From NCBI GenBank assembly GCA_029834535.1, contig JAQMWT010000528.1:46697-110696 (forward strand): a stretch of DNA of 64,000 bases, written 5' to 3'. Source of the stretch: Chrysophaeum taylorii. Taxonomy: Eukaryota > Sar > Pelagophyceae > Pelagomonadales > Pelagomonadaceae. Below, piece after piece: positions 1-64,000 of the stretch. How positions within the stretch are numbered: the first letter of the stretch is position 1; every line of letters starts with the position of its first letter. The translations under genes and the position numbers were made by a program. The notes under the pieces were generated by a model that searched no databases, was not told the origin of the DNA, and worked only from the letters and a program-made list of their open reading frames with translations.

Positions 1-1190
1 GTGGTGAATCGATCGAACAGCAGGTCGCGAGCCGCATTTCGTCGTTTATCTTGAAGGCCGTCGCACACAAACATACCGGAACCCGGTGGCCCTTGAGCTT
101 GGGACGGAGTTCGCGGCCCGCGGTCGCGCGCACTGTACAGCTCGCGGTGCATACGGCATCGTTAAAGTTGTGCATGTTACGATGTCGTTAATTTGGACCC
201 CCGATGGCCGTCAAGCTTCTTGAGAGCGAGAGCTCGGATCCCAGACGCGCACCGTCCCATCCCCAGAGCAGCTCGCAGAACGCCGTCCCTCGTTCTAAAA
301 GCAGCCAGACCAATCACTGCGTCTTCTTGGGTCTCGACCTCAGACGTTAGACCGCTCGCGATCGGGTCCCAGATACGCACCGTCCTGTCCCACGAGCAGC
401 TCGCCAGCCGCAGAACGCGCCTTCGCTCAGCTCAAACGCCACCAGGCCGTCGCGGCCCTCGAGTTTGTCGACTTGCTGACCATCAACCGGGTTCCAGATC
501 CGCACCGTCTTGTATCGAAAGAGCAACTCGCCAACAACCACGTGCCATCATCGCTCGCTCGACAAGAACGCCGCCAAGCTCGACGCCCAACACTGGTGGC
601 CCTCGAGTTTATGGAGTTCGCAGCCGTCGATCGGGTTCGTCCCTTTTAGCCGCTCGCCAGCCGCGGGCCATCGCTCGTCTCGAATAATGCCACCACGCTG
701 GTCACCGATTCGAGTCTAAGGAGTTCGCGGGCCTCCGTCGGGTTCCAGATACGCACGGTCGCGTCGCCGGAGCAGCTCGCGAGGCAGACACGCGTGGTGT
801 TGTTCATCTCGAAGGCCACTGTCCCTCGAGATTGCGGCGTTCGCGGCCTGAGGTCGGGTCCCACACGCGCACCGTCTTATCTAAAGAGCAGCTCGCGAGG
901 CGCGCGGCGTCGTTCGTATCGAACGCCGCCAAGCACAAGATTCTCGTGTCCCACGAATTTTCGGATGTGGACTCCCTGCCTTGGGGTCCCAGAAGCGCAG
1001 CCTCTTGTCGTGAGAGCAGCTCGCCAACAGTTGCGCGTTCCGTCGCTCGTCTCAAACAACACCATATACATTTAACTCGTGCCCCTCGAGTTTCAAAACC
1101 TCACGGCCTGCCATTGGGTCCGTCCCACGCGCGCACCGTCTGGTCATCGGATCAGCTCGCCAGCCGCGGCTCGCCTTGGCGGCAGCCGTG
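1..1190 (-). pseudogene. decayed WD40-repeat protein gene (fragment)
   Basis: On the minus strand at least seven units recur every 113-130 nt (near 1124, 993, 868, 755, 502, 377 and 248). Each encodes a WD40-type end such as LASCSLDKTVRVWDP. This spacing of about 40 residues is that of WD40 blades, which build beta-propeller scaffolds for protein interactions. The frame is broken repeatedly: neighbouring units lie in different frames, and the unit near 1140 has an in-frame TGA where its sisters have TGC. The array runs off the left edge of the window, so the original length is unknown. No start codon or partner domain is visible. I read it as a pseudogene. Sequencing indels are an alternative for the frame breaks but not for the stop codon. 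Confidence 0.5.
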
Positions 1191-1448
1191 TTAATAGTGG
1201 CTTCAAGGCTCTCTTTACAATCGGAGGTTTTGAACCGGTGGACGTCGGCGGCACACTCGTCGGTGTTCTGGGTCGACCCCTTCTCATCGCCCAGCGACTC
1301 TAATCACGCAGGGATGATGAGTCTCAGGCCCCATACGTTGGGCTGGCCTCTAGTTAGCATAGGTACCTCAACGACGTGAGCCCATATTACTCTTGTGATT
1401 CACATATCGAAAGTGTCGCGTGTTCTACTTACCTCGTAAACTCCTCCG

Positions 1449-2126
1449 GTGGCGTGCCACATCGTGGAGGATGAGATCGAGGGTGGTACTGATGACGACG
1501 CGGTGAGGAGGAGGACGGCAACGCCTTCGTGCGACTGCGCCGGCGTCCGACTCGGACGACGATGGCGACATCGAGCCCGACTGCTGGGCTGGGAAGCCAT
1601 TCCTCAGCCCGAAGAGCAAGCTGGGCAATCGGAGGAGGCGATGCCGGACTTCAAGATGGAGTTCGAACGCGTCTTCTTCGTGAAGTGGGTCCAGTACGCT
1701 CGCACCATCGAGTGAGTGCTCAAGGAGTTTCCTGACTACCTCTCGGAGAAATTTCTCCAGAACCTCCAGGATCCTGATGCTACTCGACGTCGGCAAGCTC
1801 TACGCGCGAATGGATGGCAACCAACCAGAAGTACGGCTGCCTTCCAGACATCATGGCACGAGGTTCAATCAATATCGGCGCGCTGCCTGCTGAGAGAGTT
1901 TCTGCGAGCGCATCATCTTAGCTGCCAACATCGTCATGGCCGAGGGTGTTGCAACACCCTCCTGAGCGACGAGGAGCTGCTGGACGTGCTCGCGTTCACC
2001 CTGCGCATGAACAAGGAGTTTATTATTAGTAAGTGGGGTCGAGCCAAGGACGGCCACATGGATCCTCAAGAAGTTCGAGATCATTCCCCTCGGAGAAAAA
2101 AACCAAAGGAGGCGCACCGGGGTTAA
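1449..2126 (+). pseudogene. C-terminal fragment of RNase H-like (hAT-like) transposase, copy 1
   Basis: Two plus-strand frames (1449-1715 and 1716-2126), separated by a stop, carry pieces that match a degenerate copy at 34.2-36.0 kb. These include MPDFKMEFERVF, a tract beginning KEFPDYL, and in a third frame DVGKLYAR near 1788. The order and spacing are the same as in the other copy (MPDLNVEFEQVF, then DVGKLYRP). From memory, proteins of this type are multicopy transposases of haptophytes and pelagophyte-like algae. Only the C-terminal quarter is here. No terminal repeats or target duplication were found. Confidence 0.5.
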
Positions 2127-2545
2127 CGATTAGACGTAAGCTTGTTCACATATCGCGTCGTTGTGTACAGTGCTCCGTCCCTTCACGAGGCTGGGACTGG
2201 AAGAGAAAAATACGGCATACTTGAATTTTCAGCAGCCTTCTTTACCTTTACTTTACGCGGCACCTCTTAGGCTGCAACGCCCGGCCTTTACTTTTTTACG
2301 AATTACTTTGCTCAAAACGTGTCGGGTACGTAATGCCCTTGTAACATTCATTGCTAGAAGTTGTTTTTTAGCACAACAACGCTGCTGACACAGGGTCTCC
2401 CCCAACAAAAAAAGCCGGAGTCGAAATCGAAGTCGTCAGCTGGTGAAGGCCTCCTCCTTGAAGAAACACGCCCTTTGAAACGGCATTTTTACCCTCAACC
2501 CTATATACCTTACCCTCTCAACAATATTATACCCTAAGTAATAAT
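2127..2545. other. intergenic, no gene seen
   Basis: This AT-richer spacer lies between the transposase fragment and the pyrophosphorylase gene. Short open stretches on both strands look random. The last 80 bases become rich in ACCCT-type motifs, consistent with a promoter for the gene that follows. Confidence 0.5.
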
Positions 2546-2559
2546 AACCCTAAACCCTA
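2546..2559 (+). promoter_or_regulatory. telo-box-like motif before USP start
   Basis: AACCCTAAACCCTA lies immediately upstream of the ATG at 2562, and looser ACCCT copies lie within the preceding 60 bases. In plants such telo-boxes sit near the starts of highly expressed genes. Similar AAACCCTA motifs occur near 12145, 18522 and 60670. A promoter role is inferred from position only. Confidence 0.5.
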
Positions 2560-2561
2560 TA

Positions 2562-4055
2562 ATGGGGTGTTGTTGGTCGTCGTCGGGCGATGATGATGAT
2601 GTCGTCGAGCGGCTTCGCGACGGCGGTTTCCTCCTCCTCGAGGACGAAAAGATCACCGCGGCGGCGAGGCGACAGCTGCGGGAGATTGATGATGTCGTGG
2701 GGTACCTGCAGCGCGCGCGGCGGCTTCTCGAGGAAAAGAAGAATTCTGAGATGCAACCTCCGAAGGCTGCGTTTGTTGTTGACACGTACTTTCCCCCGCG
2801 CATCGAGGCGCTGGGGGAAGCCGAACTCCGCGGACGCACTGCGTTCGTGCTCGTGGCGGGCGGTTTGGGGGAGCGATTGGGGTATTCGGACGTAAAACTC
2901 TCGCTCGAATGCGAAACTTTAACCAATCAAAGCTTTCTAAAGTGGTATTCGAAGTTTATTACCGGGCCGTTGGCGATAATGACCTCGGACGATACGCACG
3001 CGCGGACGCGAGATTTGGTGCGGCGTCTGGGTATGCGAGCGACGCTTTTAAAACAGAAGAAGGTCGCCGCTTTTAAAGAGAACGCTGCGTTGGCGGTCGA
3101 CGAGAATGGCAGTCTCATAACTAAACCGCACGGCCACGGCGATGTCCACGCTCTCCTGCACGCGTCGGGCCTCGCGAAGCGATGGGCGAGGACCAAGCGA
3201 TGGGTAGTATTCTTTCAGGATACGAACGCGCCGATAATGCTCGCGCTACGAGGCTGCCTCGGAGTTTCGGTCGAAAAAAATTTAGATTTGAATTTTATTG
3301 CCATCCCGAGAACGAAAGGCCGCGAAGTCGGCGCCCTCGCTCGAGTTGGTGACCGCGTCGTGAACGTCGAATACAACCAAATCTCGGAAGAAAAAGACGG
3401 AATTCTGTCTCCGTTTCCGGGGAATTCGAATTGTCAAATTCTGAAATTAAGTTCTTACGTTGAAGCTTTGGAATCTTGTAAAGGTCTGGTTCCAGAATTT
3501 GTCAATCCGAAAAAAAACAAAGACGGCACGATGAAGCCGGCGCGTCTGGAGTGCATGATGCAGGACATCGCGCGCCTGGTGAACAACGGCTCTTTTACTC
3601 TATGTCCTTCGTGGTATTACTCTCCGGTGAAAAACAATTTGGAAACGGCGAGGAAATTGGAATCTCGAGGACTTCCGCCGTCCTCCGCGGCTTCGGGGGA
3701 GCTCGACTTGTACGCGGCCCACGCGCACGTCATGCGATCGATGGGCTGCGACGTCGAAGACGGCGCGAAGATTATCGGGTTGGCCAAATTCGAGGATCCA
3801 ACGAATGTGAAAATTTCGTCTCGTTCAGCTCTGATCGTCGAGGGGCAAGTGACGATCCACTCCCTCACCCTCGACGGTGCCCTCAAGCTCGTAGGACCTC
3901 TGATCGTAAAAAACTTCGCCGAAACGAACGACTCGGTCTCTCTCGAACCCATCGAGGACGACAGAATCCGCGGCTTTCGGATAAAGTACCACCACCTCAC
4001 CACTCTAACTGCGCCCAATCGGAGTTACAACAAGCCGCGCATCATTGATATCTGA
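2562..4055 (+). CDS. USP: UDP-sugar pyrophosphorylase (UDPGP family)
   Basis: A single-exon 497-residue protein that should convert a sugar-1-phosphate plus UTP to UDP-sugar plus pyrophosphate, feeding nucleotide-sugar pools. The nucleotide-binding loop VAGGLGERLGY is at residues 98-108. It is followed by IMTSDDTHARTRDL (139-152), TKPHGHGDVHALL (187-199), VVFFQDTNAP (215-224), NVEYNQI, SPFPGNSNCQ, RLECMMQD and SPVKNN, then the beta-helix end with SLTLDGALKLVG and IRGFRIKY. This order is that of plant and algal UDP-sugar pyrophosphorylases rather than UDP-glucose- or GlcNAc-specific enzymes. The family usually has about 600 residues, so this copy is short. The protein begins MGCC, a possible myristoylation/palmitoylation site that would place it on a membrane. 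The frame is intact throughout, including across an A7 run. Confidence 0.5.
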   Translation: MGCCWSSSGDDDDVVERLRDGGFLLLEDEKITAAARRQLREIDDVVGYLQRARRLLEEKKNSEMQPPKAAFVVDTYFPPRIEALGEAELRGRTAFVLVAGGLGERLGYSDVKLSLECETLTNQSFLKWYSKFITGPLAIMTSDDTHARTRDLVRRLGMRATLLKQKKVAAFKENAALAVDENGSLITKPHGHGDVHALLHASGLAKRWARTKRWVVFFQDTNAPIMLALRGCLGVSVEKNLDLNFIAIPRTKGREVGALARVGDRVVNVEYNQISEEKDGILSPFPGNSNCQILKLSSYVEALESCKGLVPEFVNPKKNKDGTMKPARLECMMQDIARLVNNGSFTLCPSWYYSPVKNNLETARKLESRGLPPSSAASGELDLYAAHAHVMRSMGCDVEDGAKIIGLAKFEDPTNVKISSRSALIVEGQVTIHSLTLDGALKLVGPLIVKNFAETNDSVSLEPIEDDRIRGFRIKYHHLTTLTAPNRSYNKPRIIDI

Positions 4056-4460
4056 TACTTATACATCATATGCCGGGCTGTAGAATGAATGGTACTATTA
4101 ATTAAAGAGCTGCTGCTGCTGATTGGAGGGGGTAGGTAGTCATCACTCTCTGGGTAGTCAGTCGGTCGGTCGTCGTGTTGAATCATCATTCGAACCCCCT
4201 TCAACGGCTCTAAACGCACGCCCGCCCGCCCGCCGTTTGGAATCTCGTTCCAAAAAAACATTCGAACTGCGGCAACGAATTTCAGCATTGAATAAATAAA
4301 TAAATAATAATACTTTGAGGATGTATGCGAGCGACGTCATGCATGATTCGCGGGCGAAGGACCTCTGTGCGAAGCCAAAAATACACTCTTAACTTCTCAG
4401 AGGACAGAAGAAACACGCCCTCGTCGTCGTCGGAACGAGCTGTCTGTCACCCGCAACATC
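4056..4460. other. intergenic
   Basis: This stretch lies between the pyrophosphorylase stop and the next start. It holds an AATA microsatellite near 4288-4311 and GGTC/CGCC simple runs. No gene is evident. Confidence 0.5.
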
Positions 4461-7400
4461 ATGCCGACCGCCGCGGCCAGCCCCAAGCGCGCGAGCGTCC
4501 ACTACCACTTCTTCACGGCCGACACCTTCCGCGCCGCGAACATCCCGATCCTCGGCCTCCGCCTCGAGCTCCTCCCGCGGTCGCGCCGCCGCGAGGCCGT
4601 CGAGCTTTTGGCCGAGGTGACTTGTCGACTCTCCGTACTACCGTCACACTCCGCACGCAGGCGTTCTGGGGGAACCGGAAACACTTCCGCATGGTCCTGC
4701 GGCGACTCAAGCCCTTCGAGGAGTGCCAGGTCCGTCACCCGCGCTGTTGTTGTTGTTGTTGTTGTTGTTGTTTTCGTGCTCGCGCGGCAACTCGGCGGGC
4801 CCGTGTCTCGAGAAAGTGCCGAGGCCCTCGTTGTCTGTGGCACACGCCGCGGCTCGTCGTGATCCTCGTCGCGCGCTCCGTGGTGGACCTTGCTGCTGGT
4901 TGTTGCGGTCGTGCCCGCGTCCCGCGGCATGTCTTCTCGCGTGAGCCGAGGGTCTGGTTTTTGGGTGTCGCGCCCCCGGACTCCAGCGCGCCCCGCCACC
5001 AACGTCTCCTTTCGCTCTCCGTGTCGTCGCGCGCCGCACGTTTCGCCCTTCTGCTGCTGTGTTCGCATCGAGCCACATCCACTCTCGTGCCTCAGGCGAT
5101 CGCGCTCGTCGACGACACCCTCGGGCTGATCGCGATCGCCGTGGTCGAGGCCATGCACTCAACCCAGCCCCACGGCGACTACAAGATCTTGTACGTCCAC
5201 GCCTTCGTCGCGCGCGCGGACTTGAGGAAGCGGCCCGGCCTCAAGCTCGGTGAGAATTTTTTTTTCAAGTTATGTGTCCAACTATCAACCGTCTACACGC
5301 TTGCTTGGCCCAACATCAACCCCCCCTTTCTCTCAGGCACGCGTTTCATCGCGGCGCTGCTCGAGCTCGCGGCGTTCCACTCGTTCCATAGCGTGATCTT
5401 CACCGCGACGCTCGGCGAGCGAGCGAGCGTGCCGTTTTGGATCGCAAACAAGGCGACTCACTTCAACGACAAAAAGTTTGTCTCGATCGTCCTCAAGAAC
5501 TCGTACAACTTCGCCGCCGGGTCTAGGCCTGCCGCGTCCTAGAATCGCCGCCACTTTCGTTCCCTCACCGGGGTTTACCTCGCTCGCAGGAACCAATCTC
5601 CGATCTTTGCCGCCGACGACTCGACGCCGCAGATGGGCTACTCTATCAGGCACACGCTGCGAGCCCAAAACTGGACCGACCTCTGCGCGCGCCTCCTCCG
5701 CATCTTCCAAGCTTCGACTATTCCGGAGATTCGTGCGTATCCAGGACCGCCCAGCTCACTCATTCATTACCAGGCGCTTTGCGCGACAAGTTTCCGATCC
5801 ACTATTTCAAGGCCGAGACGCGCATCGAGGACGTGATGAATTCGGTCGTCGAGGCCCGCGTCGACTCGCGAGGACGCACGCGCGCCGCCGCCGCCAAGCA
5901 ACGTGCCAGCGAAGGCATCAGCCAAACCGACCCGCGGCGACCCGTCTCGCGCGAACCAGGCCCGAACGACGAAGTCCGACCCGAACGCCCCCGCGGCGTC
6001 TTCGTCTACGTCGTCGACGGCCGACGCGCGCGCCTGCTCACCGAGGTATGCTCACACTCGTCGCCGTGTAAAACTTTATCTCCGCAGCTTCAAATGCGTG
6101 AGCACTCGTCGATCGTTCGCAACTTGTTGCTTGACCAAGTTTCTCTTGTGCATAGTCGCGCGGCTCCAAGAGATGGGCTTTGACGTCGAGAAAACCATCA
6201 CCGGCGAGGACTGCTATGTCGGACCCGATCGCATCGCCTATCCTTCTGTCGTCGAAGCCGCCGCCGCCGTGGGTGCGCCGCAGACCGTCGCCGGACTCTT
6301 CATCGTCCTCGCCCACTACACTTTGGTGCCGCGCGCGAACGAGCTCGAGCTGTTACCACCTCGCGAGCAACAGCAGATCCGGTCGACCATCAGGAGCGCG
6401 ATCGTTCGTGCCTCCGCCGGCCAGACCAACACGACGAGTCTTTCCTGTCTTACCGATTCCCAGCGTCGATCTTGTCGTTTCGAGATTCTGCACACCGTCC
6501 CAACGTAGGCATCATCTGCGGCAAGCCGCCCGAGGGCGGGAAAGGCGAGTTCTTCGCGTGCTCGGCGTACCTCATCGAGACGTACTCCAACGACGGCCGC
6601 CGCGGATTGTGCTCGAACGGCGCCCACATCTCCTGCCTCAACTACTACACGCGGTTCAATTTGATTCCGGGGGTGCGACCGGTCGGCGCCATGTTCTGTT
6701 CGGTACTTTGCCAAGTCCGCGGCGTTGCTTTGAAGCTTCGGATCGTCCACCATCCCGACGACCCCGACATTTTGTTCGTGCCCCAGATCGAATTTCCCGG
6801 CGCGCTCCCGGCGGCGATGCTTCTTTCGACCCAAATCACGCGTCCGATGCGTCTCGCCGACCGCCGAGACCTCCGAAGTCGTCTGCAATCGCTCGGTGTG
6901 TCGTGCGACGGTATCGACGCTCTCGAGACGCCGTGGTCCGACTACGAGTCGAAACGCCACGCTTCACATCTTCTCGACGCCGCGAGCTTGACGTGGTCTG
7001 CGGTTTCGAACGAACACGCCGACCGCATCCCCGCCGGTCTCCCGCCGCTCCCGCCACCCTCGCTCTTGCCGCCGCCGCCCGCTTTCGAAGAGCATCTCGA
7101 AATGTTGTTGGACAACGACGAACCGACGCCGCTGCCCCAAGAGGCCGACGTTCCTCCCGTCGATGGTACTGTCGTCGTCGCCGCCATGTCGGATGATGCG
7201 GAGGCGGAGGCCGCTGAGCAGCAGCAGCAGCATACTGGTGACGTCGCCGCGCAACACCAAAAAGAGTCGCTGAATAAAGCCGGTACGTCAGTATTGTTGG
7301 AGACACGCTCCGAGAGCATCGGACGAGAGATGGACCCGTTCCTCCCGGACCAAGCAGAGGACGCTGTTACGAACACTTGTCAACGAACTCCGCGACACGA

Positions 7401-9423
7401 GCCGGCCAATTTGGAACTAGATGTTAGTGTTGCTGCTGCCGAGTCGCTCGACGCACAACATACGCCCGACCAGCTGACTGCATACCCCGAGTTGGCCGAG
7501 CGACATCACGGCGTCGAGTCCGTCGACGAAGTCCAGGCAGCTCGCACTCGCGAAGATCGACGAATCGCAAACGAGCCACTGATGGGCTACGAACGTCCTC
7601 GCGCGGCGATGGCAGACGTCGAAGACCTTCCTGACAACGTGGGATTTGTGGACGAAGAGGACGACGATGTGGAAGACGACGATGACAAAGATTCTGATGC
7701 CGCGAAAGACGAGGATGCGCCAAGAGGTGACGACGATCGCGACGACGAAGAATATGTCGACGAGAAGGAAGAGGAGGAGGAAGATGATGTGAGGAGAAAT
7801 GTGCTGGGGCATCGTATTTGTGCAACTCCTGCTCCTCGTCGCGCCTGGACACCCGACGAGCACGAGCGGTTTGTCGCTGCCGTCAAGAAATACGACGCAA
7901 AGAACTGGAAATTGGTCGCGCGCGAAGTCGGCAATCGGACCGATCTGCAATGCAAAAACCACTACTACCGCACCTACGAGGCCGAATACGTCGCGCAGCG
8001 CGAGGCAGACCTCGAGGCACGACGAGAGGCTTTGCAGAAGGAGATCGCGAAGTGCGACGCGTGGAATCACGTATACGATCTCGAAGGAGGGACGTGGGAA
8101 CTTCCGTCCACTGTCGATCCCGACGTGCCGATTCACCAACTCAGTCTCGAGGACCACGAGGCCTCGCTCGATGCCTATTTTGCCTTCAAAGCGCAAGAGC
8201 TGACGCGCGACCAGTCCGAGGAGGAGACGATGGTGGGCTACGTACGAGATCGTGTCATTGGACGTCGGCGAGAGTTCGACATGTACGAGACGTACTTTGG
8301 AGCCCAGCAAGCCTTCGAGGACGCCGTCGTCGAAGCGGTGCTCGCGATGCATCGCCTCCGCCGCCCCGACGGCTCGTACGCGCGTCTTCCCGCCGAAGCT
8401 TTTGATTTCGACGACGACTTCGAACCAACGCGTGGTGGTCAAGAGGAGAAGGACAACTCGTCAACACCCTCTCCGGAGCCCGTCGACAAGGTCATCCGCA
8501 TCAACCAAACTACTGGCGAGGTCCTCACGCCCACCGAAATCCGCGAACGTATTGCCGTGCGCGAACAACGCGAGCGCGAGTCATCATCATCATCGTCGAT
8601 GGTCACCGACGAGCAGCAGTCGTTCCCGAAAACACTCGAAGACCTCGTCCCGAACCAGCTCGTCGTCTGGCGCCGGTGGGTCGACACCGAACACCTCGGG
8701 AAGAAGCCTTCGACTGCGATCTTCCAAAAAGGTCCTGGAACACGCAGCAAGGTCTGGCCAAAGAGTCCACCTCCATTCTTGCACTCGAGGTTTTCCTTCG
8801 TGAAACCACCAACAGGCCGCGTGGGCTCGCGCTCAGACGCTTACGCTTTCGGCGGCGCGGCAGCAGCTCGAACAGTGGAGCATCGAGCCCGAAGTGGCGC
8901 GCGTCCTCGAGCTCACGGCACCCGGTGAGTCTTGGTTGCTCTAGCATTCGTGGTGTTCAACTCGCAGATGAATGATCTCGTGTATCACAGGCGCAACCGC
9001 AACGCTCGAGGATGTCGGACACCATGGCCGCGTCGCTATGCTATCACTCGACTTTCTGATTCGTGTCGCGCTGCGCAGATGTTGCCTCACGTCGCGCGCG
9101 TCACTTATCGTCAACAACTCGCACAGCGTCTTACATCAGTAGTTTCCAATTTTTTTACCCCAATTCGACCGTCTTCCAACCACGCAGGTGCTGTGGCGAT
9201 CGCGAACGCGAGTGTGGGTCGATGTCTCAAGGACTTCGATTCCATAAGAAGCCTCAAGTCCCAGACGTGCTACAACGGAATCGCGTGGGACCGCAAGGTT
9301 CAGAAGTGGACCATACCGGGACTGTTTCGCGAAAGGCGCGTGCTGGAGCGCGGGCCGATCGTCGAGGTGTTGATCTACGTCGAGAAGATCGTCCTTGACA
9401 ACAACAACCCGCGTCTTGAATGA
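4461..9423 (+). CDS. 12-exon chromatin-type protein: GNAT-like, PHD-like and Myb/SANT domains
   Basis: My exon model is 4461-4616, 4661-4729, 5096-5249, 5337-5520, 5590-5732, 5774-6045, 6088-6097, 6156-6407, 6509-8751, 8816-8924, 8991-9062 and 9188-9423. All introns are GT-AG, all phases agree, and the product is 1299 residues. Residues 76-190 look like a GNAT acetyltransferase fold: an ILYVHAFVARADL strand, then an acetyl-CoA loop-like PGLKLGTRF, then VPFWIANKATHF. Residues 415-476 hold Cys/His pairs (GAHISC, FCSVLC) like the second half of a PHD finger. An acidic Asp/Glu tract precedes a clear Myb/SANT repeat at about 857-904 (RRAWTPDEHERF ... NWKLVAREVG). The last exon has YNGIAWDRKVQKW, weakly like the first strand of AP2. 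A nuclear histone- or promoter-linked acetyltransferase role is inferred. The Myb call is firm, GNAT moderate, PHD and AP2 weak. Confidence 0.5.
4745..4774 (+). repeat. (TTG)n microsatellite inside intron 2
   Basis: About ten TTG units lie in the second intron of the Myb/SANT gene. They produce spurious poly-Val, poly-Leu and poly-Gln frames in all readings and are not coding in the spliced model. Confidence 0.5.
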
Positions 9424-9576
9424 ATCTCGAGATGATGATTTTTTTTTGGAGTGTTGGTCGTTGTTTTTTCTAGATTCTGTCACTCTATTGCTTATTTGGA
9501 CCTAACCTTTTCGACATCCCCGTAGCTTCGCTCACACGGTTTCATCCCGAACGATCCGAGGAGCGTGCTCGAGGCA

Positions 9577-10859
9577 ATGCAGATCCTCGTCGCGATCCTC
9601 GAGGTTTGCAAAACGAGAGGTGGCGTTAAAGGTGGCGTACCTGTTCGCCTCACGGACCGGTTCGACGACCGCACGCCCAAGGAACTTGGGGTACAATCTC
9701 ACCACATGACAACCTTCAAATGGCCGGCGTATGGCGCGAGCTTTCAAGCCCGCGCCAACGACAGCCTCAAAGTCGGCAGATTTTATCAAATCGACTTGGC
9801 CCGCGCCGACGTCCCGTCTTTTAGTGCAACTACCAATATTTGACACACATCCTCTCGTTTGAACACAGATCATCTTCGCTTGCTGGTTGCTTGGGCTGCT
9901 GGTCCCGCGTGTCGCAGTGCCGCTCGAGAACCCCCTGTCGTTGTCGTATCCGTTCTTACACGCGGACGTTTGCGTAGATACCTCAACGCCGTGAGCCCGT
10001 TCGATCCCGCCGTGCGCAACGAGATCGACCGCGCGCGACTCTTGTGATTGACATTCGCGCGGCGTTTTCGAAGCCAAGCACCTCTATTTCAATTTTTTTT
10101 TTCGCAGGCGCAATCGCTATGAACTCTTTCTGGAGTTCAAACAACGTCGTGCACGCGTGATCCTCGAGGAGCGGTATAAAAAAAAAAATCATCAACCGCG
10201 TCCTGTTTTTATACACCCTCGCTGTCTTATTCGAGCACACCGCGCAGGAAGCACAAGAAGCAGCTCTTGAAGGAAGGCGAACTCCGATGCGGCGGAAGGA
10301 AAAGGAAGGGCATCAACTGGAGCGTCAGGCTCTCGAAGAAAAAGAAATCAAAAGCCAAAACCGCGGCCAAGAAGCCCACGGTCTCCAAGAAAACCGCCGC
10401 CAAGAAGCCCGCATCGAAGAAGAAGAAGCCCTCGTATGATGTCTCCCGGTGGGTGTCCCTACGTACGAAAAAACCGCTTGTCACCGCCGTTGTTGGTGGC
10501 TGCGCAGGGTTATCAAGCGAGCGCTCGAACCAGCGACCGCCGCGGCTCACAGCTCGGGAGCTGACGCGACATCGGCCGCGCCGGTCGCGAGCAAGCCTGC
10601 CGAGATTGGTCCCGCCGCTGAACTCTCTTCCTCGGGACACACGAGCAGGATCTCGAAAGAAGCGAAGGATGAGGTCTGGGCGTGGTTCGCGAGAACCATC
10701 GAAACGTGGCCATCTACGAGCCTCCCGAAGGCGGGCGTTTTCCCCGAGCTCGACGTGCTGATCGCGAAACATGGGCTGAACCGTAGGCAGGCACAAACTC
10801 AATTGACCGCCTACAAGAAGAAGAAGAAGAAGAAGACGACGACGCCGCCGGACCTCTAG
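9577..10859 (+). CDS. 5-exon Lys-rich protein with homeodomain-like C-terminus
   Basis: Exon model: (9577)-9823, 9869-10043, 10108-10173, 10248-10448 and 10508-10859. All introns are GT-AG with matching phases, giving 346 residues from the ATG at 9577. Conservation with the partial duplicate at 52.9-53.7 kb extends upstream of that ATG (IPNDPRSVL), so the true start may be earlier. Exon 1 carries KGGVPVRL and FKWPAYGASFQARANDS. Exon 4 is a nuclear-localisation-like Lys/Arg tract with AAKKP repeats. The last exon ends with EVWAWFARTIETWP ... GLNRRQAQTQLTAYKKK, whose spacing recalls a three-amino-acid-loop homeodomain (turn, then a recognition helix). I do not recognise the family. A nuclear DNA-binding role is inferred from the basic tract and last domain. 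It starts about 150 nt after the Myb/SANT gene, on the same strand. Confidence 0.5.
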
Positions 10860-10987
10860 AGATCTTTCTACGACGACGAAACGCTTACCCCATCCAAGGG
10901 TAAGAATTAAGGATAGTAAACAACAGTCTCAAAAAAAAACATTATTACATTGTTGCATTGTACAATTGTAGAACAGAGAAAAACACA

Positions 10988-12001
10988 TCAAAAGAGCTTG
11001 GCGTTGGACTTTTGGGTCCAGTTTTTTGATTCGGGGGAGGGGTTGAGGTGGTTCGGGAAGATGAGTTCGGCGAGGGGGCCGGCGAGGTGGTGGGGCTTGG
11101 GGACTTGGGAGAATTGGAGGTCGAGGTGGGTGTACTTGATGCGATCTTCGAGGGAGCCAGAGGTTTCTTGGGATTTTTCGTAGGTAAGGGAAAAGTCGGA
11201 GTTCGAGAGGTAAGTGCGGTTTCCCGTTTCCGAAAGTTCGGCATTATCTAGAAGAGTAGCGTTGAACAAGGGAACCGCGGTCATCGCGTCGACCACCGAG
11301 ATGCCGTCAAACCACTGGTGTGTCGAATCGTCCTCTTTCCCAAACACGCGACCGGCCAATGCGAATTTCTCGCCAGACAAGAGCGGCACCCACTTCCCAA
11401 CAGGCAGCCAGATATCGACCTTGCGACCGTCGATCGTGCGGACGTGCGGATCGTCGCAGACGGATCCCGGACCACATTTCGAAGCGACCGGAGACGGGAT
11501 GCAGACTTCAATTTCCGTAACCGCCGAAGTGTCGTACATCCTAAACGACAACAAATGAACGTGGTCCGCGTCTTCGGGATAGAGCGTCGACGGATAGGGC
11601 GTCGGGAACTCCTGCAGTTCGTCTTCGATGTAAAGCGCGAGACCGTCGGTTCTTTCGACGTCGTCGATAGACGCGTACTCGACGCCCGAAGGACAGATCG
11701 GATCGACGCCGAGGTTCGTGAGATTGAAAACGAGAAGCGAACCCTCCGTCCCGGAACTGATTTGGATTCCCTTGTCGGTCGCCGAGACGATGCCGTCGTA
11801 CGTGATGGATATATACCCTTCGAAGCCGTACAGGTCGATGCGGTCGATGCTCTTCTGGTCTTCGGGGATGATAATGCGACCGCCGTTCAGGGTTGTGAAG
11901 TCCAGCACCTCGCACACGATCGTCTTCGCAATCGGCGACGCCGACTCGCAGGCGGCACCGCTGCCGGCAAACAACAAGAACAACAACATCCACATCATCA
12001 T
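10988..12001 (-). CDS. secreted glycoprotein with vWD-like motif
   Basis: This intact single-exon protein has 337 residues. It starts with a signal peptide (hydrophobic core MLLFLLFAGSG, residues 5-15, likely cut near Ala17-Cys18). The body has few cysteines, and the segment GPGSVCDDPHVRTIDGRK (177-194) resembles the opening DPHxxTxDG of von Willebrand type D domains. It is followed by a WLPVGKWVPLLSG strand. N-glycosylation sequons are present (NLT near 93, NAT near 247, NRT near 261, NWT near the end). No membrane anchor is visible. A secreted or cell-surface role is likely, and the biochemical function is unknown. A telo-box-like AAACCCTAA lies about 140 nt upstream on the opposite strand. 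Neighbouring genes run the other way. Confidence 0.5.
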   Translation of the reverse strand: MMMWMLLFLLFAGSGAACESASPIAKTIVCEVLDFTTLNGGRIIIPEDQKSIDRIDLYGFEGYISITYDGIVSATDKGIQISSGTEGSLLVFNLTNLGVDPICPSGVEYASIDDVERTDGLALYIEDELQEFPTPYPSTLYPEDADHVHLLSFRMYDTSAVTEIEVCIPSPVASKCGPGSVCDDPHVRTIDGRKVDIWLPVGKWVPLLSGEKFALAGRVFGKEDDSTHQWFDGISVVDAMTAVPLFNATLLDNAELSETGNRTYLSNSDFSLTYEKSQETSGSLEDRIKYTHLDLQFSQVPKPHHLAGPLAELIFPNHLNPSPESKNWTQKSNAKLF

Positions 12002-13120
12002 GGCGTTACCTTTTTCTGCGAGACACGTCCGTTACTCGACCCGAAGAATCCGCTGCTGCTCGAGAACCACCTGCTGCTCCTACTGTTGCCGAAGAAAGAA
12101 AAGAAAAAGAAGAATCCGTTTTTTGATCAAAAATAAATAAATCAAACCCTAATGGATTCCTTTTTTTTCTCTCTGCCGACACACACATTCCCTCATACCC
12201 CACAAACCCACCCACATCCTTCATGCTCCCCACACACACCCCCCCCTCTTAGCAGTCGACATTTAAAGACACACACATGCCGCAAACCTTCCCTTCTGGC
12301 CACACGCACCGGGACCTGCTGGTCCCTGAACGCTCTTCCTGCCCGCGACTCGCCGCTGAGTTTTGCGCTCATGAAATGCATCATCGACTATTCCGAGAGC
12401 CAGCGCATTGAACTATAGAAAAAAAGACGGCGTCTGGCGCTGTGATGATTACGGCGGCCGAATTCCGGAGGCTACGAACAACGAGACGCTTTGGACCTCC
12501 AAGCGCTCGCGATTCTGCCGGCTCCCGCAGCCCCGGTCGTACAGAGCACCGACGCCGTCCGGGAGCGAGCGACGTCTTCGAAGCCAAGTTGCCAGAAGAG
12601 CTGAGCGAGTGGCCCGGAAGAGATAGATGAGGGCGAAAACAGCTACGAGATGGACGGGTTCAGTTTGGAGGAGCTGCTGCGCGATCATAAAGCTCTGGCG
12701 AACACGCTTCGTAATACCGCAACCGCGTTGCGCGCCGGAGAGAGAGAAAGAGTATGAGCTGACTTTCCCAGCGTCGATTAGATAAATCTCTCCGGGCTGC
12801 ACCCGAAAAGCCTACATCGGCGACCTCCTCGCCGATTTCGGCGCGCGAGCCGTTGGCTTTGATGACGATGTTTTTCAAGCTCCTCCCAAAGAGCGGTTTG
12901 TACGCGTTGTTTGGCGGTTTCGTACTGGCGGGTCGACCCTAAAAATTACAGTTTTGTTGCCAGGGCCATCGACCAACGAGCGATGTGAGACGCTCAGGCG
13001 TACTCCACGAGGCACGCCATACCCCGATCGGTGTGGGGGGTTGTCTCGCAGTACCCGACACTAAAAATTACCAGGCATGGAGAGGATGGCGAGCCACCAC
13101 ACTAGGTGTCGCAAGAACCA
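12002..13120. other. mostly non-coding spacer
   Basis: CACA-rich simple sequence fills 12180-12290. A coding-like plus-strand stretch lies at about 12630-12770 (reading ENSYEMDGFSLEELLRDHKA in one frame) but has no start, no splice support and no recognised domain. I annotate no gene here. Confidence 0.5.
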
Positions 13121-13423
13121 TTATGACCGTAGCTCCCGGACTGTCGGTGGGGTCGCTGCTTTGGGGCGGGTCTGAGGTGGCTGGTTGGTTCGTGGCTGGG
13201 GTCGCCGACGGCGGCGACGACCGTTCAGCAAGATCTTCCAGCGCCTTTTTGCACGCCTTCTTCTTACGGCACTTTTTTGAGGTCCACGCAGCACTTGAGT
13301 TTGCTGGCGTCGCAGACGGCGCCGTTGTCGCAGACGCAGCCGTCCTTGCAGCGCTGCCACGCCTCGCGAAGCATGCCGCCGAGAAAATAAATCGCGGTCG
13401 CTTTCAACGATACATTTCCACAA
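13121..13423 (-). pseudogene. Cys-rich small protein, frame broken at A6 run
   Basis: One minus frame reads REAWQRCKDGCVCDNGAV then CDASKLKCC and stops shortly after a run of six A (plus-strand T6 near 13274). Shifting by one base at that run continues the Cys/Lys pattern (CRKKKACKKALEDL) to a Ser/Thr/Pro-rich tail. The Cys spacing is like small secreted EGF- or defensin-like folds, but no family is recognised. It is either a pseudogene or a correct gene with a homopolymer sequencing error. Confidence 0.5.
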
Positions 13424-13496
13424 GCGCCTGCTCCTCCTTCAACGTCCGAGTTGGAGTGTGCGTCGCGGCTCTTTCATCAAAACAAAACACGTCCCT

Positions 13497-13914
13497 TCAG
13501 TCGAGCTGTCGTCTCCAGGTGATGATGAGCTCAATCCACTCAGGGTGGTCAGTCATGCACTTCTTCCCCCCTATTCCTTCCTTCTCGCAATACGCTAAGG
13601 CCTCTTTCCGCGAAGATAAAAAAACTTTCTGTTGTTGGCGTTTCTTTTCCGCGTCCAAGACAGCTGTTTTTTTTGGTGAAAACTCGCTTCTTCGGAGCCG
13701 TTTTTTTCTCGCTGCCGCTTCTCCCGGGCATAGGGGCCCGCCCAGGCTCCTTCCGTGCTGTCTTGGGGCGCTTAGACCCACCTTCGGCTCTTAAATCTGA
13801 TGGCCTTCGTCGCGAACGAACGAACGGGTAATGTTTAGTCTTCTCGGGTGACTTTTTAGTGTCGACCCGCCTGTAGTAGTGTCTTTCGTCTTGTGTTCCT
13901 GGACAGCGTCCCAA
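13497..13914 (-). pseudogene. unrecognised Lys-rich protein, frame broken at A8 run
   Basis: Two overlapping minus frames join naturally at the plus-strand T8 run near 13670. The upstream frame reads TARKEPGRAPMPGRSGSEKK and ends in the run. The downstream frame reads DAEKKRQQQKVFLSSRKEAL then GGKKCMTDHPEWIELIITWR and stops at 13497. The joined product would be basic and about 140 residues long. I do not recognise it. The stop, composition and codon use look like a real gene. One homopolymer base decides whether it is broken. Confidence 0.5.
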
Positions 13915-14056
13915 GCATCGGCGAAGAGGGACGCCGCCGCCGCGTACGTGATTGACACGCGACGAATCTCTGAAGGGTTTGATTTTTTTCGGTCTGGACC
14001 TAGAGAGATAGGGTCTAGTTTTAAGCGTCCACGGCCAGAGGTCATCAACGGACGGT

Positions 14057-14467
14057 CTACTCCTCTACCGCAATCGCAGGATTACCCATCAGTAGTTCCG
14101 TCGAGCGAGGTGACTTGACTTGTGGAAGCAAGAAAGCAAACCCCCACTTCGTCGTCGGCGGAGATATATGTATCGGTACCCAAAAGTTGGCACTAGGAGA
14201 TGGCAAAAACCGTTGGGTTTTAAAAGAGTCCACGAGTCGGAAGTCGGGGATGCCAAACGTTGAGCCGTTGGACCGCGAGAGTTTTTTTCGACACGAAATG
14301 TCCGTTGATAACGGGGCCGGGGAAATAAATGCCCCCCGCCATTTTTTTTGAAGCCGGACGGCAAACGTTATTCCTCGCAATTGAAAGACGCGATCTCCAC
14401 CGCGAGTGCTCGCAGCCATGCGCTTCTTCGCATTCTTCGCCGCTCGTCCACCAACGGCTCGGACCAC
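14057..14467 (-). pseudogene. unrecognised protein with two homopolymer frame breaks
   Basis: The minus-strand reading begins at an ATG at 14467 and runs through DRVFQLRGITFAVRLQKK. There an A8 run (near 14342) and an A7 run (near 14283) exchange frames: one frame reads MAGGIYFPGPVINGHFVSKK between the runs, and the other resumes as SNGSTFGIPDFRLVDSFKTQ. The product would be about 135 residues. No domain is recognised. It may belong with the reading at 13791-14048 (SEIRRVSITYAAAASLFADA-like) as one longer gene, but I could not find a splice joining them. Confidence 0.5.
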
Positions 14468-14493
14468 ACGAACCGTAGCCTCGTGTATCCTTA

Positions 14494-16235
14494 CTACTAA
14501 TCGACAGATGTTTGTGTCTGTTTGTCTGTCTGTTTGTCTTTAAATGTCGACTGTTGTAAGAAGGGGGTGTGTGTGGGGAGCATGAAGGATGTGGGTGGGT
14601 TTCTGGGGTATGAGGGATGTGCCTGACGGGCGGAGATAAGTACGCGGGACCTAGTCGGGGTCATCGCCGAGGCGTGGGGCAGGCGAAGAGAGGACCAAGG
14701 GCCCCGCCTTGGTAGGTCGTACGCATGCTGCCGCCGGACGTATGTGCGACGACGAAGGGTGACGTCCTGCTGGGATCGGGCGGCCTGGGTGGGGTTCCCC
14801 GAGGCGGCGACATGGGTGAGGGCGGTGAGGGCACAGCGAGCCCGGCCTAATGCGCTGGCGATCCCCCACTCACGGTAGATGCGGCGAGTTTTTTTTGGGC
14901 CGCCTTTGCCTCTGTGAAGTTGGCGCAGCCACTTGCCACCCAGCTTCGCGCAGCGATCCGCTCTGCGCATGTTTGGGCGAGAGCGTGGCACGCCGCGCTG
15001 GCCTCACCGAAGGCACCAAAGACGAGGCCGGCGACGGTGCCGTAGCTACGTAGCCGCTGTTCGACAGGGCCCAAGAAGCCAGGCGGTGGTGCTGTACCCG
15101 GCTGGGGGATGATGGCGTCGATGCCGCGGGCGTGAGCGAGGTATTCGTCGGAGTGGACTTGCGCTGCGCGCCGATCGACAGGCGACGGGTGGGAGGGATG
15201 GAGGGCGTGGGCCGTGTAGAACGAACCCCAAGCGAGGGTGTTTGTCCCCGACTTAGGGTAAGGATCAGGTAGGCGCGCGAGCCAGACATTGATGATCCTC
15301 CAAGCCGTCAACGGCGACCTCGCAGACTGTTTCCACGACCCGCGGCGGCTCTTTTAGCCAGGGCGCCATTCTCACGCCCCGTCGAAACGATGTCGTCGAT
15401 GCTGACAACGCCGCGCGCATGACCGCGGCCTTTTTTTCCCGGAGACGAGGCGTCGGAGTTCTTTTCGGCCGACTAGGTTGGGTCGGAAGACGACGCCTCG
15501 CTCTTTACAGTCGAGTTTTCAACTCCCTGACAACCAACGGCATGATGACTTTGAGCGCGCGCTTAAAGTCTTCGCAACCTCGAAAAACCGTCGCACGGCC
15601 ACTGCAACGGTACCAGATACATGATCGATCGTGTCGTTGTCACCGAGGCTCCTCCAACCTGTATCCCTTAAGGCCCGCCGACGCCAAACGATCACCAAGA
15701 GCCAGGGCCAGACGCCCCGCGAGGTCGGCGTCCTCTTGCCCAAGCCCGTCTTCTGCCACGTCCAGCTCTACGTGGCTCTCTGTCGATCGGCAACCCCGAG
15801 AATATGCTCTTCTGAGTCGACGACTCCACCCTACCCCACACGTGCTCCGCAATACCGATAAGCCCCCTCCCGGCGTCTACACGCACACTGTAGGTGAACT
15901 TAATGGGACCAGGTGAACTTACTTACTGAGGTTTGAGATTGGGACTAGGTGAACTGAGTGACCAGGTGAGCTTACTGGGGCCAGGTGAACTTACTGGGGT
16001 TTTTAGAGTAAACTCAAGGGTTGGCGGCGCGTGCGGATCAAAGCAGCTTGGATTGGCGGGGGTGAGAGCGACGAGCTCAAAGGAGTGGGTGTGAGCACGA
16101 GTGGGTTTACGCCGAATTTACTGGGGTTAGAGATTTGGACTAGGTGAACTTACTGACCAGGTGAACTTACTGGGACCAGGTGAACTTACTGGGGTTAGAG
16201 ATTGGGGCTAGGTGAACTTACTGGCCTGCACTTGT
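14494..16235 (-). mobile_element. retroelement copy 1, internally deleted derivative (1.74 kb)
   Basis: Both ends match the 3.7-kb copy at 56.9-60.6 kb. The 3' end (element sense) has the GTCT-type microsatellite followed by CGATTAGTAG. The 5' end has ACAAGTGCAGGCC and an array of GTAAGTTCACC motifs. The C-terminal quarter of the reverse-transcriptase ORF remains (minus, 14497-15240). It then jumps directly to 5' leader sequence, so about 2 kb is missing compared with the long copy. A T8 run at 14886, where the other copies have T3, breaks the frame. The copy cannot encode a full protein. No target duplication was recognised. Confidence 0.5.
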
Positions 16236-17476
16236 ATTGTTGATTTCGAATTTATGGGTAAAAAAGGGTAAGGAATACATGGTCTCAACGGACAGATGAA
16301 GCGCGCCCCTCCCTCTTCATTCAGTTGACGTTGATGGTCAGAGAGAACACATATTCCTCCTTCCTGACACCCCCGCACGTGAAGAGGAAAGGCTCATCAT
16401 CATCATCATCATCATCATCGTCTCGAGGGTGTTTGTTGAGGCCCGATGATTGTCTGTCTTCAACTGCCCAATGAATTTGTCCACGTAGTTTGGCTTTTGG
16501 TGTTTAAAAAACGAGCTGAGTAGTGTCTTCTAAAGGATGGAGAGCCGTCATAGGTGTGCCTTAATAGAAGTAAAAAAATTCCTAAAGAAGAAGTGTTTCA
16601 GACATTTATATGCAATCAAGCTGAAGATATTTCGAGTTGTGTGGCGAATCCGGCCGGTCTAATCGATTTATTGAGGTCGGATTGCATGCTAAATAGTAGA
16701 TTTCAGACACGCCGTGTCCTATAATGTCGACAGACACGTGGCACCCAAAGAGATAGTTGTCGTCTTATTTGACGACGGCGTGGAGACGACGGCACTAGGG
16801 TATGTGCATAGAGGCCTCTCCCAAGAAGAAGAAGAAGAAGAAGAAGAACCGAGGGCGGTTTTTGGTGTCGAGTGTCGAGTGTCCTCGCATCGATATAGTG
16901 ATGGGACGTTTTGATCTTTCTAAAAAAAAGGGATCAAGCACGCTGCTAAATAAATAATACACTCCAGCCTTGACTGTCGAGCGTTAGCTAACTGCCGACG
17001 CAACCTTCAGGAGCCTGAAGATGGACTAGCGTCGTGGGGGTTGAGTCAGTCGCGCGAGAACTACTGCCGGGTTATATCGTCCAAGTTCGGCGGCGGCGAA
17101 ACGGCTCATCATCTCGTTATGTAACACCGAAAACTTCCCGTGAGCAGGGTCGGATAAGAAAGTTCGTACGAGCCGTTAACTATGTTTCAGTTTGTACTAA
17201 GACATACTCAACGGATCGCTGAGCTATGTTCATTTGTACTCAAGCAGTATGTGCCGCCACGCCGCGAGATCGTCGCGATGGAACTAGTCCCCATAGTGAA
17301 GTCGGCATCCTTTCGCCCCCTCACGCAAAAAAAGGAAAAAGCCCACGTGTTGTAGGACCCGTCGTTGCGGCGCGGGCTAGTCTCGTTTTCTTATCCGACC
17401 CTACCGTGAGCAAGCACAGGGGAGAACCCAAAACTAGTACGCTATGACGTGGCGTTCCATTTTTTTTTTCCGACAG
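16236..17476. other. non-coding spacer with microsatellites
   Basis: AT-rich sequence with (ATC)n at about 16394-16420 and (GAA)n at about 16823-16848. Open stretches such as 16714-16914 owe their length to the GAA run. No domain or splice-supported gene was seen. Confidence 0.5.
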
Positions 17477-18324
17477 AACCAAAATTCTACGCGCGATTTC
17501 CGAGCCCTTGTTGAAAGATACGCCGGGCGAGGCCCTCTCGAAGGAAGAGAAGGGCCTCCTCATCCGTGCGTTCGGGGGGATGGCGGTCTCCAATGCTTCG
17601 AAACAGGAGGAGCGACCCGAGTTCGTGTTTACGTTGCAACCAGCGCCGTCTACCGACTCGTGTGCCACCACAGCTTCGCGAGTCGGACGACGCGGCAATC
17701 ACGGAGCAGGCACAGCTACGAACACGGCGCCAGCTCGTACCACCACCTGCAATACCACCATGGGTTCGGTCGACGCCCGCGCCTTCCTCGAGCGCGTCTC
17801 ACTCGGCTAATATGGACCCGCCGGTCCCGCCTGGCCAACCAGCGACCCTTTAATTTGCGACGGCACGCATTTCACTCTCGAGGTTCTGGACTTCCTTCCT
17901 CCAAGCACCAAAGGCTGGACACCATCATCCACTCCTCCGCCCGCGTCTCCTCGAACCAGACGCTGGAGTGCCTCGCGCCGGCTTGGGCCTTCGAAAAACC
18001 GCGAGAACAACGCCATGGCCTGGCGCAAGCCCGGCATCGTCCCCTTCACCATGGCCCCCAACTGGATCCAGCTCGAGAAGGAGCAGAACGCCGCGGCCCC
18101 GCTTCAGAGCCCGGGCTCTCGACCCAGCTCAACGGCGTCACGACTTTATTGAATCCGCGGGAATCAACCGTGTTGATGACGTCGCAGACGCTCACGTCGA
18201 AGTCGACGGCGACGCCTCCCGCCGCCAACACCGCTGGTCGCCTGCCGACCATGAGGCTGTTGCTGGAGCCGCAAATTCGAAGAAGCTGGGCTTGCAAGTG
18301 ACCTACCTCGAGACAGCCGTCTAA
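17477..18324 (+). CDS. possible spliced gene fragment, unrecognised
   Basis: A T-rich tract ending in CCGACAG just before 17477 looks like a splice acceptor. It is followed by a coding-like exon (PLLKDTPGEALSKEEKG, then IRAFGGMAVSNASKQEE). Further coding-like pieces occur in changing frames: QLRESDDAAITEQAQL near 17670, THFTLEVLDFLPP near 17865, AWRKPGIVPFTMAPNWIQLE near 18020, and a final NSKKLGLQVTYLETAV ending at a stop at 18324. Together they suggest four or five exons of an unknown protein. The 5' part is not identifiable. I could not fix all splice sites, so coordinates are outer limits only. Confidence 0.5.
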
Positions 18325-18464
18325 AAAAGGTCATGCATGCCACCGCCGTGACGCTCGAGGAAGGAGGAGCTATTCAGATTCCAACTACTATCCTGCACCA
18401 ACGCCGAAGAAGCCAAGAGCGTCCGTCCTTTTAGAGGTCCAAATTATTTTATGTGATTTTAAAA

Positions 18465-20718
18465 AGGGAAAAGTCAAGTTTCCAGCCACCACGATATATG
18501 TTTGGTCACCGTAAACCCTCAACAACAAAAAGATTGGTGGTCACTTAAGTTTACAGTCTCAATCCGTATCTTGGTTGACTAAACTTGTACTTTAAAACAA
18601 GGGCTGCCGTGTGATCAAGCTTTCAGCGGTTCTGCATTTCGCACTGAGACACGGGAGCGTCCTTCGACTTCGAAACGAACACGGTATCGATGCGGGTTTC
18701 GTCGTCGCTCAGGTCGCGTGGTGGTGTTAAACACGCCGACGTCGGTTGACCACGACGACGTCGAGAAGGAAAACAACAAGTCTAAGCGTGCCCAGACGAA
18801 GGTAAACGACTATGAGAGATCGCCGCGTAAAACGCTGTCGCAGCAGCTCGGAGCGCGCAAAAAATATGAGGGTAGTCCACTTTACTCGAGATCTAACCAA
18901 GATGATGCCAAGTTTAGCATGTGTGTTCTCGAGGCCGACTTGCAGCAGCATCTGATGTTCGTTCGACACGGGCGGCAAGTTTTTAGACGGCGCGTACAAC
19001 AACAACAACATGGTTAACAACAGCGCGACAGCACTGTCGTTCAAGTTCTATATGCAAGATGCAGCGTTTATGTGCGTGCTGCTCGTTGTGATGTGCAAGT
19101 AGACAATACCGTCGCGCGTGTTGTAAAAGGCACGCCTGCTCTCGGAACCTTCTTGCCGCCGACTAAGATCCTGCTATCGTGCGAAGCATTTCTGCGAGGC
19201 CGTGTCGGTCCTCATCGAGGGCTTTATGGAGGGCAAGTCAGGCGGCTCTTCTTCTCGGCATATGCGTTTGATAGACATCTGCTGCAACAATGTCATCCGC
19301 TAAAGGTACGAGATGACGAACCGGGATCGTTCGCTGTAGTGTGTCATAAACATCGAACCAATAAGGCGCATCCGAATAATCTTTGGCGACGACGAAACAG
19401 CGTGGTATCAGCGCTGTCTTACGTAGGCCTTTTTTGTGGATGTTGTTCTGCGAGTATTCGTATGTTGATGCGTGAGTATGGTCAAACTTGGAGGCATTCA
19501 ATTTGGTGTGATCAAATTTCGAACAATCACATCAAACTCGTCATATTTTAGACTCGTACTGATGATGACTGGGTTAGAATTACCGGGGTGGTGTCAGCGA
19601 TCTCTTCCGGAGCGAGGCTGTCAACGTGTCTTGATATCCCTTCGCGCCGCAGCTTGTATTTGCCGACATAAATTCTCGTAGCACAGTGCTCGACGGTGCA
19701 GCAGCAGCAGCTCCCGGGGAGATCTCTCTTGCGGCAGGGCGGGGTTGCCGAGATGCGCGAGGAGGAGGAGGATAAGGAGGTGTTCACTTACGGTCGTGCG
19801 AGTTGTTTATGCTGGCGTAACGGCACGTGCTCGCGTTGCCGTCCCATGATCAAGCTGGACAGCTAACTCCGGATCGGGTACGCGACGGTGAGGAACTCCT
19901 GAACGTGGTCCTGCGGCCCCGCACAAGTGTGGGATTACACAATGTTTGGGTGCTCCAGGGGCGTTGCTCGCGCAGTTTTTTGAGGTCGTCGAGTTTCGCG
20001 TTCCGACCCCGAGTCGACTATTATCAAAGACGCGCTCCCTCTCGGAGAGATTTTGGGATGCAGAATGGGGTGATCCGTCTCACGCAGACCATGTTAGTCT
20101 GGTGTCCGATGTCCGCTTGTTGCTGAAGAATGACGCACGACCACGGCAACACCACCGTGGTGAGTCGCGGTTTGGGTGGCTTCTACGAACGATGGAAGGT
20201 ACGAGAATGGGCCCAGCCTAAGTACGCCAAGCCGTGGGAATCTGCTCTCGGGGCCGGGTGTCGCTGCCCGCTCTCCTTGCGTATCGCCGCGCTGTCTTAG
20301 GACGGACCTCCTTCTAAGGCGGTCATGGGGGGGGTGTCCATGCCGCGCGTGTAACGCCACGGTAGATTCTGCGTAGCTGCAGCACCTAGCTCACGTTTTT
20401 AAAGCATTTTCGCACCAGAAGCGCTCACGCGCCCCCTTAAAAAGCCTCCTTAAGTTTGATTTAAAACGCCGAAGTTTGGTCAATACTGTGGAAGTTTGAG
20501 GAGTAGTGATCAAACTTGTTGACCAAACTTACAAGGAAATTAATCAAACTTGAAGGTTTGATTGATCAAACTCAATGCAACTTCGGAGTGACCAAACTTA
20601 ACTGACCAAACTTCTATGGAAAATGACCACACTTGTAAATTTTTCCTTAATCATACATCAAAATCGAGCAAACATGAAAGAAATTCACAAAACTTGTTGA
20701 CCAAACTTGACCGATCCC
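18465..20718 (+). mobile_element. hAT-like DNA transposon, left copy (2.25 kb, non-autonomous)
   Basis: The left end AGGGAAAAGTCAAGTTT and the right end, read in reverse complement as GGGATCGGTCAAGTTT, form a short terminal inverted repeat with a variable three-base centre. Both ends carry dense subterminal AAGTTTG/TGACCAAACTT motifs. The whole segment is repeated in reverse orientation at 37488-39883, including a 100-residue open stretch at 18718-19017 that matches 39266-39571. Interior frames are broken and none resembles a transposase, so it would need a partner in trans. No convincing target duplication flanks this copy. The assignment to hAT rests on the 8-bp duplication at the other copy. 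Confidence 0.5.
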
Positions 20719-20945
20719 TAAATTTAAATGCAAGAGTTTTGAAATTTATAACAATTAACTCTTAAAAGGTGACATATAAAAATATTACAAAAAATTAGGA
20801 ATGTGACACTTATAACATTAAAAAAAAAAAGGTGACTAATAATACAATTTACATAATAACGTGACACTTAAAACATTTTACGTACATAAAATGACACTTA
20901 TTACAATTAAACGTACAAAAATTTCACATATAACAAATATCCTAA
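20719..20945. repeat. AT-rich spacer with irregular GTGACACTTATAACA-like repeats
   Basis: Between the hAT-like element and retroelement copy 2, five or six imperfect copies of a motif like GTGACACTTATAACATT recur every 35-45 nt. This is a strong composition change from the GC-rich surroundings. There is no gene here. Confidence 0.5.
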
Positions 20946-22002
20946 CTACTAATCGACAGATGTTTGTCTGTCTGTCTGTCTGTTTGTCTGTTTGTCCCTC
21001 GATTTAGGGTAAGGATCAGGTAGGCGCGAGAGTAAGGATCATGTAGGCCCGCGAGGCAGCCATTGATCCTCGAAGCCGTCTACGGCGACCTCGCAGACTA
21101 TTTCCACGACCCGCGGCGGCTCTTTTAGCCAGCGCGCCATTCTCACGCCCCGTTGAAACGATGTTGTCGATGCTGACAACGCGCGCATGACTGCGGCCTT
21201 TTATTCCCGGAGACGAGGCGTCGGAGTTCTTTTCGGCTGACTAGGCTGGGTCGGAAGACGACGCCTCGCTCTTTACAGTAGAGTTTTCAACTCCCTGACA
21301 ACCAACGGCATGCTGACTTTGATCGCGAGCTTAAAGTCTTCGCAACCTCGACCCGTCGCACGGCCACTGCAACGGTACCAGATACATGATCGATAGTGTC
21401 GTTGTCACCGAGGCTCCTCCAACCTGTATCCCTCAAGCCCCACCGACGCCAAACGATCAACAAGAGCCAGAGGCAGACGCCCCGCGAGGTCGGCGTCCTC
21501 TTGCCCAAGCCCGTCTTCTGCCACGTCCAGCTCTACGTGGCTCTCTGTCGATCGGCAACCCCGAGGATATCGTCTTCTGAGTCGACGACTCCACCCTACC
21601 CCACACGTGCTGCGCAATACCGATAAGCCCCCTCACGGCGTCTACACGCGCACTGTAGGTGAACTTACTGGGACCAGGTGAACTTACTGGGGTTGGGGAT
21701 TGGGACTAGGTGAGCTGAGTGACCAGGTGAACTTACTGAGACCAAGTGAACTTACAGGGGTTTTTAGAGTGAACGCAAAGGCGAGCGGCGTGTACGGATC
21801 AAAGCAGCTTAGATTGGCGGAGGTGAGAGCGACGAGCTCGAAGGAGAGTGGGGTGAGTGGATGTGAGCACGAGTGGGCTTACACCGAACTTACTGGGATT
21901 AGAGATTGGGACTAGGTGAACTTACTGGGACCAGGTGAACTTACTGGGGTTAGAGATTGGGACCAGGTGAACTTACTGGCGAACTTACTGGCCTGCACTT
22001 GT
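20946..22002 (-). mobile_element. retroelement copy 2, short derivative (1.06 kb)
   Basis: Same ends as the 3.7-kb copy, but the GTCT microsatellite is joined straight to the 5' leader. The entire reverse-transcriptase ORF is absent. The GTAAGTTCACC array (reverse complement of GGTGAACTTAC) is intact at 21656-22002. The element ends about 80 nt upstream of the ATG of the first RAP gene, so it may influence that promoter. Confidence 0.5.
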
Positions 22003-22082
22003 TATAGTCCATATGACACATATAGCCACCGCGCTGCACAAAAAAGTTTCAGTGTCAACGGACCTCATCGCAGTGCGTTGCG

Positions 22083-25000
22083 ATGGATCGACGCGGTGTA
22101 AAAAGGCAGCGCCACGACGACGACAATCGTCGAAAGTGGCGCGTCGACGAGCCATCGCCTCGCCGTCAACACATGGTGGAACAGCGCCCGTGGCGCAGCG
22201 ATGATACCCGTTTAAGAAGAAGGGACTGGGAGAAAACGACGACAACATCAACTCGGGGTCGACGCGGTGACTCGCCGTCGTCAAGCTACTACGAGCGCCA
22301 ACAGAAGAGCCAAGACCGGTCGCGGTGGTACGAAGACTACCAGAGGCGAGACAACCAACGACGCGCCGATCGAGACCGACGCCGTTCGCCGTCCCCGATT
22401 GGACGAATCCGTGGCCATGATGTAAACGACGACAATAAGTTGTGCCGCGACGGTCGAAATTTGGTGCACCGGTCTCGATCGCCGCCGAGGCGACGACTTC
22501 CTGGCGCGAACGACAACCGGCTGCGCGACGGTCGAGACTCGAGCCGGTCTAAGTCGCCAGCGCGACGAGAGCGTGAGACGCAGAGCCGCGGCGACGTACG
22601 CCACATCGACAGTCGCGGCACAGGCATGAGCCACACGCGAGCCACTAGTGCCGAGGCACCGCGATGGCAACAAATCAAGTGGGGGAAGCAGATGACGGGC
22701 CGCGGTGCGACTCCCGAGACGATTCTCTCGCTCTTCGCGGCTCATGGCGACAAATTCAGCGCTCGGAATTTGGCGACTGCCGCGCACCGTGTCGCCAAGT
22801 TTGGAGGCCGAAACCGCGACATGCGACGCGATCGCCGCGTGATCGAGGCACCTCAGCTCTTCTCGGCGATCGCTTGCGCGGCTTCATCGCGGCTTGGCGA
22901 GTTCAATTCGCAGGAGCTCGCCAACACGGCTTGGGCCTTTGCGAAGGCGGGGATCGAGGCGCCTCAGCTCTTTGCGGCGATCGCCGACGTGGCTCTTTCG
23001 CGGCTGGACGAGTTCAATCCGCAGGCGCTCGCCAACACGGCGTGGGCCTTCGCGACGGCGGGCATCGAGGCACCTCAGCTCTTTGCGGCGATCGCCGACG
23101 TGGCTGTTTCGCGGCTGGACGAGTTCAATCCGCAGGCGCTCGCCAACACGGCGTGGGCCTTCGCGACGGCGGGAATCGAGGCACCTCAGCTCTTCGCGGC
23201 GATCGCCGACGTGGCTCCTTCGCGGCTGGACGCGTTCAATCCGCAGGAGCTCGCCAACACGGCGTGGGCCTTCGCGACAGTGGCGGGAATTGAGGCACCT
23301 CAGCTCTTCGCGGCGATCGCCGACGTGGCTCCTTCGCGGCTGGACGCGTTCAATCCGCAGAACCTCGCCAACACGGCGTGGGCGTTCGCGACAGCGGGTA
23401 TCGAGGCACCTGAGCTCTTCGCGGCGATCGCCGACGTGGCTCCTTCGCGGCTGGACGCGTTCAATCCGCAGAACCTCGCCAACACGGCGTGGGCGTTCGC
23501 GACTGTGGCGGGAATTGAGGCACCTCAGCTCTTCGCGACGATCGCCGACGTGGCTCCTTCGCGGCTGGACGCGTTCAATCCGCAGAACCTCGCCAACACG
23601 GCGTGGGCCTTCGCGACAGCGGGAGTCGAGGCACCTCAGCTCTTCGAGGCGATCGCCGCCGCGGCTCCTTCGCGGCTGGGCGAATTCAATCCGCAGGACC
23701 TCGCCAACACGACGTGGGCCTTCGCGACGGCGGATATCGAGGCACCTGAGCTCTTCGAGGCGATCGCCGCCGCGGCTCCTTCTCGGCTGGGCGAATTCAA
23801 TCCGCAGGAGCTCGCCAACACGGCGTGGGCCTTCGCGACGGCGGGAATCGAGGCACCTCAGCTCTTCGCGGCGATCGCCGACGTGGCTCCTTCGCGGCTA
23901 GGCGCGTTCAATCCGCAGGAGCTCGCCAACACGGCGTGGGCCTTCGCGACGGCGGGAATCGAGGCACCTGAGCTCTTCGCGGTGATCGCCGACGTGGCTC
24001 CTTCGCGGCTGGACGTGTTCAATCCGCAGAACCTCGCCAACACGGCGTGGGCCTTCGCGACGGCGGGTATCGAGGCACATCAGCTCTTCGGGGCGATCGC
24101 CGCCGCGGCTCCTTCGCGGCTGGGCGAATTCAATCCTCAGGACCTCGCCAACACGACGTGGGCCTTCGCGACGGCGGGTATCGAGGCACATCAGCTCTTC
24201 GAGGCGATCGCCGGTGCGGCTCATTCGCGGCTAGGCGCGTTCAATCCGCAGGAGCTCGCCAACACGGCGTGGGCCTTCGCGACCGTGGGCATCGAGGCAC
24301 CTGAGCTCTTTGCGGCGATCGCCGACGTGGCTCCTTCGCGGCTGGACGCGTTCAATCCGCAGAACCTCGCCAACACGGCGTGGGCGTTCGCGACAGCGGG
24401 TATCGAGGCACCTGAGCTCTTCGCGGCGATCGCCGACGTGGCTCCTTCGCGGCTGGACGCGTTCAATCCGCAGAACATCGCCAACACGGCGTGGGCGTTC
24501 GCGACCGCGGGCATCGAGGCACCTGAGCTCTTCGCGGCGATCGCCGACGTGGCTCCTTCGCGGCTGGGCGAGTTCAATCCGCAGAACCTCGCCAACACGG
24601 CGTGGGCCTTCGCGACGGCGGGGATCGAGGCACCTCCGCTCTTCACGGCGATCGCTGAAGCGGCTCCTTTGTGGCTGGGCGAGTGCAATCCGCAAGCCCT
24701 CGTCAACACGGCGTGGGCGTTCGCGACGGCCGGAATCGAGGCACCTCGGCTCTTCGCGGCGATCGCTGAAGCGGCTCCTTTGTGGCTGGGCGAGTGCAAT
24801 CCGCAAGCCCTCGTCAACACGGCGTGGGCGTTCGCGACGGCCGGAATCGAGGCACCTCGGCTCTTCTCCGCGATCGCAGAAGCGTCTATTTCGCAGCTTG
24901 ACGAGTTCAATCCGCAAGCGCTCACCAACACGGCGTGGGCCTTCGCGAAGGCGGGAATAGAGGCACCTCAGCTTTTCGCGGCGATCGCCGGCGCGGCTCT

Positions 25001-25592
25001 TTCGCGGCTGGACGAGTTCAATCCGCAGAATCTTGCCAACACGGCGTGGGCATTTGCCTGCGTCGATTGGAAAAAAGACTTCGGGTTTTTCGCGGAGCTC
25101 GCCTCCATCGTTGTGAACGATCTTGATTCCTTTGATGATCGCCACTCGTCGCAGCTCCACCTTGCTTCGCTGCACTTTCGCCTCGTGTGGCCCGACTACC
25201 GGAACTTCCCGCTGACAAACCACAAGCAGATGCTCCTGGCCGCTTATCAACGCCAGGACCCATCACCGTCCCAACTCCAGCGCGACGTTGCGACCGCCCT
25301 CGACCGAATTGGCTGGACGCACGTCTTCGAGCACGTGACCGAAGAGGGATTGTCGCTCGACATGGCTCAACCTGACATCAAGCGCGCGGTCGAAGTCGAC
25401 GGGCCATCCCACTACCTCAACAGAACGAGGATTGAGAACGGCCCTACGCGCTTCAAGTCCCGATTGCTGTGGCGGCTTGGCTGGGACGTTGTCTGCATTC
25501 CCTTCTTTGAGTGGGACGTTCTCGACGGCGAGCGAGAACAGGACTCTTACCTCCGGTCCAGGCTGCAAACTTTCGCAACGGCGCGTGCGTAA
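22083..25592 (+). CDS. RAP-domain protein with twenty 37-residue helical repeats
   Basis: An intact 1169-residue protein. Residues 1-250 are Arg-rich with Arg-Ser runs (SRSPPRRRLPG). Residues about 253-993 are 20 repeats of 37 residues, each ending FNPQxLANTAWAFATA. Two of the repeats carry one extra Ala. Residues about 1086-1166 form a RAP domain with the hallmark AVEVDGPSHY, then LLWRLGWDVVCIPFFEWD. RAP proteins with octo- or heptatricopeptide-type alpha-helical repeats bind specific RNAs in plastids or mitochondria and act in processing, stability or translation. An organelle RNA-binding role is inferred. The N-terminus is not a classical transit peptide, so targeting is uncertain. It is one of a tandem pair. 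The other, at 27.5-31.1 kb, shares flanks and both ends. Confidence 0.5.
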   Translation: MDRRGVKRQRHDDDNRRKWRVDEPSPRRQHMVEQRPWRSDDTRLRRRDWEKTTTTSTRGRRGDSPSSSYYERQQKSQDRSRWYEDYQRRDNQRRADRDRRRSPSPIGRIRGHDVNDDNKLCRDGRNLVHRSRSPPRRRLPGANDNRLRDGRDSSRSKSPARRERETQSRGDVRHIDSRGTGMSHTRATSAEAPRWQQIKWGKQMTGRGATPETILSLFAAHGDKFSARNLATAAHRVAKFGGRNRDMRRDRRVIEAPQLFSAIACAASSRLGEFNSQELANTAWAFAKAGIEAPQLFAAIADVALSRLDEFNPQALANTAWAFATAGIEAPQLFAAIADVAVSRLDEFNPQALANTAWAFATAGIEAPQLFAAIADVAPSRLDAFNPQELANTAWAFATVAGIEAPQLFAAIADVAPSRLDAFNPQNLANTAWAFATAGIEAPELFAAIADVAPSRLDAFNPQNLANTAWAFATVAGIEAPQLFATIADVAPSRLDAFNPQNLANTAWAFATAGVEAPQLFEAIAAAAPSRLGEFNPQDLANTTWAFATADIEAPELFEAIAAAAPSRLGEFNPQELANTAWAFATAGIEAPQLFAAIADVAPSRLGAFNPQELANTAWAFATAGIEAPELFAVIADVAPSRLDVFNPQNLANTAWAFATAGIEAHQLFGAIAAAAPSRLGEFNPQDLANTTWAFATAGIEAHQLFEAIAGAAHSRLGAFNPQELANTAWAFATVGIEAPELFAAIADVAPSRLDAFNPQNLANTAWAFATAGIEAPELFAAIADVAPSRLDAFNPQNIANTAWAFATAGIEAPELFAAIADVAPSRLGEFNPQNLANTAWAFATAGIEAPPLFTAIAEAAPLWLGECNPQALVNTAWAFATAGIEAPRLFAAIAEAAPLWLGECNPQALVNTAWAFATAGIEAPRLFSAIAEASISQLDEFNPQALTNTAWAFAKAGIEAPQLFAAIAGAALSRLDEFNPQNLANTAWAFACVDWKKDFGFFAELASIVVNDLDSFDDRHSSQLHLASLHFRLVWPDYRNFPLTNHKQMLLAAYQRQDPSPSQLQRDVATALDRIGWTHVFEHVTEEGLSLDMAQPDIKRAVEVDGPSHYLNRTRIENGPTRFKSRLLWRLGWDVVCIPFFEWDVLDGEREQDSYLRSRLQTFATARA
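22841..25063 (+). repeat. 111-bp tandem repeat array encoding the helical repeats (20 units)
   Basis: Twenty 111-bp units run in frame. The residue after FNPQ varies among N, E, D and A, and reads E A A E N N N D E E N D E N N N A A A N along the array. Linked changes occur at the residue after EAP (Q/E/P/R), after LF (A/E/G/T/S) and at the DV/AA/GA/EA pair. The last four units are nearly identical to those of the downstream gene. Confidence 0.5.
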
Positions 25593-25797
25593 AAAGCAGC
25601 TGCTCTCGAGAAATCGTTGCGAACACTAGCACCTGTGCCTTCTCGCATCTTCGGCAAGCCCTCCCCGCTGAACCATGCCGCAAGACGACCCCGCCCTATA
25701 GCCTGCCGCTGCGAGCCATAGGCCCGCCGGACACTTTACCGCCGCCGCAAACGAGCAGGTCTCTTTTCGCAACGATACCCTTATTGGTGGCAATGAA
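25593..25797 (+). repeat. 3' flank duplicated with the RAP gene
   Basis: About 205 bp after the stop codon are almost identical to 31112-31316. This marks the right edge of a duplication unit of roughly 3.7-3.9 kb (about 22056-25797 and 27390-31316) that contains a whole RAP gene. Confidence 0.5.
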
Positions 25798-25810
25798 TGC
25801 GGTATAACAA

Positions 25811-27330
25811 ATAGCTAACTATCTGACTAGAGGCCAGCCCAATGCATGGGGCATAGGCTAATCCCAGCGCTATGGCGCGTGGGATTAGGAGTAAACACAA
25901 AGGTTGAAGGGCGCAGCGTGCGCTGACTAAAGCAGCTTAGATTGGCGGGGGTCCGAGCGTTGAGCGGAAAGGAGAGTGGGATGAGTGGAAGGGAGGACAT
26001 TGACGCATGCCGATTATATGGGACGGCCAAGCGCTAGCCTAACCGTCTGGGCGCCGCCAGGGACCCGGCGGCCGGGAGACTTAGGGGCCGTTGGCGTTTC
26101 TGTGAGCGTCTTGGCGCTCCCTGAAGTGTGCATGCGCGTAATGCCGTTGCTGGAGGTGGGCGGTGGCTGCGCCGCCTTCGACATACTGGAGGTCCGTTAG
26201 AAGGAGACGGGCACGCTCACGGAGCACCGTGATGAAGAGACGTCGGTAGAGGCACGTTGTCTGAGACGCCGTGGCTGCCGCGAGGGAAGGAGCACCCTCC
26301 TCGAGGCCAGTGTTGATGCAAATTTGACGTGGAGAAGGCCACGTAGGTTGTCACTACCCTCCGCGAAATAAATTGCCAACGACTAACCCCAGCAATCGGG
26401 GTCCAAACGCGGGGCTGCCGGGTCGACCCCGCAAAAACTCCTGTCGGCGTACGCAGCGTGCGCAACGTAGTATTCTCTTTGGATGCCACTGGCCGGCTTG
26501 TCGACAGGGCTAGGGGTGCCATGATCCGCGGCGGCGATCAACGTTTGTGGTCGGATACCGCGACGGGCACAAAACGATTGCTTTGCCCTCGGCGGCGACC
26601 GCCCGGAGTAGGCGTTCCCGGTGGCTCCGCGATAGAAAAGTCAGGAACGAGCCTCGACGTGGACTCGAAGGCACGCCGGGCGAGGGGTGGGACGCAACTC
26701 TAAAACAAGCCCGAAGGCTCGACCGCGTGCCGGACGCCCCCCTCGTGCACGAGGCCACTCAACACGTAAAGCAGCACCGAGTCGCGCATGCAGGACCTAG
26801 CTCCGTTGCGGTTGACCAAGCGGTTGTCCGCGAACAAGACGTTGCCGTACGTGTCGAGAACCCGCTGAGTGTCGTAAAGGATACCACGCCCGGACAGCGG
26901 GACGCAGGCCAGCGAGACGGTAGCCCAAGGAAGTTGCCGCAACGACTTCCGGGAAGTCGCTGTTCGAGAGTTTGCCTAATCTCGCGCACGAAGGTCCACC
27001 TCGAGGCGTTCGACGCGAAGAGCCTCGCGTTGCCTCGTCACCGCCCGCTTCACCTTCCCATACGGCGCTCCGGCCGATAAGACAATGCCCGCGCATTGTA
27101 TAACCGGCGCGGCCGAAGGGCCCTCGGCAGGCATCCTGGCGTCCGCCTGCAAACAGTCCCAAGCTTGCGCCACAGAAAGCGCGGGCAAACGGGAAAGTTG
27201 GCTCCGCATGAGTCGTGAAGCACGAGCTCACGTTGGCCGCATCGAAAGATTAAGCAAGGGCGCGAGCGGCTCGCAGAAGCCGCGCACCGTGCCGCCCATG
27301 GACATCGGCAAGCGCAACGACAATTTAAAC
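25811..27330 (-). pseudogene. old, divergent relative of the retroelement
   Basis: The first 170 bases carry a leader-like segment (AAAGCAGCTTAGATTGGCGG and surroundings) shared with the younger retroelement copies and with 33056-33150. On the minus strand at 26700-26942 a frame reads RVLDTYGNVLFADNRLVNRN. It aligns with VVLDAHGKVLLTQANLVNRG in the intact element, and the residues around it also match. Other matching pieces lie in changed frames. This is a heavily mutated copy lying between the two RAP genes. It probably predates or accompanied their duplication. Confidence 0.5.
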
Positions 27331-27475
27331 AGGATTAAGGAATTTCTACTGATTGTTGTTAGGGTAACGATTCAGGAGATTTTCATTCTCAACGGACCTC
27401 ATCGCCGTGTGTCTGCACGACGACGACGATCGTCGGAAGTGGCGCGTCGACGAGCCGTCGCCTCGCCGTCAACAC

Positions 27476-30400
27476 ATGGTGGAACAACACCCGTGGCGCA
27501 GCGATGATACCCGATTAAGAGCAAGGGACTGGGAGAAATCGACGACAACATCAACTCGGGGTCGACGCGGTGACTCGCCGTCGTCAAGCTACTACGAGCG
27601 CCAACAGAAGAGCCAAGACCGGTCGCGGCGGTACGAAGACTACCAGAGGCGAGACAACCAACGACGCGCCGATCGAGACCGACGCCGTTCGCCGTCCCCG
27701 ATTGGACGAATCCGTGGCCATGATGTAAACGACGACAATAAGTTGTATCGCGACGGTCGAAATTTGGTGCACCGGTCTCGATCGCCGCCGAGGCGACGAC
27801 TTCCTGGCGCGAACGACAACCGGCAGCGCGACGGTCGAGACTCGAGCCGGTCTCAGTGGCCAGCGCGACGAGGGCGTGAGACGCAGAGCCGCGGCGACGT
27901 ACGCCACATCGACAGTCGCGGCGCACGCATGAGCCACACGCGAGCCACTAGTGCCGAGGCACCGCGATGGCAACAAATCAAGTGGGGGAAGCAGATGACG
28001 GGCCGCGGTGCGACTCCCGAGACGATTCTCTCGCTCTTCGCGGCTCATGGCGACAAATTCAGCGCTCGGAATTTGGCGACTGCCGCGCACCGTGTCGCCA
28101 AGTTTGGAGGCCGAAACCGCGACATGCGACGCGATCGCCGCGTGATCGAGGCACCTCAGCTCTTTGCGGCGATCGCCGACGTGGCTCTTTCGCGGCTGGA
28201 CGAGTTCAATCCGCAGGCGCTCGCCAACACGGCGTGGGCCTTCGCGACGGCGGGAATCGAGGCACCTGAGCTCTTCGCGGCGATCGCCGACGTGGCTCCT
28301 TCGCGGCTGGGCGAGTTCAATCCGCAGAACCTCGCCAATACGGCGTGGGCCTTCGCGACGGCGGGAATCGAGGCACATCAGCTCTTCGGGGCGATCGCCG
28401 CCGCGGCTCCTTCGCGGCTGGGCGAATTCAATCCTCAGGACCTCGCCAACACGACGTGGGCCTTCGCGACGGCGAGAATCGAGGCACCTCAGCTCTTCGC
28501 GGCGATCGCCACCGCGGCTCCTTCGCGGCTAGGCGCGTTCAATCCGCAGGAGCTCGCCAACACGGCGTGGGCCTTCGCGACCGTGGGCATCGAGGCACCT
28601 GAGCTCTTCGCGGCGATCGCCGACGTGGCTCCTTCGCGGCTGGGCGAGTTCAATCCGCAGAACCTCGCCAATACGGCGTGGGCCTTCGCGACGGCGAGAA
28701 TCGAGGCACCTCAGCTCTTCGCGGCGATCGCCGACGTGGCTCCTTCGCGGCTAGGCGCGTTCAATCCGCAGGCGCTCGCCAACACGGCGTGGGCCTTCGC
28801 GACCGCGGGCATCGAGGCACCTGAGCTCTACGAGGCGATCGCCGCCGCGGCTCCTTCGCGGCTGGGCGAATTCAATCCGCAGGAGCTCGCCAACATGACG
28901 TGGGCCTTTGCGACGGCGGGAATCGAGGCACCTCAGCTCTTCGCGGCGATCGCCGACGTGGCTCCTTCGCGGCTAGGCGCGTTCAATCCGCAGGAGCTCG
29001 CCAACACGGCGTGGGCCTTTGCGACGGCGGGAATCGAGGCACCTCAGCTCTTCGCGGCGATCGCCGACGTGGCTCCTTCGCGGCTGGGCGAGTTCAATCC
29101 GCAGAACCTCGCCAATACGGCGTGGGCCTTCGCGACGGCGAGAATCGAGGCACCTCAGCTCTTCGCGGCGATCGCCACCGCGGCTCCTTCGCGGCTAGGC
29201 GCGTTCAATCCGCAGGACCTCGCCAACACGACGTGGGCCTTCGCGACCGCGGGTATCGAGGCACATCAGCTCTTCGCGGCGATCGCCGACGTGGCTCCTT
29301 CGTGGCTAGGCGCGTTCAATCCGCAGGAGCTCGCCAACACGGCGTGGGCCTTCGCGACCGCGGGCATCGAGGCACCTCGGCTCTTCGCGGCGATCGCCGA
29401 CGTGGCTCCTTCGCGGCTGGTCGAGTTCAATCCGCAGAACCTCGCCAACACGGTATGGGCCTTCGCGACCGCGGGTATCGAGGCACCTCAGCTCTTCGCG
29501 GCGATCGCCGCCGCGGCTCCTTCGCGGCTGGGCGCGTTCAATCCGCAGGACCTCGCCAACACGGCGTGGGCCTTCGCGACCGCGGGTATCGAGGCACCTC
29601 AGCTCTTCGAGGCGATCGCCACCGCGGCTCCTTCGCGGCTGGGCGAATTCAATCCGCAGGCGCTCGCAAACACGGTATGGGCCTTCGCGACCGCGGGTAT
29701 CGAGGCACCTCAGCTCTTCGAGGCGATCGCCGCCGCGGCTCCTTCGAGGCTGGGCGAATTCAATCCGCAGGACCTCGCCAACACGACGTGGGCCTTCGCG
29801 ACGGCGAGAATCGAGGCACCTCAGCTCTTCGCGGCGATCGCCGACGTGGCTCCTTCGCGGCTAGGCGCGTTCAATCCGCAGGAGCTCGCCAACACGGCGT
29901 GGGCCTTCGCGACCGCGGGCATCGAGGCACCTTGGCTCTTCGCGGCGATCGCCGACGTGGCTCCTTCGCGGCTGGGCGAGTTCAATCCGCAGAACCTCGC
30001 CAACACGACGTGGGCCTTCGCGACGGCGGGAATCGAGGCACCTGAGCTCTTCGCGGCGATCGCCGACGTGGCTCCTTCGCGGCTGGGCGAGTTCAATCCG
30101 CAGAACCTCGCCAACACGGCGTGGGCCTTCGCGACGGCGGGGATCGAGGCACCTCCGCTCTTCACGGCGATCGCTGAAGCGGCTCCTTTGTGGCTGGGCG
30201 AGTGCAATCCGCAAGCCCTCGTCAACACGGCGTGGGCGTTCGCGACGGCCGGAATTGAGGCACCTCGGCTCTTCGCGGCGATCGCTGAAGCGGCTCCTTT
30301 GTGGCTGGGCGAGTGCAATCCGCAAGCCCTCGTCAACACGGCGTGGGCGTTCGCGACGGCCGGAATCGAGGCACCTCGGCTCTTCTCCGCGATCGCAGAA

Positions 30401-31111
30401 GCGTCTATTTCGCAGCTTGACGAGTTCAATCCGCAAGCGCTCACCAACACGGCGTGGGCCTTCGCGAAGGCGGGAATAGAGGCACCTCAGCTTTTCGCGG
30501 CGATCGCCGGCGCGGCTCTTTCGCGGCTGGACGAGTTCAATCCGCAGAATCTTGCCAACACGGCGTGGGCATTTGCCTGCGTCGATTGGAAAAAAGACTT
30601 CGGGTTTTTCGCGGAGCTCGCCTCCATCGTTGTGAACGATCTTGATTCCTTTGATGATCGCCACTCGTCGCAGCTCCACCTTGCTTCGCTGCACTTTCGC
30701 CTCGTGTGGCCCGACTACCGGAACTTCCCGCTGACAAACCACAAGCAGATGCTCCTGGCCGCTTATCAACGCCAGGACCCATCACCGTCCCAACTCCAGC
30801 GCGACGTTGCGACCGCCCTCGACCGAATTGGCTGGACGCACGTCTTCGAGCACGTGACCGAAGAGGGATTGTCGCTCGACATGGCTCAACCTGACATCAA
30901 GCGCGCGGTTGAAGTCGACGGGCCATCCCATTACCTCAAGAGAACGAGGATTGAGAACGGCCCTACGCGCTTCAAGTCCCGATTGCTGTGGCGGCTTGGC
31001 TGGGACGTTGTCTGCATTCCCTTCTTTGAGTGGGACGTTCTCGACGGCGAGCGAGAACAGGACTCTTACCTCCGGTCCAGGCTGCAAACTTTCGCAACGG
31101 CGCGTGCGTAA
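27476..31111 (+). CDS. RAP-domain protein with twenty-two 37-residue helical repeats
   Basis: Tandem paralogue of the gene at 22.1 kb, reading 1211 residues from the ATG at 27476. The upstream copy's start codon region is deleted here. The open frame extends upstream, but only to a GTG at 27407, so this internal ATG or an unseen exon must serve as start. The Arg/Ser-rich N-terminus and the C-terminal RAP domain (AVEVDGPSHY, then LLWRLGWDVVCIP) are almost identical to the paralogue. The repeat block has 22 units instead of 20, with a different order of variants. The predicted role is organelle RNA binding, possibly to a different target from the paralogue because the repeats set specificity in this class. 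Retroelement copy 3 begins about 225 nt after the stop. Confidence 0.5.
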   Translation: MVEQHPWRSDDTRLRARDWEKSTTTSTRGRRGDSPSSSYYERQQKSQDRSRRYEDYQRRDNQRRADRDRRRSPSPIGRIRGHDVNDDNKLYRDGRNLVHRSRSPPRRRLPGANDNRQRDGRDSSRSQWPARRGRETQSRGDVRHIDSRGARMSHTRATSAEAPRWQQIKWGKQMTGRGATPETILSLFAAHGDKFSARNLATAAHRVAKFGGRNRDMRRDRRVIEAPQLFAAIADVALSRLDEFNPQALANTAWAFATAGIEAPELFAAIADVAPSRLGEFNPQNLANTAWAFATAGIEAHQLFGAIAAAAPSRLGEFNPQDLANTTWAFATARIEAPQLFAAIATAAPSRLGAFNPQELANTAWAFATVGIEAPELFAAIADVAPSRLGEFNPQNLANTAWAFATARIEAPQLFAAIADVAPSRLGAFNPQALANTAWAFATAGIEAPELYEAIAAAAPSRLGEFNPQELANMTWAFATAGIEAPQLFAAIADVAPSRLGAFNPQELANTAWAFATAGIEAPQLFAAIADVAPSRLGEFNPQNLANTAWAFATARIEAPQLFAAIATAAPSRLGAFNPQDLANTTWAFATAGIEAHQLFAAIADVAPSWLGAFNPQELANTAWAFATAGIEAPRLFAAIADVAPSRLVEFNPQNLANTVWAFATAGIEAPQLFAAIAAAAPSRLGAFNPQDLANTAWAFATAGIEAPQLFEAIATAAPSRLGEFNPQALANTVWAFATAGIEAPQLFEAIAAAAPSRLGEFNPQDLANTTWAFATARIEAPQLFAAIADVAPSRLGAFNPQELANTAWAFATAGIEAPWLFAAIADVAPSRLGEFNPQNLANTTWAFATAGIEAPELFAAIADVAPSRLGEFNPQNLANTAWAFATAGIEAPPLFTAIAEAAPLWLGECNPQALVNTAWAFATAGIEAPRLFAAIAEAAPLWLGECNPQALVNTAWAFATAGIEAPRLFSAIAEASISQLDEFNPQALTNTAWAFAKAGIEAPQLFAAIAGAALSRLDEFNPQNLANTAWAFACVDWKKDFGFFAELASIVVNDLDSFDDRHSSQLHLASLHFRLVWPDYRNFPLTNHKQMLLAAYQRQDPSPSQLQRDVATALDRIGWTHVFEHVTEEGLSLDMAQPDIKRAVEVDGPSHYLKRTRIENGPTRFKSRLLWRLGWDVVCIPFFEWDVLDGEREQDSYLRSRLQTFATARA
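28142..30582 (+). repeat. 111-bp tandem repeat array encoding the helical repeats (22 units)
   Basis: The residue after FNPQ reads A N D E N A E E N D E N D A D E N N A A A N. The final AAAN block is the same as in the first gene, while the middle is reordered. Some units are unique to this gene, for example those beginning RIEAPQLF. Confidence 0.5.
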
Positions 31112-31336
31112 AAAGCAGCTGCTCTCGAGAAATCGTTGCGAACACTAGCACCTGTGCCTTCTCGCATCTTCGGCAAGCCTTCCCCGCTGAACCATGCCGC
31201 AAGACGACCCCGCCCTATAGCCTGCCGCTGCGAGCCATAGGCCCGCCGGACACTTTACCGCCGCCGCAAACGAGCTTGTCTCTTTTCGCAACGATACCCT
31301 TATTGGTGGCACTGAACACCGGTGTCCTTGACCTTA

Positions 31337-33055
31337 CTACTAATCGGCAGATGTTTGTCTGTCTGTTTGTTTGTTTGTCTTTAAAGGGCGACTGCTAAGA
31401 GGGGTGTGTGTGTGTGGTGCATGAAGGACGTGGGTGGTTTTGTGGGGTAGGAGGGATGTGCCTGACGGGCGGAGATAAGTATGCGGGACCTAGTATGCTT
31501 GTTTGTCTTTAAAGGTCGACTGCTAAGAGGGGTGTGTGTGTGTTTTTGTTTGTCTTTAAATGTCGACTGCTAAGAGGGGGGTGTGTGGGGGGGGCATGAA
31601 GGATGTGGGTGGGTTGTTTGTTTGTCTTTAAATGTCGACTGCTAAGAGGGGGGTGTGTGTGGGGAGCATGAAGGATGTGGGTGGGTTTGTGGGGTATGAG
31701 GGATGTGCCTGACGGGCGGAGATAAGTACGCGGGACCTAGTCGGGGTCATCGCCGAGGCGTGGGGCAGGCGAAGAGAGGACGGGCCCCGCCCGTAGGTCG
31801 TACGCATGCTGCCGCCGGACGTATGTGCGACGAAGGGTGACGTCCTGCTGGGATCGGGCGGCCTGGGTGGGGTTCCCCGAGGCGGCGACATGGGTGAGGG
31901 CGGTGAGGGCACAGTGAGCCCGGCCTAATGCGTTGGCGATCCCCCACTCACGGTAGATGCGGCGAGTTTGGGCCGCCTTTGCCTCTGTGAAGTTGGCGCA
32001 GCCGCTTGTCACCCAGGTTCGCGCAGCGATGCGCTCTGCGCATGTTTGGGCGAGAGCGTGGCACGCCGCGCTGGCCTCACCGAAGGCACCAAAGACGCGG
32101 CCGGCGACGGTGCCGTAGCTACGTAGCCGCTGTTCGACAGGGCCCAAGAAGCCAGGCGGTGGTGCTGTACCCGGCTGGGGGATGATGGCGTCGATGCCGC
32201 GGGCGTGAGCGAGGTATTCGGAGTGGACTTGCGCTGCGCGCCGATCGACAGGCGACGGGTGGGAGGGATGGAGGGCGTGGGCGGTGTACAACGAACCCCA
32301 AGCGAGGGTTTTGATGTCGTTTGTCCCTCGATATAGGATAAGGATCATGTAGGCCCGCGAGCCAGGCATTGATCCTCCAAGCCGTCTACGGCGACCTCGC
32401 AGACTATTTCCACGACCCGCGGCGGCTCTTTCAGCGCGCCATTCTCACGCCCCGTCGAAACGATGTTTTCGATGCTGACAACGCCGCGCGCATGACCGCT
32501 GCCTTTTTTTCTCGGAGACGAGGCGTCGGAGTTCTTTTTTTCGGCCGACTAGGTTGGGTCGGAAGACGACGCCACGCTCTTTACAGTCGAGTTTTCAACT
32601 CCCTGACAACCAACGGCATGCTGACTTTGAGCGCGAGCTTAAAGTCTTCGCAACCTCGTCGAAAAACCGTCGCACGGCCACTGCAACGGTACCAGATACA
32701 TGATCGATCGTGTTGTCGTCACCGAGGCTCCTCGAACCTGGATCCCTTAAGGCCCGCCGACGCCAAACGATCAATAAGAGCCGGGGCCAGACGCCCCGCA
32801 AAGTCTCGGCGTCCTCTTGCCCACAAGCCCGTCTTCTGCCACGTCCAGCTCTACGTGGCTCTCTGTCGATCGGCAACCCCGAGGATATCCTCTTCTGGGT
32901 CGACGACTCCACCCTACCCCACACGTGCTGCGCAATACCGATAAGCCCCCTCCCGGCGTCTACACGCGCACTGTAGGTGAACTTACTGGGACCAGGTGAA
33001 CTTACTTACTGGGGTTTGAGATTGGGACTAGGTGAACTGACTGGCCTGCGCTTGT
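31337..33055 (-). mobile_element. retroelement copy 3, internally deleted derivative (1.72 kb)
   Basis: Same two ends and same type of internal deletion as copy 1. The ORF is cut at the codons of the DIK motif (near 32312) and joined to the 5' leader (TTTGTCCCTCGAT). The 3' region is odd: the segment TTTAAATGTCGACTGCTAAG with its GT-rich tail is present about four times in tandem (31380-31660). The coding remnant (minus, 31737-32310) is open but lacks the reverse-transcriptase core. Confidence 0.5.
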
Positions 33056-34190
33056 AAATAACCTAACTATCTGACTAGAGGCCAGCACATAATGAAGGTA
33101 AAAGCGTGGTGCGCTGATAAAAGCAGCTTAGAGCGTCGGAATAGCCAAGTTTCAAAAAAAGTGTACCGATTAGCCAATAATGGCTAATTGGTACACATTG
33201 GCTCTCGGGTACGCAGCTTTTGTGCTGCCTTGCAAAAATTATCCCAGCTGGCCCAAGTTGGCTCCGGGGCGATGGTCCGATCGGTGCCGGAAGCGGCAGT
33301 GATCAAGCAGGGGTGGAGGGCCACGTCTAAGGGGGACTCGCCGAAATTGTGCCCCACCAAAGTGCGGTTGCCGAAGTCACGCGAAGGGCGACGGTGCTCG
33401 GACCGACGGTGCTCGGACGACGGTGCTCGGACCGACGGGCACGGACAATCCGCGCCCTTGGAAGTGGAAACGTTGGTGCAGTGGCTGTCGAATCATGATG
33501 CACCGAGCGAGCGAGGTCGTGCGCATCGACGCGAAGGGCTGGGATTCGGAGTTCCTCGCTCTTTCTCCGACGCAGCCATCACGTTCTCTGACACCACCCC
33601 CAAATCAGTATTGGCACCGAGGATGATGAACGTCCTTGTTGCTTGGCGACAGCCGCATCCGAGGGGAGTGGGGCGCGCGAGAACAGCGTTTTTCTGGGCA
33701 GGGGCTTAGCAGAAAAAAGATGGGTGGCTTCTCCGGATCAGACCATACAGTTTTCGCTACGTATGGTTGGGAGGGTATCCGACCTCGCACGCTAGAAGAG
33801 GCCTCGAGAACTTGCCGAGCGTTTCAAGGTGGTCAGCCGAGCTACGGACCCACGGACCGCCACGGACTGGGTGCCGGCCGGGAGCCTCTGGCCTCGCGCT
33901 CTTCGCGGGCACGGGCGTTAGAGAATCGGACCAGAGGGTGGCTTAGCCATACGCGCGACTCCGAGCCGTAAAACTTGTCGTCGAGATATTGTACGCGTCC
34001 TGTCCTCAAGACGACGATGATGACGACAAGGAACCGCCCCCGGTGAATATGGCGAGGCCAACGATCCTCCGTCGACGCGCCCGCCCGCCCTCGATGAGAG
34101 ATGAGAAGGAGGATAGAGCCCCGATCAAGAGGAGAGCCGAACCTCCGCAACTGCCTCGTAGACCTCGGAGACGCCGCGTTCTACCATGAG
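33056..34190. other. mixed repeat debris, including chromodomain-like remnant
   Basis: Bases 33056-33150 repeat the leader-like sequence found at 25811. On the minus strand 33842-34150 contains TGRVQYLDDKFYGSESRVWL followed by FSNARAREERE. This matches the chromodomain-like piece at 53.8-54.2 kb and is probably part of a decayed transposon. Plus-strand frames at 33188-33709 are open but unrecognised. A coding-like VVRIDAKGWDSEFLALSPT occurs near 33515. Confidence 0.5.
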
Positions 34191-35990
34191 GCCGCCACAT
34201 TTCATTCCTTGCGACGACCCATTCAGCGTCGCCAAGCAGCCCCTCGAAACCCAATTTCTATGCCAAACTGTAGCCTACCTTGATCCGTTCGCCCAGGTGT
34301 CTGCTGCATGACGGCGGGACATCCACGAGGATAAGTTCAAGCGACGGGCCATTGGCCTTGTATCCTTCATCTGGCCCGATTGGAGTGGCGTTGATTGAGA
34401 CGGTGTTCCCGCGCGGGCCTCGTTCCAGCTGACGACGGAACCGATTCCGGCACGGCTTCCCTGCTCCGTTCTGTGGTCGCGGAGCGTGCGGAAATCGATA
34501 TCGATTTGGCGGCTCCAACCAACCATTGTTCAAGACCGGGCTCCCAAATCGGCGTCGCCGAAGAAGTTTTTGTTGAGGTCGAAGCGAGTGTGACATGGTA
34601 TGATATATCTCAAAGATCTACCGGCAGCGGCATGTGGCGACTTGGCACGATCCAGAGGCAAGCGGGTGATCAATCCACTCCCAGCTGGCCAGCGGCTGCT
34701 GAACAGTGGTGGCCACGATCGAGCCAAGTACTTTTCTTGCGGCACACACGTTTGAAGGATCTGCATGCGCTTTTGCCATTACAGCCGGGGAAATAAATCG
34801 CCCAAGCTCAAGCTCGACCTCAATAAGACGAGGTTCCGGGCGCGCTACCAACTTATTCGTTCCTTGCACCACGTGCTCAAACTGTATACGCCTACCCACA
34901 TTGGACTCCCTTGGACAATCAGTAATGAGCAGTGGGTGGCGTTGGCTGAATTCGAGGCGATTTTTGCTATAACGGACGCGGCCGTTGTTTTCGTGCAACA
35001 CGAACGTTTAAACCTGGGGGGGGGCGTGCGCCGCATTGATCAAGCACAACATGATCGAGTCTCTCTGCGAGCTGGGACGCTAGAAGTCATTGACCTCCCG
35101 AACATAACTGCGAAATCAATGCCACGTAAGACTGTCGATGTTGACGACGACCTCAGCGAGACCACCGGCAAAATCTGTCTTGAGCGGGGTATACTCGAAT
35201 GAAAGAGCGTCGGTTTGCGGGAATAATGAAGACAACTACGTGCGTCACTTCAACTACGACTTCAACGATCGCGACTTGATTGCCTTCCTTCTTGCCTTTC
35301 GGACGATCAACTGCCGGCACCTGTGTCGTTCAATCAGAGAGCTCGGGCCAGGAAGTTGCATGCTCAAGGAAGAATATGTGATTTACGCACGGACTGCATT
35401 CCACCACGAAAAAAAGGCAAAGACTTCCTCCGATCCTGCGCCTGCCCCCAATCTCTTGGCGGCACTCGACGCACCCGACGCTTGGGACGACGACGACGAC
35501 GACGACGACGACGTTAGTGGCGATGCGCTTTCTTTTGCTATGCCTGCGACCCAGATGCCCGATTTGAATGTGGAGTTTGAACAGGTCTTCACAGCCTCAA
35601 TGGATCATCAGGCTGTCGAGATCGCTCAACTCGAAAGAGCATTATCCCGAGCTTGAGGAAAGAAGGATGAAGTCGGCTTCACAGATCTGGCTCGACGTTG
35701 GAAAGCTGTATCGACCGCTCACCAAGGAAGGTGCAGTATGGGTTCCTTCTTCCTTCCGGACAGGGCGAGAGCCTCCTCTAAGGGATTTTTCAATTGGTAG
35801 TACACACATGGCGCGCAGAGCTACTACTGTGAGCGCTGCCCGAGCATTGGAAATCTTGTCCTGACCGAGGGAAAGAAACACGTTGCTGCTCTGCGCGCGG
35901 ACGAGACGGACAAAGTTGTTGCCAGCATACTGCGCATGATGAACAAGAATTTCTTCATTGCGGCGGCGGCGGCCCGGATTAAGTACAGGG
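34191..35990 (+). pseudogene. RNase H-like (hAT-like) transposase, copy 2, degenerate
   Basis: Pieces occur in the same order as in the minus-strand copy at 47.2-49.7 kb but in shifting frames. They are DPFAQV plus a DGGT-type segment near 34290-34320, KRRAIGLVSFIWPDWSG near 34340, VAEEVFVEVEASVTW near 34555, then KLKLDLNKTRFRARYQLIRS near 34808 and ALAEFEAIFAITDAA near 34940. A zinc-site-like CGNNE...RDLIAFLLAFRT follows near 35215, then the C-terminal MPDLNVEFEQVF and DVGKLYRP. At least five frameshifts or stops separate these pieces, so it is inactive. An Asp-rich microsatellite lies inside the C-terminal part. Confidence 0.5.
35486..35513 (+). repeat. (GAC)n microsatellite
   Basis: About nine GAC units encode an Asp run in the transposase remnant. 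Confidence 0.5.
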
Positions 35991-36107
35991 ACCTCGTGTG
36001 ACACGAGACCGAGTTTTTCAAAAACGCCGGGAGCACCATGATTCCTTCCCCGAAGACTCTTCGGAGATGGAGGTTGACGAGGAAGAACCAGACGAAGATA
36101 CCGAGGT

Positions 36108-36110
<3 letters not shown>

Positions 36111-36138
<28 letters not shown>

Positions 36139-36140
36139 TC
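36111..36140 (+). repeat. (GTTC)n microsatellite
   Basis: About seven GTTC units in non-coding sequence after the transposase remnant. Confidence 0.5.
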
Positions 36141-36389
36141 ACATCGCCTAAAGTAAGAAAACACTGAACTGCATCCACGGTAGCAACTCATCCATCGCCC
36201 CGAATTTAACGCGAATGAACCTAAGAGCACCAGACCTAGGAGGCAATAGTGGGCGTACGGAACTGACGGGGACCGGCGCTGGCGTTTAACAACAAAAAAA
36301 AAAAGTGGCGTTCGTTCGCTTCACTTAAACCACGTAGGGCGTTCGCTTGAAATCACTTCACCAAAATTGCGTGGCTGGTACTTCGTGGT

Positions 36390-36560
36390 TCACTTGCTGA
36401 GGTGAATGCTGTAAACGAGCAGCTCCCAGCCTAAAGTTGAGCGGCTTGGGGAGTGAGAGGAGCGGCCGACCCCCAGCCTAGCGTCGGCCTCGAAAGCTTG
36501 GAGGTCACCGGCGTGTTGGCAGACTGGGTAAGGTGCCGCTTTTTCCCGCCACGAGTGGTC
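36390..36560 (-). repeat. dispersed repeat shared with 49862-50010
   Basis: The pattern CCGGCGTGTTGGCA, with upstream GCGGCCGACCCC and a CTCAAGTTTG-like start, recurs at 49862-50010 in the same orientation at moderate identity. Neither copy contains a gene. It probably marks the ends of an older transposon family. Confidence 0.5.
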
Positions 36561-36979
36561 TTTGCAGGGCGCCGATTGCGGACATTTTGTTCTTTTTGCC
36601 GACGGCGGACGTTTTTTTGTGTGCATACATTCTGAGCGACGAGGCGACGGCGGATAATGAACAAGCTGATGCTAAAGAAGATACGAAGTCAGAAGAGTTG
36701 ATGAGAGAAGGCACTGACGTGTTATGCAGCAGGGATTCACAGCCAGCATGCGATGATAGGCGTGGGATGATGAAGAAAGATCTCTCGAGAAGGCGAGTGA
36801 TGAGAATGGCTGCTGCGGAAGTGGACGATCAACACTGATAAGAGGAAGTCGATGCTGATAAGGACGTGGAGGCTTCCGGCTTATAGGTTCCGGCTTATAG
36901 GTTCCTAGGGAAGAAAGAAACCAGAAGAGCGGAAAGAAGTGGGATTCCGACACCGAGGCATGGATTTGTTTGCCGAGTT

Positions 36980-37487
36980 GATGTGCGTTTGACCTTTGGT
37001 GGTGAAATAACACGTTTCGACGAGGCGATTCGGTCAGAATTCGAAGAACCAGGGATGAAGCCAGAGATATTGGATGCACTGACGAAGAACGCATCCAGAC
37101 GATGCCGAACCTGGGGCTAGCTGTCACACCTGATCGAGCAAAGTTTGGTGGCGACCATAGTTTTTTTCGTGGTCCCATAGGAAGAATAGCTGCGACGCCG
37201 ACAGCGTGCTTATCGATAGAGGAGAGCACACACCCGCCAAAATTACTGCGAACGGCTGACGGTATGTTTTTTGCCGAGGAAATAACATCCACCAGCGCCG
37301 ACACTCCCGGGCTGTTTCGGCTTCCCGCGAGATTCGTACGTTCGCGCCTTGATGGACTCTCTGCCGAGCGTACCAATTTTTCGATCCAGGATAAGTACGA
37401 ACGATGTGTTGCCGAAGCCGTCGATTCTTGGCGTACAACACACCCTCGCAACCCAGTTGTCGCCGCCGCTAACTTCATTCAGAATAA
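36980..37487 (+). pseudogene. unrecognised gene split by the hAT-like element, left part
   Basis: Two plus frames read as one protein after a single shift near 37085: GGEITRFDEAIRSEFEEPGM, then RIQTMPNLGLAVTP onward to AAANFIQN. The coding-like reading ends exactly where the transposon begins (37488). It continues in frame on the far side at 39892 if one copy of the 8-bp duplication is removed (NILIDAKTGILSRESR). The function is unknown. It is possibly the N-terminal part of the Mutator-like gene family that follows. A long minus-strand frame overlaps (36672-37478) but has a less protein-like composition. Confidence 0.5.
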
Positions 37488-39883
37488 GGGATCGGTCATC
37501 ACAAATTTTGGTCTTTGAAGTTTGATCAACATGATGTATGTTTGTGGAAATATTCTTCAATTAATGACCTCGCAAGTTTGGTCAACAACGAGGTTGATCA
37601 ATACTCCTCAAACTTCCACGGTAGTAATTGACGAAGCTTTTTGGCTTTTTCAAATCAAACTTAAGGAGGGGGCTTAGTAGAGGGGGGCGCGTGAGCGCTT
37701 TTGGTGCGAAAATAAAAACGAGAGCTAGGTGCTGACGCAGAATCTACTACCTGTGGCGTTACGCGCGCGGCATGGGCCACCTCCCCCCCGTGACCGCCGC
37801 CTTTAGAAAGAGATCCTAAGACACCGCGGCGATACGCAAAAGGGACAGCGACGCGCGGCCTCGAGAGCAGATTTTTCCCACGGCTGGGCGTACTTAACCT
37901 GAGCCCATTCTCGTACCTTCCATCGTTCGTAGAAGCCACCCAAATTAACCGCGACTCACCACGGTGGTGGTGTTGCCGTGGTCGTACGTCATTCTTCAGC
38001 AACGTGCAGACATCGGTGGACACCAGACTTATTATTACATGGTCTGCGCGAGACGGATCATCACCCCATTCTGGAGTGATCCCAAAATCTTCTCTCCGAG
38101 AGGGAGAGCGTCTTTGATAATAATCGACTCGGGGTCGTCGAGTTAAAACGCGAAACTCGACGACGACCCCCTCGAGAAGAAACTGCGAGAGGCAACGCCC
38201 CTGGAGGGAGCACCCGAAGATTGTAGTCCCACGCTTGCGCGGGACCGTACAGGACCACGTTCAGGAGTTCCTCACCGTCGCGTACCCGATCCGGAGGAGT
38301 TAGCTGTCCAACTTGATCATGGAAAAACGGCAACGCGAGCACGTGCCGTTACGCCGGCATAAAGAACTCGCACGACCGTAAGTGAACACCTCCTTATCCT
38401 CCTCCTCCTCCTCCTCCTCCTCCTCGCGCATCTCGGCAACCCCGCCCTGCCGCAAGAGAGATCTCCCCGGGAGCTGCTGCTGCTGCACCGTCGAGCACTG
38501 TGCTACGAGAATTTAAGTCGGCAAATACAAGCTGCGGCGCGAAGGGATGTCAAGACGACGTCGACAGCCTCGCTCCGGAAGAGATCGCTGACACCACCCC
38601 TTTAATTCTAACCCAGTCATCTTGAATTGGGTTTAATCACAAAAAAAAAAAGCGACAAGTTTTGTCGTCAGTAATATGCAACAAGTTTGATTACTGGAAT
38701 TGAAGTTTGATCACAAGTTTGGTGGTCACAAAATTGTTTGATCAACGATGTTGTGTAGTTTGGTCACAAAGCCTCCTCCAAGTTTGACCATACTCGCGCA
38801 TCAACATGCGAACACTCGCAGAACAACATCCACAAACAAGGCCTACGTAAGACAGCGCTGATACCGCGCTGTTTTCTTCGTCGCCCAAGATTATTCATTC
38901 GGATATGCGCCTTATTAGTTCTCGATGTTCATGACACACTACAGCGAACGATCCCGGTTCGTCATGCCTTTAGCGGATGACATTGTTGCATATGATGTCG
39001 TCTATCAAACGCATATGCCGAAAAGAAGAGCCGCCTGACTTGCCCTCCATAAAGCCCGTGATGAGGACCGACACGGCCTCGCAGAAGTGCTTCGCGCGAT
39101 AGCTGGATCTTTGTCGGCGGCACGAAGGTTCCGAAAGCAGGCGTGGTGCCTTTTACAACACGCGCGACGATATTGTCTACTTGCACATCACAACGAGCAG
39201 CACGCACATAAAAGCTGCAGCCTTGCAGTATCTTGCACTTGAACGACGACGCTGTCGCGCTGTTGTTAACCATGTTGTTGTTGTTGTACGCGCCGTCTAA
39301 AAACTTGCCGCCCGTGTCGAACGAACATCAGATGCTGCTGCAAGTCGGCCTCGACGAGAACACACGTGCTGAACTTGGCATCATCTTGGTTAGATCTCGA
39401 GTGAAGTGGACGACGACCCTCATATTTTTTGCGCGCTCCGAGCTGCTGCGACAGCGTTTTACGCGGCGATCTCTCATAGTCGTTTACCTTCGTCTGGGCA
39501 CGCTTAGACTTCTTGTTTTCCTTCTCGGCGTCGTCGTGGTCAACCGACGTCGACGTGTTTAACACCACCACGCGACCTGAGCGACGACGAAACCCGCATC
39601 GATACCGTCCTCCTCGTCGTTCGTTTCCAAGTCGAAGGACGCTCCGGAGTCACCACAGCGCGACGACATGCACAACCGAGCTGAAAGCTTGATCACGGCG
39701 GCGGCGGGCTTTGTTTTGTGAGCAAACCCTATGTTTGGTCTCTAATCGAATAAGTTTGGTGAATGAATCCAGATCTGTATTGACCAAACTATTAAATGAT
39801 CAAACTTGTTGTTGTTGTTGTTGAGGGTTTACGCCGGACGGTGATCTAACTTGCACGGGTGGTTGCAAACTTGACTTTTTCCT
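37488..39883 (-). mobile_element. hAT-like DNA transposon, right copy (2.40 kb), with target duplication
   Basis: An inverted copy of the element at 18465-20718, the same over its length apart from indels. Its ends are GGGATCGGTCA and, at the other side, TTGACTTTTTCCT. It is flanked by CAGAATAA (37480-37487) and AAGAATAA (39884-39891). These form an 8-bp target duplication with one mismatch, the size typical of hAT elements. Subterminal AAGTTTG/TGACCAAACTT motifs are dense at both ends. No intact transposase frame is present, so it is non-autonomous. It interrupts an open reading frame. Confidence 0.5.
38398..38425 (+). repeat. (TCC)n microsatellite in the hAT-like copy
   Basis: About nine CCT units. 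The left copy has only four or five (GAGGAGGAGGAG near 19760), so the run length differs between the two copies. Confidence 0.5.
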
Positions 39884-39891
39884 AAGAATAA

Positions 39892-40207
39892 TAATATTCT
39901 GATCGACGCGAAAACTGGGATACTCTCGAGGGAAAGCAGGTTGGGAGGTCGTGGACGACGAGGACGAAGAGGACGACGAGATCGAGCCCCACACATCTGC
40001 GTCGTCCGTCCGCCGCCAACGTGTACTGATTGGATCTCCGTCGAATCTATACCCGCTAAGATGTCGCTAGAATCGGAATCTGATGCCGCACAGTGGTCGG
40101 GTCGGGCAGACCCTTTCTCAGTCAGCTCTCGTAACGGCATCTTCTTCCGGGGACGAACAGCTAGGTCTTTTTGGTGGCAATTGTACGATAATTTTTGTTT
40201 CCGATAG
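39892..40207 (+). pseudogene. unrecognised gene split by the hAT-like element, right part
   Basis: Continuation of the 36980-37487 reading after the insertion. It starts NILIDAKTGILSRESR and then meets an acidic tract GWEVVDDEDEEDDEIEP in another frame. That tract recurs almost exactly at 41076-41135 at the start of the Mutator-like gene (GWEVADDDDEEDDEIEP). The two places therefore share a segment of about 60 bp. Confidence 0.5.
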
Positions 40208-40593
40208 ACACGCTTCCGACCACCGTACGGGCGATGTTTTGGTGTACGGATGACGTTGTTTCGCCCGTCTGAAAAAAGATTGTCCGTTCCCTACGAGTCG
40301 GACGTCGCTTAAGTGAAGAAACCGACAACACACTCCGATCTATGAGTGTCAACAGGCCACCGAGATTCGCCAGCGTTATGAGACAGCTAGCTCCCTAGTT
40401 ATGGCTCAACCACTCGGGCTGCACTTTGCGGCACATACTCTTTGTATGCGTGGACCGACCGACCGACCTTGCATCCACACAACTATTCTATTCGCCGAAA
40501 ACGATTTGGTCCTCGTTTATGTGACGCCGCCTCGCGTGCATTCTTTGCGACTTGACTTCCCGGCCTAGGTGTTGAGCAGGTTTTTTTTCTGCT

Positions 40594-42890
40594 GTGAGAT
40601 TGATTGTCTCCCCATGGACCGATCATATTCTTTCGTTGATTTCGACGCGACACCAAAACTGCCGCGTGCCTTCGTTTGGTGTTTGCCGCTGCTTTGAAGA
40701 TGCTGAGCCTGGGAAAGAGTGCGACGGAACGTCCCGCGTGCTCGGGATACCGCGCGAGGCGTGCGACGCTTTCGGCTGGGATTTACTTCAGCAAGGAGAT
40801 GAGGAACGGTGGCCTTGCAGGTATTGCGAAGCGGCTGGGACCTATCATCATCATCATCGGAGTCGAGGTGTGCACCGAAAGGAGCAAAGCGCGCGCGCGA
40901 ACCATCCAAGCAAACGACTCCAAATCCCCGCCCGCCGCAGCGGCCGCTTTGAGGCACTCGATGCAAGTGACGAGAGCGTGGTCGAGATGACTGGCGCACT
41001 GTGGGCGGCGGCTCGGCTTTGGCGAGGAGGAGGAGGAGGAGGACGAGCATATGGCCATGGGCACCGAGACCATGGAAGCAGGTTGGGAGGTCGCGGACGA
41101 CGATGACGAAGAGGACGACGAGATCGAGCCCCTGTCCAAAGCCTCGACCACCAAGGTCCGCCACAACATGGACGGCGAAGCTCATTTACCACATCGCTGC
41201 CGGTCAGGTTGAGCTCCACTTCAGCGGCGAGCACCAGAACCACGCCAGCGACCTCAGCGACTCCCGGCAACGTGTCGTCGAGGTCTCCCGCGACTGCTCG
41301 AGGGCAGTATCCTAGCGCGCTTCGCTGCCAACCCCAAACCCCGCGCCATACCCATCCGCCAGTGGCTCGTGGACACCGGCCTTATTCACAATAACCACTT
41401 GCACAAGGGTAACAAGAATCGGGGGAGGCAGCTGATGCGCTTCGTCCGCCGTATGCGCATCAAGCTGCTCAGTAGCCTGTCAGTGGGCGACATGGTCGCG
41501 TACATGGACAAGAGATGGTTGACGGTCGTGACCTCGGCGCCCCCGTGAGCATGCTCGACATGATCGGCGACCATGACCCAATTCTTCTTTTGCATCGCAC
41601 CCTGGAGATCGGGGACTCCTGGAGATCGGGGACTCGGATACCCGCATTTTTCGTCGTTGTTGTTAGCAGCACCAAGAACCTCCTCTTGAATGTCGGCAAC
41701 GCCGCCACAACCTCTCTGTCGGCAACTTCGTGTGCACCGACACGGCACTCGTCGAATCAATGCCGAGGGCTACCCTATCATCAACACCGGGACTGTCGAC
41801 ATCGACCACACCTACCACATACTGACCTTCGCCCTCGCCGAGAACATGGACATTTACGGCATCGTGCTGGGTGTTGTTTGTTACCTGGGAGGCGGGTGTT
41901 GTTGCTGTGAGTATGGCCCCAGGCCTCATAACTTCCCCAGGCTGGGCCCACTGCTCCCGACTTTTTTGTAATAATGGCCGACCGAACGCTGACGAGATCC
42001 AGAATGGCGTCGTCGTCGACCACTTCGGCCTTCGCGCCGTCGACTTGCTCAACTGCTTTGTCCACATGACCAGGGCCAACTACAAGAAACGGGGCCTCTT
42101 CGACTAGACCAAGCCGGGGCATAGGTGCGAATTGGGGTGCCATGTCCGGACATGAACTCAGCGACATGAAGGTTGAGCAAATTAGCGTCGTCGTCGTCAC
42201 GATCGGCGGCGGCGGCGGCGGTCTGTCTCGACGACAAGGTACTCCTGCGTCGTCGCTTCACCGACGAGTGGACCGAGAAGTGCCCCGCATTCATCATCCA
42301 AGTCTCTGGTGCTCGTGGAGTCACGGTCTGGCGAAGTATGAGAAAAAAATTGCCGGCTGGATCTCGAACGGGTGCGCTCCCGGTACGCGCCGCGCGACAA
42401 CAACGGCAACAACGAATCCTGCAACAACCTCATCATCAAGGAGGATGGCACTGCCCGCGAGGTCGTCGGCGTAGTAGGTTCCAGCCTCTGGAGAAGCATC
42501 GTCCGGTACCTCGAGACTCGGAGGAGCCAAAACGATGGCTATTTTTTTGCTCAGCACCCGCGGATAGATCAACGGCAGCAGGGGTTGGAGTCCAGGAGGC
42601 ACAGGAGTACATTCACACGCTGGCAAAAGCTCATGATGGCGACTTCTTCAAGAAAGTCAAGTCCGACACCTTCGTCGTCTCTTACTCTCGCTGCCCCAAA
42701 TTCTGGCACTATATATACAAGTGCAAGCTCGCGCTCGTAATCCGAAGCCTCAAGCGCGCTCAAGTCCCGGAAAAAAAAACACGATTATCCTGCCCTTCCG
42801 CAAGCAAGCGCGGCCGTGGTCGCGGTGCGAAAGCGCACGGCGGAGAGGCGTTGAACGCGAAGCCTGCTCGACATCGCGGCCGCAACTAAG
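40594..42890 (+). pseudogene. Mutator-like (MULE) transposase, degenerate
   Basis: Fragments in order but in several frames: AAGQVELHFSGEHQNHASDL near 41195; KNRGRQLMRFVRRMRIK near 41410; INTGTVDIDHTYHILTFALA near 41780, probably the first catalytic Asp strand; VDHFGLRAVDLLNCFVHMTR near 42015, the conserved Cys/His helix; NNGNNESCNNLIIKEDG near 42400; and a SWIM-like zinc site RCPKFWHYIYKCKLAL near 42690, followed by a basic KRGRGRG motif. This order is that of MULE transposases, which cut and paste DNA transposons. At least six frame changes make it inactive. Upstream 40594-41000 is open in parts but not recognised. Confidence 0.5.
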
Positions 42891-42902
42891 CGCGCTGCCA
42901 TT

Positions 42903-44057
42903 CCAGATCCTAAATCGCGAGCCAAAAATGATGCCCGACGTGCCAGCGGCGAGAAGATTAAGAAAAGGCCTCTCAGTTAAAAAAAGTTGGATGTTCCTTG
43001 CACCGCGCGAAGAACTGGTCTCGTCGACTGTGTCGTCGTTGACAGACAGTGACGCTGCGACGAACGACTGCCGTGCGGTCCTCGAGGTGCTGTCGAATCA
43101 ATCAATATACGAGCCGGCGTTGCGCGGTTAGAAGGAGGAGCGCAAGCTGCGGTGACTACAACTTTGCTTGATGTGAGTCGCAACTCGCCGTCCACGCTTT
43201 TTTTTCAAAGGACCCCGTGGCAATTTCGAATGCCATCGCGACTGCCTCGCGCGCACCTTGGGTGACGGCGGCCGCGATATCATCGCCGCCGTTCGTCCTC
43301 GAGCTCGCCATCGAATCCCGCCAGTCGTCGCCGCTCCTCAACAAAAAGATGTGCGAGCTCTCCGACGAGCAGAAGGAAACACTTCCGGTCGACATCGACC
43401 AGACGCTCAAGCAGTACGTGTCGTCGCGCGGGCCAAACGACATCGTCATGCTCCCTCGCGGTCCGTCAGCCCTCCGTGGATTTCGTCCGAGGCCTCTTCC
43501 GCACCTTTTTCGAGGAGAACAGGGCACCGACTGGCCGCACACAAAGGACCGCAACGGCCGCTTCCACGGCGCCGAGTACTACCTCGTTGCCAACATCCGG
43601 GGGCGAGACCCGATCGCGAGTCGCGACGATTCAAAATAAGTCTTCTCGACCACGGCGCCAAATGTTCTCGAGACCTCGAAGCAGTCGGCGATCAAGGCGA
43701 AGATGGACGTGGCGCGGATCCCCAAGCAAGCGCTACCAGACCATCGACGAGTGGCTCGAGCAAGACTTCGGCATCGGCAGCGCGCTCGGCCACACAAACC
43801 ATCCACGCGAGTCTGACGCCTGCCGCTTCCGCGAGCGCTCGAACGGCGAGATGAACTCGGTCTGTTCAGCAACTCGAGCGCTACAGTGGCATGGACGACG
43901 TGGCCACCGACCGGCGCCACCAAGCTCAGATCGGCGAGGCGGAGACCCACAATGCCGACCGACCGACCGACCGACCGACCGACCGACCTCGAGGATCAAG
44001 TCGATGCGCACCGAACGCCCCACCGGTGTCGCGACCGTTGTCGGTATCGACCTCTGA
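42903..44057 (+). pseudogene. unrecognised protein in several frames
   Basis: Coding-like pieces alternate among three plus frames: ELAIESRQSSPLLNKKMCEL, DIDQTLKQYVSSRGPNDIVM, SVDFVRGLFRTFFEEN, TDWPHTKDRNGRFHGAEYYL, SKQSAIKAKMDVARIPKQ and YQTIDEWLEQDFGIGSALGH. They look like one protein of about 300 residues with five or so indels. No known domain was recognised. Its place after the MULE remnant suggests cargo or a second transposon gene, but that is inference only. Confidence 0.5.
43956..43988 (+). repeat. (ACCG)n microsatellite
   Basis: About eight GACC units at the end of the preceding reading. Confidence 0.5.
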
Positions 44058-44305
44058 GCTGCTGACTCTAAAAAGCTCTGAGCTTTAAACGCTTTCGTTT
44101 TTTAATGGCGAGACTTTGGAACTTGGGATAATAGTTTAGTACGGGGGGAGATACAGCAGCAGCAGCAGCAGCTGTGGGGATTGGAGAGTGCGGGCGAATC
44201 TGGCGGCAACTGCAAGAGCTCCTTTTTAAACGACGGACGATACAGCGGGGCGATCGAGCTGTAGGGTTCCTGAAGAGACTGGTGACGGCAGCAGCCTTGT
44301 CGTCG

Positions 44306-45178
44306 TCATCGTCGAAAGACGCGACCACGTGGCGCGAAGCTAGAGATGTTGATGCTGTCGAAGCGGGATTTTTTTGCTCGGGCAGCGTCGCCAGACTCGG
44401 CGAGTTGGAGCGCAGCCGTGGCCACCTTAGCAGCCAGCTCCCGGACTTTTTTTGAGGGCTGCTTTGGTTTCTCCTCCGCTTCGAGGCAGGCCATCTCCTC
44501 CTCGTCGCGAACCGCGAGCGGCGTCTCGGAGATTGGCGCGGAGAGAGCGCCGCTTTGGTGTGCGGAGTGTACTCGTCGGGGACCTACTAGAGCTCGTCGC
44601 AGTCCTTGATCTGCGTGGTGCCTTCTGGTCCTAGTAGGCTTCGGACCCGAGCGTCGGCAAACCCTTGACGGAGCCTCGTGGTATTGCTCGATCCATGAAT
44701 TGGTGCGACCGCTTGAAGAGACGGACACGGCGCCAGAACAAGGGCTCCTCGGCCGGCCGGCCGGTGTCCCGTAGAGTCTCAACGCCGTAGTCGCATGCAT
44801 TCCAGGGCCTTCCTTTTGTTTTAGGGCAACGTCGATCGACCAAGATGGCGACCTCCAATTTTTATCAGTGGTCTCGCGTCGATGATATGACCAGCGCGAG
44901 AGAGAGATCTCAAGTTGCCATCGTCTACGACTAGATCGGTATACTGTTTGTCGGCCACTGCCTCAAAGAGTGTGGTGGTCGCATCTTTGGAGAGGTACGA
45001 TGCGGAGAGAGACGCGCCGCACGTCACGTATTTTGCGAAAAAAAACCATTTCGTTCAGCATCCCATGATTATTGAAGCAGTCGAAGGAGTTTAAAATTGT
45101 TGGCCGTGTCACGTTTTGGACCCAAAAAAACTTGGTGTGCTCAACAACTACCATGAAGTCAATCCTCATCCAGCACAC
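44306..45178 (-). pseudogene. unrecognised minus-strand protein, frames broken
   Basis: Read from 45178 downward: MRIDFMVVVEHTKFFWVQNV, RPTILNSFDCFNNHGMLNEM, then after a frame change CGASLSASYLSKDATTTLFE, DKQYTDLVVDDGNLRSLSRA and RPLIKIGGRHLGRSTLP. After another change come MEVAILVDRRCPKTKGRPWN and WRRVRLFKRSHQFMDRAIPR, and finally a Lys/Ala-rich tail (KKVRELAAKVATAALQLAES). Several breaks sit on A/T homopolymers (45040, 45125, 44370, 44447). The amino-acid usage is protein-like and continuous over about 280 residues. I do not recognise the family. Given the neighbourhood, a transposon protein is the likeliest class. Confidence 0.5.
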
Positions 45179-45399
45179 CCTTCACCGAAGGAATACTGGG
45201 ATTTTTTATCCAAGAACTGATGCACCACTCGCAGGATGGGATGCGGCAACATCTGGCGCCCACGCTTGGTTCCGGCTGAATCCTACCCGCAACGGACCTG
45301 GCAACGAACTTTTTCGTTCCGGGCCCACCTGGACGACGACGACCTCGAGGAGGAGGGCTCGTAAACTCAGCGCCATCGTAAAGTCCGGATTCTAAACGA

Positions 45400-47193
45400 C
45401 CGATATATAAACCGCATTTGCAATGATGATGCGAAACTTATTGTATTGAGTCGCCAAAGACCCGGGACCTTCGAGTTTCCATCACGCTAGACACCTCGCT
45501 TCGGTTGTTTTGTCGCAAGCGACAGACCCTCGAGTTTTTTCTTTTCTTCGCATTAAGAAAGGCCGCCGAAATTGTTTTTCGCTTTGGATTTCAATGTTCG
45601 GTCCGTGATAGCTCGGAGACGGAATGATGCTTTGCTGGAGACAAAGGACAAGGATATCCTTCGCCTAGACCCTGCAGCACGCTGTCACGATGATGGTTAA
45701 TTGAAACTCGTCGAGCCAACGATTTTAGTTAAGCTTAGGCTAGACCAGCGACTCATTCATCTAAGTGGATGTACGTTGATGTCTCCAACGATATATATAA
45801 CGGAGAGGACGGTCTGTCTGTCTGTCTGTCTACAAGATTTATTGCTGTTTTGGCCAATTAATATTAGAGGACTACAATTTTTTCCGGTGCGTTTCGAGAT
45901 ACTCGTGGCGCACATCTCCCCCTAGATTATTATCCTCCTAGTCAAGGAGTGAAAGAATTACGCGACTGAGGAGTATTATCGGAGTTATGAAGGAAAAAAT
46001 ACCGAACCCGTTGAACTGTGTGGGCTGTCCTCCTCTTTCTGGAGCATTTTCTTCGAGCATCTATGCCTGATCATCGCGTTTTGTTGTGGAAGGCTCCTCG
46101 TTCGTCTGTTCAGTTCGTATCCCAAAGGCTGACCCCTGAAGAGAACTCGACTATTTGTTCTTGGACGGCTCAAAGCCACTCTCTTCGGACGCGACACGAA
46201 CGTACTCTGCCGGATTGCTGTGATCGTTGCAAGCGTATCATTCAGTTGTTCACAGCGCCCTTATGTGTACGAGAGTATTGTTTGGTCGATTTTGGAGCCT
46301 CGACGCCGCCTATGCTACTTCGCTGCTCACCAAGTTCGAGCACATTCTCGCGCATCTGGCGCCGCCGACGACGTCAACGCCACCACTGAATCATAGGACC
46401 GCCAACGCCCGCGAGTTTCGACACTACTCTATAGCGTGGGAATCTTTTTCGCGGCGGCCACGCGCTTATTACCCTGCCTCCTAGGGCTTGCCCTACGTCC
46501 TTCAACCTCGCATCTGCCTTTGGCGACGTCAGGCCCTTTTTCCTAACATACGTCAGTCACTCTTTGTTGTCGTCACTTTTGTATCAAGAGTATCTTTATT
46601 ATGAAGACTCTCGAAAATTATTTTGTCGCATCAAGAAACTTGACTTTGACGTCACGATGATGACAGTGGTCAGATCTGGTCAAAAACAAAACTTTCGGTA
46701 TGACTCTGCCTTCATATGATGGTCAAGTCCAAGTCAACTTCACGAAAACGAGAAAAGCAGCCGCATATAAGCAGCCGGCAGGGGCCGGCTGAGGCTGGAA
46801 ACGTCCCAAACGCGCAGTTAGCGTCTTCCTCGCCTCAAAAACGTCCGTCCCCCGCGCGTTGTTAACGTCGTCTCCCTCGCCTCCCCTCGTCTCTCGTACC
46901 TCCCTCCCCCCGCTGAAGCACAAGAAAAAACACACTTTAAAAAAATGGCATTATTGGGTAATAAATGCGGGATATGGTGGGCTGGGGTGGAAAAGGCTTT
47001 AAGAGGCCAGGTCGATAGCGTCGTCGTCGTCGTTATTCTCGTCCGAAATCTCATGATGCTTGGAGATGAGCTTGGTGTTGGCGTACTTCTCTCGTGCCCA
47101 TTCGATAAACCTCCGATTAATTAATTAATTAATTAATTAATTAATTAATTAATGCGGAGGAGGACTGTCAGCATCTCAGATATATCTCAGAGC
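45400..47193. other. no clear gene; (TTAA)n tract
   Basis: Mixed-composition sequence. A weakly coding-like stretch lies at 46018-46484 in two frames (HSVVHSALMCTRVLFGRFW), with no domain recognised. A (TTAA)n microsatellite spans about 47117-47153. Confidence 0.5.
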
Positions 47194-49738
47194 CTAGGCA
47201 AGTGCTCTTGTCGTCGATGACAGTGTTTCCAGCGGAAAAAAATGACGCGCTCGCAAAAACTTTCGCCCGGTATATGCTACCCCGACAGCACCGCGCGAGG
47301 CACGGTTGGGAATTAAGCCCAGGTCGGGGTTCTGCTCCGCACGTTGGTAGAGCTTGCCGACGTGTAATGGAAGGAGGTCATCAACAACGTCAAGAGGCTG
47401 GGTACAGTCTTTGAGCTCCGCCGGAAGTTTAACTCCTGGTTCCATTTGATCTGGCTCGCGAACCTGATCCATCGGCGGGGGTAACGCCTCGCCAAACTCC
47501 TCGCCAAAGTCCACAGCCGGCTCTTCCTTCCTCCGCTGGTGTCGGCGTCGGCTGCGGATCCGCCACCTGCAACGTATCGCCCCACAACCCCAAATTTAAC
47601 ATGCCGCCATTATCCACGGCCCCATCCGCGCAAGTGTCCACGTCGCCGCCATCGGCAGCAACAAGAGTCTCGTCCGCAGCACCAGCATCCTTTTGCGTAG
47701 ACGTCGCCGCAGCTGCAGCCTTCTGCTCGAGCCGCTGGGCAGCATGGATATTGTTGCCGTACTCGACATACAGCTTCTTCTTCTTCTTCAGGAGGGGAAT
47801 GGCTTTGGGCTTATCCTCCTCAGAGATATGATGCTGATGGTGCGGAAGTCGAGCAGAGCAGCAATGAGCTCGCGATCGGATCTCTGATTGTACTCCAAGA
47901 AAGGAATGATCGACTCGCCCTTGTTCCCGCAGTAGCGTCGCTGAGCTTCGAGGATGGCGCGCCTGTGGCACTCCTTGCCGGTTTCGGTGAAAAAAAATCA
48001 TCGATGGCCTTGATGCGACGAGGGAGCGTGCGGCCCGTGGTGTCGCCCTCGTAATCAATGAGCGAGAAACTATCCGCTTCTAGCTTGGTGATCATCTGGC
48101 GCTCGAGCTCGCACGAGACCGCGCCCATGAAGAGGCCCTCATAGTTGGACGAGCTTTTCGGCGGCGTCGGTGATATTCGTGATGGCCTCGAACTCCGCCA
48201 TCGTCTCGAAGTCCTCTTCGGTGGCCGCCCAATCGATTTTTTTTTTTTCTTGTGTTGGACCGCGTAGATGTGGAGGGCTTTCGTCAATTGGAGCACAGAG
48301 CGCAGGAGAGCGTGGCGCGCAGAGACGCGGGTGCCGTTCAGGTCGAGCTTGGGCTTGACGCGAGGGCAGTGGGTGAGCTTGCACAGTTTGAAGAGAGCGT
48401 CTGTGCGATCGGTCCCGTAGGAGAAGTGCTTCGCGATGTCGTGAGCCAACTGTGTGATAGCCTGGCCCTCGGGGAAAAAAACCGTTGATGATCTTCTTGT
48501 TTTTTGACCGCGTCAGATCTCCGATCCTCAGGATCGCGAGATCTTACTCACCTTGTGCATGTCGCAGACGTCGCCGATCAAGTTTACTTCTTCGGCGACA
48601 CCCAACGCAGCCTGGTCGGAGACGACGTTCGCGACGGCGGTTCTGTATGACACGCCCGTGATGTTGATGTGAATCTCCTCGAGAGCGCGCTCCGTTGTCT
48701 GCTTCGCCCGGTCGGTCACCGTTCGGAACCCCACCCAGATGACGAGGTTGCGAGCCCACTCCTTCGGAATAAACTGGATACCGACAGCGACACGCTTCTT
48801 GTGGTGGTGGTCCTTGAGTGTGCCGCCGTCATGTATCGACTGCGCGAAGGGGTTTCCCTCGGCGGCGGCGGCTCCGACTTGGACCTCAAAAAAGATATGT
48901 TTCATGGGTGGGTCATATGTATCATCACCCGCACGAAGTTCGCGAACTCCGCTTTAACCCAGAACCCTTTGCCCATTGCGATGGAGGTGTGGACACGAAC
49001 CGCCCCTGCTGCTGCTGCTGCCTAGTTGAAAGTGGGCCTGATTCATTTCCCGAAAGTATCGGTCGTTCGCCGTAACCATCGACACATTTTTTTGCGCGCC
49101 AAAGACAACATACCGAGCTGCGAAACCGAGCGCGACAGCTTTCCTGTCGGAGGAACCTACCTACCTGTCGTCACAACGAAATGTAGCTGTCCAGAGTAGT
49201 ACCCCCGGTCTTCCTTCCTCCTCCTCGCCGCGGATTTTTTTGTCTGCGGCAGGCTTCCAACGCTTCTGACACTCCTACCTCCCTCGCTTTCCGTTTTTTT
49301 CTCCGCCTGGTTCCGACCAATCTCGGAGTCCGGGTGCGCCTTCTCGAAGTGCGCCAGCGCCGCCGTAATATTCCAAATCCCCTTCTTCTTCTTCTTGTGT
49401 TTTTGGCATCGCGGTCAGGTCGTAACGCGTCCTGCCGCTCGTCGGATCGCGAAAGATGCAGCAGTGCGTCCTTTTTTATAACTGCAGTCCGAGTCTTTCT
49501 TCGCACGCTCTGGGTGATCGATCCCCTGTCAGGCGCTTGACGTGCCTCCACACCTCAGAAGGTGCCGCTCTCCTCCCGGCTTTCCTTCCCGGGCGGGCGT
49601 GTTATCCCGATACTGCTCGGGTGGAATGTACGGCCTCGCGTTATATTCCTCCTCCTCCGCCCCGCTGACATCCTCGTCCAACACGAGCTGGTGTACATGC
49701 ACTGGAGCCGATTCCGTCTTCGCCGACGACGACGTCAC
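47194..49738 (-). pseudogene. RNase H-like (hAT-like) transposase, copy 3, most complete
   Basis: Minus strand, in order: an N-terminal region with EEEEYNARPYIPPEQYRDN and, near 49360, GIWNITAALAHFEKAHPD (a possible BED-type zinc-finger end). Then at 48905-48528 come NPFAQSIHDGGTLKDHHHKK, VAVGIQFIPKEWARNLVIWV and ALGVAEEVNLIGDVCDMHKV, the putative RNase H-like core. Then at 48449-47820 come AHDIAKHFSYGTDRTDALFK, KLDLNGTRVSARHALLRS and MAEFEAITNITDAAEKLVQL in a shifted frame, then an acidic C-terminal region. Breaks coincide with T/A runs at 48238-48248, 48475 and 47990. It shares order and motifs with copies 1 and 2. The name hAT-like is my inference. Confidence 0.5.
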
Positions 49739-49861
49739 GTAAAATCAATCCTGTGACCATTTCGCTAAATGTGGTCACAGTCAAGTCACGAAAACGTCAA
49801 GGTCAACATTTTAACGCCGGTCGTCGTTTGACGTCAAAAATGTGCCGCCCTGTAAATAAAT

Positions 49862-50010
49862 AACCTCCCAGTCTCAAGTTTGTGAGGCTTGGCGAGGGAG
49901 TTGTGTGTGGCGGCCGACCCCTAGCCAACCGCCGCCCTCGAGTTCCGAGGTTTTCCGGCGTGTTGGCAAAACACCCCTGAGCAGGTCATGTGCCGTTTTT
50001 CTACTGCCAC
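49862..50010 (-). repeat. dispersed repeat shared with 36390-36560
   Basis: Same motifs as the other copy (GCGGCCGACCCC then CCGGCGTGTTGGCA). It lies just outside the transposase copy 3 region, as the other copy lies just outside transposase copy 2. Both may be remnants of that transposon's end. Confidence 0.5.
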
Positions 50011-51690
50011 AATTGGTGGATAATACGAGATCGGCAACCATACCGGTTGTGTCGTGAATAAGTGTCCCGACATTTTGCGGTCCGTTGAAGTACTCAGCGA
50101 CTTGTGAACCACGCGCGGGCGAGGAGACGACGCTAAACGACGACGACGACGACGGTTGCAGCGCATGATGCGAGACCTCCCAAACAGGCCTCCTCCTCCA
50201 TAATTTGGTCCGGGCGAGGCGGCCAAATTTATGTCGCGAGAAGACGAGATAACCACACACGTCATCAGCATCGACGTCACGAATAACAAGGATGTCAATA
50301 AGCGCCGCCGGCGGCAAACGAGAGCGCACGAAGTCATAATAAGCAGCGTCGGTGCCACCATATGCGAAGGGCAGACGAAGGTCGTGGTCGGTAGATCAAG
50401 CGCAAGAGCAGTGTGGGAAGCAGAGAGACGTGACAAGACAACCAGTCCTGTAAAGTCAAGCTGGCAAGTCCAAGCGGATCGAGCAGCAGCATAGTAGCAG
50501 CCACGTACCTCTGTCTCGCGCCGTCGTCGTCGTCAAAGTGGGATGAGGGCAGGTAGTCAGAAGATGGTGAAGGGAATCGGAAGAATCAGAGGGCGGCGCC
50601 AACAGCGACGCGTGCGATCAATCAGGGACAACAAATCCCCAGGCAGCAGCAGCAGCAGCAGCAGCAGAGCGCTTTCGGGTGGCTAATTGCGGCGCGTATA
50701 ACAATTTTAGCGGCATGGCACGCGTCATGAATGAGACTTGCACGGGCCGACAAAAGATGTCCGGAAGAGCGGAAATTTGAGAGGACGGACGTCGGCAGGC
50801 TCGTAAGCGCGAAGGCAAGAAGGGTCATCCGCCGCTCCCTTTCCACACCGGCCACGCGCCGCGAGGCCGTCAGAAGAAAGATGTTGGAGAGACTCGATAA
50901 AGGTGAACTGGGAAAAAGATTTGCGACGTTCCGGGTGGTGGCCTTGCACCCACTCGAGGTGGTCGTCAAATGAACCAAAATGTGTCGTAGAGAGTGAAGT
51001 GCGCAACCTCATCCCAAATTGATATCGCTGGATGTGACTGGGACGCGGTGCGAGAGGCCAGAATGTGCGAGCGCAGCACCTTTATTGCCAAGAACAGCTT
51101 GAATTCACCAAATTTTATTCCACAAACAACCATCAAACTTGAGATTGAGAGATATTGATTGACCACACTTATTATTGAAAACCCAATCTTCTTTTGTGGC
51201 TTTCTGCTCATCTTCTGGAACCACCGAATGGCGTCCTTCCTATGTCATCGAGGGCCTTTTTCTTACGGAGGAGAATTGGAGTGTTAGAGACTGCTGACCT
51301 GGAGTGTCCGGGCATGGCAAAAAAAATCGAAAGAGCGATCCGTGGCTTATAGGAAGAGGGGCTGATTTTGAGCTCTAGAACTCCTCGTTTAGCTCGCTAC
51401 GAACAGTAGTGACCTGCCGACGTGGGAAGCGTCGCACGAAGCCACAGATTGGAAGCGACAAGCGTGCTGAGGAGGTACGTAGGTAGCGAAGAAGAAGAAG
51501 ATGGCGGGCATAGACGACGACGGCAGCATGGTGTAGAGTACTTAAAAAGGCGAGCTAATTAGGACTAGCCAGCCCGGGGCGCGCGCCAAGGGAGGCAGAG
51601 CTTATTATTGAAGCTTAATTCCGTTCTTGCGACGGCGGAATCAACTTCCTTCCTTCCTTCCTTCAACTCGAGAGAAAGAAAGGCTTGGTT
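50011..51690. other. no gene seen
   Basis: Short open stretches on both strands without domains. (GCA)n lies at about 50643-50668. At 51110-51200 there are several CAAACTTGA/TTGACCACAC motifs like the ends of the hAT-like element, so a degraded third copy may lie here. A CTTC simple run precedes the lectin gene's 3' end (51640-51665). Confidence 0.5.
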
Positions 51691-51693
51691 GTT

Positions 51694-52879
51694 CTAATTG
51701 TAGTAGGGGTCCGCGCCCCAGAGGTAGTACTTGAGGAAGGACCATATGGCCCCGAGGGTCGTGGTGGTGGTGATGGTGGAGTCGGCGCGAAGCGCGTTTC
51801 TATCGAATATGCGTCGGACGGTGACGCGGAGCGCGTTCTGGGCACCGCGCCACGACGCGTAACAGCCGTGCGTTCCCCAGGTACAGGCGTGTCCGTGGAA
51901 GATTCGAAGTTCGCCCCTTTGATTGAGCTCGAGACGGTCCGCCTTTCCCCGCGAATTCGAGGCCCACGTGATCGCCTGCACCGCGTCCGGATGACCGGAA
52001 CATACCACGAGATTGCCGTCGCGCTGCAGCAGGACGAATCCCGGCCGCGTCGCGAGCTCCTCGGCGCCGCTCTGCCACACGATTCGACGGCTGCCGGATT
52101 CGCGGACTCTTAAGTGGCCGTCGGGTTCGACCGACGCGTCGTGCGATCCGTCGCGCGCGACGAGATGTTCCCCCGAGAACAAAGGCGTCGACGCGTTCAA
52201 CACGTGGGGCGACACATCCTCGTACGACGACTCTTCGTTCCACTCGTACGGCTTCCCGACCTTAGTCCACTGTCCGTTCTCCAGCTCGTAGTCTTGGGCG
52301 TCGTAGAACTTCTTGTCGTCCAGCGTCGTCACCTACGCGTTACAATCTCCTCGCACCACAGCATGTCCTCTACATCAGGACGCGAGCACAGCCCGTCGTC
52401 ATCAGGACGCGAGCACAGCCTGTCATCATCAGGGCACAAGCACAGCATATCCTCTACATCAGGACGCTGGGATCGACAGTGACTCGAGTGAGTTTCTTGT
52501 GGCCGCGCGGTATGAAGAGCTCGTCTACGGCGAAGAGGCCCGAACCTTTGTCCCAAAAATTCGACCGCGGTGGGCCCGCAGGATCGACCTCGCGCGTCGA
52601 GAGGTCGAAGCTCCGCGCGGGCCGCCACTGCTCCCACTTTCGTCGCTTCGCGCGGTCGCTCAGAATTTCAAAAGCTCGCGACACCTCCGCCATCTTCTTC
52701 GCATCGCCACCTTTGTCGGGATGAAGCTGCCGCGCCAGACCGTGGTACGCTTTCCGCAGCTCCTCGGTCGTCGCCGACGGCGTCACCCCGAGCGTCGCGT
52801 AAAGATCCACGCCCTCGATATCTTCAAAGCTCTCGTCGCCAACCACGACGACGCCCACCACCACCAACAACACCCACAT
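51694..52879 (-). CDS. secreted J-domain protein fused to bulb-type lectin domain
   Basis: Two exons, 52879-52484 and 52332-51694, joined by a 151-nt GT-AG intron in phase 0, give 344 residues. Residues 1-14 are a hydrophobic signal sequence (MWVLLVVVGVVVVG). Residues about 24-85 form a J-domain with an intact HPD (53-55; QLHPDKGGDAKKM), so it should stimulate an Hsp70, probably BiP in the ER. A conserved linker (FAVDELFIPRGHKKLTR across the junction) leads to a bulb-type mannose-lectin-like domain with DGHLRVRES and the sugar-site-like LQRDGNLVVCSG (Q-x-D-x-N-x-V). The intron donor is GTCACT, a poor match to consensus. If it is not used, exon 1 ends eight residues later at a stop (TVDPSVLM), separating the two halves. 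The role is inferred: an ER co-chaperone for glycoproteins. Confidence 0.5.
52333..52483 (-). repeat. intron made almost wholly of tandem repeats
   Basis: The intron of the J-domain/lectin gene consists of four imperfect copies of a 25-40-nt unit containing GCGTCCTGATG and GCTGTGCT. This is unlike the non-repetitive introns elsewhere in the window. Confidence 0.5.
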
Positions 52880-52923
52880 CCTTCAACCAACGGCCCTACC
52901 AACGGAATCACTCAGGGTAAGCA

Positions 52924-53660
52924 TCAACGTCCCGTCCTTTTCGATTTCAGGCGGGTCTCGTCTGTGCCTACCTCCGGTTCAGCCCACGTTTTTTCGTCGC
53001 TATGTATATGGCGTCGGCGAACACGCCCTCGATGGCGGGTGGGTGTATCAGAAAGAAAGAAAGAAAGGTAAACGACAAGAGTCGCGCACGGTCGACCTCG
53101 TTGCGTATGGCGGTATTTTCGAACGGGCTCGCGGCTTTGAGACATATCTACGAAAACGTGCGCGATGGAATTTTTTTTTTTCGTGCGACGACAAAGGTTA
53201 TTGAAGACGCTGGAACGCACGGGATCAGCAGCCCGAGCAACCAGCAAGCGAAGATGATCGATCTGTGTTCAAAAGAGAGGATGTGTGTCAAATATTGGTC
53301 GTTGCACTAAAAGACGGGACGTCGGCGCGGGCCAAGTCGATTAGATAAAATCGGGCGACCTCGAGGCTGTCGTTGGCGCGGGCTTGAAAGCTCGCGCCAT
53401 ACGCCGGCCATTTGAAGCTGGCCATATGATGGGAAAAGGTGAGTCCAAGCTCCTTGGCCGTGCGGTCGGTCGTCAAACCGATCCGCGAGGCGAACGGGTA
53501 CACCACCTTTTGGGCCACCTTTTTTTTTTTTGCAAACCTCGAGGATCGCGACGAGGATCTGCAGGGCCACGAGCACGCTCCTCGGATCGTTCGGGATGAG
53601 TCCGTGCGAGTGAAGGGCTGGGCGAAGACCGCTTCCAGGGGGTGGGAGGGGGGTGGGAGG
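52924..53660 (-). pseudogene. partial duplicate of the Lys-rich homeodomain-like gene
   Basis: The minus strand repeats exons 1 and 2 of the gene at 9.6-10.9 kb, including the intron between them almost unchanged. Shared protein pieces are IPNDPRSVL, QILVAILEVCK, KGGVPVRL, FKWPAYGASFQARANDS, HLRLLVA and IRNEVDRARLL. A T12 run at 53521-53532, where the other copy has TCTCGTTTT, shifts the frame, and a 4-nt insertion alters the exon 2 start. The Lys-rich and homeodomain-like exons are missing. It is a recent truncated copy. The GC-rich block at 53640-53750 upstream of it is not shared. Confidence 0.5.
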
Positions 53661-53795
53661 ACACGACAACCCCCCCAGCATGAAAATTTAGCCTGCGACC
53701 TCCTCCCTGGACCTTGTCGGGGGGTCTCGGACCCCCCGCGCCCCGGGACGACTGGCATTGCTGCGCCAGACAGACAGCTTCTACTCGTCGTCAAG

Positions 53796-54159
53796 CTACA
53801 GATCAGCAGCAGGGCACTTGGGGCTGGAGGGAGGGCTTGGCGTGCGGACGGTAACCACGAGGACGCCCCACGGGTGCACACCTCGAGTGCTCAGGGCGAA
53901 CTCCTCCCGCTTAGCGCCGCTAACTGAGGCTCGGCGTCTCTGTCGGGGGGGAGCGCCTCCTCTGAGAGCCTCGCGCTCTTCTCGGGCACGGGCGTTGAAG
54001 GCTCGGAGGATCAGAGGGAGCGCCGCTGCAGAGAGATCACCGTGCCGTAGCCAAACGCGCGACTCCGAGCCGTTATACTTGACGAGGTACTGAATGCGAC
54101 CTGTTTTCGGCTCGGGCCGCCCACTTTCTACATTTTCAGGGATGCGAAGATCTGCCGCG
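53796..54159 (-). pseudogene. chromodomain-like remnant
   Basis: The minus frame has TGRIQYLVKYNGSESRVWLR then LILRAFNARAREERE. The YLVKY core and the following charged helix resemble a chromodomain, a module often attached to integrases or transposases. The same segment, more decayed, lies at 33842-34150. It ends at the composition change that starts the copia-type element. Confidence 0.5.
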
Positions 54160-54397
54160 ATGCATGAGGGGCATGCTACAACAAGCAAAAGCGCGTAAAA
54201 TGGAACTTCGCTCACTACAGTTCAGACTATGTGCTTTTAATGAACAACGCGAAATGCTCAAACTTTATTCCACCCTCATGGAACGAGTAAGTTTTTACGT
54301 CCCATGGCTTAAAACCATCTTGGAGTCAATGCATTCGCAGCTGCCTTACATACGCAAGCATTTCCCACCTCCCGTATGACGCAAGGTTACAACACGT

Positions 54398-56160
54398 TTG
54401 CTCCACACAGTAACTTCATCTCCTAGCCCACGAATACCTACTGTAACTCTGCTTTGCTCTGGGATGTCCACTCCTGCATTCCTGGCTTGCGCTTCAAATG
54501 ACATGCAAATCAACATCAACGTTATAGTTCTTGTTGAGAGCGACGACAATATCACGCACATGCTACGAAGACGTTTTGGTAATTCCATCGAAGTTTTCCC
54601 ATCCTTACCTAAGTTTTTGACATATCTCCATCGAGCATCGGACGTTGAACGTGCACGATATTACACTGACATGGTAGAATTGACATCACCATGCACAAAT
54701 CGCAACATAATCAACGGGAGATCCATTTCCACCTTCGAGCGCGATATGGATGATTCTTTGTTCCCAAGTGCTCTAAGTGTACTTGAGCTTCCAAAGCCGC
54801 TCGTTCTCTTCATGGAAATGACTCCACCACCACACTCCGCATCATACGAAGATCATATACGAGTTGCCAATCTCATCTTCTCAACGATGCACTGTACGGT
54901 GGACATATGTGACCGATTTCCATGCTATTTATGTGGAGATTATCAAAAGCCAGAGAAAGATGGATCCTCGTCGCACGCAAATATAACACCGGCCCTCTTG
55001 ATCTGCCTTCATGGCCTAATAAACGAGTCACTTCTTTTCTGGATATTGCAGACCACGCTAACTCCATTAGCCGCAAGTTAATAGTCGACGAACCTTGGAC
55101 GCAGGTCTTTCCTGACATACCATTTGTGTCCTCACCTAAAACCTATAATATTTTTAGTCGTACTGGATCCGTGCGCTTAACTGTGACTGAGCTTGAAACC
55201 TTAACTATGCTGTTCCTTCGTCTGCACTCTAATAAAACAGTCGAACATCCCAGTCGAGATGAAATGGACGGCATTTCTAACTTTCGCCTGGGATTCTTGA
55301 CTAATTCAAGAAAACCACTAGCTTGCATGAGATCCCCTATTGAACTCAAAGCTTTTGTGCTCCTCTATAACATTATGGGACGATTATTCCCTAAATCCAT
55401 CACATTACCTGTGTCCTTTCGTATTACAACTATCGAATCTAACCAACCATCTCACAGGTTATTCTTAAATAAATCCTCTACTTCATCCATCATTTACATC
55501 ACTGGTGGAAAAGACATACAGGCGGAGACATAACAGTTTCTAACTCTTCTTCTAAATACCAGGCACCCATAAATGCTTTTGGCGAAACCTACGCCCTTTT
55601 AACACACGATGCCGGAATCGATAAGACTGCTTCCCTCGAACCAGTTACCAGTTTTCTTTGGCTTTGCCAAGCATACCATCATAATAATGAAAATCAAGAC
55701 ACGCGTCGTCTAGTACAAGCACTGGTTTCATATACCTCTCCTGCATTTCACGATTCTTTTGTCTTCTACCCTCAGGAAAATCTTCTTGAATTTATCGACA
55801 AAATATTTGCTTTAAGTGACATGCATTTGTCCCAAAGCAGATATTTGGGCTTTATAGCATCAAGCGATAGGAAGATGGGTGCCAAAGTTCACTCTATATA
55901 TACTCACACTCCTACCATTCGTGGATTTGCAAATATGCTGGTGTACGACCCACGACTCGATCGCATTCGACACTACTCAACTCGCGAATTGGCACGCGCC
56001 AATAACTTCACAGCGTACCAAATCAATTTTCTTTTGTCTTTGTCCCCTGACCTATGCTGCGATATCATCGCAAATGCTATTCCAGCTGGAACATATCATA
56101 CAATTTATAAACACTTGTGTCAGCTTGTTTACGACTTGCGTACATTAACACTATCACCAT
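54398..56160 (+). pseudogene. C5-cytosine DNA methyltransferase-like region of the copia element
   Basis: Motifs of C5 methyltransferases appear in the right order. Motif I-like TLLCSGMSTPAFLACA is at 54446-54493, followed by an acidic strand VIVLVESDD. A motif IV-like ELTSPCTNRN has the catalytic Pro-Cys at 54689-54694. Motif VI-like LVLFMEM is near 54800-54820. Motif VIII-like ARERWILVARKY is near 54950-54985. After a long variable region, motifs IX/X read RIRHYSTRELARANNF (about 55962-56009) and IIANAIPAG (about 56065-56091). One frame change lies inside motif VIII and another near 55530. The enzyme would transfer methyl groups to cytosine in DNA. Retrotransposon-borne methyltransferases are known in some algae and animals. 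The identification rests on motifs read by eye. Confidence 0.5.
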
Positions 56161-56296
56161 CGTTTGACCCTGATCACGCTCCTCTAACCAAAAACTATAG
56201 GTCAACCTTCTTCACAAATGTATTCCCAACAGATACATCTTTAACGTTACACCAGAGTTCTATTACTATGTTCTACATTTCTAATAAAAAACTCTT

Positions 56297-56914
56297 ATGT
56301 TGTGTGATACTATCACTCCAAACCACGAACTTACTTCTTTTCATACTGATTCAGTAGCTCATGCTTTCATCTCTAATATCTTATCCGCAGATATATCATC
56401 TCCTACTAAAGAAAAACAAATACCCCTCATAACGCCAAGACAGCTCCATGAGAAGCATGCGCCCTTCGATAAGAAAGTCCATGCCAGGGGCACCCTCGCA
56501 TTTCGAGATGCGCAACAACGAGCTACCAATTTTTACAACATTCACCATTCCAGTGATTCTCAAGACATAAAAGCTGTTCAGGTTATTGCCAGTCCTGGAC
56601 ACCACCCATCTGACGTACCCTACCGTAAGTTCTGTGTGGATTGTACGATTCTCAAAAAAACGCTTTCCTCATCCACACCACCTTATCAAGCAACCATCAT
56701 TCGAAAAAATTTTTCAACCTGGTGAAGCTTGGGCATGTGACGGTGGTTACGTCTCTGTGCTCTCGGAATGGGGATCCTTTCGACATATCATTGTCTTCAA
56801 GTGTCTCATTTCTAAATTTCTGTTAGTGTACTTTTGTCGTAGCACTAACTCCAGCGAATTTTGTAACGCCCTTGAGTTTGTTCGTAATTTTTTCTCTCCT
56901 TATGTTCATCCTAA
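56297..56914 (+). pseudogene. copia integrase, zinc finger and first catalytic strand
   Basis: HHPSDVPYRKFCVDC (about 56600-56650) gives the His/Cys zinc-binding end. A shifted frame then continues PGEAWACDGGYVSVLSEWG (about 56722-56778), with the first catalytic Asp, and SSEFCNALEFVRNFF. The reading stops where retroelement copy 4 begins. Frame changes at about 56670 and upstream at 56330. Confidence 0.5.
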
Positions 56915-59900
56915 CTACTAATCGACAGATGTTTGTCTGTCTGTCTGTCTGTCTGTTTGTTTGTCTTTAAATGTCGACTGCTAAGAGGGGGGTGTGTGTG
57001 GGGAGCATGAAAGATGTGGGTGGGGTTGTGGGGTATGATGGATGTGCCTGACGGGCAGAGATAAGTACGCGGGACCTAGTCGGGGTCATCGCCGAGGCGT
57101 GGGGCAGGCGAAGAGAGGACCAAGGGCCCCGCCTTGGTAGGTCGTACGCATGCTGCCGCCGGACGTATGTGCGACGAAGGGTGACGTCCTGCTGGGATCG
57201 GGCGGCCTGGGTGGGGTTCCCCGAGGCGGCGACATGGGTGAGGGCGGTGAGGGCACAGCGAGCCCGGCCTAATGCGTTGGCGATCCCCCACTCACGGTAG
57301 ATGCGGCGAGTTTGGGCCGCCTTTGCCTCTGTGAAGTTGGCGCAGCCGCTTGTCACCCAGGTTCGCGCAGCGATGCGCTCTGCGCATGTTTGGGCGAGAG
57401 CGTGGCACGCCGCGCTGGCCTCACCGAAGGCACCAAAGACGAGGCCGGCGACGGTGCCGTAGCTACGTAGCCGCTGTTCGACAGGGCCCAAGAAGCCAGG
57501 CGGTGGTGCTGTACCCGGCTGGGGGATGATGGCGTCGATGCCGCGGGCGTGAGCGAGGTATTCGGAGTGGACTTGCGCTGCGCGCCGATCGACAGGCGAC
57601 GGGTGGGAGGGATGGAGGGCGTGGGCGGTGTACAACGAACCCCAAGCGAGGGTTTTGATGTCGTAGAGTTGCTCCTTGTTGTCGAGTGTGGTGAGGATGT
57701 CTGGGACGACTTGACGTCGGGCGAGATTGCCTCGGTACCGGCCGTAGAGGCGCGTGCGAATGGTAGGGGCGACGACGTCAGCAAAAATGCCGAAAACCTC
57801 GGACAGGGCTGGGATGCCGGCCTCTTCGGTGGTGGAGAGGGCGCAATCGAGCAAGCTGTCGTGCCAGGTGGTCCGCGCTCCTCCGCGGTTGACAAGGTTG
57901 GCCTGCGTGAGAAGCACCTTGCCGTGAGCGTCGAGAACGACGTCAGTGCCCAGAATGCGAGTGCCCACGAGGCCCAAACAAGCTGGAGAGGGGTAGCCAA
58001 AGTACTGGGCACACATCTCAGCCCAGCAGCGGTTGGGGATTTGAAGGCCAGAGCTGGGCCACGAGCTGATGAACGTGGTCGAGAAGCGATCCCATGAGGA
58101 CGCCGCTACTCGAAGTGCATCGGTGATGGGAAGGGTGGCCGCAAGGCGCTGGAGTGCAGTGGCCCGAGCTGTCTCGCGCTGGGAGGTTAGAGCACGCTGG
58201 AGTTGGGGTATGAGCACGGGTGTCGAGATGGTGGGGTCGACGAGGACGCCCATGGAGACGAATTCGTGGGAGAGAGGACCGTCGACGAGATGAACGTTGG
58301 CGGGGTCGCCGGAACCAGCGCCGCCGTGGGAAGCCAGCGTGGTACGGAGATCAGCCCGAAGTCCGTCCCACGCAGTCTCGAGTGCTCGCCCCAGGCGGCA
58401 ACCGGATGCGAGGAGGTGGTACCAACGGTGCAACTCGTTACCTGTGCGAAAAGAAGTGGCACCCAGGACCGAGGCGAGGCGGGGGAGGTAGCCAGGGACC
58501 TCCACGGCACCCGTAGGATCGCGAAGGTCGACGAGGTGTGGGAGGGCCTGGGCCGCCGTGGCAACAAAGGCGGCGGGGCTGAGTTCGGCGCAGGAGCGAA
58601 TGCCGCCACCCCCACTTCGAGCAGGAAGACGGAGGCGTTGGAGGACGATGCCGGTGGAGTCAAAAACCTGACGCGGATCTGCGCCAAGTGCTGTGGCGAC
58701 GAAGCTGAGGACGGCAACGTCGAAGCGGCGGAGCGCGCTCAAGGCATTGGTGGGGTAGCAGTGTTGCGCGATGTAGTCCATGCGCGGGGCGATGCAGTAG
58801 CGGCCCAACGAGTACATGCAGTGGAGGGAGACGTTCTGGAGCTTGGTGCGAATACGGCTCATGTAGCTCACCTGAGCGTCAACCTCGCGTTGCAAGGTAG
58901 CTTCGACATAGGCATCTCCGGCGTGTCCGGGGGAGCCGATGGGCACACCGTAGATTACAAGCCCGTCGGCGACAACGGGGATACCAGCAAGAGTACGCGT
59001 GCCGTCAGGCGCAACTTGGACGTGGTCGTGAACATCGGGGTGATCGAGAAGACCCATGCCAAGTGCCGGACAGAACGCCACGCACTTGTCGAGGCGGAGC
59101 TCCTCGCCGCTAGCTTGGATGTCGCGGGTGTACTGCAGGAGGGCGTCGACAACCTCACGAGGGGAACCAGAGATGACGCCGTTGTCCATGCCAAATCGGG
59201 CGTAGCCGGCACATGAACGTAAGCGGGTGTCAAGGGCCTGTGCGGAGTCATGCGTTGCCAGACAGTACGCCGGTGGATAGGTGGGGTCGTCTTGCTGGCC
59301 GCCTTCTTGAGAGTCGAAGGGGGCGCGATCGAGGCCGGTGGGGCCGTGGAGGGCCACCCAGGATGCCGGCCGTAATTGCTTGAACATAAAGTGGCCAAAG
59401 GCACGCAGCTTAGCGTTGGCGTGGTTTGCGAGTTTGTCCACGACGGTCCGGCGCTTGAGCTCGTTGAAGGCGTTGCGTTTGTCCAGCTTGATGATGACCT
59501 GGTCGGGGTACTGCTCCGCGTGGGTGCGGACGCCAAAGACGAGGCGCGAGGGGCCGCCCTTGACCCCGACGGCAACGTTGATCGGGTACAGTGCCTCAGA
59601 GAGCTTGGAGTGGAGGCTACGCACAAGGCACCGTCCAGTGGCACGGCGGCGGACGGTGCCATGTCCCCCGATTTGGGGTAAGGATCAGGTATGCACGCGA
59701 GCCAGACAGTGATCCTCAAAGCCGTCTACGGCGACCTCGCTGACTGTTTCCACGACCCGCGGCGGCTCTTTCAGCGCGCCATTCTCACGCCCCGTCGAAA
59801 CGATGTTGTCGATGCTGACAACGCGCGCATGACCGTGGCCTTTTTTTCCCGGAGACGAGGCGTCGGAGTTCTTTTCGGCCGACTAGGTTGGGTCGGAAGA

Positions 59901-60637
59901 CGACGCCTCGCTCTTTACAGTCGAGTTTTGAACTCATGGACAACCAACGGCATGCTGACTTTGATCGCGAGCTTAAAGTCTTCGCAACCTCGACCCGTCG
60001 CACGGCCACTGCAACGGTACCAGATACATGATCGATCGTGTCGTTGTCACCGAGGCTCCTCCAACCTGTATCCCTTAAGGCCCGCCGACGCCAAACGATC
60101 AACAAGAGCCAGGGCCAGACGCCCCGCGAGGTCGGCGTCCTCTTGCCCAAGCCCGTCTTCTGCCACGTCCAGCTCTACGTGGCTCTCTGTCGATCGGCAA
60201 CCCCGAGAATATGCTCTTCTGAGTCGACGACTCCACCCTACCCCACACGTGCTGCGCAATACCGATAAGCCCCCTCCCGGCGTCTACACGCGCACTGTAG
60301 GTGAACTTACTGGGACCAGGTGAACTTACTGGGGTTTGAGATTGGGACTAGGTGAACTGAGTGACCAGGTGAACTTACTGGGACCAGGTGAACTTACTGG
60401 GGGTTTTAGAGTAAACTCAAAGGTTAGCGGCGTGTGCGGATCGAAGCAGCTTAGATTGGCGGAGGCGACAGCGACGAGCTCGAAGGAGTGGTGTGAGCAC
60501 GAGTGGGTTTACGCCGAACTTACTGGGGTTAGAGATTTGGACTAGGTGAACTTACTGACCAGGTGAACTTACTGGGACCAGGTGAACTTACTGGGGTTAG
60601 AGATTGGGACTAGGTGAACTTACTGGCCTGCACTTGT
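56915..60637 (-). mobile_element. retroelement copy 4, longest copy (3.72 kb)
   Basis: The reference copy of the family. Element sense is minus: the 5' leader at 60637-59700 has about nine GTAAGTTCACC-type motifs, a single ORF follows, and the 3' end has a (GTCT)n tract and CGATTAGTAG. It is inserted in the copia integrase. The ORF lacks the N-terminal part of a typical reverse transcriptase. Leader frames at 59785-60150 and 59719-58955 may hold the missing portion in broken form. The 3' flanks of the five copies begin TTAGG, TTAGG, TAAGG, TAAGG and TTAAG, suggesting a preferred target. Confidence 0.5.
56967..59624 (-). CDS. reverse transcriptase with restriction-like endonuclease motif
   Basis: An open frame of 885 residues. 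It begins inside the fingers (VGVKGGPSRLVFGVR, 19-33). Catalytic motif A is IIKLDKRNAFNELKR (44-58), and motif B is EGGQQDDPTYPP (107-118), where QQGDP is usual. Motif C is YARFGMDNGVISGS (141-154), where YxDD or FxDD is usual, so the second Asp is Asn. Near residues 640-660 VVPDILTTLDNKEQLYDIKT has a Pro-Asp, then 12 residues, then Asp-x-Lys, the layout of the restriction-like endonuclease of R2-type LINEs. The C-terminal part (LVFGAFGEAS and onward) is well kept in copies 1 and 3. No zinc knuckle is seen. Whether the enzyme is active is doubtful because of motifs B and C. The start is probably not the true one. Confidence 0.5.
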   Translation of the reverse strand: MRSLHSKLSEALYPINVAVGVKGGPSRLVFGVRTHAEQYPDQVIIKLDKRNAFNELKRRTVVDKLANHANAKLRAFGHFMFKQLRPASWVALHGPTGLDRAPFDSQEGGQQDDPTYPPAYCLATHDSAQALDTRLRSCAGYARFGMDNGVISGSPREVVDALLQYTRDIQASGEELRLDKCVAFCPALGMGLLDHPDVHDHVQVAPDGTRTLAGIPVVADGLVIYGVPIGSPGHAGDAYVEATLQREVDAQVSYMSRIRTKLQNVSLHCMYSLGRYCIAPRMDYIAQHCYPTNALSALRRFDVAVLSFVATALGADPRQVFDSTGIVLQRLRLPARSGGGGIRSCAELSPAAFVATAAQALPHLVDLRDPTGAVEVPGYLPRLASVLGATSFRTGNELHRWYHLLASGCRLGRALETAWDGLRADLRTTLASHGGAGSGDPANVHLVDGPLSHEFVSMGVLVDPTISTPVLIPQLQRALTSQRETARATALQRLAATLPITDALRVAASSWDRFSTTFISSWPSSGLQIPNRCWAEMCAQYFGYPSPACLGLVGTRILGTDVVLDAHGKVLLTQANLVNRGGARTTWHDSLLDCALSTTEEAGIPALSEVFGIFADVVAPTIRTRLYGRYRGNLARRQVVPDILTTLDNKEQLYDIKTLAWGSLYTAHALHPSHPSPVDRRAAQVHSEYLAHARGIDAIIPQPGTAPPPGFLGPVEQRLRSYGTVAGLVFGAFGEASAACHALAQTCAERIAARTWVTSGCANFTEAKAAQTRRIYREWGIANALGRARCALTALTHVAASGNPTQAARSQQDVTLRRTYVRRQHAYDLPRRGPWSSLRLPHASAMTPTRSRVLISARQAHPSYPTTPPTSFMLPTHTPLLAVDI

Positions 60638-60677
60638 GTACAACTAAAACAAATTTATTGTGATTCCTTTAAACCCT
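60638..60677 (+). pseudogene. 40-bp piece of copia integrase between two insertions
   Basis: Read in frame 1 this AT-rich spacer gives VQLKQIYCDSFKP. That fits the missing second catalytic Asp region expected between the integrase pieces at 56.9 kb and 61.8 kb. If so, copies 4 and 5 inserted separately, 40 bp apart, into one integrase gene. Confidence 0.5.
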
Positions 60678-61783
60678 ACAAGTGCAGGCCAGTAAGTTCA
60701 CCTAGTCCCAATCTCTAACCCCAGCAAGTTCACCTAATCCCAATAAGTTTCATATAAGTTCACCTGGTCAGTAAGTTCACCTAGTCCAAATCTCTAACCC
60801 CAGTAAGTTCACCTGGTCCCAGTAAGTTTCATATATGTTCACCTGGTCAGTAAGTTCACCTAGCTCACACCCACTCCTTCGAGCTCGTCGCTCTCGCCTC
60901 CGCCAATCTAAGCTGCTTTGATCCGCACACGCCGCCAACCTTTGAGTTTACTCTAAAAACCCTTAACTCTAAAAACCCCAGTATGTTCACCTGGTCCCAG
61001 TTTCACCTGATCACTCAGCTCACCTAGTCCCAATCCCCAACCCCAGTAAGTTCACCTGGTCCCAGTAAGTTCACCTACAGTGCGCGTGTAGACGCCGGGA
61101 GGGGGCTTATCGGTATTGCGCAGCACGTGTGGGGTAGGGTGGAGTCGTCGACTCAGAAGAGGATATCCTCGGGGTTGCCGATCGACAGAGAGCCACGTAG
61201 AGCTGGACGTGGCAGAAGACGGGCTTGGGAAAGAGGACGCCGACCTCGCGGGGCGTCTGGCCCTGGCTCTTGTTGATCGTTTGGCGTAGGCGGGCCTTAA
61301 GCGATACAGGTTGGAGGAGCCTCGGTGACAACGACACGATCGATCATGTATCTGGTACCGTTGCAGTGGCCGTGCGACGGGTCGAGGTTGCGAAGACCTT
61401 AAGCTCGCGATCAAAGTCAGCATGCCGTTGGTTGTCAGGGAGTTGAAAACTCTACTGTAAAGAGCGAGGCGTCGTCTTCCGACCCAGCCTAGTCAGCCGA
61501 AAAGAACTCCGACGCCTCGTCTCCGGGAAAAAAGGCCGCGGTCATGCGCGCGTTGTCAGCATCGACAGCATCGTTTCGACGGGGCGTGAGAATGGCGCGC
61601 TGAAAGAGCCGCCGCGGGTCGTGGAAATAGTCTGCGAGGTCGCCGTAGACGGCTTGGAGGATCACTGTCTGGCTCTCGCGCCTACCTGATCCTTACTCTC
61701 GCGCCTAACCTGATCCTTACCCTAAATCGAGGGACAAACAAACAGACAGACAAACAAACAGACAAACATCTGTCGATTAGTAG
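60678..61783 (+). mobile_element. retroelement copy 5, short derivative, inverted (1.11 kb)
   Basis: The leader end (ACAAGTGCAGGCC) faces copy 4 and the (GTCT)n end faces right. Like copy 2, it joins the leader directly to the 3' tail and has no reverse-transcriptase ORF. The junction region carries a duplicated GGATCAGG-type segment (61684-61722). Leader identity to copy 4 makes 59.7-61.7 kb a large inverted repeat. Confidence 0.5.
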
Positions 61784-61787
61784 TTAA

Positions 61788-62189
61788 GATTTATCTCAGC
61801 ATGTTACAACCCCCTTCCGTGTGGAACATGGTATTAATATGTCCGCATCCCCCCCTTACTTACATGTCTTTGATCATGAAGTCGAAGCCGCTGTTGGTCA
61901 CATAGCCACTGCCGCGTCTACACGACTCAGGCATATGCTGAATGTATCCTATAAAGGTCACCCCCTAATAGATCCGGCACCACACTACCCGTGGGCTGTT
62001 ATACATGCTATCCAATCATACTATCTCCTCCCTAACGTTTCCCTCGAACGTATTTATAATAAAGTCCTAAGCCCCCAACAAGTTTTGTTGGACCAATGCA
62101 ATGTTCCCCAACAAGACTACCTCAAACCCTTTGGTTCTGTTTGTTATTTGCATTTGGAACCTAACGAATTTCATAAATATGAACCCTGA
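61788..62189 (+). pseudogene. copia integrase, end of catalytic core
   Basis: Resumes with DLSQHVTTPFRVEHGINMS, then YLHVFDHEVEAAVGHIATAA, which contains the Glu expected to complete the DDE triad. It continues through WAVIHAIQSYYLLPNVS and FGSVCYLHLEPNEFHKYEP. This is the usual copia integrase C-terminal side, leading into a linker. Confidence 0.5.
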
Positions 62190-62199
62190 TGCCGCCCCT

Positions 62200-64000
62200 A
62201 CATCTACTTATGCGGTGCTAACGTTATAAACCCTTTAATAACACCCCATGTTAATCATTTAGCCGATGTTGTCCTTAATCCTGAAAACGGTCAATTCCGT
62301 GTTTCATCTAAACTGACTTTCCCGCTTCTTATTTCTACATCTCCTCCTGATTATGAACAACATCCACCTCCCGCACCTTCACTCGACATTGCCTTCTCTG
62401 TTCACAGCACCCCAATGATGCGGCGCAGAGGGGGAATGCTATGCCTACCGACACTGACCATGAGAGGGGGACTCCTTCTTCTCATCTCCATGCTCCCTCT
62501 CCCGCTCCCGCATGTGCTCCAGCTGCTCCTGCACCCGCCACTTCCGCCACCACACCTACATGTAAAGTGTCTCCCGACACTCTGCCACTTTTACCATCTT
62601 ATCGGTCTCTCTATTCCCAGGATGTCCTCTGTCTCACCCGTGGTCCTCATCACCCTCAGCCTCGTCGCAAAACCAATCTCAAGGATGTTCTTACTCGTAT
62701 TGCTTCGCCTACTGTCGCCGCTAATAAACAAGCCGGGGGTACGCTTGCCGACTTCAAGTACGACATATCCAAGCAGTACATTACATTCTGCGACCCCACC
62801 CTCCACTCCCTTCATATCGCTCATGGCATCCACTGGACGGCTATACCTCCAAGAGGGGGAATTTGCACCATCCCTTCATCACCAAGTGCACCAAGCGATT
62901 TCACAGTCCCCTTCAGTTATGTGTCATAGGAGCCATAGCCACCCATCGCCTGATGCTCCTCATGTCCACTTCTACGACGACGTCAATTTTGCCGACTTTC
63001 ACCTTCCTCAAGCTCTCGTTCATTTAATTTCTGAACATGCTCACGCCTTTCAAGTTCCTCCCGCTCAATATGCTTATGCTTTGTTCACGCCCCACTCAAT
63101 TTTGGATCATAATGACGCTTCTTATGGTGCTTCCGAGCCTCATCTCTCCGCCATCGAAGACTATATCACCGTGCAATCGCATTACATTGAAGCCCACCTT
63201 GGTGATGCCCCTCTACTAGTCGTTCAGCTCATCGAAGATCCCGATCACGCTCATCTGCCCGATAATGTCGCTTCTTACGCAATTACTCATCTGACGACGA
63301 CTCATGATCCCAGCACGGTTGGTTCGGACGAATACAAGATTCAAGCCAAAGATATCAAAATTGATGAATATGAATTGAACCGCCTCAAAGGTCTCTCAGA
63401 CGCTGATCGCAAAGCTTATGTTGCTGCCATCTCCAAAGAGATTTTTGACATTGTTAAGTTTGGCTGCTTTAAACTAGCGCTGCCAATGGTCAACTCAATG
63501 CCTATTGACACCCGTCTCGTCCTACGTATAAAAACCAACGCTGCTGGTCAGTACATTAAACATAAAGCACGCCTGGTACTACGAGGATTCTTAGCCTCTC
63601 TGGGCACCGATTTCTTCAATACACTCAGCCCTATGGCACAGCTTACCGGCATCCGTTGTGTTTTGGCGCTAGCAGCTCATCTGCGACTTCCCGTCTATCA
63701 TGTCGACGTCCCTAACGCTTTTGTTCAAGCCCCCATCGATTCACATGTCTACGTTAAACTGCCACAAGGCATTTACCTTCTCGATCCCGAAGATACTAAA
63801 TACCAAGGCCGCCGTCTCCCAAAGCTACTTAAATCTCTCTATGGATTACGTCAGAGCCCCTGCCCTTTGGAATCAAACCATAAACAAACAGCTTCTTTGG
63901 GATCCATTAGGCATACACGATTTTCGAACAGCATGCGACGCTAAGTCCAGTACAGGGACACATCATTTACGCTAAAGTCCAAACTGACGCTACATTTTTA
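62200..64000 (+). pseudogene. copia reverse transcriptase, truncated by window end
   Basis: After a Pro-rich linker in two frames (frame changes near 62430 and 62930), the reading enters an acidic region and then the RVT_2 domain: HKARLVLRGFLASLGTDFFN, TLSPMAQLTGIRCVLALAA, YHVDVPNAFVQAPIDSHVYV (motif A Asp) and KLLKSLYGLRQSP. A one-base break near 63860 then shifts the frame to ALWNQTINKQLLWDPLGIHD. The catalytic YVDD box and RNase H lie beyond the window. It is clearly Ty1/copia, not gypsy. Frame breaks show the copy is inactive. Confidence 0.5.

Follow-up and report, generated by a model that had tools for sequence, protein, structure and literature searches.

A Ty1/copia-type lineage with a predicted C5-type methyltransferase domain in Pol in Chrysophaeum taylorii

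Cytosine methylation is a common weapon against transposons. An element with its own silencing-type enzyme turns the question round, and it may be asked whether such an element hides from the host, tames itself or needs the mark. This question is raised here by a stretch of 64,000 nucleotides of Chrysophaeum taylorii DNA (the window), in which the first-pass annotation had described a cytosine-methyltransferase-like gene just upstream of a copia integrase on the same strand. In our study, the window copy is identified from its letters as a dead member of a Ty1/copia-type lineage with a predicted C5-type methyltransferase in Pol, and its relatives in the genome were used to explore the identity, the expression and the putative role of this domain.

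The window copy and family A

The element, designated family A, is present in the window as a broken copy. Its features are given below, motifs I, II, IV, VI, IX and X being read from the window letters.

54175-56909 (+): left part of the broken copia copy (family A), with the end of the gag-protease ORF, the UGA, the methyltransferase domain and the start of the integrase
54176-54376 (+): last 67 residues of the gag-protease ORF (tblastn of L015 ORF1, 97% identity)
54377-54379 (+): in-frame UGA at the boundary between gag-protease and methyltransferase-pol
54434-55026 (+): predicted catalytic part of the C5 methyltransferase, motifs I-VIII (94% in tblastn with the L015 segment; C5 methyltransferases matched by the profile of natural copies)
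54446-54463 (+): motif I, TLLCSG
right after motif I (+): motif II, VLVESDD
54692-54694 (+): Cys codon of motif IV, TSPC
54815-54817 (+): Glu codon of motif VI, EMTPP
54.93-54.98 kb (+): motif VIII, GDYQ...RERW, spanning the frame change near 54,945
55030-55964 (+): region between motifs VIII and IX, over 300 residues, in the place of the target recognition domain and under purifying selection (tblastn segment 55030-56024, with motif IX as its last part)
about 55965-56012 (+): motif IX, IRHYSTRELARANN
55965-56090 (+): motifs IX (RHYSTRELARANN) and X (ANAIP), aligned with the IX-X region of family B by hhalign
56064-56090 (+): motif X, IIANAIP
56444-56909 (+): first part of the integrase (rve E 0.00098, below the Pfam cut-off; tblastn)
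56910-61788 (no strand assigned): nested insertion splitting the integrase (blastn gap 56909/61789; inverted ends 56908-56965 / 61733-61790)
61789-62210 (+): second part of the integrase (tblastn, 94%)
63426-64000 (+): copia reverse transcriptase (RVT_2), cut at the window end (RVT_2 E 3.3e-22 for 62190-63941; tblastn)

Motifs I, II, IV, VI, VIII, IX and X were found in order in the plus-strand frames between 54380 and 56921, which confirms the motif observation of the first-pass annotation (I, the Pro-Cys of IV, VI, VIII, IX and X). The window copy is broken, since several frame changes interrupt these frames (near 54,945, 55,512, 56,290-56,303 and 56,655). The copia fragments at 54-57 and 62-64 kb belong to one element because the nested insertion cuts the integrase, which resumes at 61789; about 40 element bases are missing at the insertion site. 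The gene was thus correctly placed before a same-strand copia integrase, which is followed by the RVT_2 match. The missing gag and protease, which the first-pass annotation had noted, are also accounted for. All 15 other copies compared with the window by blastn start to align at 54175-54177, therefore the window copy is 5'-truncated, and the truncation has left just the last 67 residues of the upstream ORF. Fourteen of these copies extend to 56909 (L023 ends sooner), at identities of 70-97%.

The nested insertion at 56910-61788 has inverted ends and large inverted arms (59678-60373 / 61002-61696), and no duplication was noticed at its site. Its minus-strand ORF of 905 aa (56967-59684) resembles a LINE-type reverse transcriptase by eye, with no Pfam match. 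Parts of this insertion recur in the window at 15255-16235, 20938-21980 and 32339-33046 and also in L011. Elsewhere in the window, an open frame at 52454-52882 on the minus strand resembles a J-domain (DnaJ-like) protein, as read by eye from the ORF list.

In the assembly (70.8 Mb, 697 contigs), a 172-aa query from the window's own frame gave at least 150 scored places of family A among 841 candidates, all at E <=2.0e-88, and a more diverged family A copy used as query gave at least 150 scored places among 927 candidates. Fifteen longer stretches were chosen for long frames or divergence, not randomly, and their frames were taken unrepaired. By tblastn, the methyltransferase is followed by the integrase in 14 of the 15 and then by the reverse transcriptase in 13, and it is preceded by a protease segment in 14 and by a gag segment in 13. 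The exceptions are L021 (reverse transcriptase not found), L012 (gag and protease not found), L014 (gag not found) and L023, a stretch of 5.8 kb only where the contig ends, in which integrase and reverse transcriptase were not found. The gag and protease segments are named by their position and by a D-T-C-A or D-G-G-A motif seen by eye, with no Pfam match. These copies supplied the linkage and also the intact ORF that the first-pass annotation had sought outside the window: L009 has one natural ORF of 1,464 aa running from the methyltransferase via the integrase into the start of the reverse transcriptase. In L015, gag-protease and methyltransferase share a frame with a UGA between them, and RT-RNase H lies in an overlapping frame. 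The order in family A is gag-protease, in-frame UGA, methyltransferase, integrase, reverse transcriptase and RNase H; this full order is a composite of several natural copies, since no single stretch had all parts in one frame. Integrase before reverse transcriptase on the same strand, as found in the window and in 13 of the 15 long loci, is a feature of the Ty1/copia class, and the reverse transcriptase is of RVT_2 type (146 bits in L015 and 135.3 bits in family B, described below; cut-off 31.6). Taken together, the identification as a copia element with a methyltransferase is supported. No LTR pair was seen in stretches of up to 10 kb, which may reach neither element end.

An ORF of about 500 aa was also observed 3' of RNase H in family A (L011:8229-9701, L014:8755-9999, and on the minus strand L019:1-1551 and L009:1-1158). 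Its end resembles a coiled coil, it has no Pfam match over the cut-off (best FAM76, E 0.0041), and its dN/dS is 0.07-0.18 in five of six pairs, the sixth being saturated. It may be part of the element's 3' end or of a neighbouring unit. At L014:557-2452, a family A copy lies in frame within the methyltransferase of a copy of a further family, C, giving a fused open frame of 632 aa.

Identity of the domain and its conservation

DNA_methylase was not found in the direct Pfam scan of the window pieces, and single-sequence Pfam, NCBIfam and PDB searches with families A and C returned no significant methyltransferase. Against PF00145 the best result for these families was 14.7 bits (E 0.017-0.021, the latter for L021), which lies below the cut-off of 22, and one of the nine members of alignment A3 matched this profile at all. 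PDB profile searches with families A and C likewise gave no methyltransferase. The C5 profile match expected from the first-pass annotation thus failed at the level of single sequences and was obtained from profiles of natural copies. The profile of the catalytic part of A and C (motifs I-VIII; seven of the nine rows of alignment A3, two partial rows being dropped) matched seven C5-type methyltransferases with a score of 48.6, E 2.2e-6 and a probability of 89.2%. These references comprise four phage-annotated sequences, one unannotated phage match and two host genes. None of 200 column shuffles scored as high (14.2 plus or minus 2.6, maximum 26.6), and the reversed profile scored 12.4. In this comparison the catalytic Cys, the motif VI Glu and motif VIII are in register with those of the C5-type methyltransferases.

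The motifs are also kept among the 29 separate family A copies (35 rows minus six duplicate, second or family C rows, removed by hand). The PC of motif IV is present in 27 (L014 has Arg-Cys, and in L002 it was not found), the motif VI Glu in all 29, and Q.R.R in 27, the differing ones being L022 and the window copy, where a frame change lies. Patterns IX and X were detected in 23 and 22 copies, respectively; the remaining copies pool broken frames, locus ends and differing letters, and the X pattern contains the letters that were tested. The motif IV Cys and motif X, on which the first-pass annotation had staked its reading, are therefore retained in most copies. As in PF00145 and the bacterial and phage C5 methyltransferases, motifs I, II, IV, VI, VIII, IX and X are ordered in family A. 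The differences from those enzymes lie in motif I, which is without the usual second glycine in families A and C, in motif IV, which reads PCT and not PCQ, in the more than 300 residues between VIII and IX, and in the scores of A and C below the cut-off.

Two further families, B and C, settle the identity of the domain as a methyltransferase. In family C, a relative of A, the domain is as in A, with 43% identity over 730 aa and in the same place. A PF00145 search of the genome gave 57 matches, and 20 were returned as loci and read; two of them look like host genes (L024 and L025) and 18 (L026-L043) form the copia-type family B, which is distant from A. FTLPCQH and VEN[VA] were found in all 18 family B loci, the protease motif DGGAS in 14 and ANAVP in 12. 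Family B has a natural frame of 1,952 aa, read over two adjacent stretches, with DGGAS, PF00145 (34.5 bits, cut-off 22), rve (E 0.003, below the cut-off) and RVT_2. The family B profile, made from the two full-length rows out of 11, matched the same C5-type methyltransferases with a score of 62.9, which was reached by none of 100 shuffles. In the PDB profile search, family B matched M.HhaI only at E 0.12, and its phage matches were two records of one phage (vir335, E 3e-6) annotated as DNA methyltransferase.

These results bear on a chance resemblance, in which an AT-rich polyprotein spacer would contain methyltransferase-like words. The insignificance of family A alone in the Pfam and PDB searches would fit such a spacer. 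The profile-profile score that no shuffle reached, the 43% identity kept in family C by the whole region with its ordered motifs, and the significant PF00145 domain in the same slot of family B all speak against it and make it highly improbable. The comparison of copies thus establishes the predicted domain, its place and its presence in families A, B and C.

Selection was analysed using pairs of copies. In family A, dN/dS of motifs I-VIII is 0.016-0.101 (median 0.057) in the 67 of 104 usable pairs with dS>0.3, from 15 copies. For family B, 36 of 45 pairs from ten of 11 rows gave a range of 0.103-0.202 and a median of 0.156. In ten listed family A pairs, the VIII-IX region has dN/dS of 0.06-0.13 and the IX-X region 0.09-0.16. 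For RT-RNase H of family A, most pairs have values of 0.04-0.19, and five pairs of low dS (0.20-0.41) have values of 0.22-0.67. For gag the values are 0.08-0.19 where dS>0.3. They rise to 0.45 in L015-L013, the single close pair, and to 0.44-0.50 in three pairs involving L014, where most of this frame belongs to the methyltransferase of family C. Many of the dS values are above 1 and, owing to saturation, uncertain; even so, an unused passenger would not show such a pattern. Few stretches of the element are under stronger constraint than the catalytic part, and the domain is conserved by selection in A and B.

Low dN/dS alone is not proof of catalysis, and the domain may instead have lost catalysis and be retained as a module for DNA binding or target choice in the integration complex. 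In A and C, motif I and the position following the catalytic Cys deviate from the usual form, which is consistent with such a module. The motif IV Cys and the motif VI Glu matter chiefly for catalysis, and their retention in family A (27 and 29 of the 29 copies), together with PCQ and VEN in 18 of 18 family B loci, argues for an enzyme. A non-catalytic domain is hence considered unlikely, and an active methyltransferase is the reading followed below.

The methyltransferase of A and C is common by descent. In the profile comparison, A against B alone gave a probability of 0.6% and E 0.096, which became 4.0% and E 0.011 with C added; the A-B profile score of 25.5 compares with a shuffle maximum of 23.5 and 20.8 for the reversed profile. 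Since this comparison is weak, the link between A and B rests on the slot and the motifs more than on the score. A tree with the seven references, in which long branches meet, did not separate one from several captures for A/C and B. The same slot, a similar long region before motif IX and the weak IX-X match would favour one capture for A, B and C. No relatives were found in viral_contigs for A, B, C or the integrase-RT part of B, nor in genome_contigs for A and C together; family B had no plasmid match and family C no phage match. These collections hold viruses, bacteria, archaea and plasmids, so that absence from them says little for a eukaryotic element.

Expression and putative role

A TGA lies in the same frame between gag-protease and methyltransferase in 27 of the 29 separate family A copies; in L019 the frame is shifted just upstream, and L023 has other letters at the site. 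Of the 27 copies, 24 have the context GTA-TGA-CGC, L020 has ATA-TGA-CGC, and L010 and L054 have GTA-TGA-CAC; none of the 27 has an ATG between this stop and motif I. Even copies with a synonymous divergence (dS) close to 1 or higher have this stop in common. In family C, one copy (L057) was read to a stop in its own place, with TGA-CTA. The conserved UGA suggests a putative readthrough. Regarding RNA structure after the UGA, four 128-nt folds were no better than shuffles. A hairpin of 5 bp, which begins two bases downstream of the stop (columns 5-9/21-25, 11 copies), has two pairs with changes on both sides; among 500 shuffles, its pairing percentage, its cell count and its covariation score are each reached by 12, its pair count by 63 and its number of further pair types by 451. 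The hairpin is suggestive only, because the stretch is coding and the hairpin was chosen by eye from the same sequences.

In the available part of PMC3542737, RNA viruses are described as using UGA-CGG or UGA-CUA as a type II readthrough context, in many cases with a downstream stem-loop. Family C shares UGA-CUA, whereas family A has UGA-CGC (UGA-CAC in two copies), which is close to these contexts but not one of them, and the 5-bp hairpin only. The Candida element Tca2, as described in the accessible text of PMC2194720, resembles family A in having an in-frame UGA between gag and pol; unlike in family A, this UGA lies upstream of the protease, and no methyltransferase is mentioned in that text. 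According to the same text, the local Tca2 sequence is insufficient for readthrough in baker's yeast.

Family B is arranged differently. Among the 14 loci whose protease motif could be read, eight (L029, L031, L032, L034, L035, L040, L041 and L042) have a gag frame that overlaps the protease-methyltransferase frame with a -1 shift; the shift lies at a T-rich stretch immediately upstream of the gag stop. The shift site reads TTTTTCGCTGA in four of these eight loci and is a one-base variant of it in the other four, and a programmed frameshift is possible. Under either arrangement the methyltransferase, like the reverse transcriptase, would be produced in minor amounts as part of Pol.

The proposed role is built on this arrangement. 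Gag-protease would be the main product, and some ribosomes would pass the UGA to give a gag-protease-methyltransferase-integrase-RT-RNase H fusion, which would carry the methyltransferase with the reverse transcriptase into the virus-like particle. The position of the methyltransferase beside reverse transcriptase and integrase in Pol suggests action on cDNA in the particle, and the element's own cDNA is most likely the substrate. The new double-stranded cDNA would be methylated before integration, a new insertion would then enter looking like methylated host DNA, and the DNMT5/SRA-type machinery of the host could maintain the mark. Taken as a whole, this reading of a C5-type methyltransferase in Pol between protease and integrase, made by UGA readthrough and methylating its own cDNA in the particle, is in our judgement evenly poised between right and wrong.

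Cytosine methylation in the host is likely, because a DNMT5-like gene and one SRA-domain match were found in the genome. The former, L025 (G000:C621), is a 2,086-aa frame with a C5 methyltransferase and a SNF2 domain (37.1 bits, cut-off 24.9), and a RING match between the two was not significant (E 0.23). The combination of C5 methyltransferase and SNF2 in one frame is that of DNMT5, and L025 looks like a putative host gene of this kind. The other host locus, L024 (G000:C634), is a 360-aa frame matching PF00145 that looks, by reading of its motifs, like a putative DNMT2-like gene; no relatives of it were found in viral_contigs. On the other strand of L024 a light-harvesting protein gene was observed (PDB match to a chlorophyll a/c-type antenna, best E 9.1e-18), which makes an alga whose plastid is of the red lineage the most likely host.

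In the element copies, CpG observed/expected is 0.97 (1.29 in window positions 1-50000), and C/T differences over 165 pairs are 0.081 at CpG, a mild excess over the 0.046-0.076 found at other sites. With no strong CpG decay or marked shortage, the copies give no sign of heavy CpG methylation, which speaks against the cDNA reading. Copies without a clear DNA-methylation footprint would also be expected if an active enzyme acted on RNA, namely the element transcript or the tRNA primer of reverse transcription. DNMT2 methylates a tRNA, and a domain made as a Pol fusion would be packaged with reverse transcriptase and RNA. RNA methylation is raised by de Mendoza et al. 2018 (PMC5890265, in the part available) for LINE-borne enzymes. 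The long VIII-IX region is unlike DNMT2, and the DNMT2-like host gene L024 is a compact frame; an RNA substrate is regarded as unlikely. Putative action on the host genome was also considered, in which methylation of the target site or its vicinity damps the new copy and makes it less costly for the host, thereby maintaining the element. The persistence of at least 150 family A copies in a 71-Mb genome agrees with this, and the slowing of an element's own retrotransposition is an option listed in the accessible part of PMC5890265; we nevertheless consider it quite improbable. Methylation of the element's own cDNA thus stays the preferred reading.

A broader proposal can be made on the history of the lineage. 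An algal copia lineage may have taken up a C5 methyltransferase once, before the split of A, B and C, and kept it as a standing part of Pol. This would be a deeply diverged clade with its own large recognition region, delivered in the particle at a fixed low ratio through recoding (by UGA readthrough in A and C and by a -1 frame change upstream of the protease in B), with an obligatory pre-methylation of the cDNA or the primer tRNA. We offer it tentatively, as possible but rather less than evenly probable. The natural open-frame copies make an activity test possible without rebuilding.

Comparison with known retrotransposon methyltransferases

C5 methyltransferases carried by retrotransposons are described in the available part of PMC5890265 for SymbioLINE-Dnmt, SymbioDIRS-Dnmt3 and KnitGypsy-Dnmt3, and Ka/Ks of the Klebsormidium element is given there as < 0.2. 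Two DIRS-borne DNMTs are reported in that text to methylate CG in yeast; the LINE and Gypsy enzymes were inactive in yeast, which the authors regard as an inconclusive result. For the DIRS elements, it is proposed there that the enzyme acts on cDNA in the particle. Copia is stated in the same text to be the most abundant superfamily in Symbiodinium and to be without any DNMT domain, and because of this statement a copia carrier can be considered a new variation on a known theme.

A retrotransposon-embedded DNMT3 is noted in one sentence of PMC12344493 (2025), citing the 2018 paper. Since the elements reported in the available part of the cited paper are LINE, DIRS and Gypsy, this wording could be an error or could refer to something not yet described. 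The accessible text of PMC12344493 describes no Copia element, and that of PMC9998398 no copia-borne methyltransferase. Beyond that single sentence, no copia-borne methyltransferase was found in the literature, the coverage of which was partial and is not proof of absence.

The elements described in the available part of PMC5890265 and family A share a captured C5 methyltransferase in the element's own coding frame, many copies and purifying selection, and in the DIRS and Gypsy elements the methyltransferase lies in the Pol polyprotein, as in family A. The carriers described there are LINE, DIRS and Gypsy, whereas here the carrier is Ty1/copia, with integrase before RVT_2 and the domain between protease and integrase. 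Copia would hence be the fourth class after these three, with at least three families in one small algal genome.
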